Shown here: piece after piece, positions 1 through 64,000 of the stretch | Position numbering within the stretch: the first letter of the stretch is position 1 | Layout: each line of letters begins with the position of its first letter | NCBI GenBank assembly: GCA_947632485.1 | Contig: CANRPJ010000002.1 | Location: 1-64,000, forward strand | Reading direction: 5' to 3' | Length of the DNA stretch: 64,000 bases | Source of the DNA: an uncultured Muribaculaceae bacterium | GTDB taxonomy: Bacteria > Bacteroidota > Bacteroidia > Bacteroidales > Muribaculaceae | Made by a program: the position numbers and the translations under genes | Notes under the pieces: generated by a model | Databases searched by the model: none | The model's input: only the letters and a program-made list of their open reading frames with translations | Told to the model about the DNA's origin: nothing

Positions 1-60
1 GCAGGCTCGCACCCGTCTGTCTTTAATACTAATCTATAAATATCCCTTATACCCACTTAT

Positions 61-480
61 ATGCCAAGAAAGAAACTTCCATTAGGGGAACTACGTACTG
101 CCACCATAACGACAAAGATAACTCCTGCCGAACGCCTACATATACAAGAGACAGCACGCAAATGTGGGCTGACCCCAAGCGAATATATACGGCAACGAGC
201 CATAGGATATGAACCGGCTTCGGCTCTGACACCGGAGGAAACTGAACTATTGCATAACCTTGACAACTGCCGCGTGGATATAGTCAACTATGCTAACGCC
301 CTTGCCGGAATGCAGCGTGAGCAGCGCATGGCGATGTTCAACAGAGTGCCCTTCATGCTCGAATGGTACAAGCAGATAATTCCGGTGACGAATGCCGTCA
401 ACGACTTCATCAACTCAGTCGTTAGCGGCGGTCGTATTCAGAAACGCACAATCACCAACCTTAGGAAACTCAACAAATGA
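61..480 (+). CDS. Mobilization accessory protein, RHH-type (MobA/MobC-like of Bacteroides mobilizable elements)
   Basis: ITPAERLHIQETARKCGLTPSEYIRQRAIG is typical of relaxosome RHH proteins; overlaps the downstream relaxase start by 4 nt (ATGA). Confidence 0.8.
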   Translation: MPRKKLPLGELRTATITTKITPAERLHIQETARKCGLTPSEYIRQRAIGYEPASALTPEETELLHNLDNCRVDIVNYANALAGMQREQRMAMFNRVPFMLEWYKQIIPVTNAVNDFINSVVSGGRIQKRTITNLRKLNK

Positions 481-1661
481 TAGCGAAGGCAAAATCAATA
501 TCGCACGGCATAAACGATCTGAACTACATAACAGGTGTGTCTGCGAACAAGAAACATCCCGAGAGGATATTTCATATCTGCGACAACAATCTCCCTCCCG
601 GTCTGGATCCGTCAGGAATCTGGAACTCAATGAAGCTTACTTCCATGTCCCATCCGCGACTGACAAACAATCTTATCCGCATAGAGATAAGCCCTGCTGC
701 CGAACATACAAAGGACTTCACACCTGAGGACTGGAAGCAGCTCTGGCTTGACTTCGCGGAGGAATTTGATAAGCAGGAAATCAAAGACAAGAACGGCAGG
801 ATCCTGTCTCCCAAAACCAATATCAAAGGCAGTAAATCCACTGTGTGGCTGCATGAGGAATCCGGGAGCGGCATACCGCATCTTCACGCCGCAGTGTGTC
901 GTGTTGATGATGACGGGAACACCAACAATGACCGTAACATACATCTTCGGGCACAACGTGCAGCTGAAAGAATTGCGAGAAAGAGGGGCTGGCAGACAGC
1001 GGCTAATATCCGTGAAGTCTCGAAAAAACAGGTCGGCAAGGACTGTCTCGATGTCCTCCGTCGTATGGATAAATGGTCATTGAATGATTATTTTGACGGA
1101 CTGCGAGCCAAAGGATATGATGTGATGACAAGAACAGATGAGGCTGGTATCCTGCGCGGCTATGTTCTACGCAGAGGAAATTCCAAGTTCAAAGCCTCGG
1201 AGATTGGCAAGGGGCGCAACCTCATGGCATCGAAACTTGAAGGCACATGGAAAAAACTTCATAACACCGCAGAACAGCATACGCACGATGATTATAACCA
1301 TTACGACTATACCGTTTACAGATCCGGCACACACCGCACGGAGATTGAGCATGACGGAATATCATACACCCGGTTTATTCCAGAACCAGTGATGAAGGTG
1401 TTTGATGACAGTTTCGATTACCGGGAGACAGAGAACTGGGCGGATCTCATAAACGAGGCCTGTTATCATTTCGCTGTCGCAATGAGTTTCATGGCGTTTC
1501 TGAACGTGCCGACCTACACATCAGGAGGCGGAGGCTCATCAGACAATGAGCTTCCGAAGAAGCGTGACGATCTGGAGGAGGAAATTGCCCGAGCTCGTCG
1601 TTGTGCCGAGGCAGCCCGAGCGAAAATCGGGGTTGTGAGAAAGAGAGGTTTCAGAAGATAA
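477..1661 (+). CDS. Relaxase/mobilization nuclease (MobB-like, MobP family)
   Basis: N-terminal MIAKAKSISHGINDLNYITG, conserved ESGSGIPHLHAAVCRVDDDGNTNNDRNIHLRAQRAAE with HxH-type metal-site residues. Confidence 0.85.
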   Translation: MIAKAKSISHGINDLNYITGVSANKKHPERIFHICDNNLPPGLDPSGIWNSMKLTSMSHPRLTNNLIRIEISPAAEHTKDFTPEDWKQLWLDFAEEFDKQEIKDKNGRILSPKTNIKGSKSTVWLHEESGSGIPHLHAAVCRVDDDGNTNNDRNIHLRAQRAAERIARKRGWQTAANIREVSKKQVGKDCLDVLRRMDKWSLNDYFDGLRAKGYDVMTRTDEAGILRGYVLRRGNSKFKASEIGKGRNLMASKLEGTWKKLHNTAEQHTHDDYNHYDYTVYRSGTHRTEIEHDGISYTRFIPEPVMKVFDDSFDYRETENWADLINEACYHFAVAMSFMAFLNVPTYTSGGGGSSDNELPKKRDDLEEEIARARRCAEAARAKIGVVRKRGFRR

Positions 1662-1672
1662 TACTTTTTGCA

Positions 1673-2167
1673 ATGGCATTAAAAAAATTTGATGTGCCCG
1701 ATATTGACGATGCAATAACCGAGGCAAAGGACGAAGAACAACGGAAAGAGGAAACGGCTCAGGCTGAAAAGATAGCCTATGCCCTTGAATTTTTCACAAA
1801 GAAAGCGCCGGATATTTTGAAGCACATGTCCGGTATGGTCTCCCAGCTTGACGCACGCAAATTCGCAACCGTCTTAAGAGAGGAATTGATGAATGCCGCA
1901 GATGAGATGGCAGAGCGGTTCAATTCAAAGGTTGAGCCGATGGTTAAGCGTGTCGAGTCGGCTAATCGCAGAAAAATGCTATCCAAACTGATAGTGTACA
2001 TCTATCGTGTCACATATATTTGGCTGATCTTTTTTCTGATGATGGTGATATATGCCAATTTCAAGATCAAGTCCGACGACCTGACTGCCCTTATAGTGCT
2101 GTTCTTCGTAGCCTTGATTATATCAATCATCGCAGTCATATACCTTACAAAAAAATACAAGTGGTAA
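1673..2167 (+). CDS. Mobilization-associated membrane protein (MobC-like)
   Basis: Directly downstream of the relaxase; coiled N-terminus then two predicted TM segments. Start taken at ATG 1673 within ORF 1601..2167. Confidence 0.6.
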   Translation: MALKKFDVPDIDDAITEAKDEEQRKEETAQAEKIAYALEFFTKKAPDILKHMSGMVSQLDARKFATVLREELMNAADEMAERFNSKVEPMVKRVESANRRKMLSKLIVYIYRVTYIWLIFFLMMVIYANFKIKSDDLTALIVLFFVALIISIIAVIYLTKKYKW

Positions 2168-2363
2168 AAATCTGATGAATGAAAAAGACTTGTTACTCGG
2201 CATTCAGGACTGTTCCCATAAGTTCCTAACAATGCCGATAAAACACCCACGATGTGGGCGGTTTGTTACTCTAATTAAAAACACAGTTTGTTACCCGTTG
2301 AATATCAATTATATTAGTCAATGTATTGAGAATTTCCACCACCAATAATAGTGTATTTATTAC

Positions 2364-2675
2364 TCAGCAGAGTGAAAGAGAGACGCCACCAAAAGAGAAT
2401 GCAGCCGGTACGCCCATTGCCTTAAAGGCCCGCACAATCGTTCCTACGGTGAGATTATGACCATTTTCAATCCTTGAAACCTGGGCACGCTGCACACCCA
2501 TCAATTCTCCTAATTGCTTTTGAGTTAGATTCTTCTCTTTCCTCGCCTGCTTGATAGCCTCACCTATCAGATAGGATTGCAACTCCGCTTCCAAAGCGTC
2601 ACGACGTGGCGAACCCTTCTCTCCCACTACGCGGTTAAGCATCTCCTCATGACTATACAGCTTCATATCTTCCAT
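2364..2675 (-). CDS. HigA-like antitoxin, XRE-family HTH
   Basis: HTH core LTQKQLGELMGVQRAQVSRIENG; lies 3 bp after the toxin gene. Confidence 0.85.
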   Translation of the reverse strand: MEDMKLYSHEEMLNRVVGEKGSPRRDALEAELQSYLIGEAIKQARKEKNLTQKQLGELMGVQRAQVSRIENGHNLTVGTIVRAFKAMGVPAAFSFGGVSLSLC

Positions 2676-2678
2676 TTC

Positions 2679-3020
2679 TTATCCTTTTTTATTTTTGTAA
2701 AACTCTCTTCTCAACGCCTCTGCACGCTCAATTTCTTTTATGGGTGTCTTTTGGGTTTTCTTAAGAAATCCATGGGTAGCCACAACCAAAGATCCCGAAT
2801 CTTTATCCCAGAAAGAGAGCAGGCGATAGGTAATGCCCTGATATTTGGTCCTAAACTCCCAAATTTCATCATTCAGTTTCTTGAAAAGCTCCTTATCCAT
2901 GAAATATCTGCTCTTTGAAATATTATAAGCGATTTTATCCTGTACTTTCTCCGATAGGGATTCAAGAAAGGAGAAAGCCGGCTCCATGTAAACAATATCA
3001 AACTTTGGCTTCAATTCCAT
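2679..3020 (-). CDS. HigB/RelE-family toxin (phage Gp49-like)
   Basis: DEIWEFRTKYQGITYRLLSFWDKD...VVATHGFLKKTQKTPIKEIERAEALRREFYKNK is characteristic of HigB toxins; toxin-first gene order. Confidence 0.85.
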   Translation of the reverse strand: MELKPKFDIVYMEPAFSFLESLSEKVQDKIAYNISKSRYFMDKELFKKLNDEIWEFRTKYQGITYRLLSFWDKDSGSLVVATHGFLKKTQKTPIKEIERAEALRREFYKNKKG

Positions 3021-3152
3021 ACCTATTACTTTTCTTTTACAAAGATAAGAAAAATGTTACACATATGGAAACATATCATCAGATACTACATTTGGAAGAT
3101 ATTTTTTGTTAGGGAAACGCTAATTTTGCACAAGCGAAAATAGAAATCAGAT

Positions 3153-4328
3153 ATGACCGTACCATATTCAGAACTCGAATTGCGGCGCTCCAAAGTGAAA
3201 CGCCTTATGAGCGCTCAGGGTATAGATGCAGCTCTCATAACCTGCAATGTAAATCTTATCTACACCTGCGGCGCCGTGGCAAGCGGCTGGCTCTTCCTTC
3301 CTGTTGATGGCGAAGCCGTGCTCTTCCTGAAGCGCAGCGGAGGAGTGAAAGAAGCCGATAGCATCAAAGTGCGGAAGCCCGAGGAGATCCCGGCTTACCT
3401 TACTCAAAAAGGTTACCCGATGCCCAAAACTCTCATGCTGGAGGGCGATGAGCTATCTTTTACGGAGTATAACCGTCTGGCTGCCTGCTTTCCTGAGGCA
3501 ACTGTCAGTCCGGCCGGCACCCACATTCTCCGCGAGGCCCGCAGTATCAAGACGCCTTGGGAGATAGAGGTGTTCCGACGCTCAGGCGAGGCTCATGCCC
3601 GCGCTTACAACCGCATTCCTGAAGTATACCGTCCCGGCATGACCGATCTGCAGCTCTCCATCGAGGTGGAACGTCTGATGCGCCTGGAAGGCAGCTTAGG
3701 TATCTTCCGCGTGTTTGGACGCAGCATGGAGATCTTCATGGGCAGCCTGCTGGCAGGCGATAATGCCGGCGCGCCTTCTCCCTACGATTTCGCCCTCGGA
3801 GGTGCGGGACTCGACCCTGCCCTGCCAGGAGGCCTCAACGGCAGCCTGATCAAGGAGGGACAGAGCATGATGGTCGATATGGGTGGAAATTTCTTCGGCT
3901 ATATGGGCGATATGAGCCGCGTATATTCAGCCGGAAGGCTGCCTGACGAGGCATACGAGGCCCACGAGGTATGCCTCAAGGTGCAGGAGACGGTAGCCTC
4001 TCTCGCTCGTCCCGGAGCCGTATGTGAAGACCTCTATCATGCAGGTATAGAGATTGTGAAGCAGAGCGGCTGGGCCGACTGCTTCATGGGCACTGATCAG
4101 CAGGCCAAATTTATCGGCCATGGCGTAGGACTGGAGATCAACGAGGCTCCGGTGATCGCGCCCCGCATGAAGCAGAAGCTGGAGGAAGGCATGGTGTTCG
4201 CTCTGGAGCCCAAAATCGTGGTGCCCGGCGTTGGCCCGGTAGGTATTGAAAACACATGGGCCGTAGCAGCCGGCGGAGTTGAGAAACTCACCCTCTGCCC
4301 CGAAGCTATACGACCGCTTGGAGTCTGA
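3153..4328 (+). CDS. M24-family Xaa-Pro peptidase
   Basis: Creatinase-like N-domain, then VDMGGNFFGYMGDMSR, GHGVGLEINEAP, FALEPKIVVPGVGPVGIENTW metal-site motifs. Confidence 0.85.
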   Translation: MTVPYSELELRRSKVKRLMSAQGIDAALITCNVNLIYTCGAVASGWLFLPVDGEAVLFLKRSGGVKEADSIKVRKPEEIPAYLTQKGYPMPKTLMLEGDELSFTEYNRLAACFPEATVSPAGTHILREARSIKTPWEIEVFRRSGEAHARAYNRIPEVYRPGMTDLQLSIEVERLMRLEGSLGIFRVFGRSMEIFMGSLLAGDNAGAPSPYDFALGGAGLDPALPGGLNGSLIKEGQSMMVDMGGNFFGYMGDMSRVYSAGRLPDEAYEAHEVCLKVQETVASLARPGAVCEDLYHAGIEIVKQSGWADCFMGTDQQAKFIGHGVGLEINEAPVIAPRMKQKLEEGMVFALEPKIVVPGVGPVGIENTWAVAAGGVEKLTLCPEAIRPLGV

Positions 4329-4352
4329 GCATACCTCATGATATAACGCATT

Positions 4353-4380
4353 GAGGGGCGCCCCGGCAGGAGCGCCCCTC
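4353..4380. terminator. Hairpin between convergent genes, likely bidirectional terminator
   Basis: gaggggcgc...gcgcccctc stem between the convergent 3153..4328 and 4404..6122 genes. Confidence 0.6.
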
Positions 4381-4403
4381 ACATTATTAATGTATTAGGC
4401 TTT

Positions 4404-6122
4404 TTAGATTTCTACTTCGGTAGCCACTTCCTCACCACCGGCCTGAGCTGCCTCAGCACCCTGCGGCTCGTCGGAGGTAGCAGCCTCGAGCTTCTTCATC
4501 ATAGAGAAGATGAAGCCGGCCGAGATGCAGCAGATGCAGATAAGGATAGTCCAAACCAGCCATACGGGAATCTTGCCCCAGAGGAGCATCGGGATAGAAA
4601 CCAGATAGTTACCGATTGCAGTAGCGGCAAACCAGCCACCCATCATCGAGCCCTTCAGCTTCGGAGGAGCCACCTTGCTCACAAAGCTGATACCCATCGG
4701 CGAGAGCAGAAGCTCGGCGAAGGTGAGGAGCAGATAGGTAGTGATAAGCCAGTTGCTCGATACGGCGCCTTCGGTGCCTACGAGGTTGACAGAACCGATC
4801 ACCATCACGCCATAGGCCAATGCAGCCACGAGCATACCGTAGCCGATCTTGCGCGGAGCGCTCGGCTCCTTCTTGCGCTTGGCGAGAGCACCGAATATTG
4901 CAAGCGAAACCGGAGTAAGAGCTACCACATAGAAGGGGTTGAACTGCTGATACTGCTGCGGCTGAATGCCGGTAAGTGGATCGGGAGTAATCGTATAGAA
5001 GAATATCAGAATCGCGCCTACCATCACGATGATAGCACCGCTGAAAATCTTACCCTTGGGCGAAGAGCTCTGGAAGAAGCTGAAGAGAGCGTAGACGCCG
5101 ATAGCGATGCAGGCAAGAGCCCATACATTGAAGCCGATGCGGGTCCAGCCTGTTGCCTCAGGAGCGGTGCAGCTCTTGGCAAACTCTGTAAGCGTAGCGC
5201 CGTTCTGGTGGAATACCATCCAGAAGAAGATAACGACGGCGAACACGAGCAGCAGAGCCACCACGCGAGCCTTCGTCTGAGCGGGCGTAAGCTCCGGACC
5301 GGTTGCTACAGCCTTTGCAGCCTCCACAGCCTGATCCTTCTTGGAGCGGATAATGTGGGCGAAAGTAGAGCGGCCGCCATAATAGATGGCGATGCTGACT
5401 ACCAGCGAGATGCAAGCCACGCCGAAACCATAGGCATAGCCGGTGGAGAGTGTGGAGATATAGTTGGCAGCCCAGGCAGTCACGTCGGAACCTACCGTCA
5501 TGCCGTGTTCAGCTGCGATAGCCGTGATCTGGCCGGCCAGGTCGGCATTGCCGTCGAGCAGGCCGTTGCAGAGCGCGGGCAGCGAAGCCACATATTCAAG
5601 ACCACCGCCATGGAGCGCCATATTACACATCGCGGTAGCGGTCATCGGCGCAAACATCGAACCGATGTTGATAAACATATAGAATACCGAGAAACCGGAG
5701 TCGCGCTGCGAGTTGTAGCGGGCCTCATTGTAGAGGTCGCCCACCATCACCTGCAGGTTGCCCTTGAAAAGACCCGTACCAATCGAGATCAGCAGCAGGG
5801 CTGTGCAGAGAATCACGAGCGATGAGGTCTCGCGGATCGGAGTCGGGATTGCCATTACGAAATAGCCGGCAAACATGATGAGGATACCCGTCACCACGCA
5901 TTTCGAGAAGCTCCATTTGTCAGCTACCCAGCCGCCTACGAGGGGCATGAAATAGACAAGGGCCAGGAAGCCCGCGTAGATCTGACCCGACACAGTGCTG
6001 TCCAAGCCGAACTTGGCCTGCAGGAAGAGCAGGAAGATGGCCAGCATAGTGTAGTAGCCAAACCGCTCGCCGGTGTTGGCGAGAGCAAGGACGAATAGTC
6101 CTTTGGGTTGGTTCTTGAACAT
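4404..6122 (-). CDS. POT/PTR family peptide MFS transporter
   Basis: N-terminal ALANTGERFGYYTMLAIFLLFL (ExxERFxYY), multiple TM segments. Confidence 0.9.
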   Translation of the reverse strand: MFKNQPKGLFVLALANTGERFGYYTMLAIFLLFLQAKFGLDSTVSGQIYAGFLALVYFMPLVGGWVADKWSFSKCVVTGILIMFAGYFVMAIPTPIRETSSLVILCTALLLISIGTGLFKGNLQVMVGDLYNEARYNSQRDSGFSVFYMFINIGSMFAPMTATAMCNMALHGGGLEYVASLPALCNGLLDGNADLAGQITAIAAEHGMTVGSDVTAWAANYISTLSTGYAYGFGVACISLVVSIAIYYGGRSTFAHIIRSKKDQAVEAAKAVATGPELTPAQTKARVVALLLVFAVVIFFWMVFHQNGATLTEFAKSCTAPEATGWTRIGFNVWALACIAIGVYALFSFFQSSSPKGKIFSGAIIVMVGAILIFFYTITPDPLTGIQPQQYQQFNPFYVVALTPVSLAIFGALAKRKKEPSAPRKIGYGMLVAALAYGVMVIGSVNLVGTEGAVSSNWLITTYLLLTFAELLLSPMGISFVSKVAPPKLKGSMMGGWFAATAIGNYLVSIPMLLWGKIPVWLVWTILICICCISAGFIFSMMKKLEAATSDEPQGAEAAQAGGEEVATEVEI

Positions 6123-6170
6123 TGTTGGTTGTTGTTTTGAGATTAAGTTTTTCTGTTATCAGATTTTGGG

Positions 6171-6602
6171 TTAAGAGGCTGAATCCAGCATCTTGAAGGC
6201 TGTGGCATAATTGCGCATCTGCTTCACCATTGCCACCAGGCCATTGCTTCGCGTCGGGCTGAGATGCTCGGAAAGCCCGATGCGGTCTATGAAATAGAGG
6301 TCGGCTCCAAGAATCTCGTCGGGGGTATGGCCGGAGAGCACCCGAAGCAGAAGCGATACGATGCCCTTCACTATCAGCGCGTCGGAATCGGCATGAAAAT
6401 CTACCGTCTTATCCGCGCCGCGGTCTGCCGCTATCCATACCCGGCTCTGGCAGCCCTCGATCAGATTGGCAGGAACCTTCTCCTGCTCAGGCAGAGGAGG
6501 CAGCGAAGAGCCCAGTTCTATCAGATATGCGTAGCGGTCCATCCAGTCGGTCAGACCTTCAAATTCCTCTATGATTTCGTCTTGCGTTTCGTTGATTGTC
6601 AT
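6171..6602 (-). CDS. sufE: SufE-family Fe-S cluster assembly protein
   Basis: PANLIEGCQSRVWIAA motif; start taken at ATG 6602 (MTINETQDEI). Confidence 0.85.
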   Translation of the reverse strand: MTINETQDEIIEEFEGLTDWMDRYAYLIELGSSLPPLPEQEKVPANLIEGCQSRVWIAADRGADKTVDFHADSDALIVKGIVSLLLRVLSGHTPDEILGADLYFIDRIGLSEHLSPTRSNGLVAMVKQMRNYATAFKMLDSAS

Positions 6603-6776
6603 TTCCTTCCGTAGCGCTCTTGGGAGCGGTGCAACAAATTTACGAAAAATCCCCGGCATCTCCACTCCCTGAACCAAAAATCATGCCCGAAACCCACAAA
6701 AAACTATTTTCGCAAAACTTAGAGCCCCTTTGCAGCGTATTAATCTCAGAAGCGACTAACTCGCCTGAATTATACT

Positions 6777-7214
6777 ATGAACACACTATCGAAAGACTAT
6801 CGCGCCGGAGCTGCCCAGCTCTTCAACGACGCTAAGAAGGAATTGGCCGAGGATATGAAAAACCGCGGTATCGGAATGATTCTGTGGGATCTCTCTTCAG
6901 CAGGATTCCATTATGTACCCGAAATTCTTCATCGCTCGCAGCGCAAAGGCACGAGCCGCATTGCCCGCATCGAGGGTCTTTATCTCTACAACGGGGAGAT
7001 CTATCTGATCGAGGAAGACCGCGCGCCGGTGAGCATCGACCAGTTCTACAATCCCGACACGGAAGTGCCCCCTACGGTGGTCACCCTCTCGGAAGATGCC
7101 GCAGTGAAGACTCTGGGCGATCCCGAAGCCACAAAAGGCTACACGCAGCAAGGCTCTCTGGAAGAATGGCTTGCAATAGCCGACTGCTATTTCGAAGCCC
7201 TCAACGAAAAATAA
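6777..7214 (+). CDS. Conserved hypothetical protein
   Basis: 145-aa ORF with good coding character; no family recognised. Confidence 0.6.
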   Translation: MNTLSKDYRAGAAQLFNDAKKELAEDMKNRGIGMILWDLSSAGFHYVPEILHRSQRKGTSRIARIEGLYLYNGEIYLIEEDRAPVSIDQFYNPDTEVPPTVVTLSEDAAVKTLGDPEATKGYTQQGSLEEWLAIADCYFEALNEK

Positions 7215-7238
7215 TTTTCAAAAAAATTGCTCCAAAAT

Positions 7239-7269
7239 TTTGCAGTATCGGAAAAAGGCTATAACTTTG
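7239..7269 (+). promoter_or_regulatory. Bacteroidales-type promoter for tRNA-Asp
   Basis: TTTG (7239-7242), 19-nt spacer, TAACTTTG (7262-7269). Confidence 0.7.
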
Positions 7270-7313
7270 CACTCGCAAACGGGACGGAAGCCCCGGGCGC
7301 AAAGAAAAAACCT

Positions 7314-7387
7314 GGTGCGGTAGTTCAGCTGGTTAGAATGCCGGCCTGTCACGCCGGAGGTCGCGGGTTCAAGTCCCGTCCGCACCG
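7314..7387 (+). tRNA. tRNA-Asp (GTC)
   Basis: Cloverleaf: acceptor GGTGCGG/CCGCACC, anticodon loop CTGTCAC, T-arm GCGGGTTCAAGTCCCGT. Confidence 0.95.
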
Positions 7388-7518
7388 CCGAGGAGAGAGG
7401 AAAGAGCAGCTAAGGTAAACTTCGGTTTCCGGCTGCTCTTTTTTCAGCCATCTACTGGAGCTCCTCACAAGAACCCGAAATTAGTTTTTCTCACCTTTTA
7501 CCAATAATAGCAACAGCC

Positions 7519-7944
7519 ATGAAACTGACAATCATCAACGGACCAAATCTCAACCTTCTCGGACGCCGCGAGCCGGGAATCTACGGAACTTCGACCTTCA
7601 CCGATTTTCTCGATGACCTGCGTCGCCGCAACCCAGATATCGAAATCAGCTATTTCCAGTCGAATTCGGAAGGAGCGCTTGTTGACCGCCTCCAGCAAGA
7701 CGGCTTCGACCCGGAGATTACAGGAATCGTGCTCAACCCCGGCGCCTACAGCCATTATTCCATAGCCATAGCCGATGCCATCGCGGCTATACCGGCTCCG
7801 GTTGTGGAGGTTCATATCTCCAACATCTTCGCCCGCGAGGAATTCCGCCATCACTCGGTGGTGAGCCCCGTGGCAAAAGGCTGCATCGCCGGCCTCGGAC
7901 TCGAAGGTTACGCGCTGGCCATCAACTATCTGCGCTCGCTTTGA
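7519..7944 (+). CDS. aroQ: Type II 3-dehydroquinate dehydratase
   Basis: INGPNLNLLGRREPGIYG, LNPGAYSHYSIAIADAI, VEVHISNIFAREEFRHHSVVS. Confidence 0.95.
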   Translation: MKLTIINGPNLNLLGRREPGIYGTSTFTDFLDDLRRRNPDIEISYFQSNSEGALVDRLQQDGFDPEITGIVLNPGAYSHYSIAIADAIAAIPAPVVEVHISNIFAREEFRHHSVVSPVAKGCIAGLGLEGYALAINYLRSL

Positions 7945-8576
7945 TGCTGACCCCAGACCTGGAAGACTATATCCTCGCCCACTCCGACCCCGAACCGGAG
8001 ACGCTCAGGCAGGTAGATCGCGAATCGAATCTGCGGCTCGTAAACGGCCGCATGTGTTCAGGCCATCTTCAGGGGCGCCTGCTGAAGATGCTCGTGCGCC
8101 TCACCGGAGCGCGCCGTATTCTCGAACTCGGCACATTCTCAGGCTATTCCGCCCTATGCCTGGCCGAGGGAATGCCCGAAGAGGGAGAGCTTCACTCTAT
8201 CGAGGTAGATGATGAGCTGGAGGAGTTTATCCTCTCCAACTGGAACGGCGATCCGCGCCTGCACCTCCACATAGGCGATGCCGAAGAGATAATGCCCAGC
8301 TGGCCCAACGGATACTTCGACCTCATCTTCATCGATGCCGACAAGCGCCGCTATCTTGAATACTACGCGGAAGCGAAGCGCCTGCTGAGCCCCGGAGGCC
8401 TGATAATAGCCGATAATACCCTCTGGAGCGGCCATATAGCCGATCCAGCCTACGACCGCGATGCCCAGACGCGTGCTCTGCGCCGATTCAACGATCTGGT
8501 AGCTGCCGATACCGAAGTTGAAAAGGTGATCCTGCCCATGCGCGATGGAATTACCCTCATCTGGAAGAAACCGTAA
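7941..8576 (+). CDS. Class I SAM-dependent O-methyltransferase
   Basis: RRILELGTFSGYSALCLAEGMPEEGELHSIEVD, FDLIFIDADKRRYLEYY; ATG overlaps the aroQ stop. Confidence 0.9.
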   Translation: MMLTPDLEDYILAHSDPEPETLRQVDRESNLRLVNGRMCSGHLQGRLLKMLVRLTGARRILELGTFSGYSALCLAEGMPEEGELHSIEVDDELEEFILSNWNGDPRLHLHIGDAEEIMPSWPNGYFDLIFIDADKRRYLEYYAEAKRLLSPGGLIIADNTLWSGHIADPAYDRDAQTRALRRFNDLVAADTEVEKVILPMRDGITLIWKKP

Positions 8577-8624
8577 GGCGTCGCCGCGCGTTAATCCTAT
8601 ATAACCCGAAAACACCAATCCGAT

Positions 8625-8987
8625 ATGGAAGGTAAAAGACAAGCAAAAATAGCCCGGCTCCTTCAGAAGGAGCTCAGCGAGATATTCCGCCGCGAAACCT
8701 CGTTGCTACGTGGCGTGTTGGTGACCGTAACAGCCGTGCGCGTAAGCCCGGATCTGAGCATCGCCAAAGCATACCTCAGCATTTTCCCCAGCGATAAGGC
8801 TCAGGAAGTGCTCGACAACATCAAGCGTCAGGCCAAGACCGTGCGCTATGAGCTGGCGCAGGCCGTGAAGCAGGTTCTTCGCAAATGCCCTGAACTGCAG
8901 TTCTACCTCGACGACTCGCTCGATTACATAGAGAATATCGACCGGCTTCTGGCTTCCGACAAAAAGAAAGAAGAGACCGAAGAATGA
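8625..8987 (+). CDS. rbfA: Ribosome-binding factor A
   Basis: MEGKRQAKIARLLQKELSEIF...VTVTAVRVSPDLSIAKAYLSIFP...ELQFYLDDSLDYIENIDRLL. Confidence 0.9.
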   Translation: MEGKRQAKIARLLQKELSEIFRRETSLLRGVLVTVTAVRVSPDLSIAKAYLSIFPSDKAQEVLDNIKRQAKTVRYELAQAVKQVLRKCPELQFYLDDSLDYIENIDRLLASDKKKEETEE

Positions 8988-10273
8988 GCTGGCCGCTCGC
9001 GGCAGCTATCGCCGCCCGCTACCTGAAGTCAGGGCGCTCCCACAGCGCCGTGACGGCTATCTCTGTAGCCTCGGTGGCAGGGCTGGCAGCAGCCGTGGCA
9101 GCTACTATCTGCGTGCTCTCGGTCTTCAACGGCTTCCGCGACCTGCTCTGTACCACCCTCGACCGGCTGCAGCCCGATGTGGTTGTCACGCCGGAATCAG
9201 GGAAAACTATTGCTGACGCCGACGCTCTGGCCGACGCTCTGGCGATGCGCCCCGATGTGGCCGCCGCCACGCCGACAATCACCGACAATGCCCTCGCCCT
9301 GATTGGCGGCCTCGAGATGCCGGTGCTTATCCGAGGTGTGGTCGGCAGTGCCTACCGCGCCGTGGCTCCCCTTGACTCCGTGTTGGAAGCTGGCTCCTCT
9401 CAACTTACCCGCCCTCTTGAAGAGGGTGAGACCCGCTATGAATACGATCCGGAGCTTGATATGTATTTTGAATCCGATGCCACCCCGTATCAGTACGGAG
9501 TGTTCTCCGTCGGCGCCGCCTCGCGCCTCGACGCCCGTCTGGGCGATCGGGTGCTCCTCTTTGCGCCCCGCCGCCAGGGCAGCGTGAACCTCGCCAATCC
9601 CGCCTCCTCGTTTCTGCGCGACTCTGTGGAGATGGGAGGAGTGATCCGCACCGGGCGCCAGGAGCTCGACGAGCGCGCCGTGGTAGTGGATCTGGAGCTC
9701 GCCCGCCGCCTCTTCCAGTACACCACCGAGGCCTCGGCAATCGAGCTTAAGGCGAAAGGATCCGACACCCGGCTCGCCGAAGCCCTACGCGCCGACCTCG
9801 GCACGGACTATATTGTGAAAGACCGGATGCAGCAGCAGGAGGTGAATTTCCGCATGGTGCAGATTGAGAAATGGGTCACGTTTCTGCTCCTCTCCTTCAT
9901 TCTGCTGATTGCCGGCTTCAATATCATCAGCACGCTCTCGATGCTCGTGCTCGACAAGCAGGACAACCTCAGCACCCTGCGGGCTCTCGGTCTGAGGCGC
10001 AGCGGAATAGGAGCCGTGTTCGCCTGGGAGAGTCTGTTCGTTACCCTCATAGGTTTTGCCGCCGGCGCTGCCGTGGGGCTGCTGCTCTGTTGGCTTCAGC
10101 AGCGCTACGGACTTGTGAAGCTCAACGCCGATCCATCGGCAGTAGTGGTCCAGGCCTATCCTGTGCGCGTGGAGCTGATGGATCTGGTCTGGGTATTCAT
10201 ACCCACCGCCGCCATCGGCGCCCTCACCGCCCTCATCTCCGCCCGCTTCGCCATCTCCCGCGCCACCAAATAA
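8984..10273 (+). CDS. FtsX/LolE-like ABC transporter permease
   Basis: N-terminal IAARYLKSGRSHSAVTAIS, C-terminal FNIISTLSMLVLDKQDNLSTLRALGLRRSGI. Confidence 0.85.
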   Translation: MSWPLAAAIAARYLKSGRSHSAVTAISVASVAGLAAAVAATICVLSVFNGFRDLLCTTLDRLQPDVVVTPESGKTIADADALADALAMRPDVAAATPTITDNALALIGGLEMPVLIRGVVGSAYRAVAPLDSVLEAGSSQLTRPLEEGETRYEYDPELDMYFESDATPYQYGVFSVGAASRLDARLGDRVLLFAPRRQGSVNLANPASSFLRDSVEMGGVIRTGRQELDERAVVVDLELARRLFQYTTEASAIELKAKGSDTRLAEALRADLGTDYIVKDRMQQQEVNFRMVQIEKWVTFLLLSFILLIAGFNIISTLSMLVLDKQDNLSTLRALGLRRSGIGAVFAWESLFVTLIGFAAGAAVGLLLCWLQQRYGLVKLNADPSAVVVQAYPVRVELMDLVWVFIPTAAIGALTALISARFAISRATK

Positions 10274-10373
10274 GAAGCCGGAAGGGGCAATTAGTGAGGG
10301 ATTTTTAGTAATTTTGCAGGCGGAGGTGCGGCGAGAGCAAACCAACGCCGCTTAACCCTCCCGCAATATTGCT

Positions 10374-12413
10374 ATGGAAAAGAATTTCAAGCGCACGCTG
10401 ATCACTTCGGCGCTGCCCTACGCCAACGGGCCGGTGCATATCGGCCATCTCGCAGGCGTCTACGTGCCTGCCGACATCTACGCCCGGTTCCTGCGCCTGC
10501 GGGGCGAGGAGGTGATGTTCGTAGGCGGCAGCGACGAGCACGGAGTGCCTATCACGATTAAAGCTAAAGCCGAAGGCGTTACGCCTCAGGACATTGTAGA
10601 CCGTTACCACGCCATTATCCGCGACTCCTTCGCAGAGCTCGGCATCTCGTTCGACGTGTACGGCCGCACCACTTCCGAAACCCACCGGAAAACCGCTTCC
10701 GACTTCTTCCGCAAGCTCTACGATAAGGGTGAGTTCGTGGAGAAGACCTCGATGCAGCTCTACGACGAGCAGGCCGGGCAATTCCTGGCCGACCGATATG
10801 TGACCGGCACATGCCCCCACTGCGGCTTCGAGCGCGCCTACGGCGACCAGTGCGAGAAGTGCGGCACGTCGCTCAACGCCACCGACCTGATCAATCCACG
10901 CTCCGCCATAACCGGCAACGAGCCGGTGCTCCGCGAAACGAGCCACTGGTATCTGCCCCTCGACAAGTGGGAGCCGCGCCTGCGCGAATGGATCCTTGAA
11001 GAGCATAAGGAGTGGAAGCCCAACGTCTACGGCCAGTGCAAGTCATGGCTCGACATGGGCCTGCAGCCGCGCGCCGTGAGCCGCGACCTCGACTGGGGCA
11101 TTCCGGTGCCGGTGGAGGGAGCAGAGGGCAAGGTGCTCTACGTATGGTTCGATGCCCCGATCGGCTACATCTCCAACACGATCGACGCCTGCGGCGATGA
11201 CTGGGAGAAATGGTGGAAAGATCCGGAGACGCGGATGCTGCATTTCATCGGCAAGGACAACATCGTGTTCCATTGCATCGTGTTCCCCGCCATGCTGATG
11301 GCCGACGGCACCTACAATCTGCCCGACAATGTGCCCGCCAACGAATTCCTAAACCTTGAGGACGACAAGATATCGACCTCACAGAACTGGGCCGTATGGC
11401 TGCATGAATATCTGAAAGAGCTTCCCGGCAAGCAGGACGTGCTCCGCTACGTGCTCACGGCCAACGCCCCGGAGACGCGCGATAACAACTTCACCTGGAA
11501 GGACTTCCAGACGCGCAATAACTCTGAGCTCGTGGCAATACTCGGCAATTTCGTGAATCGTGCCATAGTGCTCATGCATAAATACTATGACGGAATTGTG
11601 CCTGAGAGAGGCGAGCTCACGGCTACCGACCGAGAAGTGCTTGATTCGCTCAAAAGAGACGCCGAAGCCCTCACTGCAGGTCTGGAGAACTTCAAATTCC
11701 GCGATGCCCTGAAGGCCGCTATGGAGATGGCCCGCACCGGCAACAAGTACCTGGCCGACGAGGAGCCGTGGAAGCTCATAAAGACCGACCCGGAGCGGGT
11801 TAAGACCATTCTCTACGTGGCCGCCCAGATCTGTGGCAATCTCTGTGTGGCCTTCGAGCCATTCATGCCCTTCATGGCGGAGAAGCTGAGCCGCACGCTG
11901 AAGCTCAAGGAGCTCAGCTGGGATATGCTCGGCAGCGATTCGATCGTAGCCGCCGGAACGGTTCTGTCGGAGCCTGAACTACTCTTCGAGAAAATCGACG
12001 ACAGTGTGGTAGAGGCGCAGGTAAACAAGCTCGTGGAGGCCCGCAAGGCTAATCTGCTGAAGAAATGGAAGCCGGAGTCAGTGAAGGCCACCGTGGATTT
12101 CCCGACCTTCGAGAAGATGGATATCAGGGTAGGCAAGGTGCTGGAATGCCGCAAGGTGCCTAAAGCCGACAAACTGCTGGAATTCAAGATCGACGACGGC
12201 ATGGGAGGCCGCACCATCGTGAGCGGCATAGCGAAATTCTATGCCCCGGAAGACCTCGTAGGCAAGGAGGTATGCTTCATGGCCAATTTCGAGCCTCGCA
12301 AGCTGAAAGGCGTGGTATCGGAAGGCATGATTCTCAGCGCTCAGGATGCCGACGGACGCCTCGTAGTGATCGGGCCGACGGTTGCAGTGAGACCCGGTTC
12401 AAGCGTAGGCTGA
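10374..12413 (+). CDS. metG: Methionyl-tRNA synthetase
   Basis: [19 protein letters not shown] (HIGH), C4 zinc knuckle, [12 protein letters not shown] (KMSKS-like), C-terminal tRNA-binding domain [14 protein letters not shown]. Confidence 0.97.
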
Positions 12414-12434
12414 AAAAGGCCTGCAATCCTCAAA

Positions 12435-12478
12435 ACGGCGAAGGAAGTCGGTGCCCGACTTTTTTCGCCGGTTTTTCT
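12435..12478 (+). terminator. Intrinsic terminator of metG
   Basis: cggcgaaggaagtcggtgcccgacttttttcgccg hairpin followed by gtttttctttg. Confidence 0.6.
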
Positions 12479-12509
12479 TTGTTTATTCGGGCTAAAATCG
12501 TTACCTTTG
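12478..12509 (+). promoter_or_regulatory. Bacteroidales-type promoter upstream of the cit-acn-icd block
   Basis: TTTG (12478-12481), 20-nt spacer, TACCTTTG (12502-12509). Confidence 0.6.
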
Positions 12510-12586
12510 TTGCCGGTAAGCCATAGGCTGACGCCTGCGGCTCAAACCGCGCTACGAACTTAACTTAACCTATCTATACCAACAAC

Positions 12587-12868
12587 ATGGAAATCAAGAA
12601 CGCTAACGCCGGCACGCTTGAAAGCGGCGACATCCTGGTGCAGGTGGCACCCTCGGAGCAAGGCGGCTTGGACATCACGCTGGAAAGCAGCGTGGCCTAT
12701 CAGTTTGGCGACCGCATCCGCGAGGTAATCGCCGAAACAGCTAAAGAATTCGGAGTAGATGGCGTGAAAATCAACGCAGTAGACAAAGGAGCGCTTGATT
12801 GCACGATCCGTGCCCGCGTGGCTACCGCCCTCGTGCGCGCCACTGGCAAAGACATCTGGAAAGACTAA
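12587..12868 (+). CDS. citD: Citrate lyase acyl carrier protein (gamma subunit)
   Basis: 93 aa; AGTLESGDILVQVAP...VDKGALDCTIRARVATALVRAT with the serine/prosthetic-group context of CitD; followed by citE. Confidence 0.92.
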   Translation: MEIKNANAGTLESGDILVQVAPSEQGGLDITLESSVAYQFGDRIREVIAETAKEFGVDGVKINAVDKGALDCTIRARVATALVRATGKDIWKD

Positions 12869-12903
12869 TTTCTCACCGACAAAGAAAAATTCAAGCCTAC
12901 GCC

Positions 12904-13791
12904 ATGCAAAGACTTAGAAGAACGATGATGTTCGTGCCGGGAAATAATCCGGCAATGATGGCCGACGCCCATATCTATGGTCCCGACTCGATTATGCTCG
13001 ACCTCGAAGACGCCGTGACCATGACCGAAAAAGATGCCGCACGCATGCTGGTCTACAACGCTCTGAAGAGTGTGGACTACGGCGACACCGAAATGGTAGT
13101 GCGCATCAATCCGCTCAACACCCCTTACGGAAAGAAAGACGTGGAGGCAATGGTGAAAGCCGGAGTCGACGTGATCCGCATGCCGAAAACCGAAACGGCC
13201 GAAGAGGTGCGCGAGGTAGAGCGTGAGATAGAGAAAGTAGAGAAAGAGATCGGCTGCCTCGGCCGCACCAAGATCATGGCTGCTATCGAGAGCGCCCTCG
13301 GCGTGGTGAACGCCTACGACATCGCTACCGCGTCGCCCCGCATGATGGGCATAGCCCTCGGAGCGGAAGACTATAGCGCCAACCTCAAGACCCAGCGCTC
13401 TGACTCCGGCGAGGAGCTGCGTCTGGCACGCGAGACGATTATCGTGGCTGCACGCGCCGCCGGCATCGACGCCTTCGATACGGTATATTCCAACCTCAAC
13501 GATATGGACGCTTTCCGCCGCGAAGTGGAATACATCAAGACCCTCGGTTTCGATGGCAAATCGATCATCAATCCCCGCCAGATCGAGGTGGTCAACGAGG
13601 TATTCGCCCCGACGCAGAAAGCCATCGACAAGGCTCTCGCCATCTTGGCAGCCATCAAGGAGGCTGAGAAGAAGGGAAGCGGCGTGATCGCCGTAAACGG
13701 CAAGATGGTAGACCGTCCCGTAGTGATCCGCGCCCAGCGCACAATCGACCTTGCAATCGCATCTGGAATTTTGAAAGAGGAGGACATCTGA
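12904..13791 (+). CDS. citE: Citrate lyase beta subunit (citryl-CoA lyase)
   Basis: RRTMMFVPGNNPAMMADAHIYGPDSIMLDLEDAV; start taken at ATG 12904. Confidence 0.95.
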   Translation: MQRLRRTMMFVPGNNPAMMADAHIYGPDSIMLDLEDAVTMTEKDAARMLVYNALKSVDYGDTEMVVRINPLNTPYGKKDVEAMVKAGVDVIRMPKTETAEEVREVEREIEKVEKEIGCLGRTKIMAAIESALGVVNAYDIATASPRMMGIALGAEDYSANLKTQRSDSGEELRLARETIIVAARAAGIDAFDTVYSNLNDMDAFRREVEYIKTLGFDGKSIINPRQIEVVNEVFAPTQKAIDKALAILAAIKEAEKKGSGVIAVNGKMVDRPVVIRAQRTIDLAIASGILKEEDI

Positions 13792-13793
13792 CC

Positions 13794-15335
13794 ATGAATA
13801 CTATAAAAGACCGCGCAGCCGACATAGCCGCCGCTGCAAAACATGAAGGCAAGACCGTCTATAATCCCGAGGCAGCCAAACCGAAGAACGAGACCCCGCG
13901 CCTCGAGCTCCAGAAAGAGAGCCCGAAGCTGGTTACCCTCGAAGAGGCTATCCGCAAATCGGGTCTCAAAGACGGCATGACCATATCTTTCCACCATCAT
14001 TTCCGTGCCGGCGACAAGGTAGTGAACATGGTGGTCGACAAGCTCGCTGAGATGGGCTTCAAGAACCTCCACGTGGCCGCTTCGAGCCTCCAGGACGTGC
14101 ATGAGCCCCTGATCAACCATATTAAGAACGGTGTAGTGACCAAGATCTCCACCTCCGGCCTCCGCGGCCCTCTGGCCAACGAGATTTCCAAAGGCCTGAT
14201 GGAGGAGCCGGTAGTGTTCCGTAGCCACGGCGGCCGCGGTAGCGCTATCGCCAACGGTGACCTCCACATCGACGTGGCATTCCTCGGCGCTTCCTCATCG
14301 GATCCGCTCGGCAACGCCTGCGGCTACTCACGCAGCGAAAATGCCAAATCAATCTGCGGCTCGCTCGGCTACGCGCTGCCCGATGCCCAGTATGCCGACA
14401 AGGTGGTGATACTGACCGACGACCTGGTGGCCTACCCGAACACCCCCAACAGCATCTCGGAGCATAACGTAGACTATGTAGTGGAAGTAGATTCCGTAGG
14501 CGACAGCTCCAAAATCTCCTCCGGCGCGATCCGCGATTCAAAGAATCCTCGCGATATCCTTCTGGCTCAGAACGCCGCTAAGGTGATAATCAACAGCGGC
14601 TACTTCAACGATGGCTTCTCGATCCAGACCGGCACAGGCGGCGCATCGCTGGCTGCAGTGAAATTCATTCGCCAGGAGATGATCGACCGCGGCATCAAGG
14701 CGAGCTTCGCCCTGGGCGGCATCACGGCCCACATGGTAAAAATGCACGAGGAAGGTCTCATCGAGCGCCTCATCGACGTGCAGAGCTTCGACAAGGTGGC
14801 TGCAGAATCGATCAAGACCGACCCGATGCATAAGGAGGTTTCGGCCAACGAGTATGCGAGCGCCGACGAACCGGGCTCAGCAGTGCATTATCTTGATATC
14901 GTGATTCTCAGCGCCCTGGAGGCCGACGTCAACTTCAACGTCAATGTGCTCGTGGGTTCCGACGGCATTATCCGCGGCGCTATCGGCGGCCACCCCGACA
15001 CGGCAGCTGACTCCGCCCTCTCGATCATCGTATGCCCGCTGCTTCGCGGCCGCATTCCTTGTATCGTAGATGAAGTGACTACTCTCATCACTCCCGGATC
15101 GACGGTCGACGTGATCGTGACCGAATATGGCACGGCCGTGAATCCCCGTCGTCCCGAGCTGGCCGAGCGTCTTAAGAAAGCCGGCGTGAAAGTAGTCGAC
15201 ATCAAGACCCTGCGCGACAAAGCCAAATCCATCATCGGCGAACCGGCAGCCCTACCTTTCGGCGACAAGACGGTAGGCGTGGTGATGAACCGCGACGGAT
15301 CCGTGATGGACGTGATCAAGAACATAAAAGGCTGA
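13794..15335 (+). CDS. citF: Citrate lyase alpha subunit (citrate CoA-transferase)
   Basis: TISFHHHFRAGDKVVNMVVDKLAEMG...TGTGGASLAAVKF...VVMNRDGSVMDVIKNIKG. Confidence 0.95.
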   Translation: MNTIKDRAADIAAAAKHEGKTVYNPEAAKPKNETPRLELQKESPKLVTLEEAIRKSGLKDGMTISFHHHFRAGDKVVNMVVDKLAEMGFKNLHVAASSLQDVHEPLINHIKNGVVTKISTSGLRGPLANEISKGLMEEPVVFRSHGGRGSAIANGDLHIDVAFLGASSSDPLGNACGYSRSENAKSICGSLGYALPDAQYADKVVILTDDLVAYPNTPNSISEHNVDYVVEVDSVGDSSKISSGAIRDSKNPRDILLAQNAAKVIINSGYFNDGFSIQTGTGGASLAAVKFIRQEMIDRGIKASFALGGITAHMVKMHEEGLIERLIDVQSFDKVAAESIKTDPMHKEVSANEYASADEPGSAVHYLDIVILSALEADVNFNVNVLVGSDGIIRGAIGGHPDTAADSALSIIVCPLLRGRIPCIVDEVTTLITPGSTVDVIVTEYGTAVNPRRPELAERLKKAGVKVVDIKTLRDKAKSIIGEPAALPFGDKTVGVVMNRDGSVMDVIKNIKG

Positions 15336-15352
15336 TAGAAAAGCGAGAGACC

Positions 15353-15889
15353 GTGCACGACGATCCTCACCTCGGCCACAGCGTAACGCTGGCGCAGATG
15401 CTGGCGGCGCGTGACGACCGCTACCGGAAGCAGCAATCACTTCTGAAAGCTGATCCGGAGGCGGTGGTCGTGGTAGGTACGGTCGTGACTCCGGGCAACC
15501 GAAAGCGCACTCACGAATCGCTCGTGGCGGGCAAGGCCATGGAGGAAGCCATAGGCAAAGCTCTTGGCGACCACGTGGTTCATTCGGAAACCCTTGATCT
15601 CCCTACCGGCTATGAAGTTTACCTCCAGCTGCGCGGACTCACACCTGCTCAGGCGAAGCAACTGACGTGCGCAGCGGAAGAGCAGCACCCGTTGGGGCGC
15701 CTTTTCGACATCGACGTGCTCGATGGAGAGGGGCGCCCCATCAGCCGCCAAAGCATCGGGCTTAAGCCCCGCACCTGCCTGCTCTGCGGCGACGACGCGC
15801 GTATATGCATGCGCCTCGGCCGCCACTCCTACGATGATCTGGCAGAGCATATAAGCCAAATGGTTGAGAATTATGAACGCAGTATTTGA
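15353..15889 (+). CDS. citX: CitX (apo-citrate lyase phosphoribosyl-dephospho-CoA transferase)
   Basis: CitX-like C-terminus FDIDVLDGEGRPISRQSIGLKPRTCLLCGDDARICMRLGRHS; GTG start. Confidence 0.9.
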   Translation: MHDDPHLGHSVTLAQMLAARDDRYRKQQSLLKADPEAVVVVGTVVTPGNRKRTHESLVAGKAMEEAIGKALGDHVVHSETLDLPTGYEVYLQLRGLTPAQAKQLTCAAEEQHPLGRLFDIDVLDGEGRPISRQSIGLKPRTCLLCGDDARICMRLGRHSYDDLAEHISQMVENYERSI

Positions 15890-17618
15890 CCTCCGAACCG
15901 TACCGCTCTCGTCGGCCCGATTCCGCAAGCAGGCGGAAGAGCTGCTCGGGCGGCATGGACTGCGTCTTGACCCGCTCGACGAGATGGTAGGCATATATGA
16001 CTGCGACGACCGGCTGCGCGGCTGCGGCGGATACCTCCACACTACCCTGAAATGTATCGCTATCGACGAGGAGCTGCAGGACAATGATCTCGCCTCGCGA
16101 TTAGTGAGCGAGCTGATGAACCGCATCTGGGCCGATAAGCCCGGTGCCCGCATCACGCTCTTTACCAAACCGAAAAACGAAGCTCTGTTCGCCAGCCTGG
16201 GCTTCGGACTCATAGGCCGCAGTTCTCAGGCTATCCTGATGGAGACGCCCAAAGCTGCCTTCGCCAGCTGGCTGAACGCCCTCAGTTCGCTGCCTCATGG
16301 CGATAAGGTCGCCGCTATGGTGATGAATGCCAATCCGGCTACACGAGGCCATGTTTACCTTATCGAGCAGACTGCAAAAGAGTTTGACAGAGTGCGCGTA
16401 GTGCTCATCGACGGCGACCCGGAAGGGCCGTTCACAAAAGAGGAGCGAATGGCCGCGCTGAAAGAGGCTGTAGCTCACCTGAAGAATGTAGATGTAGTGG
16501 CAAGCGGCCCATACGCCGTATCGCAGGCCACTTTCCCGACCTATTTCCTTAAGAAGCTCACCGATGCCTCCGATGTGCAGATGGAGCTCGATCTCAACAT
16601 CTTCGCTGATTCGATCGCTCCGGCTCTCGGCGCTTCTGTAAGAGTGGTGGGTGAAGAACCGCTTGATCTCCTCACGGCAGCCTACAATGAAACCATGCTC
16701 CGCGTGCTCCCGCAGAAAGGGATTGAGGTGAAGGTTCACTCCCGCCTTGAATCGGAAGGTAAGCCAATTTCCGCCTCGCGTCTGCGCAAAGCTATTGCGG
16801 AAGGCCGAGGCTCCGAAGCGCTTGAAATAGCAGCTCCCGCGTCGGCTCCACTCGTATTAGCTCATGCTGCAGCTCAGGCTCTTACATCGGAACTGGAGCT
16901 CACCCCGAAGCCGGGGCTCGTGACTCCCGATAGCACGGGAGCCCACACCGATATGGATGCCGCCCTTATGAGACGCAGCATTAAGGCGATGCGCAAGGCT
17001 TTTTCGGAAATAGCCTCTATGAGCCGTACCGAAGAAATGCCCACAGCCGTAGAGCTCAGCAAGGAGGGTAAGAAATGGGAGCGGCTCATGCTCGAAGCCA
17101 CAAGAGGAGTCAATACCCATAAAGGTGCCCTCTTCTCGCTCGGCCTCGCTGTAGCGGCCTCCTCATGGCTCGCTTACAACAACCGCGAACTCACTCCCAA
17201 AGCCATCGGAAGCGTAATAGCTGAGATTGCCAAAGGTTTTCAGCCCGCCGAAGGCACCCACGGCGCCGATACCCGCAGCCGCTTCGGCATAAAAGGAGCC
17301 CTCGACTACGCGCGTAGCGGCTATGCCGAACTGACTGCCGACTGGCTGCCTTGGCTCAGGAGCCACAGGGAAGAGCCCTACACCTTGCAGCGCCTGCTTC
17401 TGCGCATAATGGCTTCTCTCGACGACTCCAACCTCTATTTCAGGGGAGGAGCGGAAGGTGCCGGCTTCGCGCGTCAGGAAGCGGCGAGGCTGGCAGAAAA
17501 TTTCTCTATCGAAGGCCTGAACGCTTTCGGAGAGCAGATGGCAGCGCGCAACCTCTCCCCCGGAGGGGCTGCCGACATGCTGGCGCTCACACTTTTCATT
17601 GATTCGATAACCAAATAA
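15873..17618 (+). CDS. Bifunctional CitC::CitG fusion: [citrate (pro-3S)-lyase] ligase plus triphosphoribosyl-dephospho-CoA synthase
   Basis: N-half: GNAT-like domain then nucleotidyltransferase MVMNANPATRGHVYLIEQ and ISASRLRKAI (CitC). C-half: ELTPKPGLVTPDSTGAHTDMD, TRGVNTHKGALFSLGLA (CitG). Single uninterrupted frame. Confidence 0.9.
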   Translation: MNAVFDLRTVPLSSARFRKQAEELLGRHGLRLDPLDEMVGIYDCDDRLRGCGGYLHTTLKCIAIDEELQDNDLASRLVSELMNRIWADKPGARITLFTKPKNEALFASLGFGLIGRSSQAILMETPKAAFASWLNALSSLPHGDKVAAMVMNANPATRGHVYLIEQTAKEFDRVRVVLIDGDPEGPFTKEERMAALKEAVAHLKNVDVVASGPYAVSQATFPTYFLKKLTDASDVQMELDLNIFADSIAPALGASVRVVGEEPLDLLTAAYNETMLRVLPQKGIEVKVHSRLESEGKPISASRLRKAIAEGRGSEALEIAAPASAPLVLAHAAAQALTSELELTPKPGLVTPDSTGAHTDMDAALMRRSIKAMRKAFSEIASMSRTEEMPTAVELSKEGKKWERLMLEATRGVNTHKGALFSLGLAVAASSWLAYNNRELTPKAIGSVIAEIAKGFQPAEGTHGADTRSRFGIKGALDYARSGYAELTADWLPWLRSHREEPYTLQRLLLRIMASLDDSNLYFRGGAEGAGFARQEAARLAENFSIEGLNAFGEQMAARNLSPGGAADMLALTLFIDSITK

Positions 17619-17651
17619 AAAACCAACAATAACCTTTTAACCAGAAAAACG

Positions 17652-19898
17652 ATGGTAGAACTGATCGAGAAGGGCACTTATCTGCTCAACGGCAAAGACT
17701 TTGCCACCGACACCGCCGGACTTCCCACTCCTGATGAAGCCCGCGAGAACACAATCACCTACCGTATCCTCCGCGCCCACGACGTCGACGGCTCAAAGGG
17801 CAAGAAGATGCGCATCAAATTCGATGCCATGATGAGCCATGACATCACGTATGTGGGCATCATCCAGACGGCACGCGCATCGGGTCTTGAGAAATTCCCG
17901 ATCCCCTATGCAATGACCAACTGCCACAACTCGCTCTGCGCAGTAGGCGGCACAATCAACGAAGACGACCATGTGTTCGGTCTTTCAGCAGCCAAGAAGT
18001 ATGGCGGCATCTATGTGCCGGCCAACCAGGCTGTGATCCACCAGTATGCCCGCGAGGCGATGGTGAAATGCGGCAACATGATTCTCGGCTCTGACAGCCA
18101 TACCCGCTACGGTTCGCTCGGCAATATGGGCGTAGGCGAAGGTGGCGGTGAGCTCGTGAAGCAGCTGCTCGAAAACACCTGGGACATCAATGCCCCGGAG
18201 GTAGTGCTCGTATGGCTCGAAGGCACCCCCAAGAAAGGTATTGGCCCCCACGACGTAGCTATCTCACTCGTTAAGGCCGTGTTTGACAATGGCTTTGTGA
18301 AAAACAAAGTTCTTGAGTTCGCCGGTCCTGGCGTGAAGAACCTGCCGATCGACTTCCGCAACGGTATCGACATCATGACCACCGAGACCACCTGCCTCAG
18401 CTCCATCTGGACGACCGACGACGAGGTGAAGAAGCACTATGACATTCACAACCGCGGCGAGTTCTACAAAGAGCTGAAGCCGGGCGATGTAGCTTACTAC
18501 GACTCAGTGATCAAGATCGACCTCTCGAAGCAGGAGTCGATGATCGCACTGCCCTATCACCCATCCAACGCAGTGACGATCCACGAGTTCCAGGCTAATC
18601 CCGAGAAGTATCTGCGTCAGATCGAGGAAGATACCCGCAAGCGCTTCGGCGATAAGGTAGAGGTAGACCTCGTAGGCAAGATGCGCGAAGGCAAGGCTAC
18701 AGCCGATCAGGCTATCATAGCCGGCTGCTCGGGCGGTACTTACGATAACCTCGCGGAAGCTGCCTCGATCCTGAAGGAGAAGAGCATCGGCAACGACTAC
18801 TTCACCATCTCCGCTTATCCGCAGAGTGTGCCCGTATATATGGCTACGACGCGCAACGGCGTGGCTGAGGAGCTTCTCGAAGCCGGCGTAGTGATCAAGC
18901 CCGCTTTCTGCGGTCCTTGCTTCGGCGCAGGCGACGTGCCGGCCAACAACGGCCTCTCTATCCGCCACACTACCCGCAACTTCCCCAACCGCGAAGGCTC
19001 CAAGCCGGGTCAGGGACAGATCTCGATGGTAGCCCTCATGGACGCCCGCTCGATTGCTGCCACAGCTGCCAACGGCGGCATCATCACGGCTGCTACCGAT
19101 GTGGAATATACCAACGACCACGCTCCTTACGACTTCGACGCCAAGATCTACGAGCGCCGCATCTACAACGGCTTCGACAAGGCTAATCCCGATGAGGCTC
19201 TGCGCTACGGCCCGAACATCAAGGACTGGCCGAAGATGTATCCGATGCAGGAAAACATGCTGCTGGAGCTGGCCGCAGTGATCCACGACCCCGTGACCAC
19301 TACCGACGAGCTGATTCCTTCCGGCGAAACCTCAAGCTACCGCTCCAACCCGCTGAAGCTTTCCGAGTTCGCTCTCTCACGCCGCGTGCCTGAGTACGTA
19401 GGTCTGAGCAAGCGCATTCAGAAGGAGGATCTTGAGCGCCGCGAAGGCAAATGCCCGAAGAAGGTAGAGGAGGTGCTTGCAAAGGTAGGCGCCAAGGCAG
19501 CCGACACTTCGCTCGGCAGCTGCGTATTCGCCAACCGTCCCGGCGACGGCTCCGCCCGCGAGCAGGCAGCAAGCTGCCAGAAGGTGCTCGGTGGCGACGC
19601 CAACATCTGCTACGAATACGCTACCAAGCGCTATCGCTCCAACTGCATCAACTGGGGTATCGTGCCCTTCACTATCAGCAAGGATACGGAGTTCCCCTAC
19701 GTGGCCGGCGACTATGTCTATGTGCCCGGAATCCGTGAGGCAATCCTTGGCGGCAAGGAGGAGATCGAGGCTCAGGTGATCACCGCCGACGGCGTGAAGC
19801 CCCTGAAACTCTACTTCCAGAATCTGACCGCCGACGAGCGCCAGATCCTGGCTGACGGCTGCCTGATGAACTACTACGCAGCTCAGAACAAGAAGTGA
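17652..19898 (+). CDS. acn: Aconitate hydratase
   Basis: SDSHTRYGSLGNMGVGEGGGELVKQ, CGPCFGAGD, TRNFPNREGSKPGQGQ, Fe-S cysteines. Confidence 0.95.
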   Translation: MVELIEKGTYLLNGKDFATDTAGLPTPDEARENTITYRILRAHDVDGSKGKKMRIKFDAMMSHDITYVGIIQTARASGLEKFPIPYAMTNCHNSLCAVGGTINEDDHVFGLSAAKKYGGIYVPANQAVIHQYAREAMVKCGNMILGSDSHTRYGSLGNMGVGEGGGELVKQLLENTWDINAPEVVLVWLEGTPKKGIGPHDVAISLVKAVFDNGFVKNKVLEFAGPGVKNLPIDFRNGIDIMTTETTCLSSIWTTDDEVKKHYDIHNRGEFYKELKPGDVAYYDSVIKIDLSKQESMIALPYHPSNAVTIHEFQANPEKYLRQIEEDTRKRFGDKVEVDLVGKMREGKATADQAIIAGCSGGTYDNLAEAASILKEKSIGNDYFTISAYPQSVPVYMATTRNGVAEELLEAGVVIKPAFCGPCFGAGDVPANNGLSIRHTTRNFPNREGSKPGQGQISMVALMDARSIAATAANGGIITAATDVEYTNDHAPYDFDAKIYERRIYNGFDKANPDEALRYGPNIKDWPKMYPMQENMLLELAAVIHDPVTTTDELIPSGETSSYRSNPLKLSEFALSRRVPEYVGLSKRIQKEDLERREGKCPKKVEEVLAKVGAKAADTSLGSCVFANRPGDGSAREQAASCQKVLGGDANICYEYATKRYRSNCINWGIVPFTISKDTEFPYVAGDYVYVPGIREAILGGKEEIEAQVITADGVKPLKLYFQNLTADERQILADGCLMNYYAAQNKK

Positions 19899-19941
19899 TC
19901 ATTAACCGAAAAATCATAATACTAAATAACAAATCTGAATC

Positions 19942-21153
19942 ATGGAAAAAATCAAAATGACCACTCCCCTCGTGGAGATGGACGGCGATGAGATGACCCG
20001 CATCCTCTGGAAGATGATCAAGGACGAGCTCATTCTTCCCTTCGTAGACCTCAAGGCTGAATACTATGACCTCGGCCTGGAATATCGCGACCAGACGGAA
20101 GATAAGGTGACCGTAGAGGCCGCTGAAGCTACGAAGAAATATGGTGTAGCCGTGAAGTGCGCCACGATCACTCCCAACGTGCAGCGCATGAGCGAGTATA
20201 ACCTGCACCAGATGTGGAAGAGCCCCAACGGCACGATCCGCGCCATGCTCGACGGCACCGTGTTCCGCGCTCCTATCACCATCCCGAGCATCCACCCCTG
20301 CGTGAAGAACTGGAAGAAGCCCATCACGATCGCCCGTCACGCTTACGGCGACGTTTACAAGAGCGTAGAGATCCGCGCCAACGAGGCCGGTACGGCAAAG
20401 CTCGTGTTCGACGGTAAGGACGGCCAGCACGAAGAGGTAGTGATCCATGAGTTTGACGGTCCGGGCGTGCTCCAGGGTATGCACAACACCGACAAGTCGA
20501 TCCGCTCCTTCGCCAACAGCTGCTTCCAGTATGCTATCAGCACGAAGCAGGATATCTGGTTCTCCACGAAGGATACCATCTCCAAGAAATATGACGGCCG
20601 CTTCAAGGCTATCTTCGAGGAGGAGTATGAGAAATATAAATCAGACTTCGAGCGCCTTGGCATCGAATACTTCTATACGCTGATCGACGACGCCGTAGCC
20701 CGCGTGATCCGCAGCGCAGGTGGCTTCATCTGGGCTTGCAAGAACTACGACGGCGACGTGATGAGCGACATGGTATCGACCGCATTCGGCTCGCTGGCCA
20801 TGATGACCTCTGTGCTCGTAAGCCCGGAAGGCAAGTACGAGTATGAGGCAGCCCACGGCACCGTGACCCGCCACTACTACAAGCACCTCAAAGGCGAAGA
20901 GACCTCGACCAACCCGATGGCTACCATCTTCGCATGGAGCGGCGCTTTCCGCAAGCGTGGCGAACTCGACGGTCTGCCTGAGCTCGTGAACTACGCTAAC
21001 CAGCTCGAGGACGCATGCTTCGATACCCTCAACGACGGTATCTGCACGAAAGACCTCGTGAACCTCATGGAAGGCGTTGAGCCGAAGGCTGTGAACTCCG
21101 AGCAGTTCCTCAAAGCTATCCGTGAGCGTCTGGAGAAGAGAATGGCTAAATAA
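19942..21153 (+). CDS. icd: NADP-dependent isocitrate dehydrogenase (eukaryotic-like, type II)
   Basis: [92 protein letters not shown]. Confidence 0.97.
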
Positions 21154-21180
21154 GCAGCTATTTTACAGCTATCTAACAGT

Positions 21181-21213
21181 TCGGGCGGGCCTTTCGGTCC
21201 GCCCGACTTTTTT
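21181..21213 (+). terminator. Intrinsic terminator after icd
   Basis: tcgggcgggcc-tttc-ggtccgcccga stem followed by a T tract. Confidence 0.85.
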
Positions 21214-21249
21214 ATCTGCACTTATAATTTCCTTTTATCTACCATTAAA

Positions 21250-21792
21250 TCAGCGAACTATTCTGACCATAGTATTGTCTTGCTCCACTCCATCTACCAG
21301 ATATCGGTGCTTAGACCCTGGAATCTTATTCTTATCTTTCTTTCCTTCTACGGACTCATAGGAAAGGGAAATCTCAGTGCCGTCACCAAGACAAAGAGTC
21401 ACATCAGCTCTATTGCCAGGAGCCCCATCAAATTCGCCAACCATCAGAATGAAACGCTCACTTCTATTTCCATTCCTATCCTCCATGCCATAGTTTTCAT
21501 AAGTATAAGAAACGCCATAAAAATGAGGAAAATAAGTCCGGGTCCACGACCAGGAGAGAGCGTCGCTAAGCGGATATTCCTTCCCTTCGCAAATCACTTT
21601 AGTTCCTTCCAGCAGATTTCCCTCGTAATCTGGATCGACCAGATTATTACCATCTTTATCCTCTACATAAACGTAGAAAATTACCGGACCATAATCCACG
21701 CTATAAAAATCATCGTCTTTTGAGCACGCACTGGCTAAGGAAAGAAGTATCACCATTGCTCCACAAGCAGCTATCTTTCTACAAGTCTTCAT
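21250..21792 (-). CDS. Hypothetical lipoprotein
   Basis: Signal peptide and lipobox: MKTCRKIAACGAMVILLSLASACSKDDD. Confidence 0.7.
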   Translation of the reverse strand: MKTCRKIAACGAMVILLSLASACSKDDDFYSVDYGPVIFYVYVEDKDGNNLVDPDYEGNLLEGTKVICEGKEYPLSDALSWSWTRTYFPHFYGVSYTYENYGMEDRNGNRSERFILMVGEFDGAPGNRADVTLCLGDGTEISLSYESVEGKKDKNKIPGSKHRYLVDGVEQDNTMVRIVR

Positions 21793-21962
21793 ATCAATCG
21801 TATTAAATTAGTTAACTACATTGTTGCAAAATTAACTCGTCAGCTCATCGAAACAAAATTTTTTCGATAAAAGAATGACCTTATACCTAAAAATTAGCAT
21901 ATAAGAAACACTAGTAAATTTATGGGACTCAAAATTTCATAGGTGCGTTTTATAGGTCGCCA

Positions 21963-24515
21963 TCATTTGAGAATAGCGTCAGCGGGGCGGCCGGTGGTGC
22001 CAAGATCGTTACCGCGGTTCACCTTCTTACCGTAACCTAACGTATAGGTGAGCGACACGGAGAAGTGGGCATGATAGTATCCACTGACATCTACGACTGA
22101 CTGATCGAAATAAGTGCAGGTCAGAATCTTACTGATGCCGTGATTCCATCTCCAGCGCGCGAAATTTTTTGCTTGAACTTCAACGTTGAGAGGCCCATGC
22201 GCCCAACCGGCGGAGATTGAATGATTGGAGGGCACAACCGCCCAACCACCTGTCATAAATCCACTCGTTTCCTTCATGGAAGATATGTAGGAAGCGCTGA
22301 AATTGAAGTCTCCGGCATAATAATAAGCGTCGGCAAAAACTCTGATTGAGGATTTACTGATGTCGTAGGGCACTCCACTGTGGTAATGATTGTAATAGCC
22401 TGAGGCATATATCTGAAGACTACGATTTAGTAGAGAGAGCGATACGTTGAGGCCCAAGCTATTTATCCAATATGTACCCATAGGTTGTCCGATAGAGCGG
22501 AGAATATAATCCGGAGTTGATTCATAAAGGTAGGCATATCGGTTTGACGTCCCAGTATGACTAGCTGTAGCACCCACAGATAAATTATTTCCGGGAATAA
22601 ACGTATAACCAAGAGCCATATAAAACAACCCAGTCGGTGTCAGAGCAGGATTACCGGTATAGCTGAAGAAGCGGCTCGAGCGCACTACTACATCGCTTCG
22701 GTTCTGTAGAGAGGGAGGCACCTGCTCATAGTTGGCATAGATAGAGAACCGATGCTTTGAAGTGGGAGTAAACTGCGCCATGAGCGATGCAGTCGGACTA
22801 TTGCGGAATTCATGCACGTCGTTCACCCCGAGCCACGTCCATTTCCAGGCAAGCTTAGCGGAGAGATAGAGCTTCGCAAGGCGGTGATTATAAGACAAGG
22901 AAGCCTCGAAATCGGTCATGCGGGCACGGTCGATGGCATCTGCAGTACCGGAATATGTGGTGCGGCTGCCGGTATGGTTCACTCCAACGAGAGCTCCCAG
23001 AGTGGAAGATTCTGAGAAATTGTGGGAATAATCCACTGAGGCCACGGCGAGGTCTGTGCGGTCGCGCGCATCGTTATCGTAGGTCGGGGCTCCCTGTTCC
23101 ACCATAGATGTGAGCTGTCGGGTATGAGTGCGGGTGAAAGCCGGGGTGAAATTAATGGCATCGTCCTTACCCAGACGGAAATAGTAGTTGCCGTCGTAGT
23201 TCACGTAGTAGATTCGCCGGGAGTTATCACTTGAATAATCTGACGGGGCTATTTCGGGAACGGAATAAACGGCGCATCCGGAATAGTCCTCGTGAGGCAC
23301 ACGATACCAGAAGCCTGTAAGGGTAGATGCGGCCGTGATCTTGTCGGAGCGGTAAGTGGCCTTGAATGCGGCGGCATAAGTATTGGTCTTATTAAGGCCT
23401 GTCGTCTGCTCAGTGGTACGGTCGATCGTGCGGAGCTCTCCGTCAGGCTGGAGGAGGCGGTAAGTCTCCTGCTCCTTTCGCAGGTCATGCGTACTGCTGA
23501 ATCGGCCGGCAGTGGCATGCACATCATATTGCATCGCCTTATATTGCATTCGGGAGTTGAGGGAGCCTCCCGTCTGGTCGCGGATTACGCTCTGATTGAA
23601 CGTCGCCTTTGTATAGCCACCGTAGATATACTGCTGCATGATGAAATTCACTACAAACGGCCGGGAGTTAAATCTCGGATCTGAAGGATAGTTGAGAACC
23701 TCGACCCGCTGCACGTCGGCCATATTCATACCCTTAAGCTCCGCATCGGAAGCGGGTAGATAGTCGATGAAGAGAGAGGCCGGGCGCCCGTCGAATGAGG
23801 TCACTTCATTCTTATCAGGAATGACCGTAAGCTCCGGCGAGGAGAGACGTGCCAACAGGTCGAGAGCAGTCTGCGAGGCTTTCTTCTGGCGCTGCGAAGG
23901 CCGGTAGATAGTGCGGTCGGTGGCGAGGGCGGCGGAGCGCGCCTCAACCTTGGCCTGGGAGAGCTGCACGGCTGCCACAGGCATGGTGATCGAGCCTACC
24001 GAAGTAGTGGAGCAGAGATGATAAGTGGGCCTATAGCCGAGACAAGACAGCTTGGCAAGTACCGGACGAAAATCGCAAGGAATGGAGAAGCGACCTGAAG
24101 AATCGGTTATGCCGAATGTGATCACTGCCGAATCGGAAGGGGCAAGAAGTAACACCGTAGCAGCTTCAACCGGAAGGCCATCAGGGCCTACCGCACGGCC
24201 TGAATAGATGAAGCGACCCCTCTGGAAAGCCTCAACCCACAGATTGTTGCCTTTTCTGTGCACCCTCACCGGATTCCGGCCTGCTGCCTGGCGCAGGGCA
24301 TCGACTGGATCGGAGGTACTGATTTTTGCCGAAGTGATGTAATGCTCCAGTTCATTGTAGATGAAATTGACGTTGAGCCCTGGGTGGTCGGAGGCTATTC
24401 GCATTATGGCCTCCGCCAACGGAGTGGAGCGGAAATTATAGTCAAAAGTAGACTGAGCTGCCACGGAGGCCACACAGATAGCCACAGAGGCTATGAATAA
24501 AAGAGTACGCTTCAT
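21963..24515 (-). CDS. STN and carboxypeptidase-regulatory-like domain outer membrane beta-barrel protein (TonB-receptor-like)
   Basis: Signal peptide; STN-like FDYNFRSTPLAEAIMRIASDHPGLNVNFIYNELEHYITSAKISTSDPVDALRQAAGRNP; CarboxypepD_reg-like GRAVGPDGLPVEAATVLLL; long aromatic barrel region. Confidence 0.8.
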   Translation of the reverse strand: MKRTLLFIASVAICVASVAAQSTFDYNFRSTPLAEAIMRIASDHPGLNVNFIYNELEHYITSAKISTSDPVDALRQAAGRNPVRVHRKGNNLWVEAFQRGRFIYSGRAVGPDGLPVEAATVLLLAPSDSAVITFGITDSSGRFSIPCDFRPVLAKLSCLGYRPTYHLCSTTSVGSITMPVAAVQLSQAKVEARSAALATDRTIYRPSQRQKKASQTALDLLARLSSPELTVIPDKNEVTSFDGRPASLFIDYLPASDAELKGMNMADVQRVEVLNYPSDPRFNSRPFVVNFIMQQYIYGGYTKATFNQSVIRDQTGGSLNSRMQYKAMQYDVHATAGRFSSTHDLRKEQETYRLLQPDGELRTIDRTTEQTTGLNKTNTYAAAFKATYRSDKITAASTLTGFWYRVPHEDYSGCAVYSVPEIAPSDYSSDNSRRIYYVNYDGNYYFRLGKDDAINFTPAFTRTHTRQLTSMVEQGAPTYDNDARDRTDLAVASVDYSHNFSESSTLGALVGVNHTGSRTTYSGTADAIDRARMTDFEASLSYNHRLAKLYLSAKLAWKWTWLGVNDVHEFRNSPTASLMAQFTPTSKHRFSIYANYEQVPPSLQNRSDVVVRSSRFFSYTGNPALTPTGLFYMALGYTFIPGNNLSVGATASHTGTSNRYAYLYESTPDYILRSIGQPMGTYWINSLGLNVSLSLLNRSLQIYASGYYNHYHSGVPYDISKSSIRVFADAYYYAGDFNFSASYISSMKETSGFMTGGWAVVPSNHSISAGWAHGPLNVEVQAKNFARWRWNHGISKILTCTYFDQSVVDVSGYYHAHFSVSLTYTLGYGKKVNRGNDLGTTGRPADAILK

Positions 24516-24517
24516 GG

Positions 24518-25174
24518 TCAGTCTACGGTTATCGTGTCGTTGTGAAGTCGGATATCAATCTGATCGAAACCGTTAAGAAGCTCTATAGTCTGCGACAACG
24601 GCTGGCTCCGATGCCATTTGAAATAGAGGCGCAGAGAGCGGGTGGTCTCGGAGCGGAAATCTACGTGCGCCCCCTTTTCGGAAGCGATACGGGTAAGTAT
24701 CGCATCAAGAGTCTCATTATCGAATATCAACTGAGGATCATCGACAGATTCCACCAAAATAGTGTCGGTAGCTTCAGATGCTTTCTCTTCGGGAGTCACT
24801 GCACGTCCCTGCTTTGCAACAGACAGTTCAGCCTCATATTTGCTGCCTGATGAGATATGGCGGGAAATAGCGATACCAGCAGCGACCGCTGCAATTGCGA
24901 AAAAAATGATTGCAGAAGCCACCACCCGCATCGGCACCAGACGGCGCCACGCATTGAAGCGGAAACCACTCCTTACAGCGGGATTCTCGGCTGCAAAACG
25001 GTTCCATTCAGCATCTATATCAATTTCAGAGGGTTGTATAGATACATCGGCGGCATGGCTGAGCAGATAGTAGAGCCTTCGCATTTCGGGATCGGCCAGA
25101 ATAGCTTCAAGCTGCTCGGGCGTGAATTGCCCGGGATCGGCTATTGCCTTGAGAAGAAGATCAATCTTTGACAT
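24518..25174 (-). CDS. Short FecR-type anti-sigma factor with DUF4974/STN-like C-terminus
   Basis: Cytosolic N-terminus, single TM (VVASAIIFFAIAAVAAGIAIS), C-terminal NETLDAILTRIASEKGAHVDFRSETTRSLRLYFKWHRSQPLSQTIELLNGF; follows the sigma gene. Confidence 0.75.
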   Translation of the reverse strand: MSKIDLLLKAIADPGQFTPEQLEAILADPEMRRLYYLLSHAADVSIQPSEIDIDAEWNRFAAENPAVRSGFRFNAWRRLVPMRVVASAIIFFAIAAVAAGIAISRHISSGSKYEAELSVAKQGRAVTPEEKASEATDTILVESVDDPQLIFDNETLDAILTRIASEKGAHVDFRSETTRSLRLYFKWHRSQPLSQTIELLNGFDQIDIRLHNDTITVD

Positions 25175-25661
25175 GGTCGGGAAAATGTTGGCGTAAAACA
25201 TCTAAGGCATGACGCAAATGCTTATAAACAGCGACCTCGCTTATCTGAAGCTCCTCAGCTATCTGGCTGTAGGTCAAAGCCTGCCTGAAACGTAGGAGTA
25301 CCACACGACGGCACTGCGGCGGAAGAACCTCGCCGACTATTTCACCCAACCTCTTCAGGGTAGCTTCATCGGGCCATTCGCCCTCTTCGATCTCCTCCAC
25401 ATCGGCAGAATAAAGACGCAGAAAACGCTCATGGATACCGGCTGAGCGGATCTGGGAAATACACCGGTTGCGCACAGCCCGGAGCAGATAGGCCGGCATG
25501 GCAGAGGCTGCGGGAAGCTCCTCACGGTCAAGCAACGAGGCGAATACATCGTGCACAGCGTCACAGGCCGCTTCTTCATCATGAAGCAGATGAGTAGCTA
25601 AAGCATGCAGCGCTGAGAAGTGCTTACGAAACAGTCGCTCTATGTAGGTATGTTTGGTCAT
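25161..25661 (-). CDS. ECF RNA polymerase sigma-70 factor
   Basis: YIERLFRKHFSALHALATHLLHDEEAACDAVHDVFASLLD (region 2), LPPQCRRVVLLRFRQALTYSQIAEELQISEVAVYKHLRHAL (region 4). Start chosen at ATG 25661. Confidence 0.9.
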   Translation of the reverse strand: MTKHTYIERLFRKHFSALHALATHLLHDEEAACDAVHDVFASLLDREELPAASAMPAYLLRAVRNRCISQIRSAGIHERFLRLYSADVEEIEEGEWPDEATLKRLGEIVGEVLPPQCRRVVLLRFRQALTYSQIAEELQISEVAVYKHLRHALDVLRQHFPDHVKD

Positions 25662-25851
25662 ACACCTTAAAGACGCATTGCTCCCTCTTTTCCTAACCCT
25701 GAAGCGCCAAGAAAATTGCTTTCTAACTTCCAAACTCGAAAATCAGAACTAATTATACCTCCACAAACGGCACCATTACATTACAAACGGGTAAATTCCG
25801 GAAAAAATCACTAACTTTATGCCGCAAAATTACGTACCATAACTTAACACG

Positions 25852-28053
25852 ATGAAACGAACCCTGCTATTGCTCCTCGTACTGGCCTCGGTGTGCGCCG
25901 TCCGCGCTCAGCGGATAGATATCTCCACCGACAAGACCGATCTGATTCTCAACGTGGCCGACAACGGCCGCCTCTATCAAAGCTATCTCGGCGAAACCCT
26001 TGCCGATAAGGCCGAAGCTGCGAATGTGGCTGCCCAGGCTGTGGATAACCGTTGGGAAGTATATCCCGGAAGCGGTGGAGAAGATTATTACGAGCCGGCT
26101 CTCGCTGCTACACATGCCGACGGAAACCTTACAACAATCCTGAAATACGTGAGCCATAAGCAGATGCCGACCGCCTACGGCAGCGAAACCGAAATCACGC
26201 TGCGCGATGAGCTCTATCCCGTGGAAGTTAAGCTCTACTATCAGGCTTACAGCAAGGAGAATGTAGTGAAAACCTGGTCGGTAATAATCAACAACGGCAA
26301 GAAGCCTATCGACATCTGGCGCTACGCTTCTGCGCTGCTCTATTTCGACCGCGCGGCCTATTATCTCACGGAGTTCTCAAGCGAGTGGGCCCGCGAGGTA
26401 AGAATGGCTACGCAGCAGCTTCAGTTCGGGAAAAAGATTGTAGACAGTAAGCTCGGCAGCCGCGCCGCCATGCATGCGCAGCCCTTCTTCGAGCTTGGTC
26501 TCTCTCAGCCGGCATCGGAGTCGGAGGGTGAAGTGCTGATGGGCACACTGGGCTGGACAGGTAATTTCCAGTTCACATTCGAGGTAGACCACCTCGGCAA
26601 CCTGCGGGTGATTCCCGCTATCAATCCTTACGCTTCCACATGGGAGCTGAAACCGGGAGAGCAGTTCAAGACTCCTGATTTCATCTTTACCCTGTCGCAA
26701 AACGGTACCGGCGAGGGCTCACGCAGTATCCACGACTGGGCACGCCACTATCAGCTCAAAGATGGCGAAGGCGATCGCATGACGCTGCTCAACAACTGGG
26801 AAAATACCTATTTCAGCTTCGATCAGGAGCTGCTCGAGAAGCTCATGAAGGAAGCTCAGGCTCTGGGCGTAGATATGTTTTTGCTCGACGACGGCTGGTT
26901 CGGAAACAAATACCCGCGAAAGAACGACCGGGCCGGACTGGGCGATTGGGAGGTGACCCGCTCGAAGCTACCCGGCGGTATCCCCGCTCTCACGAAAGCG
27001 GCTAAAGATGCAGGGGTGAAATTCGGAATCTGGATCGAGCCGGAGATGGTAAACCCCAAGAGCGAGCTCTTCGAGAAGCACCCCGACTGGGCCTATACGC
27101 TGCCTAACCGCGATACATATTACTTCCGCAATCAGCTCGTGCTCGACCTGAACCGGCCGGAAGTGCAAGACCATGTGTTCAACGTAGTCGATACGATTCT
27201 GGCCAACAATCCTGATGTGGCTTACTTCAAATGGGACTGCAACTCTCCTATCACCAACATTTTCTCCCATTATCTCAAGGATAAGCAGCAGCAGCTTTAT
27301 ATCGGCCACGTGCGCGGCCTCTACAATGTGCTCGCCCGGATCAAGGAGAAATATCCCGACGTGCCGATGATGCTCTGCTCCGGCGGAGGAGGCCGCTGCG
27401 ACTATGAGGCGCTTAAATACTTCACCGAGTTCTGGCTCTCCGACAATACCGACCCGGTAGAGAGACTTTACATTCAGTGGGGCTTCTCGCAGTTCTTCCC
27501 TGCCAAGGCTATGAGCGCCCACGTAACCGACTGGAACCGCAAGGCTTCCATCAAATTCCGTACTGATGTGGCTTCTATGGGCAAACTCGGTTTTGACCTG
27601 GGTCTGAAGAATCTCTCGGCCGCCGACCTGAAATATGTGCAGAAGGCTATCCAGAACTGGAACCGCCTCAAACCGGTGATTCTCGACGGCGACCTCTACC
27701 GCCTCGTTTCGCCCTACGATGGCAACCATACGGCTACAAGCTATGTGGCTCCTGATCAGTCGCAGGCTGTGCTCTTCGCCTTCGATATCAACCCGCGTTT
27801 CGACGAGAAGATCCAGAAGGTGAAGCTGCAGGGGCTCGATCCCGCTAAGCGCTACACGGTGAGGGAAATAAACCGGATGCCAACCACCGACAAGGCCGGT
27901 AACGTGATCGAGCCATCTGACGAGCCCGATCCGAAGCAATGGGCGGAAGACGGGAAGACTTATTCCGGCGACTACCTGATGAAGGTAGGCCTCGATGCCT
28001 TTACGGGAAGCAGCCTCCACAGCCGGGTTGTGGAACTCAACGCTGCCCGATGA
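25852..28053 (+). CDS. GH36 alpha-galactosidase
   Basis: VDMFLLDDGWFGNKYPRKNDRAGLGDWEV, GIWIEPEMVNPKSELFEKHPDW, VAYFKWDCNSPI. Confidence 0.92.
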   Translation: MKRTLLLLLVLASVCAVRAQRIDISTDKTDLILNVADNGRLYQSYLGETLADKAEAANVAAQAVDNRWEVYPGSGGEDYYEPALAATHADGNLTTILKYVSHKQMPTAYGSETEITLRDELYPVEVKLYYQAYSKENVVKTWSVIINNGKKPIDIWRYASALLYFDRAAYYLTEFSSEWAREVRMATQQLQFGKKIVDSKLGSRAAMHAQPFFELGLSQPASESEGEVLMGTLGWTGNFQFTFEVDHLGNLRVIPAINPYASTWELKPGEQFKTPDFIFTLSQNGTGEGSRSIHDWARHYQLKDGEGDRMTLLNNWENTYFSFDQELLEKLMKEAQALGVDMFLLDDGWFGNKYPRKNDRAGLGDWEVTRSKLPGGIPALTKAAKDAGVKFGIWIEPEMVNPKSELFEKHPDWAYTLPNRDTYYFRNQLVLDLNRPEVQDHVFNVVDTILANNPDVAYFKWDCNSPITNIFSHYLKDKQQQLYIGHVRGLYNVLARIKEKYPDVPMMLCSGGGGRCDYEALKYFTEFWLSDNTDPVERLYIQWGFSQFFPAKAMSAHVTDWNRKASIKFRTDVASMGKLGFDLGLKNLSAADLKYVQKAIQNWNRLKPVILDGDLYRLVSPYDGNHTATSYVAPDQSQAVLFAFDINPRFDEKIQKVKLQGLDPAKRYTVREINRMPTTDKAGNVIEPSDEPDPKQWAEDGKTYSGDYLMKVGLDAFTGSSLHSRVVELNAAR

Positions 28054-28394
28054 GGTGGATGAAAACGAAAGTGATTGCCACGAAGCTCGTGCCGGAAGGA
28101 CGCTTCGTGGCAATCACCTTATTCGGCCTCGTTTTCACCCGTGATAAGAAGTATATAAACCGCTATATGCTTAATCATGAGCTGATTCATTGCTGCCAGC
28201 AGCTCGAATGGCTCTACATTCCTTTCTATCTGCTCTATCTGGCGGAATGGCTCTGGCATCTGGCACGCCTCCGGTCATGGGACGCTGCTTACCGCGCCAT
28301 ATCATTCGAGCGCGAGGCTTACGCCCACGACCATGATCTGAACTATCTTGGCCATCGCCCGGTCTTTGCTAACTATCGCCGTCGGCAGCGGTAA
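28050..28394 (+). CDS. Small membrane-associated protein with an HExxH motif
   Basis: 114 aa; MLNHELIHCCQQLEWLYIPFYLLYLAEWLWHLA...ISFEREAYAHD. ATG 28050 overlaps the GH36 stop. Confidence 0.65.
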   Translation: MRWMKTKVIATKLVPEGRFVAITLFGLVFTRDKKYINRYMLNHELIHCCQQLEWLYIPFYLLYLAEWLWHLARLRSWDAAYRAISFEREAYAHDHDLNYLGHRPVFANYRRRQR

Positions 28395-30531
28395 GAAGGG
28401 CCATGCGCGCGGTGGTCTCGTCGAGTCTCGTTGCGGCATACTCCGCATTGAGCAGGCTATCGGGTAGGTAAGGATCGAATTTGCCGCGTTCCTTCTTCTT
28501 GCGGTTCACGTCCTTAGCCAGTTCCAGCCCTAATTCTCCCGCGGCCACGCCATCGGCATAGCGCCTCATCTGCTCTACCTGACCCGGATTCAGTCCGCTG
28601 ATAGCGAGATGATCGTAAGGAGGATTGATTCCAAGCACCTTGTCGGAGAGCATAGCCAGGGTGCGGTTGGCGCGCATGCCTCCCCACGTGAACCATACGC
28701 TCTCTCCGGTATCTGATATCCACGGCTGCTCGTCCAAGCCCCGGGCGCGATACCAGGCTCTCGCCTGAGCCAGGTGATCGGGAGTGCCCGTAGCCGCGTC
28801 GAGATAGGGATACTGCCCCTCGCCTTCGAGCACCCTCCGCATCTCGGCCGTAACAGCCGCCGAAGTCTCTATCCCGGTGCCCTCAAACATCATCTTCCCT
28901 TTCGCTACCGTGCGGCTCACATAGACCGTGGCCGAGCGCTCCTCCACTGAATCGACTATCCATTTCTCCCCGGCAAGAATGAACACCTCACCGTAATAGG
29001 GCTTGTATTGCACGCTCCCGACACTCTTTCGCGAGCTCTTCTCTATCACCGTATAGTCTTTGGCAGAAGTAAAGGCACTGAAGAAATCGCGCGAAGCAAG
29101 CAGCCGCTCGCTCTCAGGCCCCGGAGCAAGCTGTCCGCCGGAGAGCTGCACGATCACCCCTTTGCCTCCCAGATGGCGCAAGAGCCCTGCAAAAGCTGTC
29201 TCGCTTAGGAAAGAGAAGGCCCCTTCCGAGCAGAGTAACCGGTAAGCCTCAGCGGCATAGAAGCTGCCGCACTGCGAGAGAAGTGACACCAACTGCTGCA
29301 CGATTATCGACATGAACGCCTCCGGAGCCGGCGCCGAATCGAACTTACCGGAGCGCAGAAGCTCCACAACGGCTATATTCTGCACCAGATTGCTCCGGAG
29401 ATGAAACTTATAGTCGTCGCGCTCCTCATCTACGCTATAGAGGCGCAACGCCGCAGGAGCGCCTCTGCGGCCTGAACGGCCAAGACGCTGACGGAGCACG
29501 GAAGGAGAGCCAGCCGTGCCGATCTGAGCTACTGATTCTACTTTACCGATATCCACTCCCAGTTCCATCGATGCGGTGCAGATGGCGGTGACCGGGGTGC
29601 GCCCACGCTGCAATTCCTTCTCCACCTCCTCGCGGTCGCCGCCAGAGAGCGACCCGTGGTGGATCCGGAATTCATTGGGCACTCCGGCGGAGCGGCTCAG
29701 ATCGCCGAGCGTAACGGCATACGCTTCAGCATCTTTACGCGAGTTGGTAAATACCAGATTGTTAGAGCCGCGCAGCCTCCAGAAAAGTTCCTCGGCTATC
29801 TCCGGCTCCGGATTTACCGAAGCCGAAGCCACATATTCCTTCACCGCGATCGCCACTCCCTGCCTCGCCGACCCCGCATCCGGCGATGCGAAAGGCATCT
29901 CTCCTCCCGGCCTCAGAAAGCGCCGCGCGGCCTCCATATCGCCTAAAGTGGCGCTCAGGGCAATCCTCGGCACCCGTCTGCCCAACAATTGCTCCAGGCG
30001 CGCTAAAAGCGACTGCAGCTGCACTCCCCTCTCTGAGCTGAAGAAGGAGTGGAGCTCATCGATCACTACATAGTCAAGGTTCCTCACCGCATCGCGAAGC
30101 CATGACGGCCGCAGCGCAAACATAGCTTCAAGCGATTCGGGGGTGATCAGCAACACTCCTGAAGGACTGCGCGTCACGGCAGCCTTGCGCGAGGCCGCCA
30201 CATCGCCATGCCACGCCGCTATATCTACCGGTATATCCCTCGCCATCTCTTCCAGCCGCCGCTCCTGGTCGTTGATAAGCGCCTTCAGAGGGGAGATACA
30301 CAAGACCCGAAGCCCCGCCTTCTCGGAAGTCAGGATATGGGATAATATCGGAAGAAACGCCGCCTCAGTCTTTCCGCCCGCAGTAGGAGCGCTGATAATC
30401 ACGTCGGTATCAGCACGTAGTATCGGTTCTACCGCCTCGCGCTGCACCGGGCGCAGCTCCTCCCAGCCCTGCGCTCCTACCCAGCGCGCCACCCGCGGGT
30501 CAAGCCTCGATAATACTTCGGAATCCGTCAT
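28369..30531 (-). CDS. Lhr-like SF2 DEAD/DEAH-box helicase
   Basis: Motif I ISAPTAGGKTEAAFLP, motif II DYVVIDELHSF, motif III ALSATLG, motif VI VLRQRLGRSGRRG. Start chosen at ATG 30531 (MTDSEVLSRL). Confidence 0.9.
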   Translation of the reverse strand: MTDSEVLSRLDPRVARWVGAQGWEELRPVQREAVEPILRADTDVIISAPTAGGKTEAAFLPILSHILTSEKAGLRVLCISPLKALINDQERRLEEMARDIPVDIAAWHGDVAASRKAAVTRSPSGVLLITPESLEAMFALRPSWLRDAVRNLDYVVIDELHSFFSSERGVQLQSLLARLEQLLGRRVPRIALSATLGDMEAARRFLRPGGEMPFASPDAGSARQGVAIAVKEYVASASVNPEPEIAEELFWRLRGSNNLVFTNSRKDAEAYAVTLGDLSRSAGVPNEFRIHHGSLSGGDREEVEKELQRGRTPVTAICTASMELGVDIGKVESVAQIGTAGSPSVLRQRLGRSGRRGAPAALRLYSVDEERDDYKFHLRSNLVQNIAVVELLRSGKFDSAPAPEAFMSIIVQQLVSLLSQCGSFYAAEAYRLLCSEGAFSFLSETAFAGLLRHLGGKGVIVQLSGGQLAPGPESERLLASRDFFSAFTSAKDYTVIEKSSRKSVGSVQYKPYYGEVFILAGEKWIVDSVEERSATVYVSRTVAKGKMMFEGTGIETSAAVTAEMRRVLEGEGQYPYLDAATGTPDHLAQARAWYRARGLDEQPWISDTGESVWFTWGGMRANRTLAMLSDKVLGINPPYDHLAISGLNPGQVEQMRRYADGVAAGELGLELAKDVNRKKKERGKFDPYLPDSLLNAEYAATRLDETTARMALLTAADGDS

Positions 30532-30613
30532 GCTATAGAAACGCCCGCGCGCCCCGCGCGGTTTTATTCTCCCAAGCTCCAACTACCTGCCGCCTCCCGT
30601 CGTTATAACTTTG

Positions 30614-31729
30614 ATGAATAGCGACGATCTCATATTGACCCCTCTGCTCGATGAGCCTCTCGCTCCTTCCGCGCCGGTGCGGAAGGTTAAGCAAGCCCGC
30701 AGTGAGGAAGATGCTTTCCGCTCGCTCCTGCAGCCCACCCTTGCAGAGACCGATCAGGAGGGTTTCGCCGCTATGCGCTGGGGAGATCTCCTTGGCGCTG
30801 CGGCTGAGGCATTTGGCGCTACTACCGAGATGCTTGCCGATTCGCCATGGCTCGTGCGCCGCTATCTGCTGCGAGTAGGCCTGGCCTGCGCTCCCGATGC
30901 CATGTTGGAACGCCGGAAACTGAAACCAGCCGACTGGGTGATATTGTATCGCACTCAGGTGGATCCGCCGCTTATCCGCACAAGGGGCTACAAAAAGGCG
31001 CTCCTCTACGTGAAGTTCATAACTCTCGTGCTCCCCGACCTCTCACCCGCAGAACTGAAGGAGGCCGCCTCATTAGTGGCCACATGGGTAAAAAATGACC
31101 GCTACAGGCTCCATCTCGCCGCCCTCACCCGATGGTTCTCCCGCCGCAGGCGTCTTCTCGATGCCCGCACCGTCCGCACGGCACGGGAAATTCTCTCGCC
31201 AGAAGATTCAGCACGCATGCTCACCGCCCTGGCTCTCGCTGCCGGACGTCGCGGCCCCTTGCTGCCGCCCGCTTCTCTTGTGAAGCTTGAGAAGGTGGCC
31301 CGACTGCTCGGGGCTCCGGAGAGCGATCCTCACGCGCTGATTCACCGCGCTCTCTGCGGGCAACCGCTCATTCCCGATGAATCTGCCGGATCCGCTCTGG
31401 TCGATCCTAAGCTGCTCAACGAGGTGGCAGTGAGCACCGACCGCGCTCAGGAGTTGCTTTCCGAGGTGTTTGCTGAAAGCGACAATGAGATTCCGCCCTC
31501 GGAAGCCTCTTCCGAGGGCTCCACTGCCGCATTCCTGCGCCTTCTGCTATCGCGCCCGCAATGGACCATGCCGGAGCTCCAGCAGGCATGGGGCGACTCG
31601 CCGGGACGCGCCCTCGAAGCGGCCAACGACTTCGCGATTGAGCGCATTGGCGATACAGTGGCCGACCGCGAGGGAGATACTATCTACATAACCGAAGAAT
31701 ATAAAGACCTTTTGCTTTCAGCCGTATGA
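30614..31729 (+). CDS. TerB-like protein with candidate TerB-C-like C-terminus
   Basis: Helical core ARMLTALALAAGRRGPLLPPASLVKLEKVARLLGAPESD; C-terminal TMPELQQAWGDSPGRALEAANDFAIERIGDTVADREGDTIYITEEY. Stop overlaps the next ATG (ATGA). Confidence 0.65.
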   Translation: MNSDDLILTPLLDEPLAPSAPVRKVKQARSEEDAFRSLLQPTLAETDQEGFAAMRWGDLLGAAAEAFGATTEMLADSPWLVRRYLLRVGLACAPDAMLERRKLKPADWVILYRTQVDPPLIRTRGYKKALLYVKFITLVLPDLSPAELKEAASLVATWVKNDRYRLHLAALTRWFSRRRRLLDARTVRTAREILSPEDSARMLTALALAAGRRGPLLPPASLVKLEKVARLLGAPESDPHALIHRALCGQPLIPDESAGSALVDPKLLNEVAVSTDRAQELLSEVFAESDNEIPPSEASSEGSTAAFLRLLLSRPQWTMPELQQAWGDSPGRALEAANDFAIERIGDTVADREGDTIYITEEYKDLLLSAV

Positions 31730-33018
31730 ATACTCCTGCACAATCAGTTATCAAACCGCGCGACCGCGAGGCCGTGATCCGCGCCCTGCGCAGCGGCGTG
31801 GTGCCCGCCGTAGGCCTTCAGCATATTCAGGTAGGGCGCAGTAAAGAGATCGCCTCATTTCTGCGCGATATCGATATCGTGGCCGATGGCGGAAGCGCAT
31901 TCCGGATCGTGGCCGGAGAATACGGCAGCGGGAAGACTTTCTTCCTCTCCCTCGCCAGAAGTCTCGCCCTCGAGAAGGGGCTGCTGGCCATGAGCGCCGA
32001 CCTCTCGCCGGAAAAGCGCTTCCATGGCAGTCAGGGACAGCCGCGCCGGCTGCTGCGGGAGCTGATAACCTCGCTATCTACCCGCACCAAGCGCGACGGC
32101 AATGCCTTGCCGCTCCTGCTGGAGCACATCAACGGACGCGCTCAGGCTGAAGGAGTTTCACCGGCCAATCTGCTCGAACCTCTTATACATCTGCCCGGAG
32201 GCCACGACTTCCGCCGCATCGTGCTGATGGCCGCTGCCGGTGAAGGTCTGGAAAGCGAAGAGGCTCTGAAGTGGCTGCAAGCGGAGTTTGCTACCCGCAC
32301 TGACGCCTACCGGGCTGTAGGCGTGCGCCGTTTCCTCGGCGATGGCGACCTTGGCGCTACCCTCCGGCTCTTTGCGGCCCTCTCCCGCCTTGCCGGCTTC
32401 AAAGGTCTCTGGGTAGGAATCGATGAGCTCGTGAATCTCTACAAAATCACAAACGCACCGTCCCGAAAAGCCAACTACGAAGAAATTCTCTCACTCCTGA
32501 ACGCCACCCTTCAGGGCCACGCCGGAGGGCTCGGAATCGTGCTCGGATCAACCCCGGAAACCATTACCGACACCCGGCGCGGGCTTTACAGCTACGAAGC
32601 TCTCCGGTCGCGCCTCGCAGAAAATGCCCTCTCTGGCACTTCCGGACTCGCCGACTATGATTCAACAGTGCTCCGGTTGCCGAACCTGACCCGCGAAGAA
32701 CTCTTCGTGCTTCTGCAGCGCGTGCGCCGGCTGATTGCGTCAGGAGAACCCGAAATCATGCAGCGCGTGCCCGACGAGGCTCTCGAAGCCTTCATGCGCC
32801 ACTGCTTCAACCGTATCGGAGAAAGCTACTTCCGCACTCCGCGCAACACGCTCAAGGCCTTCATCGACCTGCTCTCACTGCTCCGCCAGTACCCCGACCG
32901 GACATGGCAGTCATTGCTCCCCGGAGTAGGTATTACCCCTGACCTTCAGGCCTCGCCACTGACCGCGCTACTGACCGCGCCTGAATCTACCTCCGACCTT
33001 ACCCACTTCACCCTCTGA
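31726..33018 (+). CDS. BrxD/DUF2791-like P-loop ATPase
   Basis: RDREAVIRALRSGVVPAVGLQHIQVGRSKEI, Walker A VAGEYGSGKTFFLS, Walker B GLWVGIDELVNLYKI, LGSTPE sensor-like motif. Confidence 0.8.
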   Translation: MNTPAQSVIKPRDREAVIRALRSGVVPAVGLQHIQVGRSKEIASFLRDIDIVADGGSAFRIVAGEYGSGKTFFLSLARSLALEKGLLAMSADLSPEKRFHGSQGQPRRLLRELITSLSTRTKRDGNALPLLLEHINGRAQAEGVSPANLLEPLIHLPGGHDFRRIVLMAAAGEGLESEEALKWLQAEFATRTDAYRAVGVRRFLGDGDLGATLRLFAALSRLAGFKGLWVGIDELVNLYKITNAPSRKANYEEILSLLNATLQGHAGGLGIVLGSTPETITDTRRGLYSYEALRSRLAENALSGTSGLADYDSTVLRLPNLTREELFVLLQRVRRLIASGEPEIMQRVPDEALEAFMRHCFNRIGESYFRTPRNTLKAFIDLLSLLRQYPDRTWQSLLPGVGITPDLQASPLTALLTAPESTSDLTHFTL

Positions 33019-33432
33019 ATCCCAATAACTTATGGTATATTAGAGGGGGCGCGGTGATACCGTATTGCCCTGGTTTGACAGAGTTGCTGTATCTGATTGC
33101 CGATCCTTTCACAGAGCGACAACGTCATAATGTAGACCTCATGTCATTGCGCGTCCCGCTAATTTTATTTATGTGAAAGAAGTGAGTACCGGACAGCGTC
33201 ATCGCTTCGCCGCTTATCAGCATTAAGCAGGAGTTGAGTGAACAGAAAAATCAGAGGAATAAGAAGGATTAAAGGTAGCAGATGAGGAAGATTTATTGTA
33301 AAAGAGGGGGTAATCGAAATTCCAATTCATTCCACCTAAAAAATTTATACTTCTAAAAGAGGTCAAATGTTAAAATCGAGGCAAAAACTCAATTTTTCAG
33401 TTAAAGAATCTTTCGATTTCATAAGTTCTGCT

Positions 33433-33440
33433 TAACTTTG
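33433..33440 (+). promoter_or_regulatory. Candidate -7 box upstream of the SusC gene
   Basis: TAACTTTG at 33433-33440 with a near-match -33 (TTTC at 33411, 18-nt spacer). Confidence 0.4.
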
Positions 33441-33569
33441 GCGCGAAAAGTGATTGTCTCTTACATAGAGAGCCTCATTTTTCTTTATGAATTAACCTTC
33501 TTCTTTCGTCTTTATCGGTCTCGGGCGGGAGGGGATATGAGTAATACTGAGACCGCTCAAAGTCTAATC

Positions 33570-36382
33570 ATGAGAAAACTTTTTCTGATTCTGATGACGA
33601 TGGCAGCATGCGCGTGGGGGCTGCAGGCCCAGACGCGCACTATCAGCGGCACCGTGCTCGATGCAGCTGACAATGAGCCGCTCGTCGGAGCCACGATTGC
33701 TCCGATCGGCGGTGGCCAGGGTGCGGCAGCCGACATCGACGGCAAGTTCACCATCAAGGTGCCCGCCAACGTCACCAAAGCGAAGGTGTCCTATGTTGGA
33801 TACGAGACGCAGACCGTCGACCTCAAGGACGGAAGCGCGGTAAGCGCGGTGACGCCCGTGTGACGGTTGACATGAAGTGGGGTGCCAACTCCCGCGCGAC
33901 CCCATACTATGACGTACTGGAGACGGCTGAGGATTATCTTGGTGTAGCTTACAAGGCTCTGCGTAACGGCGCAATGCTCGGTATGGGTTACACTGCTGAT
34001 GCAGCCCACGATTATGCTAACAAGCAGCTTTTCGGTCCTTCCGGTATCGGCTATCAGATCTATACTCTCCCTGAGGGCGAAAACTTCATTCTGCCTGACG
34101 GAAGCGTAAACAAGAATGCAGTGCTCGGCTACAATGACGGCACCAACTACTTCATTCCTGACGATTGGAAGAAGTATACGCTGCGCAACGGTATGCGTCA
34201 GGAGTATAACGTAAACGTAAGCGGCGCAACCGAGAAGATCAATTACTACATCTCCGGTGGTTATGTAGATGATCAGGGTCTTATCAACAACTCTGACTAT
34301 AAGCGTCTGAGCGTTCGTACGAGCGTAGACTATCAGGTTAAGCCCTGGCTGAAGGTCGGCTCCAACGTGACTTATACTCACTCTGAGCAGAACTATCCCG
34401 GCGATCAGATCAACTCCGGTTCTACCGGCAACGCCTTCATGATGGCCTATTCGCAGGCACCGGTTTACCCGATGTTCGTACGCGACGCCGAGGGCAACAT
34501 CATGTTTAATGAAACGTGGGGTCACCCCGTATATGACTACGGTCAGGCTCAGACAGCCTTTACCCGTCCTTCCGCTGCTAACCCGGGTGCTAACCCCGTG
34601 TCGAACCTTCTCTATGACAAGGTAGAGAGCCTCACCGACATTATCAACGGCAAGTGGATGTTGGAGCTCAAACCGGTTGAGGGTCTTACGATTACCGGCA
34701 ACGCTTCGCTCAACCTCGAGTACGGGCGCGGTCACAACACCCAGAACCCGCTCTACGGTTATTCTGCAGCTTACGGCGGCTATGTAGGCATGAGCGACAA
34801 CCGCTACCGCATGCTTACTCTCCAGGCTCTTGCCAACTACCGCAAGACCTTCGCTGACAAGCACACCATCGACCTTCTCGCTGGTTACGAGCAGTATGAG
34901 TACAATATTGAGTACCTCAGCGCAAGCGGTAACAACCCCTACCGTAAACTCGGTTGGGCCGTTGACAACACGCTCAACAATGACAGCCGCTCCGGTGGTG
35001 GTTCTTCTGATAACTACGCTACCCGCGGTATCTTCTTCCGTGCCAACTACGACTTCGAGAGCCGCTACTTCTTCAGCGGATCGTTCCGTCGCGACGGTAG
35101 CTCACGCTTCCACCCATCTCACCGTTGGGGTAACTTCTTCTCCATCTCCGGTGCATGGGACGTGGCTAAGGAGAACTTCATGGAAGGCGTTCACGAATGG
35201 CTCAACCAGTTGAAGCTCCGCGCCAGCTTCGGTCAGCAGGGTAACGACGGTATCGGCGGCTGGTACGCATGGGCAGACCAGTACACCATCTCCGGTGAAA
35301 GTGCATGGAACGACGGTGCTCTGAGCTACAAGGGTAACAAGGACATCACCTGGGAGACCTCTAACAACTTCAACGTAGGTCTCGACTTCGTGCTCTGGAA
35401 CAATAAGGTGTTCGGTACTCTCGAATACTTCTCGCGCCAGACCTCCGATATGCTCTACTATCGTCCTGTAGCTCCTTCGTTGGGCTATAGCTCGATTCCG
35501 ATGAACGTAGGCTCGATCCGCAACAGCGGTGTCGAACTGGAACTTACCTACACCCCGATCCGTACGAAGGATCTCGAGTGGAGCATCAACGGCAACCTTA
35601 CCTACATCAACTCGAAGGTGCTTAAACTCGCTCCCGAACTCGGCGGCTGGTGGCAGACTGCCTCCAACGTATATATCGAGGGTGAGTCGATGTATCAGTG
35701 GTATCTCGTAGAATTCGCAGGTATCGATCCTACCAGCGGTCGTCCCCTCTACTGGCAGTGGGACTGGATGAAGAATGCCGATGGCACAGATATGCTGGAT
35801 AAGCATGGTCAGAGGATTCCTGATATGTCTACTAAGCGTGCTTCTACTTCATACAATAGCGAGTATCGCATCAAGCAGGGCAACTCTCTGCCTCCTGTAT
35901 ACGGTGGCTTCGGCACCAACCTGAGCTGGAAGGGTATCGATTTCGGTATCTCCTTCGGTTACCAGATCGGTGGCAAGGTTATGGACTATGGCTACATGAA
36001 CCATATCAACGCCGGTACTTCCTCTGCAATGGGTCGCAACTGGTCGGTTGATATCCTCAACGCCTGGACTCCTGAGAATCCTTATACTGTGATCCCGCGT
36101 CTCAACAACACCGAGAGCCAGTATAATATCGGTTCTACCAACTACTTCATGGCTGATGCAAGCTATCTTGCACTCAACAACATCACGCTGGGCTACACCC
36201 TGCCGCAGAACTGGACGCGCAAGATCAAACTCGAGAGCGTACGCATCTACGGCGCTGCTGACAACGTAGCTCTCTGGAGCGCACGCAAGGGTCTCGACCC
36301 GCGTCAGGGCTACTGGAGCTCTAACGCTACTACCTACACCGGTATGCGTTGTATCTCCGGCGGTGTGAAAGTCGTATTCTAA
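33570..36382 (+). pseudogene. SusC/RagA-family TonB-dependent receptor with internal deletion of the plug region and frame break
   Basis: Frame 1 (33570..33863) encodes signal peptide and CarboxypepD_reg-like domain up to YVGYETQTVDLKDGS then stops. The other frame resumes as KRGDARVTVDMKWGANSRATPYYDVLETAEDYLG with the full SusC barrel to 36382. Junction at a 9-bp tandem repeat. Confidence 0.85.
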
Positions 36383-36402
36383 TTTAGATAGACTAAAAAG
36401 AA

Positions 36403-38121
36403 ATGAAAGCATTATATAAAGTTCTTCCGCTTTTCGCAGCAGGTGCTATCCTGGCTTCCTGCAACGAGATGGATACTGCGCCCAACGCCGGTTATGTTAC
36501 CGAGGACCAGAAGATCGACGCTATTGAACATAGCCCCGAACTGCTCGCCGCCGGTGTAAATACGCTTCCATCTATGTTCAAGCAGATGCATCAGACCTAC
36601 GATCGTTTCGATGACTTCGGTATCGCTTCGACCAACCTGATGTTCGACTGTATGACTGAGGATATGATGAGCTACAATGTAGGCTTAAACTGGTATGCCG
36701 GTGAGATGCTCTTCAATGCTCAGGGCGACAATGCAGTCTGCACTTATATCCTCTGGAACACGATGTATAAGCTGATCTTCTCGGCCAACAACGTGATCAA
36801 GACCCTCCCCGATGAAATCGAGGATGAGACCAACAGGTATTATGCAGCGCAGGCTCTTGCCTTCCGTGCATACGCTTATTTCTCGCTCGTTCAGCGTTAT
36901 CAGTTCACCTACAAGGGACATGAGTCAGCTCCCTGCGTTCCCCTCTATACAGAGGAGAATAGCGAAGAGGTATCCGCTAATGGTGGAGGCCCGCGTGCTA
37001 CAGTTCAGGAAGTTTATGACCTGATTCTCAGTGACCTTGACCGTGCAATCGAGTATCTTGACGGTACCAGCTACACTGCTGCTACAACCGCTGAGACTAA
37101 GACCTTCGTTAACCTTAACGTTGCCTATGGTCTTCGCGCACGCGTGAACCTTGTTATGAATAACTGGGCTGCTGCCGCTTCCGATGCTGACAAAGCAATC
37201 CAGCTTAACAACGCTGCTGGTCTGACTCCTTACACTATTTCAGAGCTTCTCAATAAGCAGTCTGATGGTACTGTTCTTCCCGCCGGATTCACCGATGGTA
37301 ACGATCACTCCTGGATGTGGGATATCAACTACACCAAAGATGACCTCCAGTATCAGTGGACCAACTGTAACTTCGTGGCATTTGTATCGTCGTTCTCCTA
37401 CTCTGGTGGTTATACTACTCTGGGTGCATGGCGCTACATCGGTGCGAAACTCTACTCTTCAATCCCCTCAACCGACGTCCGTAAGTTCTGGTGGGTTAAC
37501 CCCAATGAGGTTCACAACGGTGTATGGTGGACTGACTTCACCAACGGCAACTCAAGGGTGACCATGCCTAACGATTACGTATCTTGGATTCGTAAGAGCT
37601 GCACAATGTCGAAAGGCATTCGCTACCTCGTAACCAAGTACAACCGTCGCGATGGCATTAATCCTGCTGATCCGGATATGGCCCGTACGGGTGACTACAT
37701 GATGATGCGTGCTGAGGAGATGTACTACATCAAGGCAGAGGCAGAGGCTATGGCCGGTAACCCCTCACAGGGTGCGCAGACGCTTCGTGATTTCGTAACC
37801 CAGTATCGTAATCCCTCATACTCATTTGCTGGCGGTAGCGCTGAGCAGGTGCAGGAAGAGTGCTGGAATCAGCGTCGTATCGAGTTCTGGGGTGAAGGTC
37901 TTGCTCTCAACGACCTGATGCGCCTCAACAAGGGTGTTGACCGTGTAGGTCAGGGCTTCCAGCCTGAAGCTTGTATGCAGATCGCTGCCGGCGACAACCT
38001 GTTCCTCTATCGTCTCCCGCGTAGTGAGGTTGACAACAACCCTGCTATCACAGAGAACAACCCCTACTGTACGGCTCCGAATCCTGTAGCTGATCCTACT
38101 ACTTACAGCTGGGAATGGTAA
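36403..38121 (+). CDS. SusD/RagB-family outer membrane lipoprotein
   Basis: Lipobox ILASCNEMD; NNVIKTLPDE, AQALAFRAYAYFSLVQRY, MRAEEMYYIKAEAEA, NQRRIEFWGEGLALNDLMRLNKG. Confidence 0.93.
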   Translation: MKALYKVLPLFAAGAILASCNEMDTAPNAGYVTEDQKIDAIEHSPELLAAGVNTLPSMFKQMHQTYDRFDDFGIASTNLMFDCMTEDMMSYNVGLNWYAGEMLFNAQGDNAVCTYILWNTMYKLIFSANNVIKTLPDEIEDETNRYYAAQALAFRAYAYFSLVQRYQFTYKGHESAPCVPLYTEENSEEVSANGGGPRATVQEVYDLILSDLDRAIEYLDGTSYTAATTAETKTFVNLNVAYGLRARVNLVMNNWAAAASDADKAIQLNNAAGLTPYTISELLNKQSDGTVLPAGFTDGNDHSWMWDINYTKDDLQYQWTNCNFVAFVSSFSYSGGYTTLGAWRYIGAKLYSSIPSTDVRKFWWVNPNEVHNGVWWTDFTNGNSRVTMPNDYVSWIRKSCTMSKGIRYLVTKYNRRDGINPADPDMARTGDYMMMRAEEMYYIKAEAEAMAGNPSQGAQTLRDFVTQYRNPSYSFAGGSAEQVQEECWNQRRIEFWGEGLALNDLMRLNKGVDRVGQGFQPEACMQIAAGDNLFLYRLPRSEVDNNPAITENNPYCTAPNPVADPTTYSWEW

Positions 38122-38151
38122 GATTTCATAATCCTACAAACAAAGAAAGAA

Positions 38152-39069
38152 ATGATTAAGAAAATAGCATATTCCGTTGTTCTCGGTGGAATGCTCGCAG
38201 GTCTTGGTGCTTGCAATGCGGATCCCGTTTACGATGATGCTGCGCTTACGCAAGGCGATAATAAATGCTCTTTCTCGCGCAACCAGTTTAACACGACTGT
38301 GCTTCCGGGCTCATCAAGTTTTGAGATTGAAGTGTATCGTGTTGGTACTAAGGGCGATTTCACATTGCCTGTTACCTTACAGGGTGTAGAAGGTTCAGGA
38401 ATGACTACTGAGGGCGTAACCTGCTCCAATGTAGTATTCACCGATGGTAGCAATAAGGGTGTGTTTACAATCTCGATTGAAGGCGCTGTTCCTCCTACCG
38501 TATTCGGTGGTAATATCCTGTTTGCTAAAGACGATGCGAGCATAGGTGGCTACAACACTATGAGCTTCCGTATTCCCGTGGAATACGAATGGGAAGACAT
38601 CGATGGAACCGGCCGGATCCGTCTGCCCAACTTAATCTGGTTTAGCGACTGGGTAGAGGTAGGCAACTGGCAGAAGGCTAAAGGCTTCGAGCGTTGGCGT
38701 ATCGTTGACCCGATGCGTGCCGTATATGCTCAGTACTTCCCCGATGCTCCTACCGCAGGCGACTGCTGGGGTTGGGGTGGCTGGTCCTACGATGTTAACG
38801 ATGCCGGTAACTTTGAGTTCTACAATACCGCTGCTGGCGATTTGAACTATGATCCCTTCTGCCTCGGCATGAAGTTTGGTGGCAGCAGTATGGGTTACTA
38901 TCTGCCTGAGAACTACAAAGGTAGCATTAATGGTACCGACTACGACTATTCTGACGGTAGCCTTACCGGCACCTATTGGGTAGAACCGCTCTTCGGTATC
39001 TGCGCAGGTTATCCTACTGGATTCGGAATAACAACGGATCTGATTGAGTTCACCATGCCTGGTTACTAA
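38152..39069 (+). CDS. PUL surface lipoprotein, hypothetical
   Basis: Signal peptide and lipobox LAGLGACNADP; directly downstream of susD. Confidence 0.75.
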   Translation: MIKKIAYSVVLGGMLAGLGACNADPVYDDAALTQGDNKCSFSRNQFNTTVLPGSSSFEIEVYRVGTKGDFTLPVTLQGVEGSGMTTEGVTCSNVVFTDGSNKGVFTISIEGAVPPTVFGGNILFAKDDASIGGYNTMSFRIPVEYEWEDIDGTGRIRLPNLIWFSDWVEVGNWQKAKGFERWRIVDPMRAVYAQYFPDAPTAGDCWGWGGWSYDVNDAGNFEFYNTAAGDLNYDPFCLGMKFGGSSMGYYLPENYKGSINGTDYDYSDGSLTGTYWVEPLFGICAGYPTGFGITTDLIEFTMPGY

Positions 39070-39182
39070 TAACCCGACTTGAATCAGACTGAGATTTGGT
39101 TTATTCTAAAGTTTATTTTTTCATACAAAAGTTAGTTCACCAATTAGAATAATCACGATCTGATTTCAGTCTGACCCATACC

Positions 39183-39211
39183 GAGGGGGCGCGGCATCAC
39201 CGCGCCCCCTC
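39183..39211 (+). terminator. Strong hairpin after the susCD-lipoprotein genes
   Basis: gagggggcgcgg-catca-ccgcgccccctc, perfect 12-bp stem and 5-nt loop. Confidence 0.65.
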
Positions 39212-39454
39212 TTACTACACATTGACACGCCGAAGAGATCAAAGCTTTTACTATTATTAAGCGCCGCGAGGTGCGAATGCATAGACAAACCGGATATGAG
39301 CGACTGCGGAGCAGGAGCGAGTGTCCGGACAACAACGACACTCACCCACACATAGTGCCGGAGGTACGAGTGTATTGTTAGCTCGTACGACCGCAGGGAG
39401 TGCGAGGAAAGGAGCGCCAACTTTATACCTCTCATGAAATTTTTCTTCGATTAA

Positions 39455-39486
39455 TTTGGAAATTTCAAAAGAAAGCAGTAACTTTG
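39455..39486 (+). promoter_or_regulatory. Bacteroidales-type promoter upstream of the GH51-GH97-GH51/43/43 genes
   Basis: TTTG (39455-39458), 20-nt spacer, TAACTTTG (39479-39486). Confidence 0.6.
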
Positions 39487-39625
39487 CATCATCAAATCAA
39501 CAACCATTAAAGTTTTACCATTATGAACACCTACAGAACTTATCGCCCTAAGGGGCACAGACCAATCGTGAAAAGGGATTATTTAGTATCTTTGCAGCAA
39601 AGAACAACCCAACACACTGAAAACC

Positions 39626-41542
39626 GTGAAGAAACTCTATCCCTTAGCGATCTGCCTCGCCGCTCTTTCGGCTCAGGCGCAGACGAACATCGCCATAGAC
39701 GCGACAAAGCCCGCCACAGACATCTCTCCCGACATGTGGGGCATCTTCTTCGAAGACATAAACTTCGCTGCCGACGGCGGCCTCTACGGAGAGTTGGTGA
39801 AGAACCGCTCATTCGAGTTTCCGCAAGCTCTTATGGGCTGGGCTGCAATGGGACAGGTGGAGCTCGCAGACGCCGACCCGGCGTTCAAGGCAAATCCCCG
39901 CTACGCCAGGATCACCAAAGGAGAGTCTTACCGACCGGCCGGACTCGAAAACGAAGGATTCCGCGGTATCTCGCTCGAGCGCGGAAAGACCTACGACTTC
40001 TCGGCTCAGGTGCGCAATGCCTCACAGCGTCCGCTGAAGCTCGGGGTAGAGCTGATCAATTCCATAGGCCGCACCTACAAGACGGATACGCTGACCATAG
40101 CTCCCGCTGCCGGCTGGCAGAAGATAGAAGCAACCCTCACCTCGGCCCTCACCGATCCGAAGGGACGCCTCAGGGTGCTGCTGCTCACTCCGGGCACTAT
40201 CGACATAGACCACATCTCGCTCTTCCCGACCGACACCTGGAAGGGCCGGAAAGGCGGACTGCGACGCGATCTGGCTCAGGCGCTCGCCGACCTGAGTCCG
40301 AAGGTGATGCGCTTCCCGGGAGGCTGCATCGTGGAAGGCACAGACCTCGCAAACCGCTATCAGTGGAAGAAAACGGTAGGCCCCGTAGAGGAGCGACCGC
40401 TCAACATAAACCGCTGGAACTACAATTTCTCCAACCGCATGGCTCCCGACTATTTCCAGTCGGCCGGGCTCGGCTTCTTCGAGTTCTTCCAGCTCAGCGA
40501 AGATATCGGCGCAACTCCCCTGCCGATTCTGAGCTGCGGACTCGCCTGCCAGTACGAAACGGGCGAGGAAGTGCCTCTCGACAGCCTTCAGCCCTACATC
40601 GACGATGCTCTCGACCTGATCGAGTTTGCCAACGGCCCGGTCAGCTCCCGCTGGGGAGCGCTACGCGCCGAGATGGGCCACCCGGAGCCGTTCAATATGC
40701 GCTATATCGGTATAGGCAACGAGCAGTGGGGCGAGGTCTACCCGGAGCGTCTCGAGCTCTTCCTCAAGCAAATACGCGCCAAGCACCCGGAAATCATGGT
40801 AGTAGGCAGTGCCGGACCTCTGCCGCAGGGCGAGCAGTTCGACTATCTCTGGCCGGAGATGCGCCGACTCGGAGCCGATCTGGTCGACGAGCATTATTAC
40901 CGCGAGCCGGAATGGTTCTTCGGCAACGCCGACCGCTACAACGATTACCCGCGCAAGGGACCGAAGGTATTTGCAGGAGAATATGCTTCTCACGACTACG
41001 AGAACCGCACCGCAAACACTTATCTATCTGCCCTTTCAGAAGCAGCATTCATGACAGGCCTGGAGCGCAACGCCGACCTGGTGCGTATGGCTACCTATGC
41101 TCCTCTCTTCGCCCATGTGGAGGCCAATCAGTGGCACCCGGACCTCATCTGGTTCGATAATGCAGAAGTGATGCGCACGCCCAACTACTATGTGCAGCAG
41201 CTATTTGCCAACAATCCCGGCACACGCGTGCTCCCGATCGCAACGCAGAATGGCCCGGAGATCTACACTTCGGCCACACTTGACGAACCGACGGGCGAGG
41301 TGATAGTTAAGATCGTGAACCGCAGCGCCGAACCCCGCAAGGTGAAACTCGATCTGAAGGCACCCAAGGGCAAGAACTATGTTTCTGGTAGCCACACATA
41401 TCTGCAGAGCGATGACCTGGCTGCCCAGAACGCTCTCGGAGAGCCGGAAAAGGTTTATCCGCGTCAGCGCCCTGTAAAGATCGGCGCAGACGGAGAGATT
41501 GAGGTACTCCCGCAGTCGGTCAACGTATATCGCCTGCGATGA
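39626..41542 (+). CDS. GH51 alpha-L-arabinofuranosidase
   Basis: DMWGIFFEDINFAADGGLYGELVKNRSFEF, MRFPGGCIVEG, MRYIGIGNEQWGEVY, KVFAGEYASHD; signal peptide from a GTG start. Confidence 0.92.
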   Translation: MKKLYPLAICLAALSAQAQTNIAIDATKPATDISPDMWGIFFEDINFAADGGLYGELVKNRSFEFPQALMGWAAMGQVELADADPAFKANPRYARITKGESYRPAGLENEGFRGISLERGKTYDFSAQVRNASQRPLKLGVELINSIGRTYKTDTLTIAPAAGWQKIEATLTSALTDPKGRLRVLLLTPGTIDIDHISLFPTDTWKGRKGGLRRDLAQALADLSPKVMRFPGGCIVEGTDLANRYQWKKTVGPVEERPLNINRWNYNFSNRMAPDYFQSAGLGFFEFFQLSEDIGATPLPILSCGLACQYETGEEVPLDSLQPYIDDALDLIEFANGPVSSRWGALRAEMGHPEPFNMRYIGIGNEQWGEVYPERLELFLKQIRAKHPEIMVVGSAGPLPQGEQFDYLWPEMRRLGADLVDEHYYREPEWFFGNADRYNDYPRKGPKVFAGEYASHDYENRTANTYLSALSEAAFMTGLERNADLVRMATYAPLFAHVEANQWHPDLIWFDNAEVMRTPNYYVQQLFANNPGTRVLPIATQNGPEIYTSATLDEPTGEVIVKIVNRSAEPRKVKLDLKAPKGKNYVSGSHTYLQSDDLAAQNALGEPEKVYPRQRPVKIGADGEIEVLPQSVNVYRLR

Positions 41543-43473
41543 GGGCATTATGGCTGATCGCGCTTGCTCTCTGCGCTATTGCCGCGCAGAGCCAGCGAGC
41601 CTCGGGCGAAAGTCCCGACGGACGCCTGAAGGTAGATGTGGAATGTGCCGGCCCCGGCAAGGCATACTACACTGTGAGTTACGACGGCCGGCAGATGCTC
41701 CTGCCATCGCAGCTCGGATTCATAGCCGACATCGGCAATTTCGCCGACAGCCTGCGCCTCACGAACCATTCGGTCAAGCCTGTAGCAAAAAGCTACCGGC
41801 AGGACCGGATCAAGAAATCGGAGATCGACTATAAGGCTAATGAGCTGACTTGCACCTTCATGACTCCCGACAGCATGAAGATGGAGGTAGAATTCAGCAT
41901 CGCCGACAACTCACTCGCTTTCCGCTATCTCGTACCCCGCCAGGGCGATACCGGAAGTATCCGCATCCTGGAGGAGAAAACGGGATTCCGCTTCCCCGCG
42001 CAGACCACCGTATTCCTCACTCCCCAGAGCGATCCCATGATCGGCTGGAAGCGTACGAAACCGAGCTATGAGGAGGAGTATATCCTTGATGCTCCGCTGC
42101 TTACCCGCTCTCAGTATGGCCGCGGGTTCACATTCCCCGGACTCTTCCGGATAGGCTCCGACGGCTGGGTGCTCGTAAGCGAGACCGGCGTAAACGGACG
42201 CTACTGCGGATCGCGCCTGAGCGATGCTGAAGCCGACGGCACGATGTGCATAGCATTCCCGATGGAGGGTGAGAACAACGGCAACGGCACTTCCGAGCCG
42301 GCTTTCGCGCTGCCTGGCGCTACACCCTGGCGCACGCTTGCCATCGGCTCCGACCTGCGCCCGATTGTGGAAAGCACCGTAACCTGGGACGTGGTGGAAC
42401 CTCGCTACGAACCTTCGGGCGAATATAAGGGCGGACGCGGCACCTGGAGCTGGATTCTCTGGCAGGATCAGAGCATAAACCCTGAAGATCAGCGTGCCTA
42501 CATAGATTTGGCGGCTGCTATGGGCTATGAGTTTACGCTGGTTGATAACTGGTGGGACCGCACCATAGGCCGCGAGGGCATGAAAGAGCTTGCCGACTAC
42601 GCCGCAGGAAAAGGCGTTGGCCTCTTCGTATGGTACAGCTCCAGCGGCTGGTGGAACGACATATCGCAGTCGCCCGTGAATATCATGAGCGACCCGGTGC
42701 TCCGCAAAAAAGAGATGAAATGGCTGCGCGAGATCGGCGCAAAGGGAATAAAGGTCGACTTCTTCGGAGGCGACAAGCAGGAGACCATGCGGCTCTACGA
42801 GGATATCCTCGCCGACGCCGACGATCATGGCCTGATGGTGATTTTCCACGGCTGCACGCTGCCGCGCGGTTGGGAGCGAATGTATCCCAACTATGTGGGC
42901 AGTGAGGCTGTGCTCGCTTCAGAGAATCTGATATTCCAACAGCATTTCTGCGACCTCGAGGCGCAGAATGCCTGCCTGCACCCCTTCGTGCGCAACTCCG
43001 TGGGCTGCATGGAGTTCGGCGGCACATTCCTCAACCGGCACCTCGACCGGACGAACCGCGAGGGCAACGTGCGCCGTACCACCAACGGCTTCGAGCTCGC
43101 TACCGCCGTGCTCTTCCAGAATCCTGTGCAAAATTTCGCCCTTGCCCCCAATAACCTTACAGATGCCCCGGAATGGGCGCTGGAATTCATGAGGGAAGTG
43201 CCTACTGAATGGGACGATATGCGCTTTATCGACGGCTACCCCGGCCGCTACATAGTAATTGCCCGCCGCTCAGGCGACAAATGGTATGTAGCAGCCGCCA
43301 ACGCTCTCGATAAGCCTCTGAGGCTCAATGTGCAGCTGCCGGAGAGCGTCGGGAGTGAGGCCAACGTGTACCACGACCGGAAGAAACCCTTGCGCCTGAG
43401 CGCTGACCGCAGCATGAAAATAGAACTCCAACCGGCTGACGGCCTTGTGGTCGTAGCCCCGCTGAAGCCATAA
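41539..43473 (+). CDS. GH97 glycoside hydrolase, possibly retaining alpha-galactosidase type
   Basis: GH97 architecture; GYEFTLVDNWWD, EIGAKGIKVDFFGGDKQETMRLYEDILADA, PRGWERMYPNYVGSEAV. Asp in KVDFF fits the retaining clade. Confidence 0.88.
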   Translation: MRALWLIALALCAIAAQSQRASGESPDGRLKVDVECAGPGKAYYTVSYDGRQMLLPSQLGFIADIGNFADSLRLTNHSVKPVAKSYRQDRIKKSEIDYKANELTCTFMTPDSMKMEVEFSIADNSLAFRYLVPRQGDTGSIRILEEKTGFRFPAQTTVFLTPQSDPMIGWKRTKPSYEEEYILDAPLLTRSQYGRGFTFPGLFRIGSDGWVLVSETGVNGRYCGSRLSDAEADGTMCIAFPMEGENNGNGTSEPAFALPGATPWRTLAIGSDLRPIVESTVTWDVVEPRYEPSGEYKGGRGTWSWILWQDQSINPEDQRAYIDLAAAMGYEFTLVDNWWDRTIGREGMKELADYAAGKGVGLFVWYSSSGWWNDISQSPVNIMSDPVLRKKEMKWLREIGAKGIKVDFFGGDKQETMRLYEDILADADDHGLMVIFHGCTLPRGWERMYPNYVGSEAVLASENLIFQQHFCDLEAQNACLHPFVRNSVGCMEFGGTFLNRHLDRTNREGNVRRTTNGFELATAVLFQNPVQNFALAPNNLTDAPEWALEFMREVPTEWDDMRFIDGYPGRYIVIARRSGDKWYVAAANALDKPLRLNVQLPESVGSEANVYHDRKKPLRLSADRSMKIELQPADGLVVVAPLKP

Positions 43474-43477
43474 ACAG

Positions 43478-46400
43478 ATGAAACATAGATTATTGCTTAC
43501 CGCGCTGGCTGGTCTTGCATGTCTGCCGGCCGCGAGGGCTGTCAACGTGATTCCGACCGACACGCTGTCGCTCTTCTCATACACCGATACCGTAGGCCGC
43601 GGAGGTCTCCGGTTCGCCTGGCGCACTGAGGGTCGCCCCTGGGTGAGCCTCGGCGGCGGAATGGAGTTCGTGCAGTCAGATTTCGGACCCTGGTGGGGAA
43701 AGGGCAAACAGATGCGCCAGCCCGAGCTAACGCGCGATGCCTCAGGACTATGGCGTCTCGCCTTCAGGACTGGCACTGACGGCAGCGTGGAGGGCACCAC
43801 CTCTTCGCGCGATCTGATTGTGTGGAAACCGCAGGACTATACTCATGCCGACCCCGACAGGAAGCCTACCACCGAAACTATATCACTTGGCGGCAAGCAG
43901 ATAGAGGGGCAGGTGCACCGCGTGCCCCGGGAGCTCGTAGTCAATCTGGAGCGCTATGCGGAGCAGCAGCGCTACCGGCAGATGCTTCATTCGCAGCAGG
44001 CGAAGGAGGATCCCGTGCGCTTCGCCGGCCTACAGCCGGTGAAAGCAAGTCTTAAGACCTCACCTCAAGGCGCTTACCCAATTTCCGACAAGCTCTATGG
44101 TATCTTCTTCGAGGATATCAACCAGGGTGCTGACGGGGGTCTCTACGCTGAGCTGATAGAGAACCGCGACTTCGAATATGGCCCGGCTGACCACATGGAC
44201 TGGGACGCGCTCTACTCCTGGCGGCTACAGCCCGGCAAAGGGAGCGCCCTGACGATTGCCACCGCTAATCCCCTGCACCCCAATAACCTGCACTATGCTG
44301 TAGTGGAATCCGGCAAGCAGAAAGGTGCCACGATCGCCAATGATGGTTTCGACGCGATTCCGGTAAAGAAAGGATCAAATTATCTCTTCTCGCTCTTCAG
44401 CCGCCATCTCAAAGGTGCGCAAGGGCCTGCCCGGGTGATGCTTACAACCCCGGAAGGAACTGTGCTCGCGGAGGCAGAGGTTAATCTTGGAGGTCAGGAC
44501 TGGACTCAGTCGGAAGCAAATATGAAGGTGGAGGCTGATTGTGCCGCCGCAGTGCTCCGCATTGGGTTTCCGGCAGGCTCATCTTACGCGATAGATATGG
44601 TGAGCCTCTTCCCCGAAGCCACATTCCACGGGCGCCGCAACGGTCTGAGAGCTGATCCGGCACAGACGCTTGCCGACCTTCACCCGAAATTCGTGCGCTT
44701 CCCTGGAGGCTGCGTAGCCCACGGGCAGGGACTCGACAACGTCTACGACTGGAAGGGCTCGATAGGCCCGCTTCATGAGCGCAAGCCGCTTGCCAACCTC
44801 TGGGGCTATCACCAGACGCGCGGACTCGGCTACTATGAGTATTTCCAGTTCTGCGAGGATATTGGCGCGGAGCCGCTGCCGGTGCTCGCAGCAGGTGTGC
44901 CCTGCCAGAATTCGTTTTGGAAATCAGCGCATTCCGTCGATGCTCTGACTACCGAGGGGCAGCAGTGCGGGGTGCCTCTGGAGCGCATGGACTCTGTGGT
45001 GCAGGATTTTCTGGATCTAATAGAATGGGCCAACGGCGACCCTGCCACTTCCGAATGGGCGCGCCTGCGGGCTGAGGCCGGCCACCCTGAGCCGTTCAAC
45101 CTCAAATACATAGGTGTGGGCAACGAGGATCTGATTTCCGACGTCTTCAAGGAGCGTTTCAAGATAATCCACGATGCCCTGCGCAAGGCCCATCCGGAGA
45201 TCACGGTGATTGGCACCGTAGGACCCTTCTACGAGGGTTCCGACTATGAGGAGGGCTGGCGCTTCGCCGGTCAGGAGGGAGTAGAGATGGTAGACGAGCA
45301 CTATTATGTGGAGCCTGGCTGGCTGATACATAATCAGGACTATTATGACCAGTATGACAGGAAGGGGCCGAAGGTGTATCTCGGTGAGTATGCCGCCCAC
45401 CTGCCAGGCCGGCCTAACAATATCGAGACGGCCCTTGCCGAAGCGCTTTATATGCTTAGCGCAGAGCGCAATGGCGATGTAGTGGCGATGACCTCCTATG
45501 CTCCGCTGCTTGCGAAGATGGGTCACCGGCAATGGAACCCGGACCTGATTTACTTCACGCCTACCGAGGTGATGCCAACCCCGGGCTACCACGCCCAGAG
45601 AATGCTCTCGACAGGGTCTGGCAATCTTCTCATTCCCTCAGAGTTAGCTGTTGAGAGCGGAAATGATGATGTACACAAGCGCGTGGCTGCTTCGGTGGTG
45701 AAAGACACGAAAACGGGACGCACGATTCTCAAAATGGTAAATCTGCTGCCCATGAGCACCTCTCTGGCAACTGATCTTCCTGGAGGCAAGGCTGTTATAA
45801 CCCGTCTGCAGGGCGCTCCAGACAGTGAATCCGCCAAACCAGAGGTTGCCTCAACCGCGATTCCTGCTCAGCACACCTTCGAGTTGCCGCCATACTCCTT
45901 CACTACCGTGACTTTCGAGGCGCCGTCTCCGATCCGCGATGAGGATCTTGAGGGATACCTGTTCGTGTATTTCACTGGCAACGATAAAGCGGAGGAGCAG
46001 ATACACTATGCGATCGCCAACAATTCGCTGAATTTCAAGGCTCTCAACGGCAACCGCCCGGTGATAGCCTCCGACTCCATCAGCTCTACCGGCGGAGTGC
46101 GAGACCCTCACATATTGCGCAGTCCCGATGGCGGCGAATTTCTGATGGTAGCCACAGATATGGTTTCCGATCTCGGCTGGGACTCCAACCGGGCTATGGT
46201 GCTGATGAAAAGCCGCGACCTCCTTAACTGGAGCCACAATGTAGTGAATCTCGAAGCATGGCGCCCTGGACTGAAACGCGTGTGGGCTCCGCAGACGATC
46301 TTCGATCCGGAAGCTGGTAAATATATGATATACTGGTCGATGAAGCACGACGACGGGCCCGACATAATTTATTATGCCTATGCCAACGATGATTTCACGG

Positions 46401-47755
46401 GTCTCGCCACTGAGCCGGCACCTCTGTTTATGCCGGAAAACGGGAAGTCGTGTATTGACGGCGACATAGTGTACCACGACGGTCTCTGGCACCTCTTCTA
46501 CAAAACCGAGGGCCACGGCAACGGAATCAGGGTAGCCACCACGCCTTCACTCACCTCAGGCGACTGGAAGGAGTATTCCGACTATAAGCAGCTCACTGAC
46601 AAGGCTGTAGAAGGTTCATCGATATTCAAGGTAAATGGTGAAGACCGCTATGTGCTGATGTACGACGTGTATATGAACGGCGCATACGAGTTTGCCGAGA
46701 CGCCTGATCTTCAGAATTTCAAGCTCACAGAGGTGAGTCTTGACTTCCACCCCCGCCACGGCACCGTGCTCCCCCTCACCGGGTCGGAAATGCGCCGACT
46801 GGAAAATGCCTTTGGAATAGACTCGATTCAGGCTTATAACCCGATTCTTCCCGACTGGCACGCAGATCCTGAAATTCTCTTCGACCCTGACACTCAGCGC
46901 TATTATATCTACTCCACCACCGACGGAGTGCCGGGCTGGGGCGGACATACGATATCCTGTTTTTCGTCGAAGGATCTGAAAAATTGGAGGCCGGAGGGCG
47001 ATATGCTCGATGTGAAGAGCAAACAGGTGGCATGGGCCGACGGTAATGCCTGGGCTCCGGCAGCCGAGAGATTCGTGATCGACGGCAAACCGAAATATTA
47101 CCTGTTTTTCAGCGCCAACGCGAAAGGAGGCGACGAGAAGCAGATCGGCGTGGCTATATCCGACAGTCCTACAGGCCCGTTCCGCGACAGCGGCGCGCCG
47201 ATAATAGCTAAAAACCCATCAAAAGGCTGGGGGCAGCAGATAGATGTAGATATTTTCACCGACCCGAAAACCGGCCAGGCATATATCTATTGGGGCAACT
47301 GCTATATGGCGGGGGCTACTTTCGATCCGGCCACTCTCGAGGTGGGCGAACCGGTTGTGCTCACCCCCGAGGGAGGCACGCTTGCCGACTATGAGTTTCG
47401 CGAGGCGCCCTACGTGTTTTTCCGCGACGGACGCTACTATTTTCTATGGAGCGTAGATGATACGGGGTCGCCTAACTATCATGTGGCCTACGGAACATCG
47501 GACTCTCCTCTCGGCCCGATTGAGGTAGCGGAAAGTCCTGTGGTGCTGATTCAGAGGCCGAAACGCGGGGTTTACGGCCCGGCTCACTGCTCGGTGATAA
47601 AATTGCCCGGCGATGAGGAGGCCTGGCGTATCGTGTACCACCGGATCAACGGTGACTATCTTGACAATGGTCCCGGCTGGCACCGGCAGGTCTGCATCGA
47701 TCCGATGTATTTCGACTCCGAAGGGCGCATAATACCGGTGGAGCCTGCTCCCTAA
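43478..47755 (+). CDS. Multimodular GH51-GH43-GH43 arabinan-type hydrolase with N-terminal accessory segment
   Basis: 1425 aa. GH51 module: YGIFFEDINQGADGGLYAELIENRDF, KYIGVGNEDLIS, KVYLGEYAAH. GH43 module 1: GGVRDPHILRSPDGGEF, AVEGSSIFKV. GH43 module 2: HADPEILFDPDTQRYYIYS, REAPYVFFRDGRYYFLWS. Confidence 0.88.
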   Translation: MKHRLLLTALAGLACLPAARAVNVIPTDTLSLFSYTDTVGRGGLRFAWRTEGRPWVSLGGGMEFVQSDFGPWWGKGKQMRQPELTRDASGLWRLAFRTGTDGSVEGTTSSRDLIVWKPQDYTHADPDRKPTTETISLGGKQIEGQVHRVPRELVVNLERYAEQQRYRQMLHSQQAKEDPVRFAGLQPVKASLKTSPQGAYPISDKLYGIFFEDINQGADGGLYAELIENRDFEYGPADHMDWDALYSWRLQPGKGSALTIATANPLHPNNLHYAVVESGKQKGATIANDGFDAIPVKKGSNYLFSLFSRHLKGAQGPARVMLTTPEGTVLAEAEVNLGGQDWTQSEANMKVEADCAAAVLRIGFPAGSSYAIDMVSLFPEATFHGRRNGLRADPAQTLADLHPKFVRFPGGCVAHGQGLDNVYDWKGSIGPLHERKPLANLWGYHQTRGLGYYEYFQFCEDIGAEPLPVLAAGVPCQNSFWKSAHSVDALTTEGQQCGVPLERMDSVVQDFLDLIEWANGDPATSEWARLRAEAGHPEPFNLKYIGVGNEDLISDVFKERFKIIHDALRKAHPEITVIGTVGPFYEGSDYEEGWRFAGQEGVEMVDEHYYVEPGWLIHNQDYYDQYDRKGPKVYLGEYAAHLPGRPNNIETALAEALYMLSAERNGDVVAMTSYAPLLAKMGHRQWNPDLIYFTPTEVMPTPGYHAQRMLSTGSGNLLIPSELAVESGNDDVHKRVAASVVKDTKTGRTILKMVNLLPMSTSLATDLPGGKAVITRLQGAPDSESAKPEVASTAIPAQHTFELPPYSFTTVTFEAPSPIRDEDLEGYLFVYFTGNDKAEEQIHYAIANNSLNFKALNGNRPVIASDSISSTGGVRDPHILRSPDGGEFLMVATDMVSDLGWDSNRAMVLMKSRDLLNWSHNVVNLEAWRPGLKRVWAPQTIFDPEAGKYMIYWSMKHDDGPDIIYYAYANDDFTGLATEPAPLFMPENGKSCIDGDIVYHDGLWHLFYKTEGHGNGIRVATTPSLTSGDWKEYSDYKQLTDKAVEGSSIFKVNGEDRYVLMYDVYMNGAYEFAETPDLQNFKLTEVSLDFHPRHGTVLPLTGSEMRRLENAFGIDSIQAYNPILPDWHADPEILFDPDTQRYYIYSTTDGVPGWGGHTISCFSSKDLKNWRPEGDMLDVKSKQVAWADGNAWAPAAERFVIDGKPKYYLFFSANAKGGDEKQIGVAISDSPTGPFRDSGAPIIAKNPSKGWGQQIDVDIFTDPKTGQAYIYWGNCYMAGATFDPATLEVGEPVVLTPEGGTLADYEFREAPYVFFRDGRYYFLWSVDDTGSPNYHVAYGTSDSPLGPIEVAESPVVLIQRPKRGVYGPAHCSVIKLPGDEEAWRIVYHRINGDYLDNGPGWHRQVCIDPMYFDSEGRIIPVEPAP

Positions 47756-47759
47756 CTAA

Positions 47760-47784
47760 AGGGTCTCCCTTCAGGGAGACACCC
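47760..47784 (+). terminator. Hairpin downstream of the multimodular hydrolase
   Basis: gggtctccc-ttca-gggagacaccc. Confidence 0.5.
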
Positions 47785-47876
47785 TAAGACAAAACATGCG
47801 GGAGGGCTGGGGGGCTCTCCCGCTGGTTGTTTTTTGAAGTCTTAATCGCCGTGGAGGCGGAAGGCCGGTTCAGCGG

Positions 47877-48107
47877 TTACTTGCCAAACATGGAGCCTAC
47901 TTTGCCTTTCAGCTCCTCAAAGAGGCTCTCTTTCACGCCGTCGCCATCGAGATCGCCTATAAGACCGGCTGACTTTACTTTCTCCATAATTTCCGGCATG
48001 GAAATCTTGCTGAGATCTACGTCTTTTAGCATGGCCGTGACTTTCGTTACGTCGAATGAATCGCCGAATTTCTCTTTCAGGCCTCCGATAATACTCTGAA
48101 TGTCCAT
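47877..48107 (-). CDS. Small hypothetical protein with EF-hand-like loop
   Basis: 76 aa, LIGDLDGDGVKESLFEELKGKVG resembles a DxDxDG Ca-binding loop. Confidence 0.6.
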   Translation of the reverse strand: MDIQSIIGGLKEKFGDSFDVTKVTAMLKDVDLSKISMPEIMEKVKSAGLIGDLDGDGVKESLFEELKGKVGSMFGK

Positions 48108-48196
48108 AATTTAGTGTTTTTCAATTCGACGCATTTGTCGCGCCGCAAGGGTTATTCTTGTAACGCTTCAAAGCGTAAAACGGTTTAACCGCTTTG

Positions 48197-50617
48197 TCAG
48201 GGCGCGGTAGTTATGAGCATTCGGGAATAGTCCCAGCGGATAGAGAAGCTTAGGGTCCGGGTAGCGGGATCGTAGCTCCATGAGGAGGGATCGAGTTCTT
48301 CTCCATTTGCCACCAGAATCTCAGGAGCCTTCTTCAAGCCGGGCACTTCGAAATCGTAGATAGCTTCGGAGGGCATTCCGTCATAGCTTCCTTCAGCCGC
48401 AAGGGTAATCGCGATATCACCTTCAGAGTCGGCCATTCCCTGGAAGCTTACGAGCCTGTAGGCTCCATCTTGCAGGGACCGGGGCGAGATGCGATTGTCA
48501 TCGTAAAGGAGGTAGGTAGAAATCTCTTCCGACGGGAAATAGGTTATCGAAAGCTTCGAAGGGTCATACTGCGAGGTATTTTCTATCGGCTGGAGAGTCC
48601 GGGGTATGAATGCTCCCGCCCTTACGAACAGGGGGAGTTCCGACAGAGGCGCCTCAATCTCAGCCGAGGTGAAACCCTGGTAGCGCTTCAAAGGATTTCG
48701 CCAATCGATCCATTCGCCGGCGGGGAACCATACGGTACGCTTCTGCGCGCCCTGAGTCATGACGGGGGCAACAAGCACCTCCGAGCCCCAAAGGTATTCG
48801 TCGCGGATAGATGCGGCGGTATCGGAAGGGGTATCGCCATAGAAATTGAGGGGACGGGCGAGAGGCAGGCCGAAAACAGCATTCTCAAACGCGAGCGTAT
48901 AGTTGTAAGGCAGCCACTCATAGCGCATACGCACGAATCGCTTCAGAATATCCTCATACTCAGGATAGTTGAATGGTTCGGGCCGATCTTGAGCATGGGT
49001 ACGCATCATCGGGGTGAAGGCACCCATCTGGAGCCACCTCACATAGAGCTCGGGATCCACCGGATTATTCTCATCTACAGCGAATCCACCGACGTCGCTA
49101 CCCATATACCCGAGTCCCGACAGACCGCTGCTGAGCATCAGAGCTATCTGAGGCTCAAAACCAGCCCATGAGCGGGATACGTCGGTGGTCCAGGGGAATA
49201 CGCCGTAGCGCTGCAGTCCGGTGGTGCCTCCGCGCATCATCAGGAGCGGGCGCACCTCCGGGAAATCTTCGAGGAAACCCTCATAGATCAGGCGACTCCA
49301 TTCGTTGCCATATACGTTATGATATTGCTTGGCAGTAAGCCCATTGGCATGGCGAACTGAAGCCGGGTGCTCTTCCGGCTCACCGAGATCGCCCCACCAG
49401 CCGGCAATACCATCGTCGGTCAACTTCTTATAGCGCTCCCAGAGCCACTTCCGGGTGTCGGGATTGGAAACATCGAACATTCCGGCATCGCCTACCCAGG
49501 TAGTCACGTCGTGGGTGCGCCCCAGAGAATCGCGCACGAGCATACCTTGCGAGGCCAGAAGGTTGTAATTGTCGATAGCGCCGATCTTGTTGATATATGG
49601 CTGAGAGATAGTTACGGTGTTCACTCCCTTTGCCTTAAGGTCGGCGAGCATCTTCTTATGGTCGGGAAACTGATCTTTATTCCATTCGAGACGACCCATG
49701 TCGGTCTCCTGTCCATACCAGTAAAGGTCGAGCACTACCCCATCAATCGGATAACCGAGGCTTTTCAGGGAATCTACCACCTGGAGGGTTTCCTGCTGGG
49801 TCTTATAGCCATATTTGGAGGTGATGTAGCCCAGCGCCCATAGAGGGGGCAGAGGCTGGTGGCCTGTAAGGTCGGCATAACCTTCCATCACTCCTTCGAT
49901 TGCGCCACTACCATTTATGAAATAATAGGAGAGAGGCGCGGGAGTGGCTGACTTATAGACTATTGAATCAGCGCCCATCACGAGCTCAGCACGGTTAAAA
50001 TCGTCGAACAACACACCGAAGCCGGCGTCAGATACGAACCACGGAACGCTTATACCCATCTGCGAAATCCGGGGATCGGCGCCGGTATAGCCATAGTTCT
50101 GGCGGTTGTACATTGTAAGGGTGTCACCATTTAGCGTTAGGCTGTGGCCTCTCTCGCCCGCTCCGTGGAAGTGCTGATTCTCCGGGATATAGAAAGATAC
50201 GCTTTTCAGAAGCCCCGTATTATCGATTCCCCCGCTTTCTGAAAGAAGAAGGCTCCCGTCGGCTGAATAGAAGGCTACGCGACCGCTATTTCTCTCTACG
50301 AGAACCGATGTGGTGGAAGTGGCGACCTCAACCTGCTCAGCATCAGCAGATACTCTCGCATGGACATAGTCGGGCTCCATCACCGCCGCCTGCGACGGAG
50401 GCAGTGAGTCTGACGCTCCGGCGGGGAAGGAAGCGATATGAAATACATTATTGCTCAGAGCACTGACACGCACTCTGGCGCCATCGGATAGCGTCAGGAC
50501 TGCTCCTGACGGCCGGGGCTCCACCTTGCCAAGAGTCTCCTCCGGGCTTAAAACGGCAGCGCCCGACGCTATCCCCAACAGAATCAGGGCAGGCGCCAGG
50601 CACAGTCTCTTTCTCAT
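48197..50617 (-). CDS. GH31 alpha-glycosidase
   Basis: PIDGVVLDLYWYGQETDMGRLEWNKDQFPD, GIAGWWGDLGEPEEHP, SDVGGFA; signal peptide from ATG 50617. Confidence 0.92.
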   Translation of the reverse strand: MRKRLCLAPALILLGIASGAAVLSPEETLGKVEPRPSGAVLTLSDGARVRVSALSNNVFHIASFPAGASDSLPPSQAAVMEPDYVHARVSADAEQVEVATSTTSVLVERNSGRVAFYSADGSLLLSESGGIDNTGLLKSVSFYIPENQHFHGAGERGHSLTLNGDTLTMYNRQNYGYTGADPRISQMGISVPWFVSDAGFGVLFDDFNRAELVMGADSIVYKSATPAPLSYYFINGSGAIEGVMEGYADLTGHQPLPPLWALGYITSKYGYKTQQETLQVVDSLKSLGYPIDGVVLDLYWYGQETDMGRLEWNKDQFPDHKKMLADLKAKGVNTVTISQPYINKIGAIDNYNLLASQGMLVRDSLGRTHDVTTWVGDAGMFDVSNPDTRKWLWERYKKLTDDGIAGWWGDLGEPEEHPASVRHANGLTAKQYHNVYGNEWSRLIYEGFLEDFPEVRPLLMMRGGTTGLQRYGVFPWTTDVSRSWAGFEPQIALMLSSGLSGLGYMGSDVGGFAVDENNPVDPELYVRWLQMGAFTPMMRTHAQDRPEPFNYPEYEDILKRFVRMRYEWLPYNYTLAFENAVFGLPLARPLNFYGDTPSDTAASIRDEYLWGSEVLVAPVMTQGAQKRTVWFPAGEWIDWRNPLKRYQGFTSAEIEAPLSELPLFVRAGAFIPRTLQPIENTSQYDPSKLSITYFPSEEISTYLLYDDNRISPRSLQDGAYRLVSFQGMADSEGDIAITLAAEGSYDGMPSEAIYDFEVPGLKKAPEILVANGEELDPSSWSYDPATRTLSFSIRWDYSRMLITTAP

Positions 50618-50628
50618 AGTTTCCGAAT

Positions 50629-51861
50629 CTATTTCTCCAATTCTATATCCTGATCTACAATCACATGCCACGGAAGACCGGACACGGCAAGCTTCTCGAG
50701 GAACGGATCGGGATCAAACTCCTCTACGTTGTGAACTCCTGGCTTTACCCATTTTCCGGTCAGGAACATTGCCGCTCCCACCATGGCAGGGACACCAGTA
50801 GTGTAGCTCACGGCCTGGGCTCCGGTCTCCCGGTAAGCCTCCTGATGGCTGCAGTTATTATAGATGTAGTAGGTAGATTCGTGACCTTGCTTATCGATTC
50901 CGCGGATTCGGCAGCCAATCGAGGTCTCACCCGTATAATTCTCTCCGAGCGAACCGGGATCGGGTAGCACCGCCTTCAGGAACTGTATAGGCACGATCTC
51001 GCGGCCTTCATACATGACCGGATCAATCCGGGCCATACCTATATCCTGAATCACGCGGAGGTAGGTGAGATACTGATCGCCGAAGGTCATCCAGAAGCGG
51101 GCGCGCTTAAGGGTAGGGAAATTGAGCACGAGCGACTCCAACTCCTCATGGTAAAGCAGATAGCTTTCACGCGGCCCGATATTGGGATAGTTGAGCGGAC
51201 GGTGAATTTCCAGATTCTCTGTCTCGACCCATTGGCCGTCTTCAAAATAGCGGCCTTTCTGAGTGATCTCGCGGATATTGATTTCGGGATTGAAGTTGGT
51301 GGCGAAGGCCTTGCCGTGGTTGCCGGCGTTGCAGTCTACGATGTCGAGATACTCCATCTTCGAAAAATGGTGTTTCGCAGCGTAGGCCGTGAAGATCGCG
51401 CTTACTCCGGGATCGAATCCGCACCCGAGAATCGCCGTAAGCCCGGCATTCTCGAAGCGCTCCCTGTAGGCCCACTGCCAGCTATATTCAAAATGCGCCT
51501 CATCTTTAGGCTCATAGTTGGCAGTATCGAGATAATTTACCCCGCACTGCAGGCAGGCCTCCATTATTGTGAGATCCTGATAAGGGAGAGCCACATTGAT
51601 GCAGATATCGGGCTTATGACGCCGGAAAAGCTCCACGAGCTGCTCCACGCTATCGGCATCGACCTTATCGGTAGAGATCTGCGGAATCTTCTCCGCTCCC
51701 TCCTTCTCCAGACGGGCCACAACGCCAGCTGCCAGTTCGTCACATTTCTCCAGTCTGCGCGATGCAATGACTATCTCCGGAAATATTTCAGGATTCTGGG
51801 CGCATTTCAGAGCTACTACCGAGCCTACGCCTCCGGCACCAATAATCAGTGTCTTTCCCAT
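50629..51861 (-). CDS. Saccharopine dehydrogenase family, probable carboxynorspermidine dehydrogenase
   Basis: MGKTLIIGAGGVGSVVALKCAQN, ILGCGFDPGVSAIFTAYAAKHHF, DCNAGNHGKAFATNFNPEINIREI. Confidence 0.8.
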   Translation of the reverse strand: MGKTLIIGAGGVGSVVALKCAQNPEIFPEIVIASRRLEKCDELAAGVVARLEKEGAEKIPQISTDKVDADSVEQLVELFRRHKPDICINVALPYQDLTIMEACLQCGVNYLDTANYEPKDEAHFEYSWQWAYRERFENAGLTAILGCGFDPGVSAIFTAYAAKHHFSKMEYLDIVDCNAGNHGKAFATNFNPEINIREITQKGRYFEDGQWVETENLEIHRPLNYPNIGPRESYLLYHEELESLVLNFPTLKRARFWMTFGDQYLTYLRVIQDIGMARIDPVMYEGREIVPIQFLKAVLPDPGSLGENYTGETSIGCRIRGIDKQGHESTYYIYNNCSHQEAYRETGAQAVSYTTGVPAMVGAAMFLTGKWVKPGVHNVEEFDPDPFLEKLAVSGLPWHVIVDQDIELEK

Positions 51862-51879
51862 ATCTTAAGGATTTCTCAG

Positions 51880-52740
51880 TTATTTATTCTCTTCGGGCAC
51901 TACCCGGTCTGCCTTAATCTTTACGATCACTACTTCTGATCCTTTAAGACCCATACGGCGTGTTGACGAGCCATACATGTCGTCGGCGGTAAGAGCCAGC
52001 GTAGCCTGCTCGCCGAGCTTAAGGGTCTTCATGAAGGCGGCTACCGGAGAGTGAGGCTCAAACGTGCGGCCGATTACGAAGGAACTACGGGCCGGGGTGC
52101 CTGCGGAAGCACCGCTCAATGTGGTGACCTCCAGATTGCCCTCTACGCGGGTGCCTTCAGGAAGCGCCTCGCCCTCGCCGGGCTTCACGATGGTTACGTA
52201 GATCAGGCTGTCGGCCTGCATATTATTCTCCTTGGCATAAGCCTCCAGGGCTTTCTTGCCTTCTGCGGCCTCTTTCTGGCGTAGCTGCACTTCATAACGC
52301 AGCTGGAGCTGCTGGAACTCCATCTGGGTCATCTGCATATTTACGGCGCTATCACTGCGCAGAGCATACTGCAGACCGCTTACCACTACCTTTGGATTGA
52401 GCTCCTCGCCGTAGATTTTCTTGAACTGTCCGAGCGAGCGGGCTATCTGCAGACCGGTTGCGAGACCTGCGTTGTAGGCTTCGTCCTTACTGTTGAAAGC
52501 GGCCTCAAGACCTTTCTTGTAAGCCTCACGGGCTGACTCAGTGGCAAGCGTGGTATCCATCTGGGCCTGCTGCCAGAAGGAGCCGCCGTTGAGCACTCCG
52601 TAGTAATATGAAAGCGAGTCAAGAACCGACATGTTCTGCATCTCGCTGATGGCCTTTCCTTTATTATTGCCACCCGAGCAGGAGGTAAGAGCCATTGCGG
52701 CTGCCACACCTGCAAAAAGAAGGGATTTTAGTTTCATCAC
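51880..52740 (-). CDS. FKBP-type peptidyl-prolyl isomerase lipoprotein
   Basis: Lipobox MALTSCSGG; FKBP N-terminal helical region (DSLSYYYGVLNG) and C-terminal FKBP-like segment. Confidence 0.75.
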   Translation of the reverse strand: MMKLKSLLFAGVAAAMALTSCSGGNNKGKAISEMQNMSVLDSLSYYYGVLNGGSFWQQAQMDTTLATESAREAYKKGLEAAFNSKDEAYNAGLATGLQIARSLGQFKKIYGEELNPKVVVSGLQYALRSDSAVNMQMTQMEFQQLQLRYEVQLRQKEAAEGKKALEAYAKENNMQADSLIYVTIVKPGEGEALPEGTRVEGNLEVTTLSGASAGTPARSSFVIGRTFEPHSPVAAFMKTLKLGEQATLALTADDMYGSSTRRMGLKGSEVVIVKIKADRVVPEENK

Positions 52741-52746
52741 TTTTGA

Positions 52747-52923
52747 TTATTCATTATAATAGTCTGATGCCGAGTCTGCCGGTATCTCATCGGGCAAATC
52801 CACGCTGATCTCCACCTCGACAGTCTCGCCGAGGGGAACCATACTTTCGCGCGTACGCCCCTGGCAGCTGCACAAAGCAACCGCCAGGATACCGCCGGCC
52901 AGCACCGCACAACGGTTTTTCAT
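52747..52923 (-). CDS. 58-aa small lipoprotein (not in the supplied ORF track)
   Basis: Manual translation: MKNRCAVLAGGILAVALCSCQGRTRESMVPLGETVEVEISVDLPDEIPADSASDYYNE. Start overlaps the upstream FKBP stop (TGATG). Confidence 0.6.
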   Translation of the reverse strand: MKNRCAVLAGGILAVALCSCQGRTRESMVPLGETVEVEISVDLPDEIPADSASDYYNE

Positions 52924-53510
52924 CACTGAGCTTCAGGCACTATGATGTTGAGCAGGTCAACGTAGAACACCAGCGTGGCGCCGGGAGGAATCAGATCGCC
53001 TGCTCCGCGCTCGCCGTAAGCGATGTTTGCAGGAGCATAAAGCACTGCCTGACCACCTTCCTTCATGAGCTGCACGCCCTCAGTCCAGGCGGGAATCACG
53101 CGGTTGAGCGGGAACACGATTGGGCCGCTATCTGCGCCGTGGTCCCAGGAGCTGTCGAACATAGTGCCGTCAGCAAGCACGCCGCTGTAGTTGACACGCA
53201 CGCTCGAAGTCTCAATCGGCTGAGCTCCGGTGCCTTCTACCAGCATCACATAGCGCAATCCGCTGGGGGTCTGCACCCAACCGCTCTTATCGGCTGAGGC
53301 ACGGTTAGCCTCATCTTCAAACCAGGCGGCAGTGTAGGTCTGCAGCACCGTGTCGCCTCTTTCCAGAGATTGCTCTACGGCAGCCACCATGTCAACTACT
53401 TCGGCCGTGTCGGAATCAGCAGCAGCCGTCTTATTGTTACCGCACGCCGCAAGCGACGTCAAGGCAACGACCCCCATGGAGGCCGCTGCCAAAAACCAAG
53501 TTTTCTTCAC
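52923..53510 (-). CDS. FKBP-type peptidyl-prolyl isomerase lipoprotein
   Basis: GTG start at 53510 gives VKKTWFLAAASMGVVALTSLAACGNNK; FKBP core VRVNYSGVLADGTMFDSSWD...VIPAWTEGVQLMKEGGQAVLYAPANIAYGERG. Confidence 0.88.
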   Translation of the reverse strand: MKKTWFLAAASMGVVALTSLAACGNNKTAAADSDTAEVVDMVAAVEQSLERGDTVLQTYTAAWFEDEANRASADKSGWVQTPSGLRYVMLVEGTGAQPIETSSVRVNYSGVLADGTMFDSSWDHGADSGPIVFPLNRVIPAWTEGVQLMKEGGQAVLYAPANIAYGERGAGDLIPPGATLVFYVDLLNIIVPEAQ

Positions 53511-53532
53511 TTTTATAGTCAAATTTCTGTTT

Positions 53533-54123
53533 TCACTTCTTAACCACCTTGATAAGCTCCACATCGAAAATAAGGGTGGAGTGAGGCGGAATTGCATTGG
53601 GCACACCCTGCGGGCCATAAGCGAGATCCGAGGGAATGAAGAATGTGAACTTCGAGCCCTCTTTCATAAGCTGCACTCCCTCAGTCCAGCCCGGGATCAC
53701 GCGGTTAAGAGGGAAGGTGGCCGGCTCGCCACGGCTTACGCTACTATCGAACACCGTGCCGTCGAGCAGCTTACCGGTATAATGTACCGTCACTTCATCA
53801 GTAGCTGTCGGGCTGGCGCCATCGCCTTCTTTCTCCACTATATACTGCAGACCTGAAGCGGTAACCTTCACGCCTTCGTTTTTCTTATTCTCGGCCAGGA
53901 ATTTCTCTCCCACTTCGCGTGCGGCTGCCTCAGCCTTCTTCTGAAGGTCGGTAAGATATTCTTGAATCATCTTCTGGGCCTCTTCGTGGGTAATCTCAGG
54001 CTTGCCGCCATCGAATGCCACCTTCACTCCGTCTTTGAAATCATCGAGGCTGATTTCCTTGACTCCCATGCCTTTAAGCTGGCTGCCCATAGCCAGACCC
54101 CAGGCGTAACTCATTTTGTCCAT
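53533..54123 (-). CDS. FKBP-type peptidyl-prolyl isomerase (Mip/FklB-like)
   Basis: MDKMSYAWGLAMGSQLKGMG; VTVHYTGKLLDGTVFDSSVSRGEPATFPLNRVIPGWTEGVQLM. Confidence 0.92.
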   Translation of the reverse strand: MDKMSYAWGLAMGSQLKGMGVKEISLDDFKDGVKVAFDGGKPEITHEEAQKMIQEYLTDLQKKAEAAAREVGEKFLAENKKNEGVKVTASGLQYIVEKEGDGASPTATDEVTVHYTGKLLDGTVFDSSVSRGEPATFPLNRVIPGWTEGVQLMKEGSKFTFFIPSDLAYGPQGVPNAIPPHSTLIFDVELIKVVKK

Positions 54124-54381
54124 AATCAGTAATTTCTTTTTTAAGGCACCCGCTCCTTATCAGGCGGGCTGCCGGTTTTTATTAAGAAAACGTATGGCAG
54201 CGCCCCAATGTTTCCCGCAGGTGCGTTACGGGGTGCTAAATTAATGAAAAAAGCGTTATCTGCGAAATCAACTTCTCTTAAGCATAATTTTTATCGGCTT
54301 ATTGTTGCGGAACCGCGATATTGCGTAATTTTGCAGCCGGAAACCAAATAGCTCACTTCAAATTAAAAGCGAACTTTTCCC

Positions 54382-55341
54382 ATGCCACAGTTGAAATACA
54401 ACAAGCTGATGGTCAACGCTAAAGACTACGTGATCATCGTAATGGGTCTTTTCCTTTATGCCTTCGGGTTCTGCGCCTTCATTCTGCCCCACCATGTGGT
54501 GATCGGCGGCCTGTCGGGTGTAGGCACGCTGGTATATTTCGGTAGCGGCGGCACGATTCCAGTGGCCGTGACGCAATATGTCTGCAATCTGATTCTTCTC
54601 GCCATAGCCTATAAGATAGTAGGGCGCACGTTTGTGCTCCGCACTATCTTCGGAGCCACGGTGATGGCATTGTTTGTGGGCATCCTCGAGGGTGTGTTCA
54701 TGGGTCTTGACCGTCCTCTTATGGCAGAGACTTCGATGAGCGTGATCCTCGGAGCAATCCTCTCGGGTCTGGGTGTAGGTATCGCCTTCCTCCACAACGG
54801 ATCGACGGGTGGCACCGATATCGTGGCAGCCATGGTTTCGAGAGTGAGCAACGTAAGCATCGGGCGCACTATGATTTTCACGGACCTTATCATCGTGTCG
54901 TGCAGCATATTCCTGCCTTTTGAAGGCAGCTTTGAGGAGCGCCTTCAGGCGAGGGTGCCGCTGATCGTATATGGCGTGATCGTGACTTTCGTGCTTGCTT
55001 ATGTGACCGACAACCTCATCAATACCAACCGGCAGAGTACTCAGTTCGTGATCTTTTCCCACCGCTGGAAAGAGATAGCAGATCAGATCAATTCAGAGGC
55101 CCACAGGGGTGTGACAGTGATTGATGGTCAGGGCTGGTATACCAAAAGCGATGTCAAGATGCTGATGGTGTGGTGCCGCCGCATTGAGCGGATAACCATA
55201 TTCCGCATCATAAAAAGTATTGATGAGCACGCCTTTATATCGCAGGCTAACGTAAACGGCGTATATGGCAACGGCTTCGACCAGGTAAAGGTGAAAGTGA
55301 AGAAAACTGAAGAAGCTCCGCTCCCCAAAGAAAAGGAGTAA
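54382..55341 (+). CDS. YitT family membrane protein (DUF161/DUF2179)
   Basis: GLFLYAFGFCAFILPHHVVIGGLSGVGTLVYF, FLHNGSTGGTDIVAAMVSRVSNVSIGRTM, C-terminal RGVTVIDGQGWYTKSDVKMLMVWCRRIE. Confidence 0.9.
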   Translation: MPQLKYNKLMVNAKDYVIIVMGLFLYAFGFCAFILPHHVVIGGLSGVGTLVYFGSGGTIPVAVTQYVCNLILLAIAYKIVGRTFVLRTIFGATVMALFVGILEGVFMGLDRPLMAETSMSVILGAILSGLGVGIAFLHNGSTGGTDIVAAMVSRVSNVSIGRTMIFTDLIIVSCSIFLPFEGSFEERLQARVPLIVYGVIVTFVLAYVTDNLINTNRQSTQFVIFSHRWKEIADQINSEAHRGVTVIDGQGWYTKSDVKMLMVWCRRIERITIFRIIKSIDEHAFISQANVNGVYGNGFDQVKVKVKKTEEAPLPKEKE

Positions 55342-55369
55342 GCTTTTTTCTACCAAGTCATTAGAATGG

Positions 55370-55410
55370 AAAAGCGCAGCTGACCGGAATCCAGGCAGTT
55401 GCGCTTTCTT
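55370..55410. terminator. Bidirectional hairpin between yitT and tRNA-Gln
   Basis: aaagcgca...tgcgcttt stem between convergent units. Confidence 0.5.
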
Positions 55411-55415
55411 TCTCG

Positions 55416-55486
55416 TTGTCTTACCAGGATTCGAACCTGGACAAGCAGAACCAAAAACTGCTGTGCTACCATTACACCATAAGACA
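55416..55486 (-). tRNA. tRNA-Gln (TTG)
   Basis: Reverse complement TGTCTTATGGTGTAATGGTAGCAC...GCAGTTTTTGGTTCTGC...CCAGGTTCGAACCTGGTAAGACA; loop TTTTGGT gives anticodon TTG. Confidence 0.9.
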
Positions 55487-55620
55487 ATCCTCGTCTTCTC
55501 AACCGCCACCCTTTCTCCAAAGAGCTTTCCGGCTAAAGAAGCGATGCAAAGGTAATGATTTATTTCGGTTTGAAGCGAATTTTGATTAATTTTGGCTTCA
55601 CTAAAATTTCCGATTCTAAA

Positions 55621-56307
55621 ATGATGAAGGCAAAACTTTTCATATCAGCTCTTTTCGTGAGCGCAGTAGCTTCACTGCCCGCTTCGGCCGAAGGCCTGCT
55701 CGACACCTCGGCCCCCGCCTTTCCATTCAGCCTTGGAGTAAGGCTCGGCCTCAACACCTCCAACATTACAATATCCGATGCCTTGTTTCCCACCTATAAC
55801 AAAAACAGTTGGGGCACAGGCTTTCAGGCCGGAGTAGTGGCCGACATCAAGTTTCGCAATTTCATAGCGATCCAGCCGGGGGCATTTCTGGAATACCGGA
55901 GCGGAAGCTATACCTACATCACCGATACCGCTCCTGAGAGCTACCAGACCCAGGCGGGCAATCTGCGCAGCTATAATTTCACGATTCCCATATTGGCATC
56001 GGTGCGCATGAATGTGGCAAACGTGATCCGCTGGAGCATCGATGCCGGGCCCTACGTATCTTTAAGGCTTGGCGGAAAGGGAGATATCTATAATGTGCAG
56101 GAGGCGGCCGGAGGGCGTCCGCTGCAGGATACGCGCATTGAGCGCCGAAGCTGCCTGTGGGGGCTCAAACTCGGCACGGGCATCAATTTCATGAGCCATT
56201 ATTATTTCGGCATCCATTATATGGCTACGCTCTCTACTCCCTGGAAAGAGGCGCTCTACGACGGCCACGACAAGGCCTGGACATTCACCCTTGGCTACGA
56301 TTTCTGA
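55621..56307 (+). CDS. Outer membrane beta-barrel protein (PorT-family-like)
   Basis: Signal peptide [41 protein letters not shown]...[27 protein letters not shown]. Confidence 0.75.
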
Positions 56308-56780
56308 TGCGCACGGAGAAAGAACTGGAGGGAGTGACCCTTCTGGGTGCAAATGGCACCATATACCCTACCGACTACGATCCCTCCCTGCTTGAGACAT
56401 TCGAAAACAAGCATCAGGACCGCGATTATGTAGTGACGCTCGACTGCCCCGAATTCACTACCCTCTGCCCGAAGACAGGGCAGCCGGATTTCGGGCACAT
56501 CTACATATCCTACATACCGCGCCGGCGCATGGTGGAGAGCAAGAGCCTGAAACTTTATCTTTTCAGCTTCCGCAATCATGGCGATTTCCATGAAGACTGC
56601 GTCAACATCATTCTCAATGACTTATGGCAGCTCATGGAGCCGGCATACCTGGAGGTGAAAGGAGTGTTCATGCCCCGCGGAGGAATCAGCATTCACCCCT
56701 TCGCCAACAAGGCCGATGCCGACCATGAGGACTTGGCCGCAAGGCGCCGCTTGCAGAACTTTCCAAACCCTAAGCCATGA
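56307..56780 (+). CDS. queF: NADPH-dependent preQ0 reductase
   Basis: [57 protein letters not shown]; start ATG 56307. Confidence 0.95.
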
Positions 56781-57436
56781 AAAAAGACTGCCTGATAGTG
56801 CTTTCGGGAGGCATGGACTCTGTAACCATGCTCCACGACTATAAGAACCGCATAGCTCTGGCCGTGACCTTCGACTATGGCTCCAACCACAACGCCCGCG
56901 AGGCGGAGTGTGCCGCGCGTCAGTGCCAGGCGCTCGGCATAGAGCATCTCGTGATCCTCCTCTCCTTCATGGGGCAGTATTTCAAGAGCTCGCTCCTCGA
57001 GGGCGCCGATGCCGTGCCCGATGCCGACTATGCTGAAGACAACATGAAATCGACCGTCGTGCCTTTCCGCAACGGCATCATGCTCAGTGTGGCCTGCGGA
57101 CTGGCCGAAAGCCGGGGGCTGCAACACGTAATGCTCGCCAACCACGGCGGCGATCACGCCATCTACCCCGACTGTCGCCCGGATTTCATTCGGTCGATGA
57201 GCGCCGCCATGCAGTTTGGCACGTATCCCCACATCGATATTCTGGCCCCCTACACCGATCTCACCAAGGCCGACATAGCCCGCATCGGACGCCGCATAGG
57301 AGTAGACTACTCGCTCACCTATTCATGCTATCGCGGAGGCGAGCGCCACTGCGGCCGCTGCGCCACCTGCAGGGAGCGACGCGAGGCCATGGCTGAGGCC
57401 GGAATTGATGACCCGACCGTCTACGAAGAGTCCTGA
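56777..57436 (+). CDS. queC: 7-cyano-7-deazaguanine synthase
   Basis: [18 protein letters not shown] (PP-loop), C-terminal [22 protein letters not shown] zinc site. Confidence 0.95.
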
Positions 57437-57459
57437 TCCCGAAAAAAGAGAGAAAAAGA

Positions 57460-57792
57460 ATGTACTACGTAAGCAAACGCCTTGAAATCAGCGCCGCCCA
57501 TCGGCTCAGTCTTGATTATGCGAGCAAATGCACCGCTCTCCACGGCCATAACTGGATAATCACCGTAGAATGCAAAGCGCCCGCCCTGAATGCCAACGGA
57601 ATGGTGGAAGACTTCACCCATATAAAAGAGAAAATCATGGAGAAGCTCGACCATAAGGTGCTCAACGATGTGGTGGATTTCAACCCTACGGCTGAGAATA
57701 TTGCCCGCTGGATTGCCGACAGCATACCTACTTGCTGGCGCTGCACCGTGCAGGAAAGCGAGGGCAACTACGCCACCTACGAAAAGGAATAA
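57460..57792 (+). CDS. queD: 6-carboxytetrahydropterin synthase
   Basis: EISAAHRLSLDYASKCTALHGHNWIITVE, PTAENIARWIAD, VQESEGNYATY. Confidence 0.93.
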   Translation: MYYVSKRLEISAAHRLSLDYASKCTALHGHNWIITVECKAPALNANGMVEDFTHIKEKIMEKLDHKVLNDVVDFNPTAENIARWIADSIPTCWRCTVQESEGNYATYEKE

Positions 57793-57807
57793 TCTCCCTG
57801 ATCCTTA

Positions 57808-58404
57808 ATGAGAAAGGTAAACGAAATCTTCTACTCTCTGCAGGGAGAAGGCTATCACGCCGGAACGCCGGCCGTGTTCGTGCGCTTCTCAGGCTGCAAC
57901 CTCCGATGCCCTTTCTGCGACACCGACCATTCCCAGGGACGCCCGATGAGCGACTCCGAAATAATAGCGGAAGTATGCCGCTATCCCGCTGAATGGGTTA
58001 TCCTTACAGGCGGAGAGCCGGCCTTGGCCATAGATCCGCAGTTCATAAGGGAGCTGAAAGAGAGAAGCGGAAAGAAGGTTGCGATCGAGACCAACGGCAC
58101 CCTAACCGTGCCCGAAGAGATCGACTGGGTCACGGTCTCCCCAAAAACGGGAATCTCCGGAAGCGAAGCGCCGGTACACGTAGGGCGTGCCGATGAGATA
58201 AAGGTAGTCTACGTAGGCCAGGATCTTGAGCCCTACTTCCGGCTCCCCTGCCGCGATGCCGGCACGCTGATGTATCTGCAACCCTGCTATGTAGCTGATC
58301 CCGAAGCGCGCTCACTCAATCAGCAACTCGCGGTAGAGCGCGTGCTCGCCGACCCCCGCTGGACCCTCTCCGTCCAGATCCACCGCTTCCTGGAGATTAA
58401 ATGA
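57808..58404 (+). CDS. queE: 7-carboxy-7-deazaguanine synthase (radical SAM)
   Basis: IFYSLQGEGYHAGTPAVFVRFSGCNLRCPFCDTDHSQG; ILTGGEPAL. Confidence 0.95.
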   Translation: MRKVNEIFYSLQGEGYHAGTPAVFVRFSGCNLRCPFCDTDHSQGRPMSDSEIIAEVCRYPAEWVILTGGEPALAIDPQFIRELKERSGKKVAIETNGTLTVPEEIDWVTVSPKTGISGSEAPVHVGRADEIKVVYVGQDLEPYFRLPCRDAGTLMYLQPCYVADPEARSLNQQLAVERVLADPRWTLSVQIHRFLEIK

Positions 58405-59915
58405 CCCGAACCGATATGACCATTGACGACATTAAGGCTCTCATTGCTTCAGATGAGTCGCGCACTTTGGAGCTTAAAAAGAGTACAGGTGAGTTAAAAG
58501 ACGGTATGCACGCTGCGTGTGCGTTTCTCAATACCGAGGGCGGTTGGCTGATTTTCGGTGTTACTCCTAAGTCCCTGAAGATAATAGGGCAAGAGATTAC
58601 CGATAATACACGGCAGGAAATCGCTCAGGCACTTGCCGGACTTGATCCGGTTAGTGATGTTGAGGTAGAGTATATTGATATTCCAGATCGCCCAGGGAAT
58701 ACATTAATCGCTATGCACTTTGACGGCTGGGTATGGGGCAAGCGGCCACATACATTTCGCGGCTGTCCGTACTATAAAGTCGAGAGTACTACAAAGGTTA
58801 TGCCGCATGATATGTATGATGAACGCATTCGTGCGCATCAGCCTCAAGCATTTTCGTGGGAACAACAACTTGCCAATGGCGTAACTCTTGCAGATCTGAA
58901 TGAGAAACACATACGGGGGTGCATCCGCTTAGGTGTGGAAGGCGGTCGTATTCCGGCAAGTGCTATAACAGCACCGTTAGAAGAAACATTAGCAAAATGG
59001 AAACTACTTTCTAAAGGACAGCCAACAAATGGTGCCGTAATGCTTTTCTCAGACAATATTGAGGAATATCCGCAGTTTCAGTTGAAAATGGCTCGTTTTG
59101 AGGGCACAGACAAAAATGAGTTTATAGATAATCAACGAGTAGAGGGTAGTTTTTTTGATTTGCTTGATGCTGGTATGGCATTCTTTTTCAAGCATCTTAA
59201 CCTTAGTGGAAAGATTACGAATCATAGTCTGGGGCGTGAGGAACGTCTTGAAGTGCCTTATAAAGCTTTAAGAGAAGCTCTCATAAACAGTCTGTGTCAT
59301 CGTCAATGGGAAAAATATAATCTGACCAACAGTATTGCTATTTACGATGATCGCATAGAGATTGCCAATCCGGGAATCTTCCCTCCTCAGATTACACCAA
59401 TATCCATCAAAGACCCTCATGAGTCATATCCATATAATCTGAAGATTGCCGAAGCTCTCTATAAATCTACTTTTTTGGAGGGCTGGGGATCTGGAGCGAA
59501 ACGGATCATGGATGCTTGCCGTGAGCAAAGCTTAGAAGAACCGTCATGGAGATGGGACGGAGGCTTCATCATCGTCACCTTCAAACGGCCTTACAGAGAA
59601 GGTATAAAAGAAACAATAGAGGAACTACCGCTCAACCACCGCTCAACCACCGCTCAACCACCGCTCAACTTCAATCCAAGCACGGTTCAAGTTAAAAGAC
59701 TTATTCTCTCCATGAATGATGGATATATGACAATGAACGAAATTATGGCAAGTGTTGGACTTAAACACCGCACATCATTCCGGGAGAATTATTTTGTTCC
59801 TGCTTTGGCAGATGGTGCAATAGAACTCATGTATCCCGGCCAACCGAACCACCCAAAACAGCAATACCGGTTAACTGAAGCATCAAAAGAGTGGAAAATA
59901 AATAATTTACTCTAA
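58401..59915 (+). CDS. AlbA_2/Schlafen-like ATP-binding regulator with HATPase-like and C-terminal wHTH regions
   Basis: ESRTLELKKSTGELKDGMHAACAFLNTEGGWLIFGV; EVPYKALREALINSLCHRQWE; EGWGSGAKRIMDACREQ. ATGA overlap with queE. Confidence 0.85.
   Translation: MTRTDMTIDDIKALIASDESRTLELKKSTGELKDGMHAACAFLNTEGGWLIFGVTPKSLKIIGQEITDNTRQEIAQALAGLDPVSDVEVEYIDIPDRPGNTLIAMHFDGWVWGKRPHTFRGCPYYKVESTTKVMPHDMYDERIRAHQPQAFSWEQQLANGVTLADLNEKHIRGCIRLGVEGGRIPASAITAPLEETLAKWKLLSKGQPTNGAVMLFSDNIEEYPQFQLKMARFEGTDKNEFIDNQRVEGSFFDLLDAGMAFFFKHLNLSGKITNHSLGREERLEVPYKALREALINSLCHRQWEKYNLTNSIAIYDDRIEIANPGIFPPQITPISIKDPHESYPYNLKIAEALYKSTFLEGWGSGAKRIMDACREQSLEEPSWRWDGGFIIVTFKRPYREGIKETIEELPLNHRSTTAQPPLNFNPSTVQVKRLILSMNDGYMTMNEIMASVGLKHRTSFRENYFVPALADGAIELMYPGQPNHPKQQYRLTEASKEWKINNLL
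59627..59669 (+). repeat. 11-bp tandem repeat (accgctcaacc), about 3.9 copies, inside the AlbA_2 gene
   Basis: Read directly: accgctcaacc x3 followed by accgctcaac. Confidence 0.95.
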
Positions 59916-60019
59916 AGATACGGGCAACGTAGCGGGGCAACCTATATCAGAGTTTCCATTGAATATGTTTATATCGCAGAAGAACTACTGCTGAAAAGCT
60001 GCTGCCTAACGACAGGTCC

Positions 60020-60574
60020 CTTGACGGCCTTGACACGATTTGTCATCTTAATCTCTGTGTATCTGACACTTAACCCATATTTGTTGTCAAGGTGAGGGTA
60101 TAGATTCCCGAAACAGAATTGGTAGGGACGCGAATTTTCGCGTCCTCAGAGACAGGGCATAGGCGAGAAGGCGTGCGGGAGGCACGCCGCTATCCAGCAA
60201 CCCCCCGATGTAGCGCCACAGGCGCAAGTCGGGGGATAGCTGCGAGAGAGATCAGTTGAGTCGCGGAGCGATGATGCCATGCAGTTGCTGATTTTTGCTA
60301 TAACGGGTACCCTAAACCTCTGCCTCACAGCATCGTCGCTCCGCGACGCCTTTTGGACAGACGTGGGAAACACATAGCACGGACGCGAAAAATCGCGTCC
60401 CTACCAATCACACTTGATTAGTCAGCATTATTAATTCATTGGTAATCAGGAAACATCGCGAAGCGATGTCCATACCACGCCGGGGATAGGAGGCTTTACT
60501 GCCTTGACATTGACATGAGGATAAGTGAATAGTACTCAGGCTCCTAACCCTTAAAACGTGTCAAGGCTGTCAAG
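60020..60574. repeat. Nested inverted-repeat intergenic element (MITE-like), non-coding
   Basis: Outer arms cttgacggccttgacacg (60020-60037) and cgtgtcaaggctgtcaag (60557-60574), 17/18 inverted match. Inner arms attggtagggacgcga (60118-60133) and tcgcgtccctaccaat (60393-60408), 16/16. Confidence 0.75.
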
Positions 60575-60639
60575 CCGGCTTTCCGTATGCGCCCCTCTCC
60601 GACCCTACTATGGGTCGTGCTCGTGGGGGAAGTGAAAAA

Positions 60640-60660
60640 GGGTCGACACCACGTCGACCC
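60640..60660. other. Perfect hairpin gggtcgac-accac-gtcgaccc
   Basis: 8-bp stem, 5-nt loop, in the same intergenic region. Confidence 0.6.
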
Positions 60661-60883
60661 AGTTTCTTAAAACAACAATAACAACTTTTTCAGAACGCTT
60701 ATAGCAAAATATCTTAATCTCTTTTCCTAATGAACCCCGGGGCTCTCCCCGTTGGTTCGACTTATAAACGCGGGCACTCGCAAGAAGGTTCGCACCTCTT
60801 CCAAAAAAATTTTCTCCGGAAGGAGAATTTTCCGGCTACCATGCGTTATAGTGGAAACGAAACCCTATAACAAAACCGACACT

Positions 60884-61420
60884 ATGGAAATCACCAACCT
60901 TAGCCAGGCCCAGTATCCGGAGTTCCTGGCGCTCTATGAAGAGAGCTTCCCGGAGGCGCAGCGGCGTCCGTATCGCGGCGCTGAGGATTTCGCCCGGTTC
61001 GCCGCCGAGCACCATAAATTTCATGCCCTTGCAGCCTTTGATGAGGGTAAGTTCGTAGGATTTCTCAATTATTGGAGATTCAACGGATTTACCTATATCG
61101 AGCATCTTGCCGTGAAGCCGGAGAGCCGCGGCAAGGGTATCGGCACTGCCCTGGTGGAATATCTTATCAAAAATGTAAGCCAGAATCTTCTTCTGGAGGT
61201 CGAGCCGCCGCTCACCAATGAGGCGCGCAGCCGCATAGCTTTCTATCAGGGGCTCGGATTCACGCTCAACAATCATTTCATGTACACCCAGCCGCCTTAC
61301 ACGCGGTTTGGCGAGAACGTATCGATGCGCCTGATGACTCACGGCGATGTGACCGTGAATGATTACGGCGACCTCAAGGAGCTTCTGGCCGAGGTATATA
61401 ACACCGCCTTTACGGCCTGA
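60884..61420 (+). CDS. GNAT family N-acetyltransferase
   Basis: FTYIEHLAVKPESRGKGIGTALVEYLIKN; start ATG 60884. Confidence 0.88.
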   Translation: MEITNLSQAQYPEFLALYEESFPEAQRRPYRGAEDFARFAAEHHKFHALAAFDEGKFVGFLNYWRFNGFTYIEHLAVKPESRGKGIGTALVEYLIKNVSQNLLLEVEPPLTNEARSRIAFYQGLGFTLNNHFMYTQPPYTRFGENVSMRLMTHGDVTVNDYGDLKELLAEVYNTAFTA

Positions 61421-61439
61421 TCCACCCCTCGCTGCGACC

Positions 61440-62483
61440 TCACTGACCGGTGAGGTCGCGGTATATGTCGAGGGCTGCCTCTATCAGCTTCGGCTCAACG
61501 GGCTGCCACAGCGGCGCGCCGGGAGCGTCGAGGAGCACGAAGGAAATCTCGCCTGCCCGGAGATTCTTCTTGTCGTGGCTCATCAGGGCGAGCAGCTCGG
61601 GATAGTCTTTACATTCAAGCTTAAGGGCTCCGTAGTAGGGCATCAGCACCTCGCGGGCATAATCCTGCGCATAGGAGGCGGACATGGAGCGCAGCATGTG
61701 GCTCAGCAGAAGCGCCACCAGCATACCGTGGGCCACGGCGCAGCCGTGAGGCACGGGGTTGCCGCGTTTCAGCATAAGGCTCTCGAAGGCGTGGCCGGCA
61801 GTGTGCCCGAAATTCAGGATCCTTCGGCGCCCCTGCTCCGTGGGGTCTTCCGTCGTGACCTCCTCCTTGAAGGCGAGACAGCACCCTATCAGCTCTCCCA
61901 ACCCCTCGGGACGGCTCAGGTCGCGCTCCGGATCGAAACGCTTGAGAAGAGCCTCGGAGGCGATAAAGCCGGTCTTGAGCATCTCGGCATAGCCGCTCAG
62001 CAGCTCCGCGCGGGGGAGAGTGAGAAGATTTTCGGTGCGCACGAGCGTAACGGCGGGATTGGCAAAGGCGCCTACCTCATTCTTGAAACCCATGAAATCC
62101 ACTCCCGTCTTGCCTCCTATCGAAGCATCTACAGCCCCGAGCAATGATGTGGGGATATTAATGAAGCGGATTCCGCGCTTGAACACCGCTGCCGCAAACC
62201 CGCCGAGATCGGTCACCATACCTCCGCCGATATTCACTACGAGCGACCGGCGCGTGGCGCCGCTGCCGGTGATCACTTCAAGCACCGCGGCAAGCGACTC
62301 CAGATTCTTATTGGCCTCGCCTGCCTTCACTACCGCCACCGGAGCCTCGGCGAGCGAGGGCACCTGAGTATAGACCGGACCCAACAGAGGCCACACGTTG
62401 GAATCGGTCACAATTATCACCTTGTCGGGGTCAAGAGCCGCTATGGCAGGCTCTACGAGCGAGAGATCGCCTATCTGATACAT
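61440..62483 (-). CDS. aroB: 3-dehydroquinate synthase
   Basis: VVNIGGGMVTDLGGFAAAVFKRGIRFINIPTSLLGAVDASIGGKTGVDF; RRILNFGHTAGHAFE. Confidence 0.95.
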   Translation of the reverse strand: MYQIGDLSLVEPAIAALDPDKVIIVTDSNVWPLLGPVYTQVPSLAEAPVAVVKAGEANKNLESLAAVLEVITGSGATRRSLVVNIGGGMVTDLGGFAAAVFKRGIRFINIPTSLLGAVDASIGGKTGVDFMGFKNEVGAFANPAVTLVRTENLLTLPRAELLSGYAEMLKTGFIASEALLKRFDPERDLSRPEGLGELIGCCLAFKEEVTTEDPTEQGRRRILNFGHTAGHAFESLMLKRGNPVPHGCAVAHGMLVALLLSHMLRSMSASYAQDYAREVLMPYYGALKLECKDYPELLALMSHDKKNLRAGEISFVLLDAPGAPLWQPVEPKLIEAALDIYRDLTGQ

Positions 62484-62488
62484 TCTAC

Positions 62489-63178
62489 TCACAAATCAAG
62501 ATTCAATAATCCGGGGAGCGCTTCCGCAAAACCGGTCATACTCTCAAAAATCAGGTCGGCCCCCGCCTCCTCGAAGTCAGCGCGGGGAATCGGTCCGGTC
62601 ATCACCGCCACCGTGAAGCAGCCGGCTGCTTTGGCGGCCACTACTCCGAGAGGGGCATTTTCTACCACTATAGCCTCTGCCGCGCTCACCCCCGCCTTCT
62701 CCAGGCCGCGCAAATAAGGTTCAGGGTCGGGCTTACCATGGGTCACATCGAGAGCCGTGACGCGGTCAGAGGGCGCGAACACCCCCTCATAGTCCTCATC
62801 TATGCGACGCAGCAGAGAGCCTTGCGCCGAGCCCGTGACGAGCACACACCTCACTCCAGCCCCGCGCAGGGCGGCCGTCATGGCCTGCGCTCCCGGAATC
62901 ACCTCCGGCTCAGCCATCTCCTTGAAATAACCCGCTTTAATCCTGTAAAGCCTGTCGGCCTCCTCAGCAGAGGGCGCCTCGCCGCGCTCGCGCTTCCATA
63001 TCAGCTCAATGGTGGCAGGACCCGTCATGCCCTCATAGCGATAGAACTCTTCGCGGGTGCAGGGTATGCCCTGCCCGGCTACCATGCGCTGCCAGGCGAG
63101 GGTATGGAGCTTCATCGAATCAAACAGCACCCCGTCCATATCAATGAGGGCTGCCTTGAGGGGGTGTGGAAATCTCAT
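62489..63178 (-). CDS. HAD superfamily phosphatase (beta-phosphoglucomutase-like)
   Basis: AALIDMDGVLFDSMKLHTLAW, VLVTGSAQGSLL, GKPDPEPYLRGLEKAG, VENAPLGVVAAKAAG. Confidence 0.9.
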   Translation of the reverse strand: MRFPHPLKAALIDMDGVLFDSMKLHTLAWQRMVAGQGIPCTREEFYRYEGMTGPATIELIWKRERGEAPSAEEADRLYRIKAGYFKEMAEPEVIPGAQAMTAALRGAGVRCVLVTGSAQGSLLRRIDEDYEGVFAPSDRVTALDVTHGKPDPEPYLRGLEKAGVSAAEAIVVENAPLGVVAAKAAGCFTVAVMTGPIPRADFEEAGADLIFESMTGFAEALPGLLNLDL

Positions 63179-64000
63179 CTTCTTCCGGTTGTATCGGAGG
63201 GCTGGGGAGCGGCGGCTTCGGAAGCACTCCTTAAGAACTTGCGAAGATAATACTTTACTTCGTTAACTACGTTGATCCGGTCATTTTTTACGATGGAATT
63301 AAGCTGCATCGCCTTGTCGGGGTCGTAACGGTAGCCACCGAAGCGAAGTTTCGGCTTTCCGTAGGTACCCTCGATGTTGATTCCGAATTTGAACGGCACG
63401 GGGCTCTTCTCCACCCCTATATGGTAATAGAGATTGCCTGCGAAGTCGTTCATTCCGAGCATGTGGAGCCGATAGCGGTTGAACACGAAGAGGAAGGGAT
63501 CGAGCTGAAGCAGATTGTCGTGAACCTGAGCCTTCACCTTCACAGTAGGAATCTCGATATCCTTATCCGTGCGAATCAGGAGCATACGGGTGATATGGCG
63601 GATAAAGCGGCTCTGATGCACCTTAAGATCGGTGCCCTCGAGCCCTATGCGCGCCTGGAGCGTAGGGATATTGAGGTCCATAGTCGGAAACAGCCTGAAA
63701 TTCATATCGGCTTGAGCCGAGAGGAAGCCTGAGAGATTGGTCATCTGCGGCCACATCTTGGCCACCGTCTGGAATTTCTCGAAGAATCTCACCAGATCGA
63801 TACTCTCAAGCCAGAGCCCGAGATCCACCCCGTAGGCGAGCGGATTGGCAGTCTGCATCCTCACATTGAGCATGGCGCGCCCGAACGATGAGGAGATTCT
63901 CAGGCTATCGATCTCGGCAGCGCCGTCGCGGAGCCGGATGTGGGTGCCGAGGTCGTAGAGATGCAGATTAGTGTAGACGGTTCCGGCAGCCGTAAGGCGC
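63175..64000 (-). CDS. AsmA-like protein, C-terminal portion (gene continues beyond the window)
   Basis: Frame stays open to the window end upstream of the track's ATG (..LYDLGTHIRLRDGAAEIDSLRISSSFGRAM..); repetitive beta-rich AsmA-type sequence. Confidence 0.65.
   Translation of the reverse strand, partial: RLTAAGTVYTNLHLYDLGTHIRLRDGAAEIDSLRISSSFGRAMLNVRMQTANPLAYGVDLGLWLESIDLVRFFEKFQTVAKMWPQMTNLSGFLSAQADMNFRLFPTMDLNIPTLQARIGLEGTDLKVHQSRFIRHITRMLLIRTDKDIEIPTVKVKAQVHDNLLQLDPFLFVFNRYRLHMLGMNDFAGNLYYHIGVEKSPVPFKFGINIEGTYGKPKLRFGGYRYDPDKAMQLNSIVKNDRINVVNEVKYYLRKFLRSASEAAAPQPSDTTGRR

What the first reader, a model, noticed from the sequence alone, without database searches (positions are those of the whole stretch)
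28369..33018. Candidate DNA-processing/anti-phage module: Lhr-like helicase, TerB-like protein and BrxD-like ATPase
Seen in sequence: an SF2 helicase with motifs APTAGGKT, DELH, SAT and QRLGRSGRR sits head-to-head with two genes joined by an ATGA stop-start overlap. The first resembles TerB (LTALALAAGRRGPLLPPASLVKLEKVARLLG) with a TerB-C-like tail. The second is a P-loop ATPase (GEYGSGKT, GIDELVNLY) resembling DUF2791/BrxD. Established knowledge, from memory: BrxD plus an Lhr-like helicase occur in some BREX types, and TerB-N/TerB-C proteins with helicase and ATPase genes were predicted as Ter-linked DNA-processing systems. Inference: this is a compact three-gene version with no PglZ, BrxC, methyltransferase or nuclease visible, so its effector logic is unclear. 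The TerB-like protein is only 372 aa and may be a reduced form.
Basis: partly seen in the sequence, partly recalled or inferred. Interest (0 to 1): 0.75.

Follow-up and report, generated by a model that had tools for sequence, protein, structure and literature searches.

The report
Shango defence variant with reduced SngA
The three genes are a divergent, stripped-down version of Shango, a known bacterial anti-phage system; in related bacteria the same three genes have drifted apart around the chromosome yet all are kept, so neighbour-based searches would probably overlook them.

Summary
The trio matches the published anti-phage system Shango: SngC helicase (E=3e-206), SngB BrxD-like ATPase (E=1.5e-129), SngA TerB-domain protein (E=9e-17, C-terminal part only). 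It is not BREX: PF10923 occurs once in the genome and no other defence gene was found among the window proteins scanned.

It is, however, not a standard Shango. With five relatives from three other genera of the same Bacteroidales family it forms its own clade, sister to ordinary Bacteroidales Shango, in both the SngB and SngC trees (support 100). In this clade SngA is only the C-terminal 45% of the canonical protein: TerB_N and the N-terminal membrane segment are gone. SngC is divergent from SngA-SngB (window, G131) or on a different contig (G012, G056, G168, G176); in G176 all three genes lie on different contigs, beside housekeeping genes. The unlinked SngB and SngC keep their motifs and are under strong purifying selection (dN/dS 0.01-0.07). 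GC is native (55-60%), whereas canonical Shango in the same family is 33-36%. Distribution is sporadic (SngB in 8 of 397 family genomes).

Verdict: a new variant of a known system. Anti-phage activity of this lineage is untested.

The parts
28369..30531 (-). sngC: Lhr/BrxHI-like SF2 helicase, 720 aa from the ATG at 30531 (the ORF opens with TTG at 30582)
   Evidence: PADLOC SngC E=3.3e-206 over positions 3-713/720; helicase motifs conserved across the clade
30532..30613 (.). 82-bp divergent intergenic region with a GC-rich inverted repeat (30545-30561) followed by a T-rich run on the + strand; no confident promoter
   Evidence: terminator-like hits in the region do not exceed shuffles
30614..31729 (+). 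sngA, short form: TerB-like region plus TerB_C, 371 aa, without TerB_N and without an N-terminal membrane segment
   Evidence: PADLOC SngA E=9e-17, model positions 334-523/528; profile alignment of the short clade to canonical SngA columns 474-846/855, E=6e-37; no hydrophobic N-terminus
31726..33018 (+). sngB: BrxD-family P-loop ATPase, 430 aa, ATGA overlap with sngA
   Evidence: PADLOC SngB E=1.5e-129 over positions 4-423/439; PF10923 8.1e-115; Walker A GEYGSGKT and IDELVNLY intact

Best explanation
The trio is a divergent chromosomal lineage of the anti-phage system Shango. Shown here: homology of all three genes; a separate well-supported clade in one Bacteroidales family; loss of the TerB_N half and of the membrane segment of SngA; loss of strict gene linkage in relatives; purifying selection on the unlinked genes; native base composition. 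Inferred mechanism: SngB (a BrxD-type AAA+ ATPase) engages DNA and, with SngA as adaptor (its TerB_C end has winged-helix topology in the predicted model), positions or licenses the Lhr-like translocase SngC on invading or replicating phage DNA. SngC then uses ATP to strip or unwind it and block replication without cutting. In ordinary Shango the SngA N-terminus would tether this to the membrane and carry a sensing or gating part. In this lineage the machine would be cytosolic, with recognition left to the SngA core and SngB.
For: Identity. Published Shango is a TerB protein, ATPase and helicase with 10-100-fold effects on plating, PMC10250203. Clade: SngB and SngC trees, support 100. SngA reduction: Pfam, genome-wide absence of TerB_N, hhalign E=6e-37, hydropathy. 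Dispersal: SngC on other contigs in four genomes, SngA on a third contig in G176, neighbours read. Selection and motifs: dN/dS 0.012-0.068 for SngB and SngC. Composition. Sporadic distribution. Model: mean pLDDT 80, C-terminal H-E-H-H-E-E order, weak MarR/IclR matches.
Against: No experiment on this lineage exists, and no mechanism was found for Shango itself in the papers searched. The window locus has no defence neighbours, sits among polysaccharide-use genes, and its relatives lie beside housekeeping genes. The window SngB has a long branch and changed residues near the ATPase site (GSTPETI for SGTPEFL), so this copy could be drifting or shifted in function. The Foldseek matches are not significant (none with E below 0.001). 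No DNA-target evidence was obtained.
Confidence: 0.72

Rival explanations
1. Domesticated Shango: the three genes no longer act mainly against phages but serve a chromosomal DNA-maintenance role (for example replication-fork or plasmid surveillance), which is why linkage, the membrane segment and TerB_N were dropped and the genes sit beside housekeeping genes with native GC.
For: Unlinked genes retained under dN/dS 0.01-0.07; native GC against 33-36% for canonical Shango in the same family; no mobile or defence neighbours found.
Against: Very sporadic: SngB found in no other sampled genome of the window's genus and in 2 of 49 of genus g4, unlike a housekeeping function; the SngA core is the fastest-changing part between G012 and G056 (dN 0.16-0.18), as for a component under outside pressure.
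Confidence: 0.25
2. A BREX remnant (BrxD plus BrxHI-type helicase) that lost the other BREX genes.
For: SngC also matches PADLOC BrxHI (E=4e-120) and SngB matches BrxD (E=1e-38).
Against: The Shango models score far higher for both (685 against 400 bits; 431 against 131 bits); SngB is far below the NCBIfam BrxD cut-off (131 against 350); the only PF10923 protein in the genome is this one, so no BrxC was found; BREX has no SngA.
Confidence: 0.02
3. A decaying, non-functional Shango remnant in the window genome.
For: Long window SngB branch; truncated SngA; no near relative of the window copy with which to measure selection.
Against: Three full open frames with intact ATPase and helicase motifs; the same SngA reduction is shared by five genomes of four genera at 36-42% identity to the window, so it is ancestral and not decay; purifying selection in sister lineages.
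Confidence: 0.07

Closest known systems
Shango (SngA-SngB-SngC), described in P. aeruginosa PA14 and in E. coli (PMC10250203 and the E. coli report it cites)
   Same: Homologous helicase, BrxD-family ATPase and TerB/TerB_C protein; no nuclease or methylase
   Different: SngA lacks TerB_N and the membrane segment (371 aa against about 570-1160 aa in the canonical proteins read here); SngC inverted or unlinked instead of following SngB on the same strand; native GC; no defence island
Canonical Bacteroidales Shango (Alistipes L049, L053, L054; same family G015, G355)
   Same: Sister clade, SngB about 51-55% identical; SngA-SngB start-stop overlap
   Different: Linked SngA-B-C on one strand, long and usually membrane-anchored SngA, low GC (33-36% in the same family)
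Mini-SngA Shango of Bacteroidales MAGs (L043, L044, L045, L051)
   Same: Also a reduced SngA that ends in TerB_C
   Different: Keeps an N-terminal membrane segment but loses the TerB region (182-228 aa); genes stay linked on one strand; belongs to the canonical clade by SngB and SngC
BREX BrxD and BrxHI/BrxHII
   Same: ATPase and helicase families
   Different: No PglZ, BrxC or methyltransferase; far lower scores than to Shango models

Membership tests
Shango | SngC-type helicase | tested here: met
   PADLOC SngC E=3.3e-206, whole length
Shango | SngB-type ATPase | tested here: met
   PADLOC SngB E=1.5e-129, whole length
Shango | TerB-type SngA protein | tested here: met
   PADLOC SngA E=9e-17; TerB_C over its cut-off; profile alignment to canonical SngA E=6e-37. 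No Pfam TerB (PF05099) hit.
Shango | Full SngA with TerB_N (typical: in all six canonical SngA tested; not stated as definitional) | tested here: not met
   No TerB_N in SngA nor over the cut-off anywhere in the genome
Shango | Three adjacent genes on one strand (typical layout, not stated as definitional) | tested here: not met
   SngC is divergent in the window and unlinked in four relatives
Shango | Anti-phage activity | not testable with these tools
   Needs plating assays
BREX | PglZ and BrxC present | tested here: not met
   Only one PF10923 protein in the genome; no BREX gene among 20 other window proteins scanned
BREX | ATPase reaches the BrxD cut-off | tested here: not met
   130.8 bits against a cut-off of 350

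The most novel reading that the evidence does not exclude
A domesticated Shango: a cytosolic helicase-ATPase-TerB machine, derived from an anti-phage system, that one Bacteroidales family keeps as three often unlinked chromosomal genes in native composition, working as a trans-assembled cellular function (or as a dispersed immune system) that neighbour-based defence finders would miss.
Probability: 0.3. Interest if true: 0.65.

Novelty: new variant of a known kind. Interest (0 to 1): 0.48.

Why it matters
Defence systems are found and annotated by gene neighbourhood and by model coverage; a lineage whose genes are scattered and whose SngA covers about a third of its model would probably be missed. 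The natural deletion shows that TerB_N and the membrane segment are dispensable for whatever keeps the trio under selection, which narrows the SngA core to TerB plus TerB_C and offers a soluble, smaller system for biochemistry on Shango, for which no mechanism was found in the papers searched.

Tried and rejected
BREX remnant: rejected on model scores and absence of BrxC. Detached TerB_N elsewhere in the genome: none over the cut-off. Homologues in phage records: none. Solved relatives by sequence: none for SngA or SngB; only general SF2 and Lhr helicases for SngC. Insertion site by flanking DNA in the genus: inconclusive, because the genus is divergent and synteny is not kept. Wider order: 393 genomes gave no further member of the clade, only 38-44% identical ATPases. 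SngA in G168: not found; its expected site next to the ferredoxin oxidoreductase genes lies beyond a contig end. Foldseek against PDB: no significant match, only weak winged-helix hints. Promoters: nothing convincing. Relatives' proteins obtained by the fetch from genomes were not sent to structure prediction, because its stated rule does not list that source; canonical SngAs from the search for related loci were used instead (A3). Not tested: whether SngC or short SngA occur in genomes without SngB.

Full report
1. Observation. Gene 28369-30582 (-) carries the SF2 helicase motifs; its likely start is the ATG at 30531. Gene 30614-31729 (+) and gene 31726-33018 (+) overlap by ATGA. Pfam gives DEAD and Helicase_C for the first, TerB_C (6.6e-08) for the second and BrxC_BrxD PF10923 (8e-115) for the third.

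2. Identity. Against PADLOC the best models are SngC (E=3.3e-206), SngA (9e-17) and SngB (1.5e-129), well ahead of BrxHI (4e-120) and BrxD (1e-38). Shango is described as a three-gene system with TerB, helicase and ATPase parts; in P. aeruginosa it reduces plating of many phages 10-100-fold, and it was also reported from E. coli (PMC10250203). PF10923 occurs once in the 2.6 Mb, 99.8% complete genome, so no BrxC was found and this is not BREX. Twenty other window proteins gave no defence match; the neighbours are an alpha-galactosidase (GH36), SusC/SusD-type genes and a sigma/anti-sigma pair.

3. Distribution. SngB was found in 8 of 397 genomes sampled from the family: in the window's genus only in the window genome itself, in 2 of 49 genomes of genus g4 and in 2 of 3 of genus g13. 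In 393 genomes of the order, the other matches were only 38-44% identical. Many plasmids of other phyla carry SngB relatives (691 records); 50,697 phage records carry none. This is the patchy pattern of a defence or accessory system, not of a core gene.

4. A separate clade. Trees of SngB and SngC, built with FastTree and with IQ-TREE under a mixture model, both put the window with G131, G012, G056, G168 and G176 as one clade of support 100, against all canonical Bacteroidales Shango, including those of G015 and G355 from the same family. Inside the clade both FastTree trees show the same order, but SngB support there is low, so no claim of vertical descent is made.

5. Reduced SngA. All six canonical SngA proteins tested carry TerB_N; none of the four short-clade proteins tested does. 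TerB_N is over its cut-off nowhere in the six short-clade genomes. Profile-profile alignment places short SngA on columns 474-846 of 855 of canonical SngA, E=6e-37. Five of six full-length SngAs from the canonical Bacteroidales-type clade, all four mini forms and four of six proteobacterial ones begin with a strongly hydrophobic segment (mean hydropathy above 2 over 19 residues); none of the five short-clade proteins has one anywhere. So the membrane segment is gone as well. The acidic motif in the TerB region of Salmonella and Klebsiella SngA (CSDGRITPAEI in Salmonella) is not present in the short clade (AAGRRGPLLPPASL in the window); that this abolishes metal binding is inference. An AlphaFold2 model of the window SngA has mean pLDDT 80; its last 70 residues run H-E-H-H-E-E, the winged-helix order, with only weak PDB matches to MarR- and IclR-type proteins.

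6. Gene dispersal. Window and G131: SngC divergent from SngA-SngB, with no shared flanking genes. G012 and G056: short SngA and SngB together beside rimO and ftsY, and SngC on another contig beside aspS. G168 and G176: SngB beside rubrerythrin and aroQ, SngC on another contig; in G176 SngA is on a third contig. From contig lengths and positions the separation of SngB and SngC is at least about 30 kb in G168, 23 kb in G012, 18 kb in G056 and 15 kb in G176. Within each pair of genomes the same neighbours recur, which argues against chance misassembly. In G168 the SngA site falls beyond a contig end. G102, the nearest sampled relative in the RpoB tree, has no SngA at the corresponding site. The names of neighbouring housekeeping genes rest on reading the translations, not on a database scan.

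7. Selection and composition. dN/dS between G168 and G176 is 0.02-0.06 for SngB and SngC; between G012 and G056 it is 0.01-0.07 for SngB and SngC and 0.05-0.12 for SngA; Walker and helicase motifs are intact in every member. Short-clade genes have 55-60% GC, equal to or above their flanks; canonical Shango of the same family (G015, G355) has 33-36% against 51-56% in the flanks. The window trio is among the most GC-rich stretches of the window. The canonical form looks recently acquired and the short form resident; that reading is inference.

8. Mechanism. Shown: protein families, retained ATPase motifs, lost SngA half, retention without linkage. Inferred: SngB and SngA load or license SngC on foreign or replicating DNA, and ATP-driven translocation blocks it without cutting. 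No paper in the searches made here explained how Shango works. The main rival is domestication to a cellular DNA role; sporadic occurrence argues against it, native composition and dispersal for it.

9. Standing. A new variant of a known kind. By the three-gene definition it belongs to Shango, but two typical features, full SngA and one-strand linkage, were tested and not met, so it is filed as a divergent Shango lineage and not as a standard Shango.

Noticed in passing
window 33438-36382: A SusC-type TonB receptor is split between two frames (CarboxypepD_reg part 33438-33863; 840-aa part 33860-36382) while relatives in the genus have about 1070-1090 aa in one frame; part of the plug domain seems missing.
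   Followed up: partly
L043 7453-8004, L044 7306-7992, L045 7456-8004, L051 5148-5786: Mini-SngA: a membrane segment plus TerB_C only (182-228 aa), directly before SngB, with no TerB_N gene seen upstream; a second, different reduction of SngA.
   Followed up: partly
L064 (Klebsiella plasmid NZ_OP378655.1) 7299-8171: SngC is cut to about 290 aa, followed by a blaTEM-1 region; 452 Klebsiella plasmid records match SngB, so a broken Shango may be common on resistance plasmids. Only one record was read.
   Followed up: partly
L062 (Yoonia plasmid NZ_CP021432.1) 1145-5005: SngA is interrupted by an IS3-family transposase gene that separates the TerB_N part from the TerB_C part.
   Followed up: no
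L040 6509-7771 and L041 8957-10303: Low-complexity repeats (SENSENSEN; GNTGNTGNPGNP) in the SngA linker before TerB_C, different in the two species, suggesting short tandem DNA repeats expanding inside the gene.
   Followed up: no
window 30545-30561: A perfect 7-bp all-GC inverted repeat followed by a T-rich run in the short divergent region between sngC and sngA.
   Followed up: no
window 31726-33018: The window SngB has a much longer branch than its relatives (0.5-0.6) and GSTPETI in place of SGTPEFL, suggesting faster evolution or a shift in this species.
   Followed up: no
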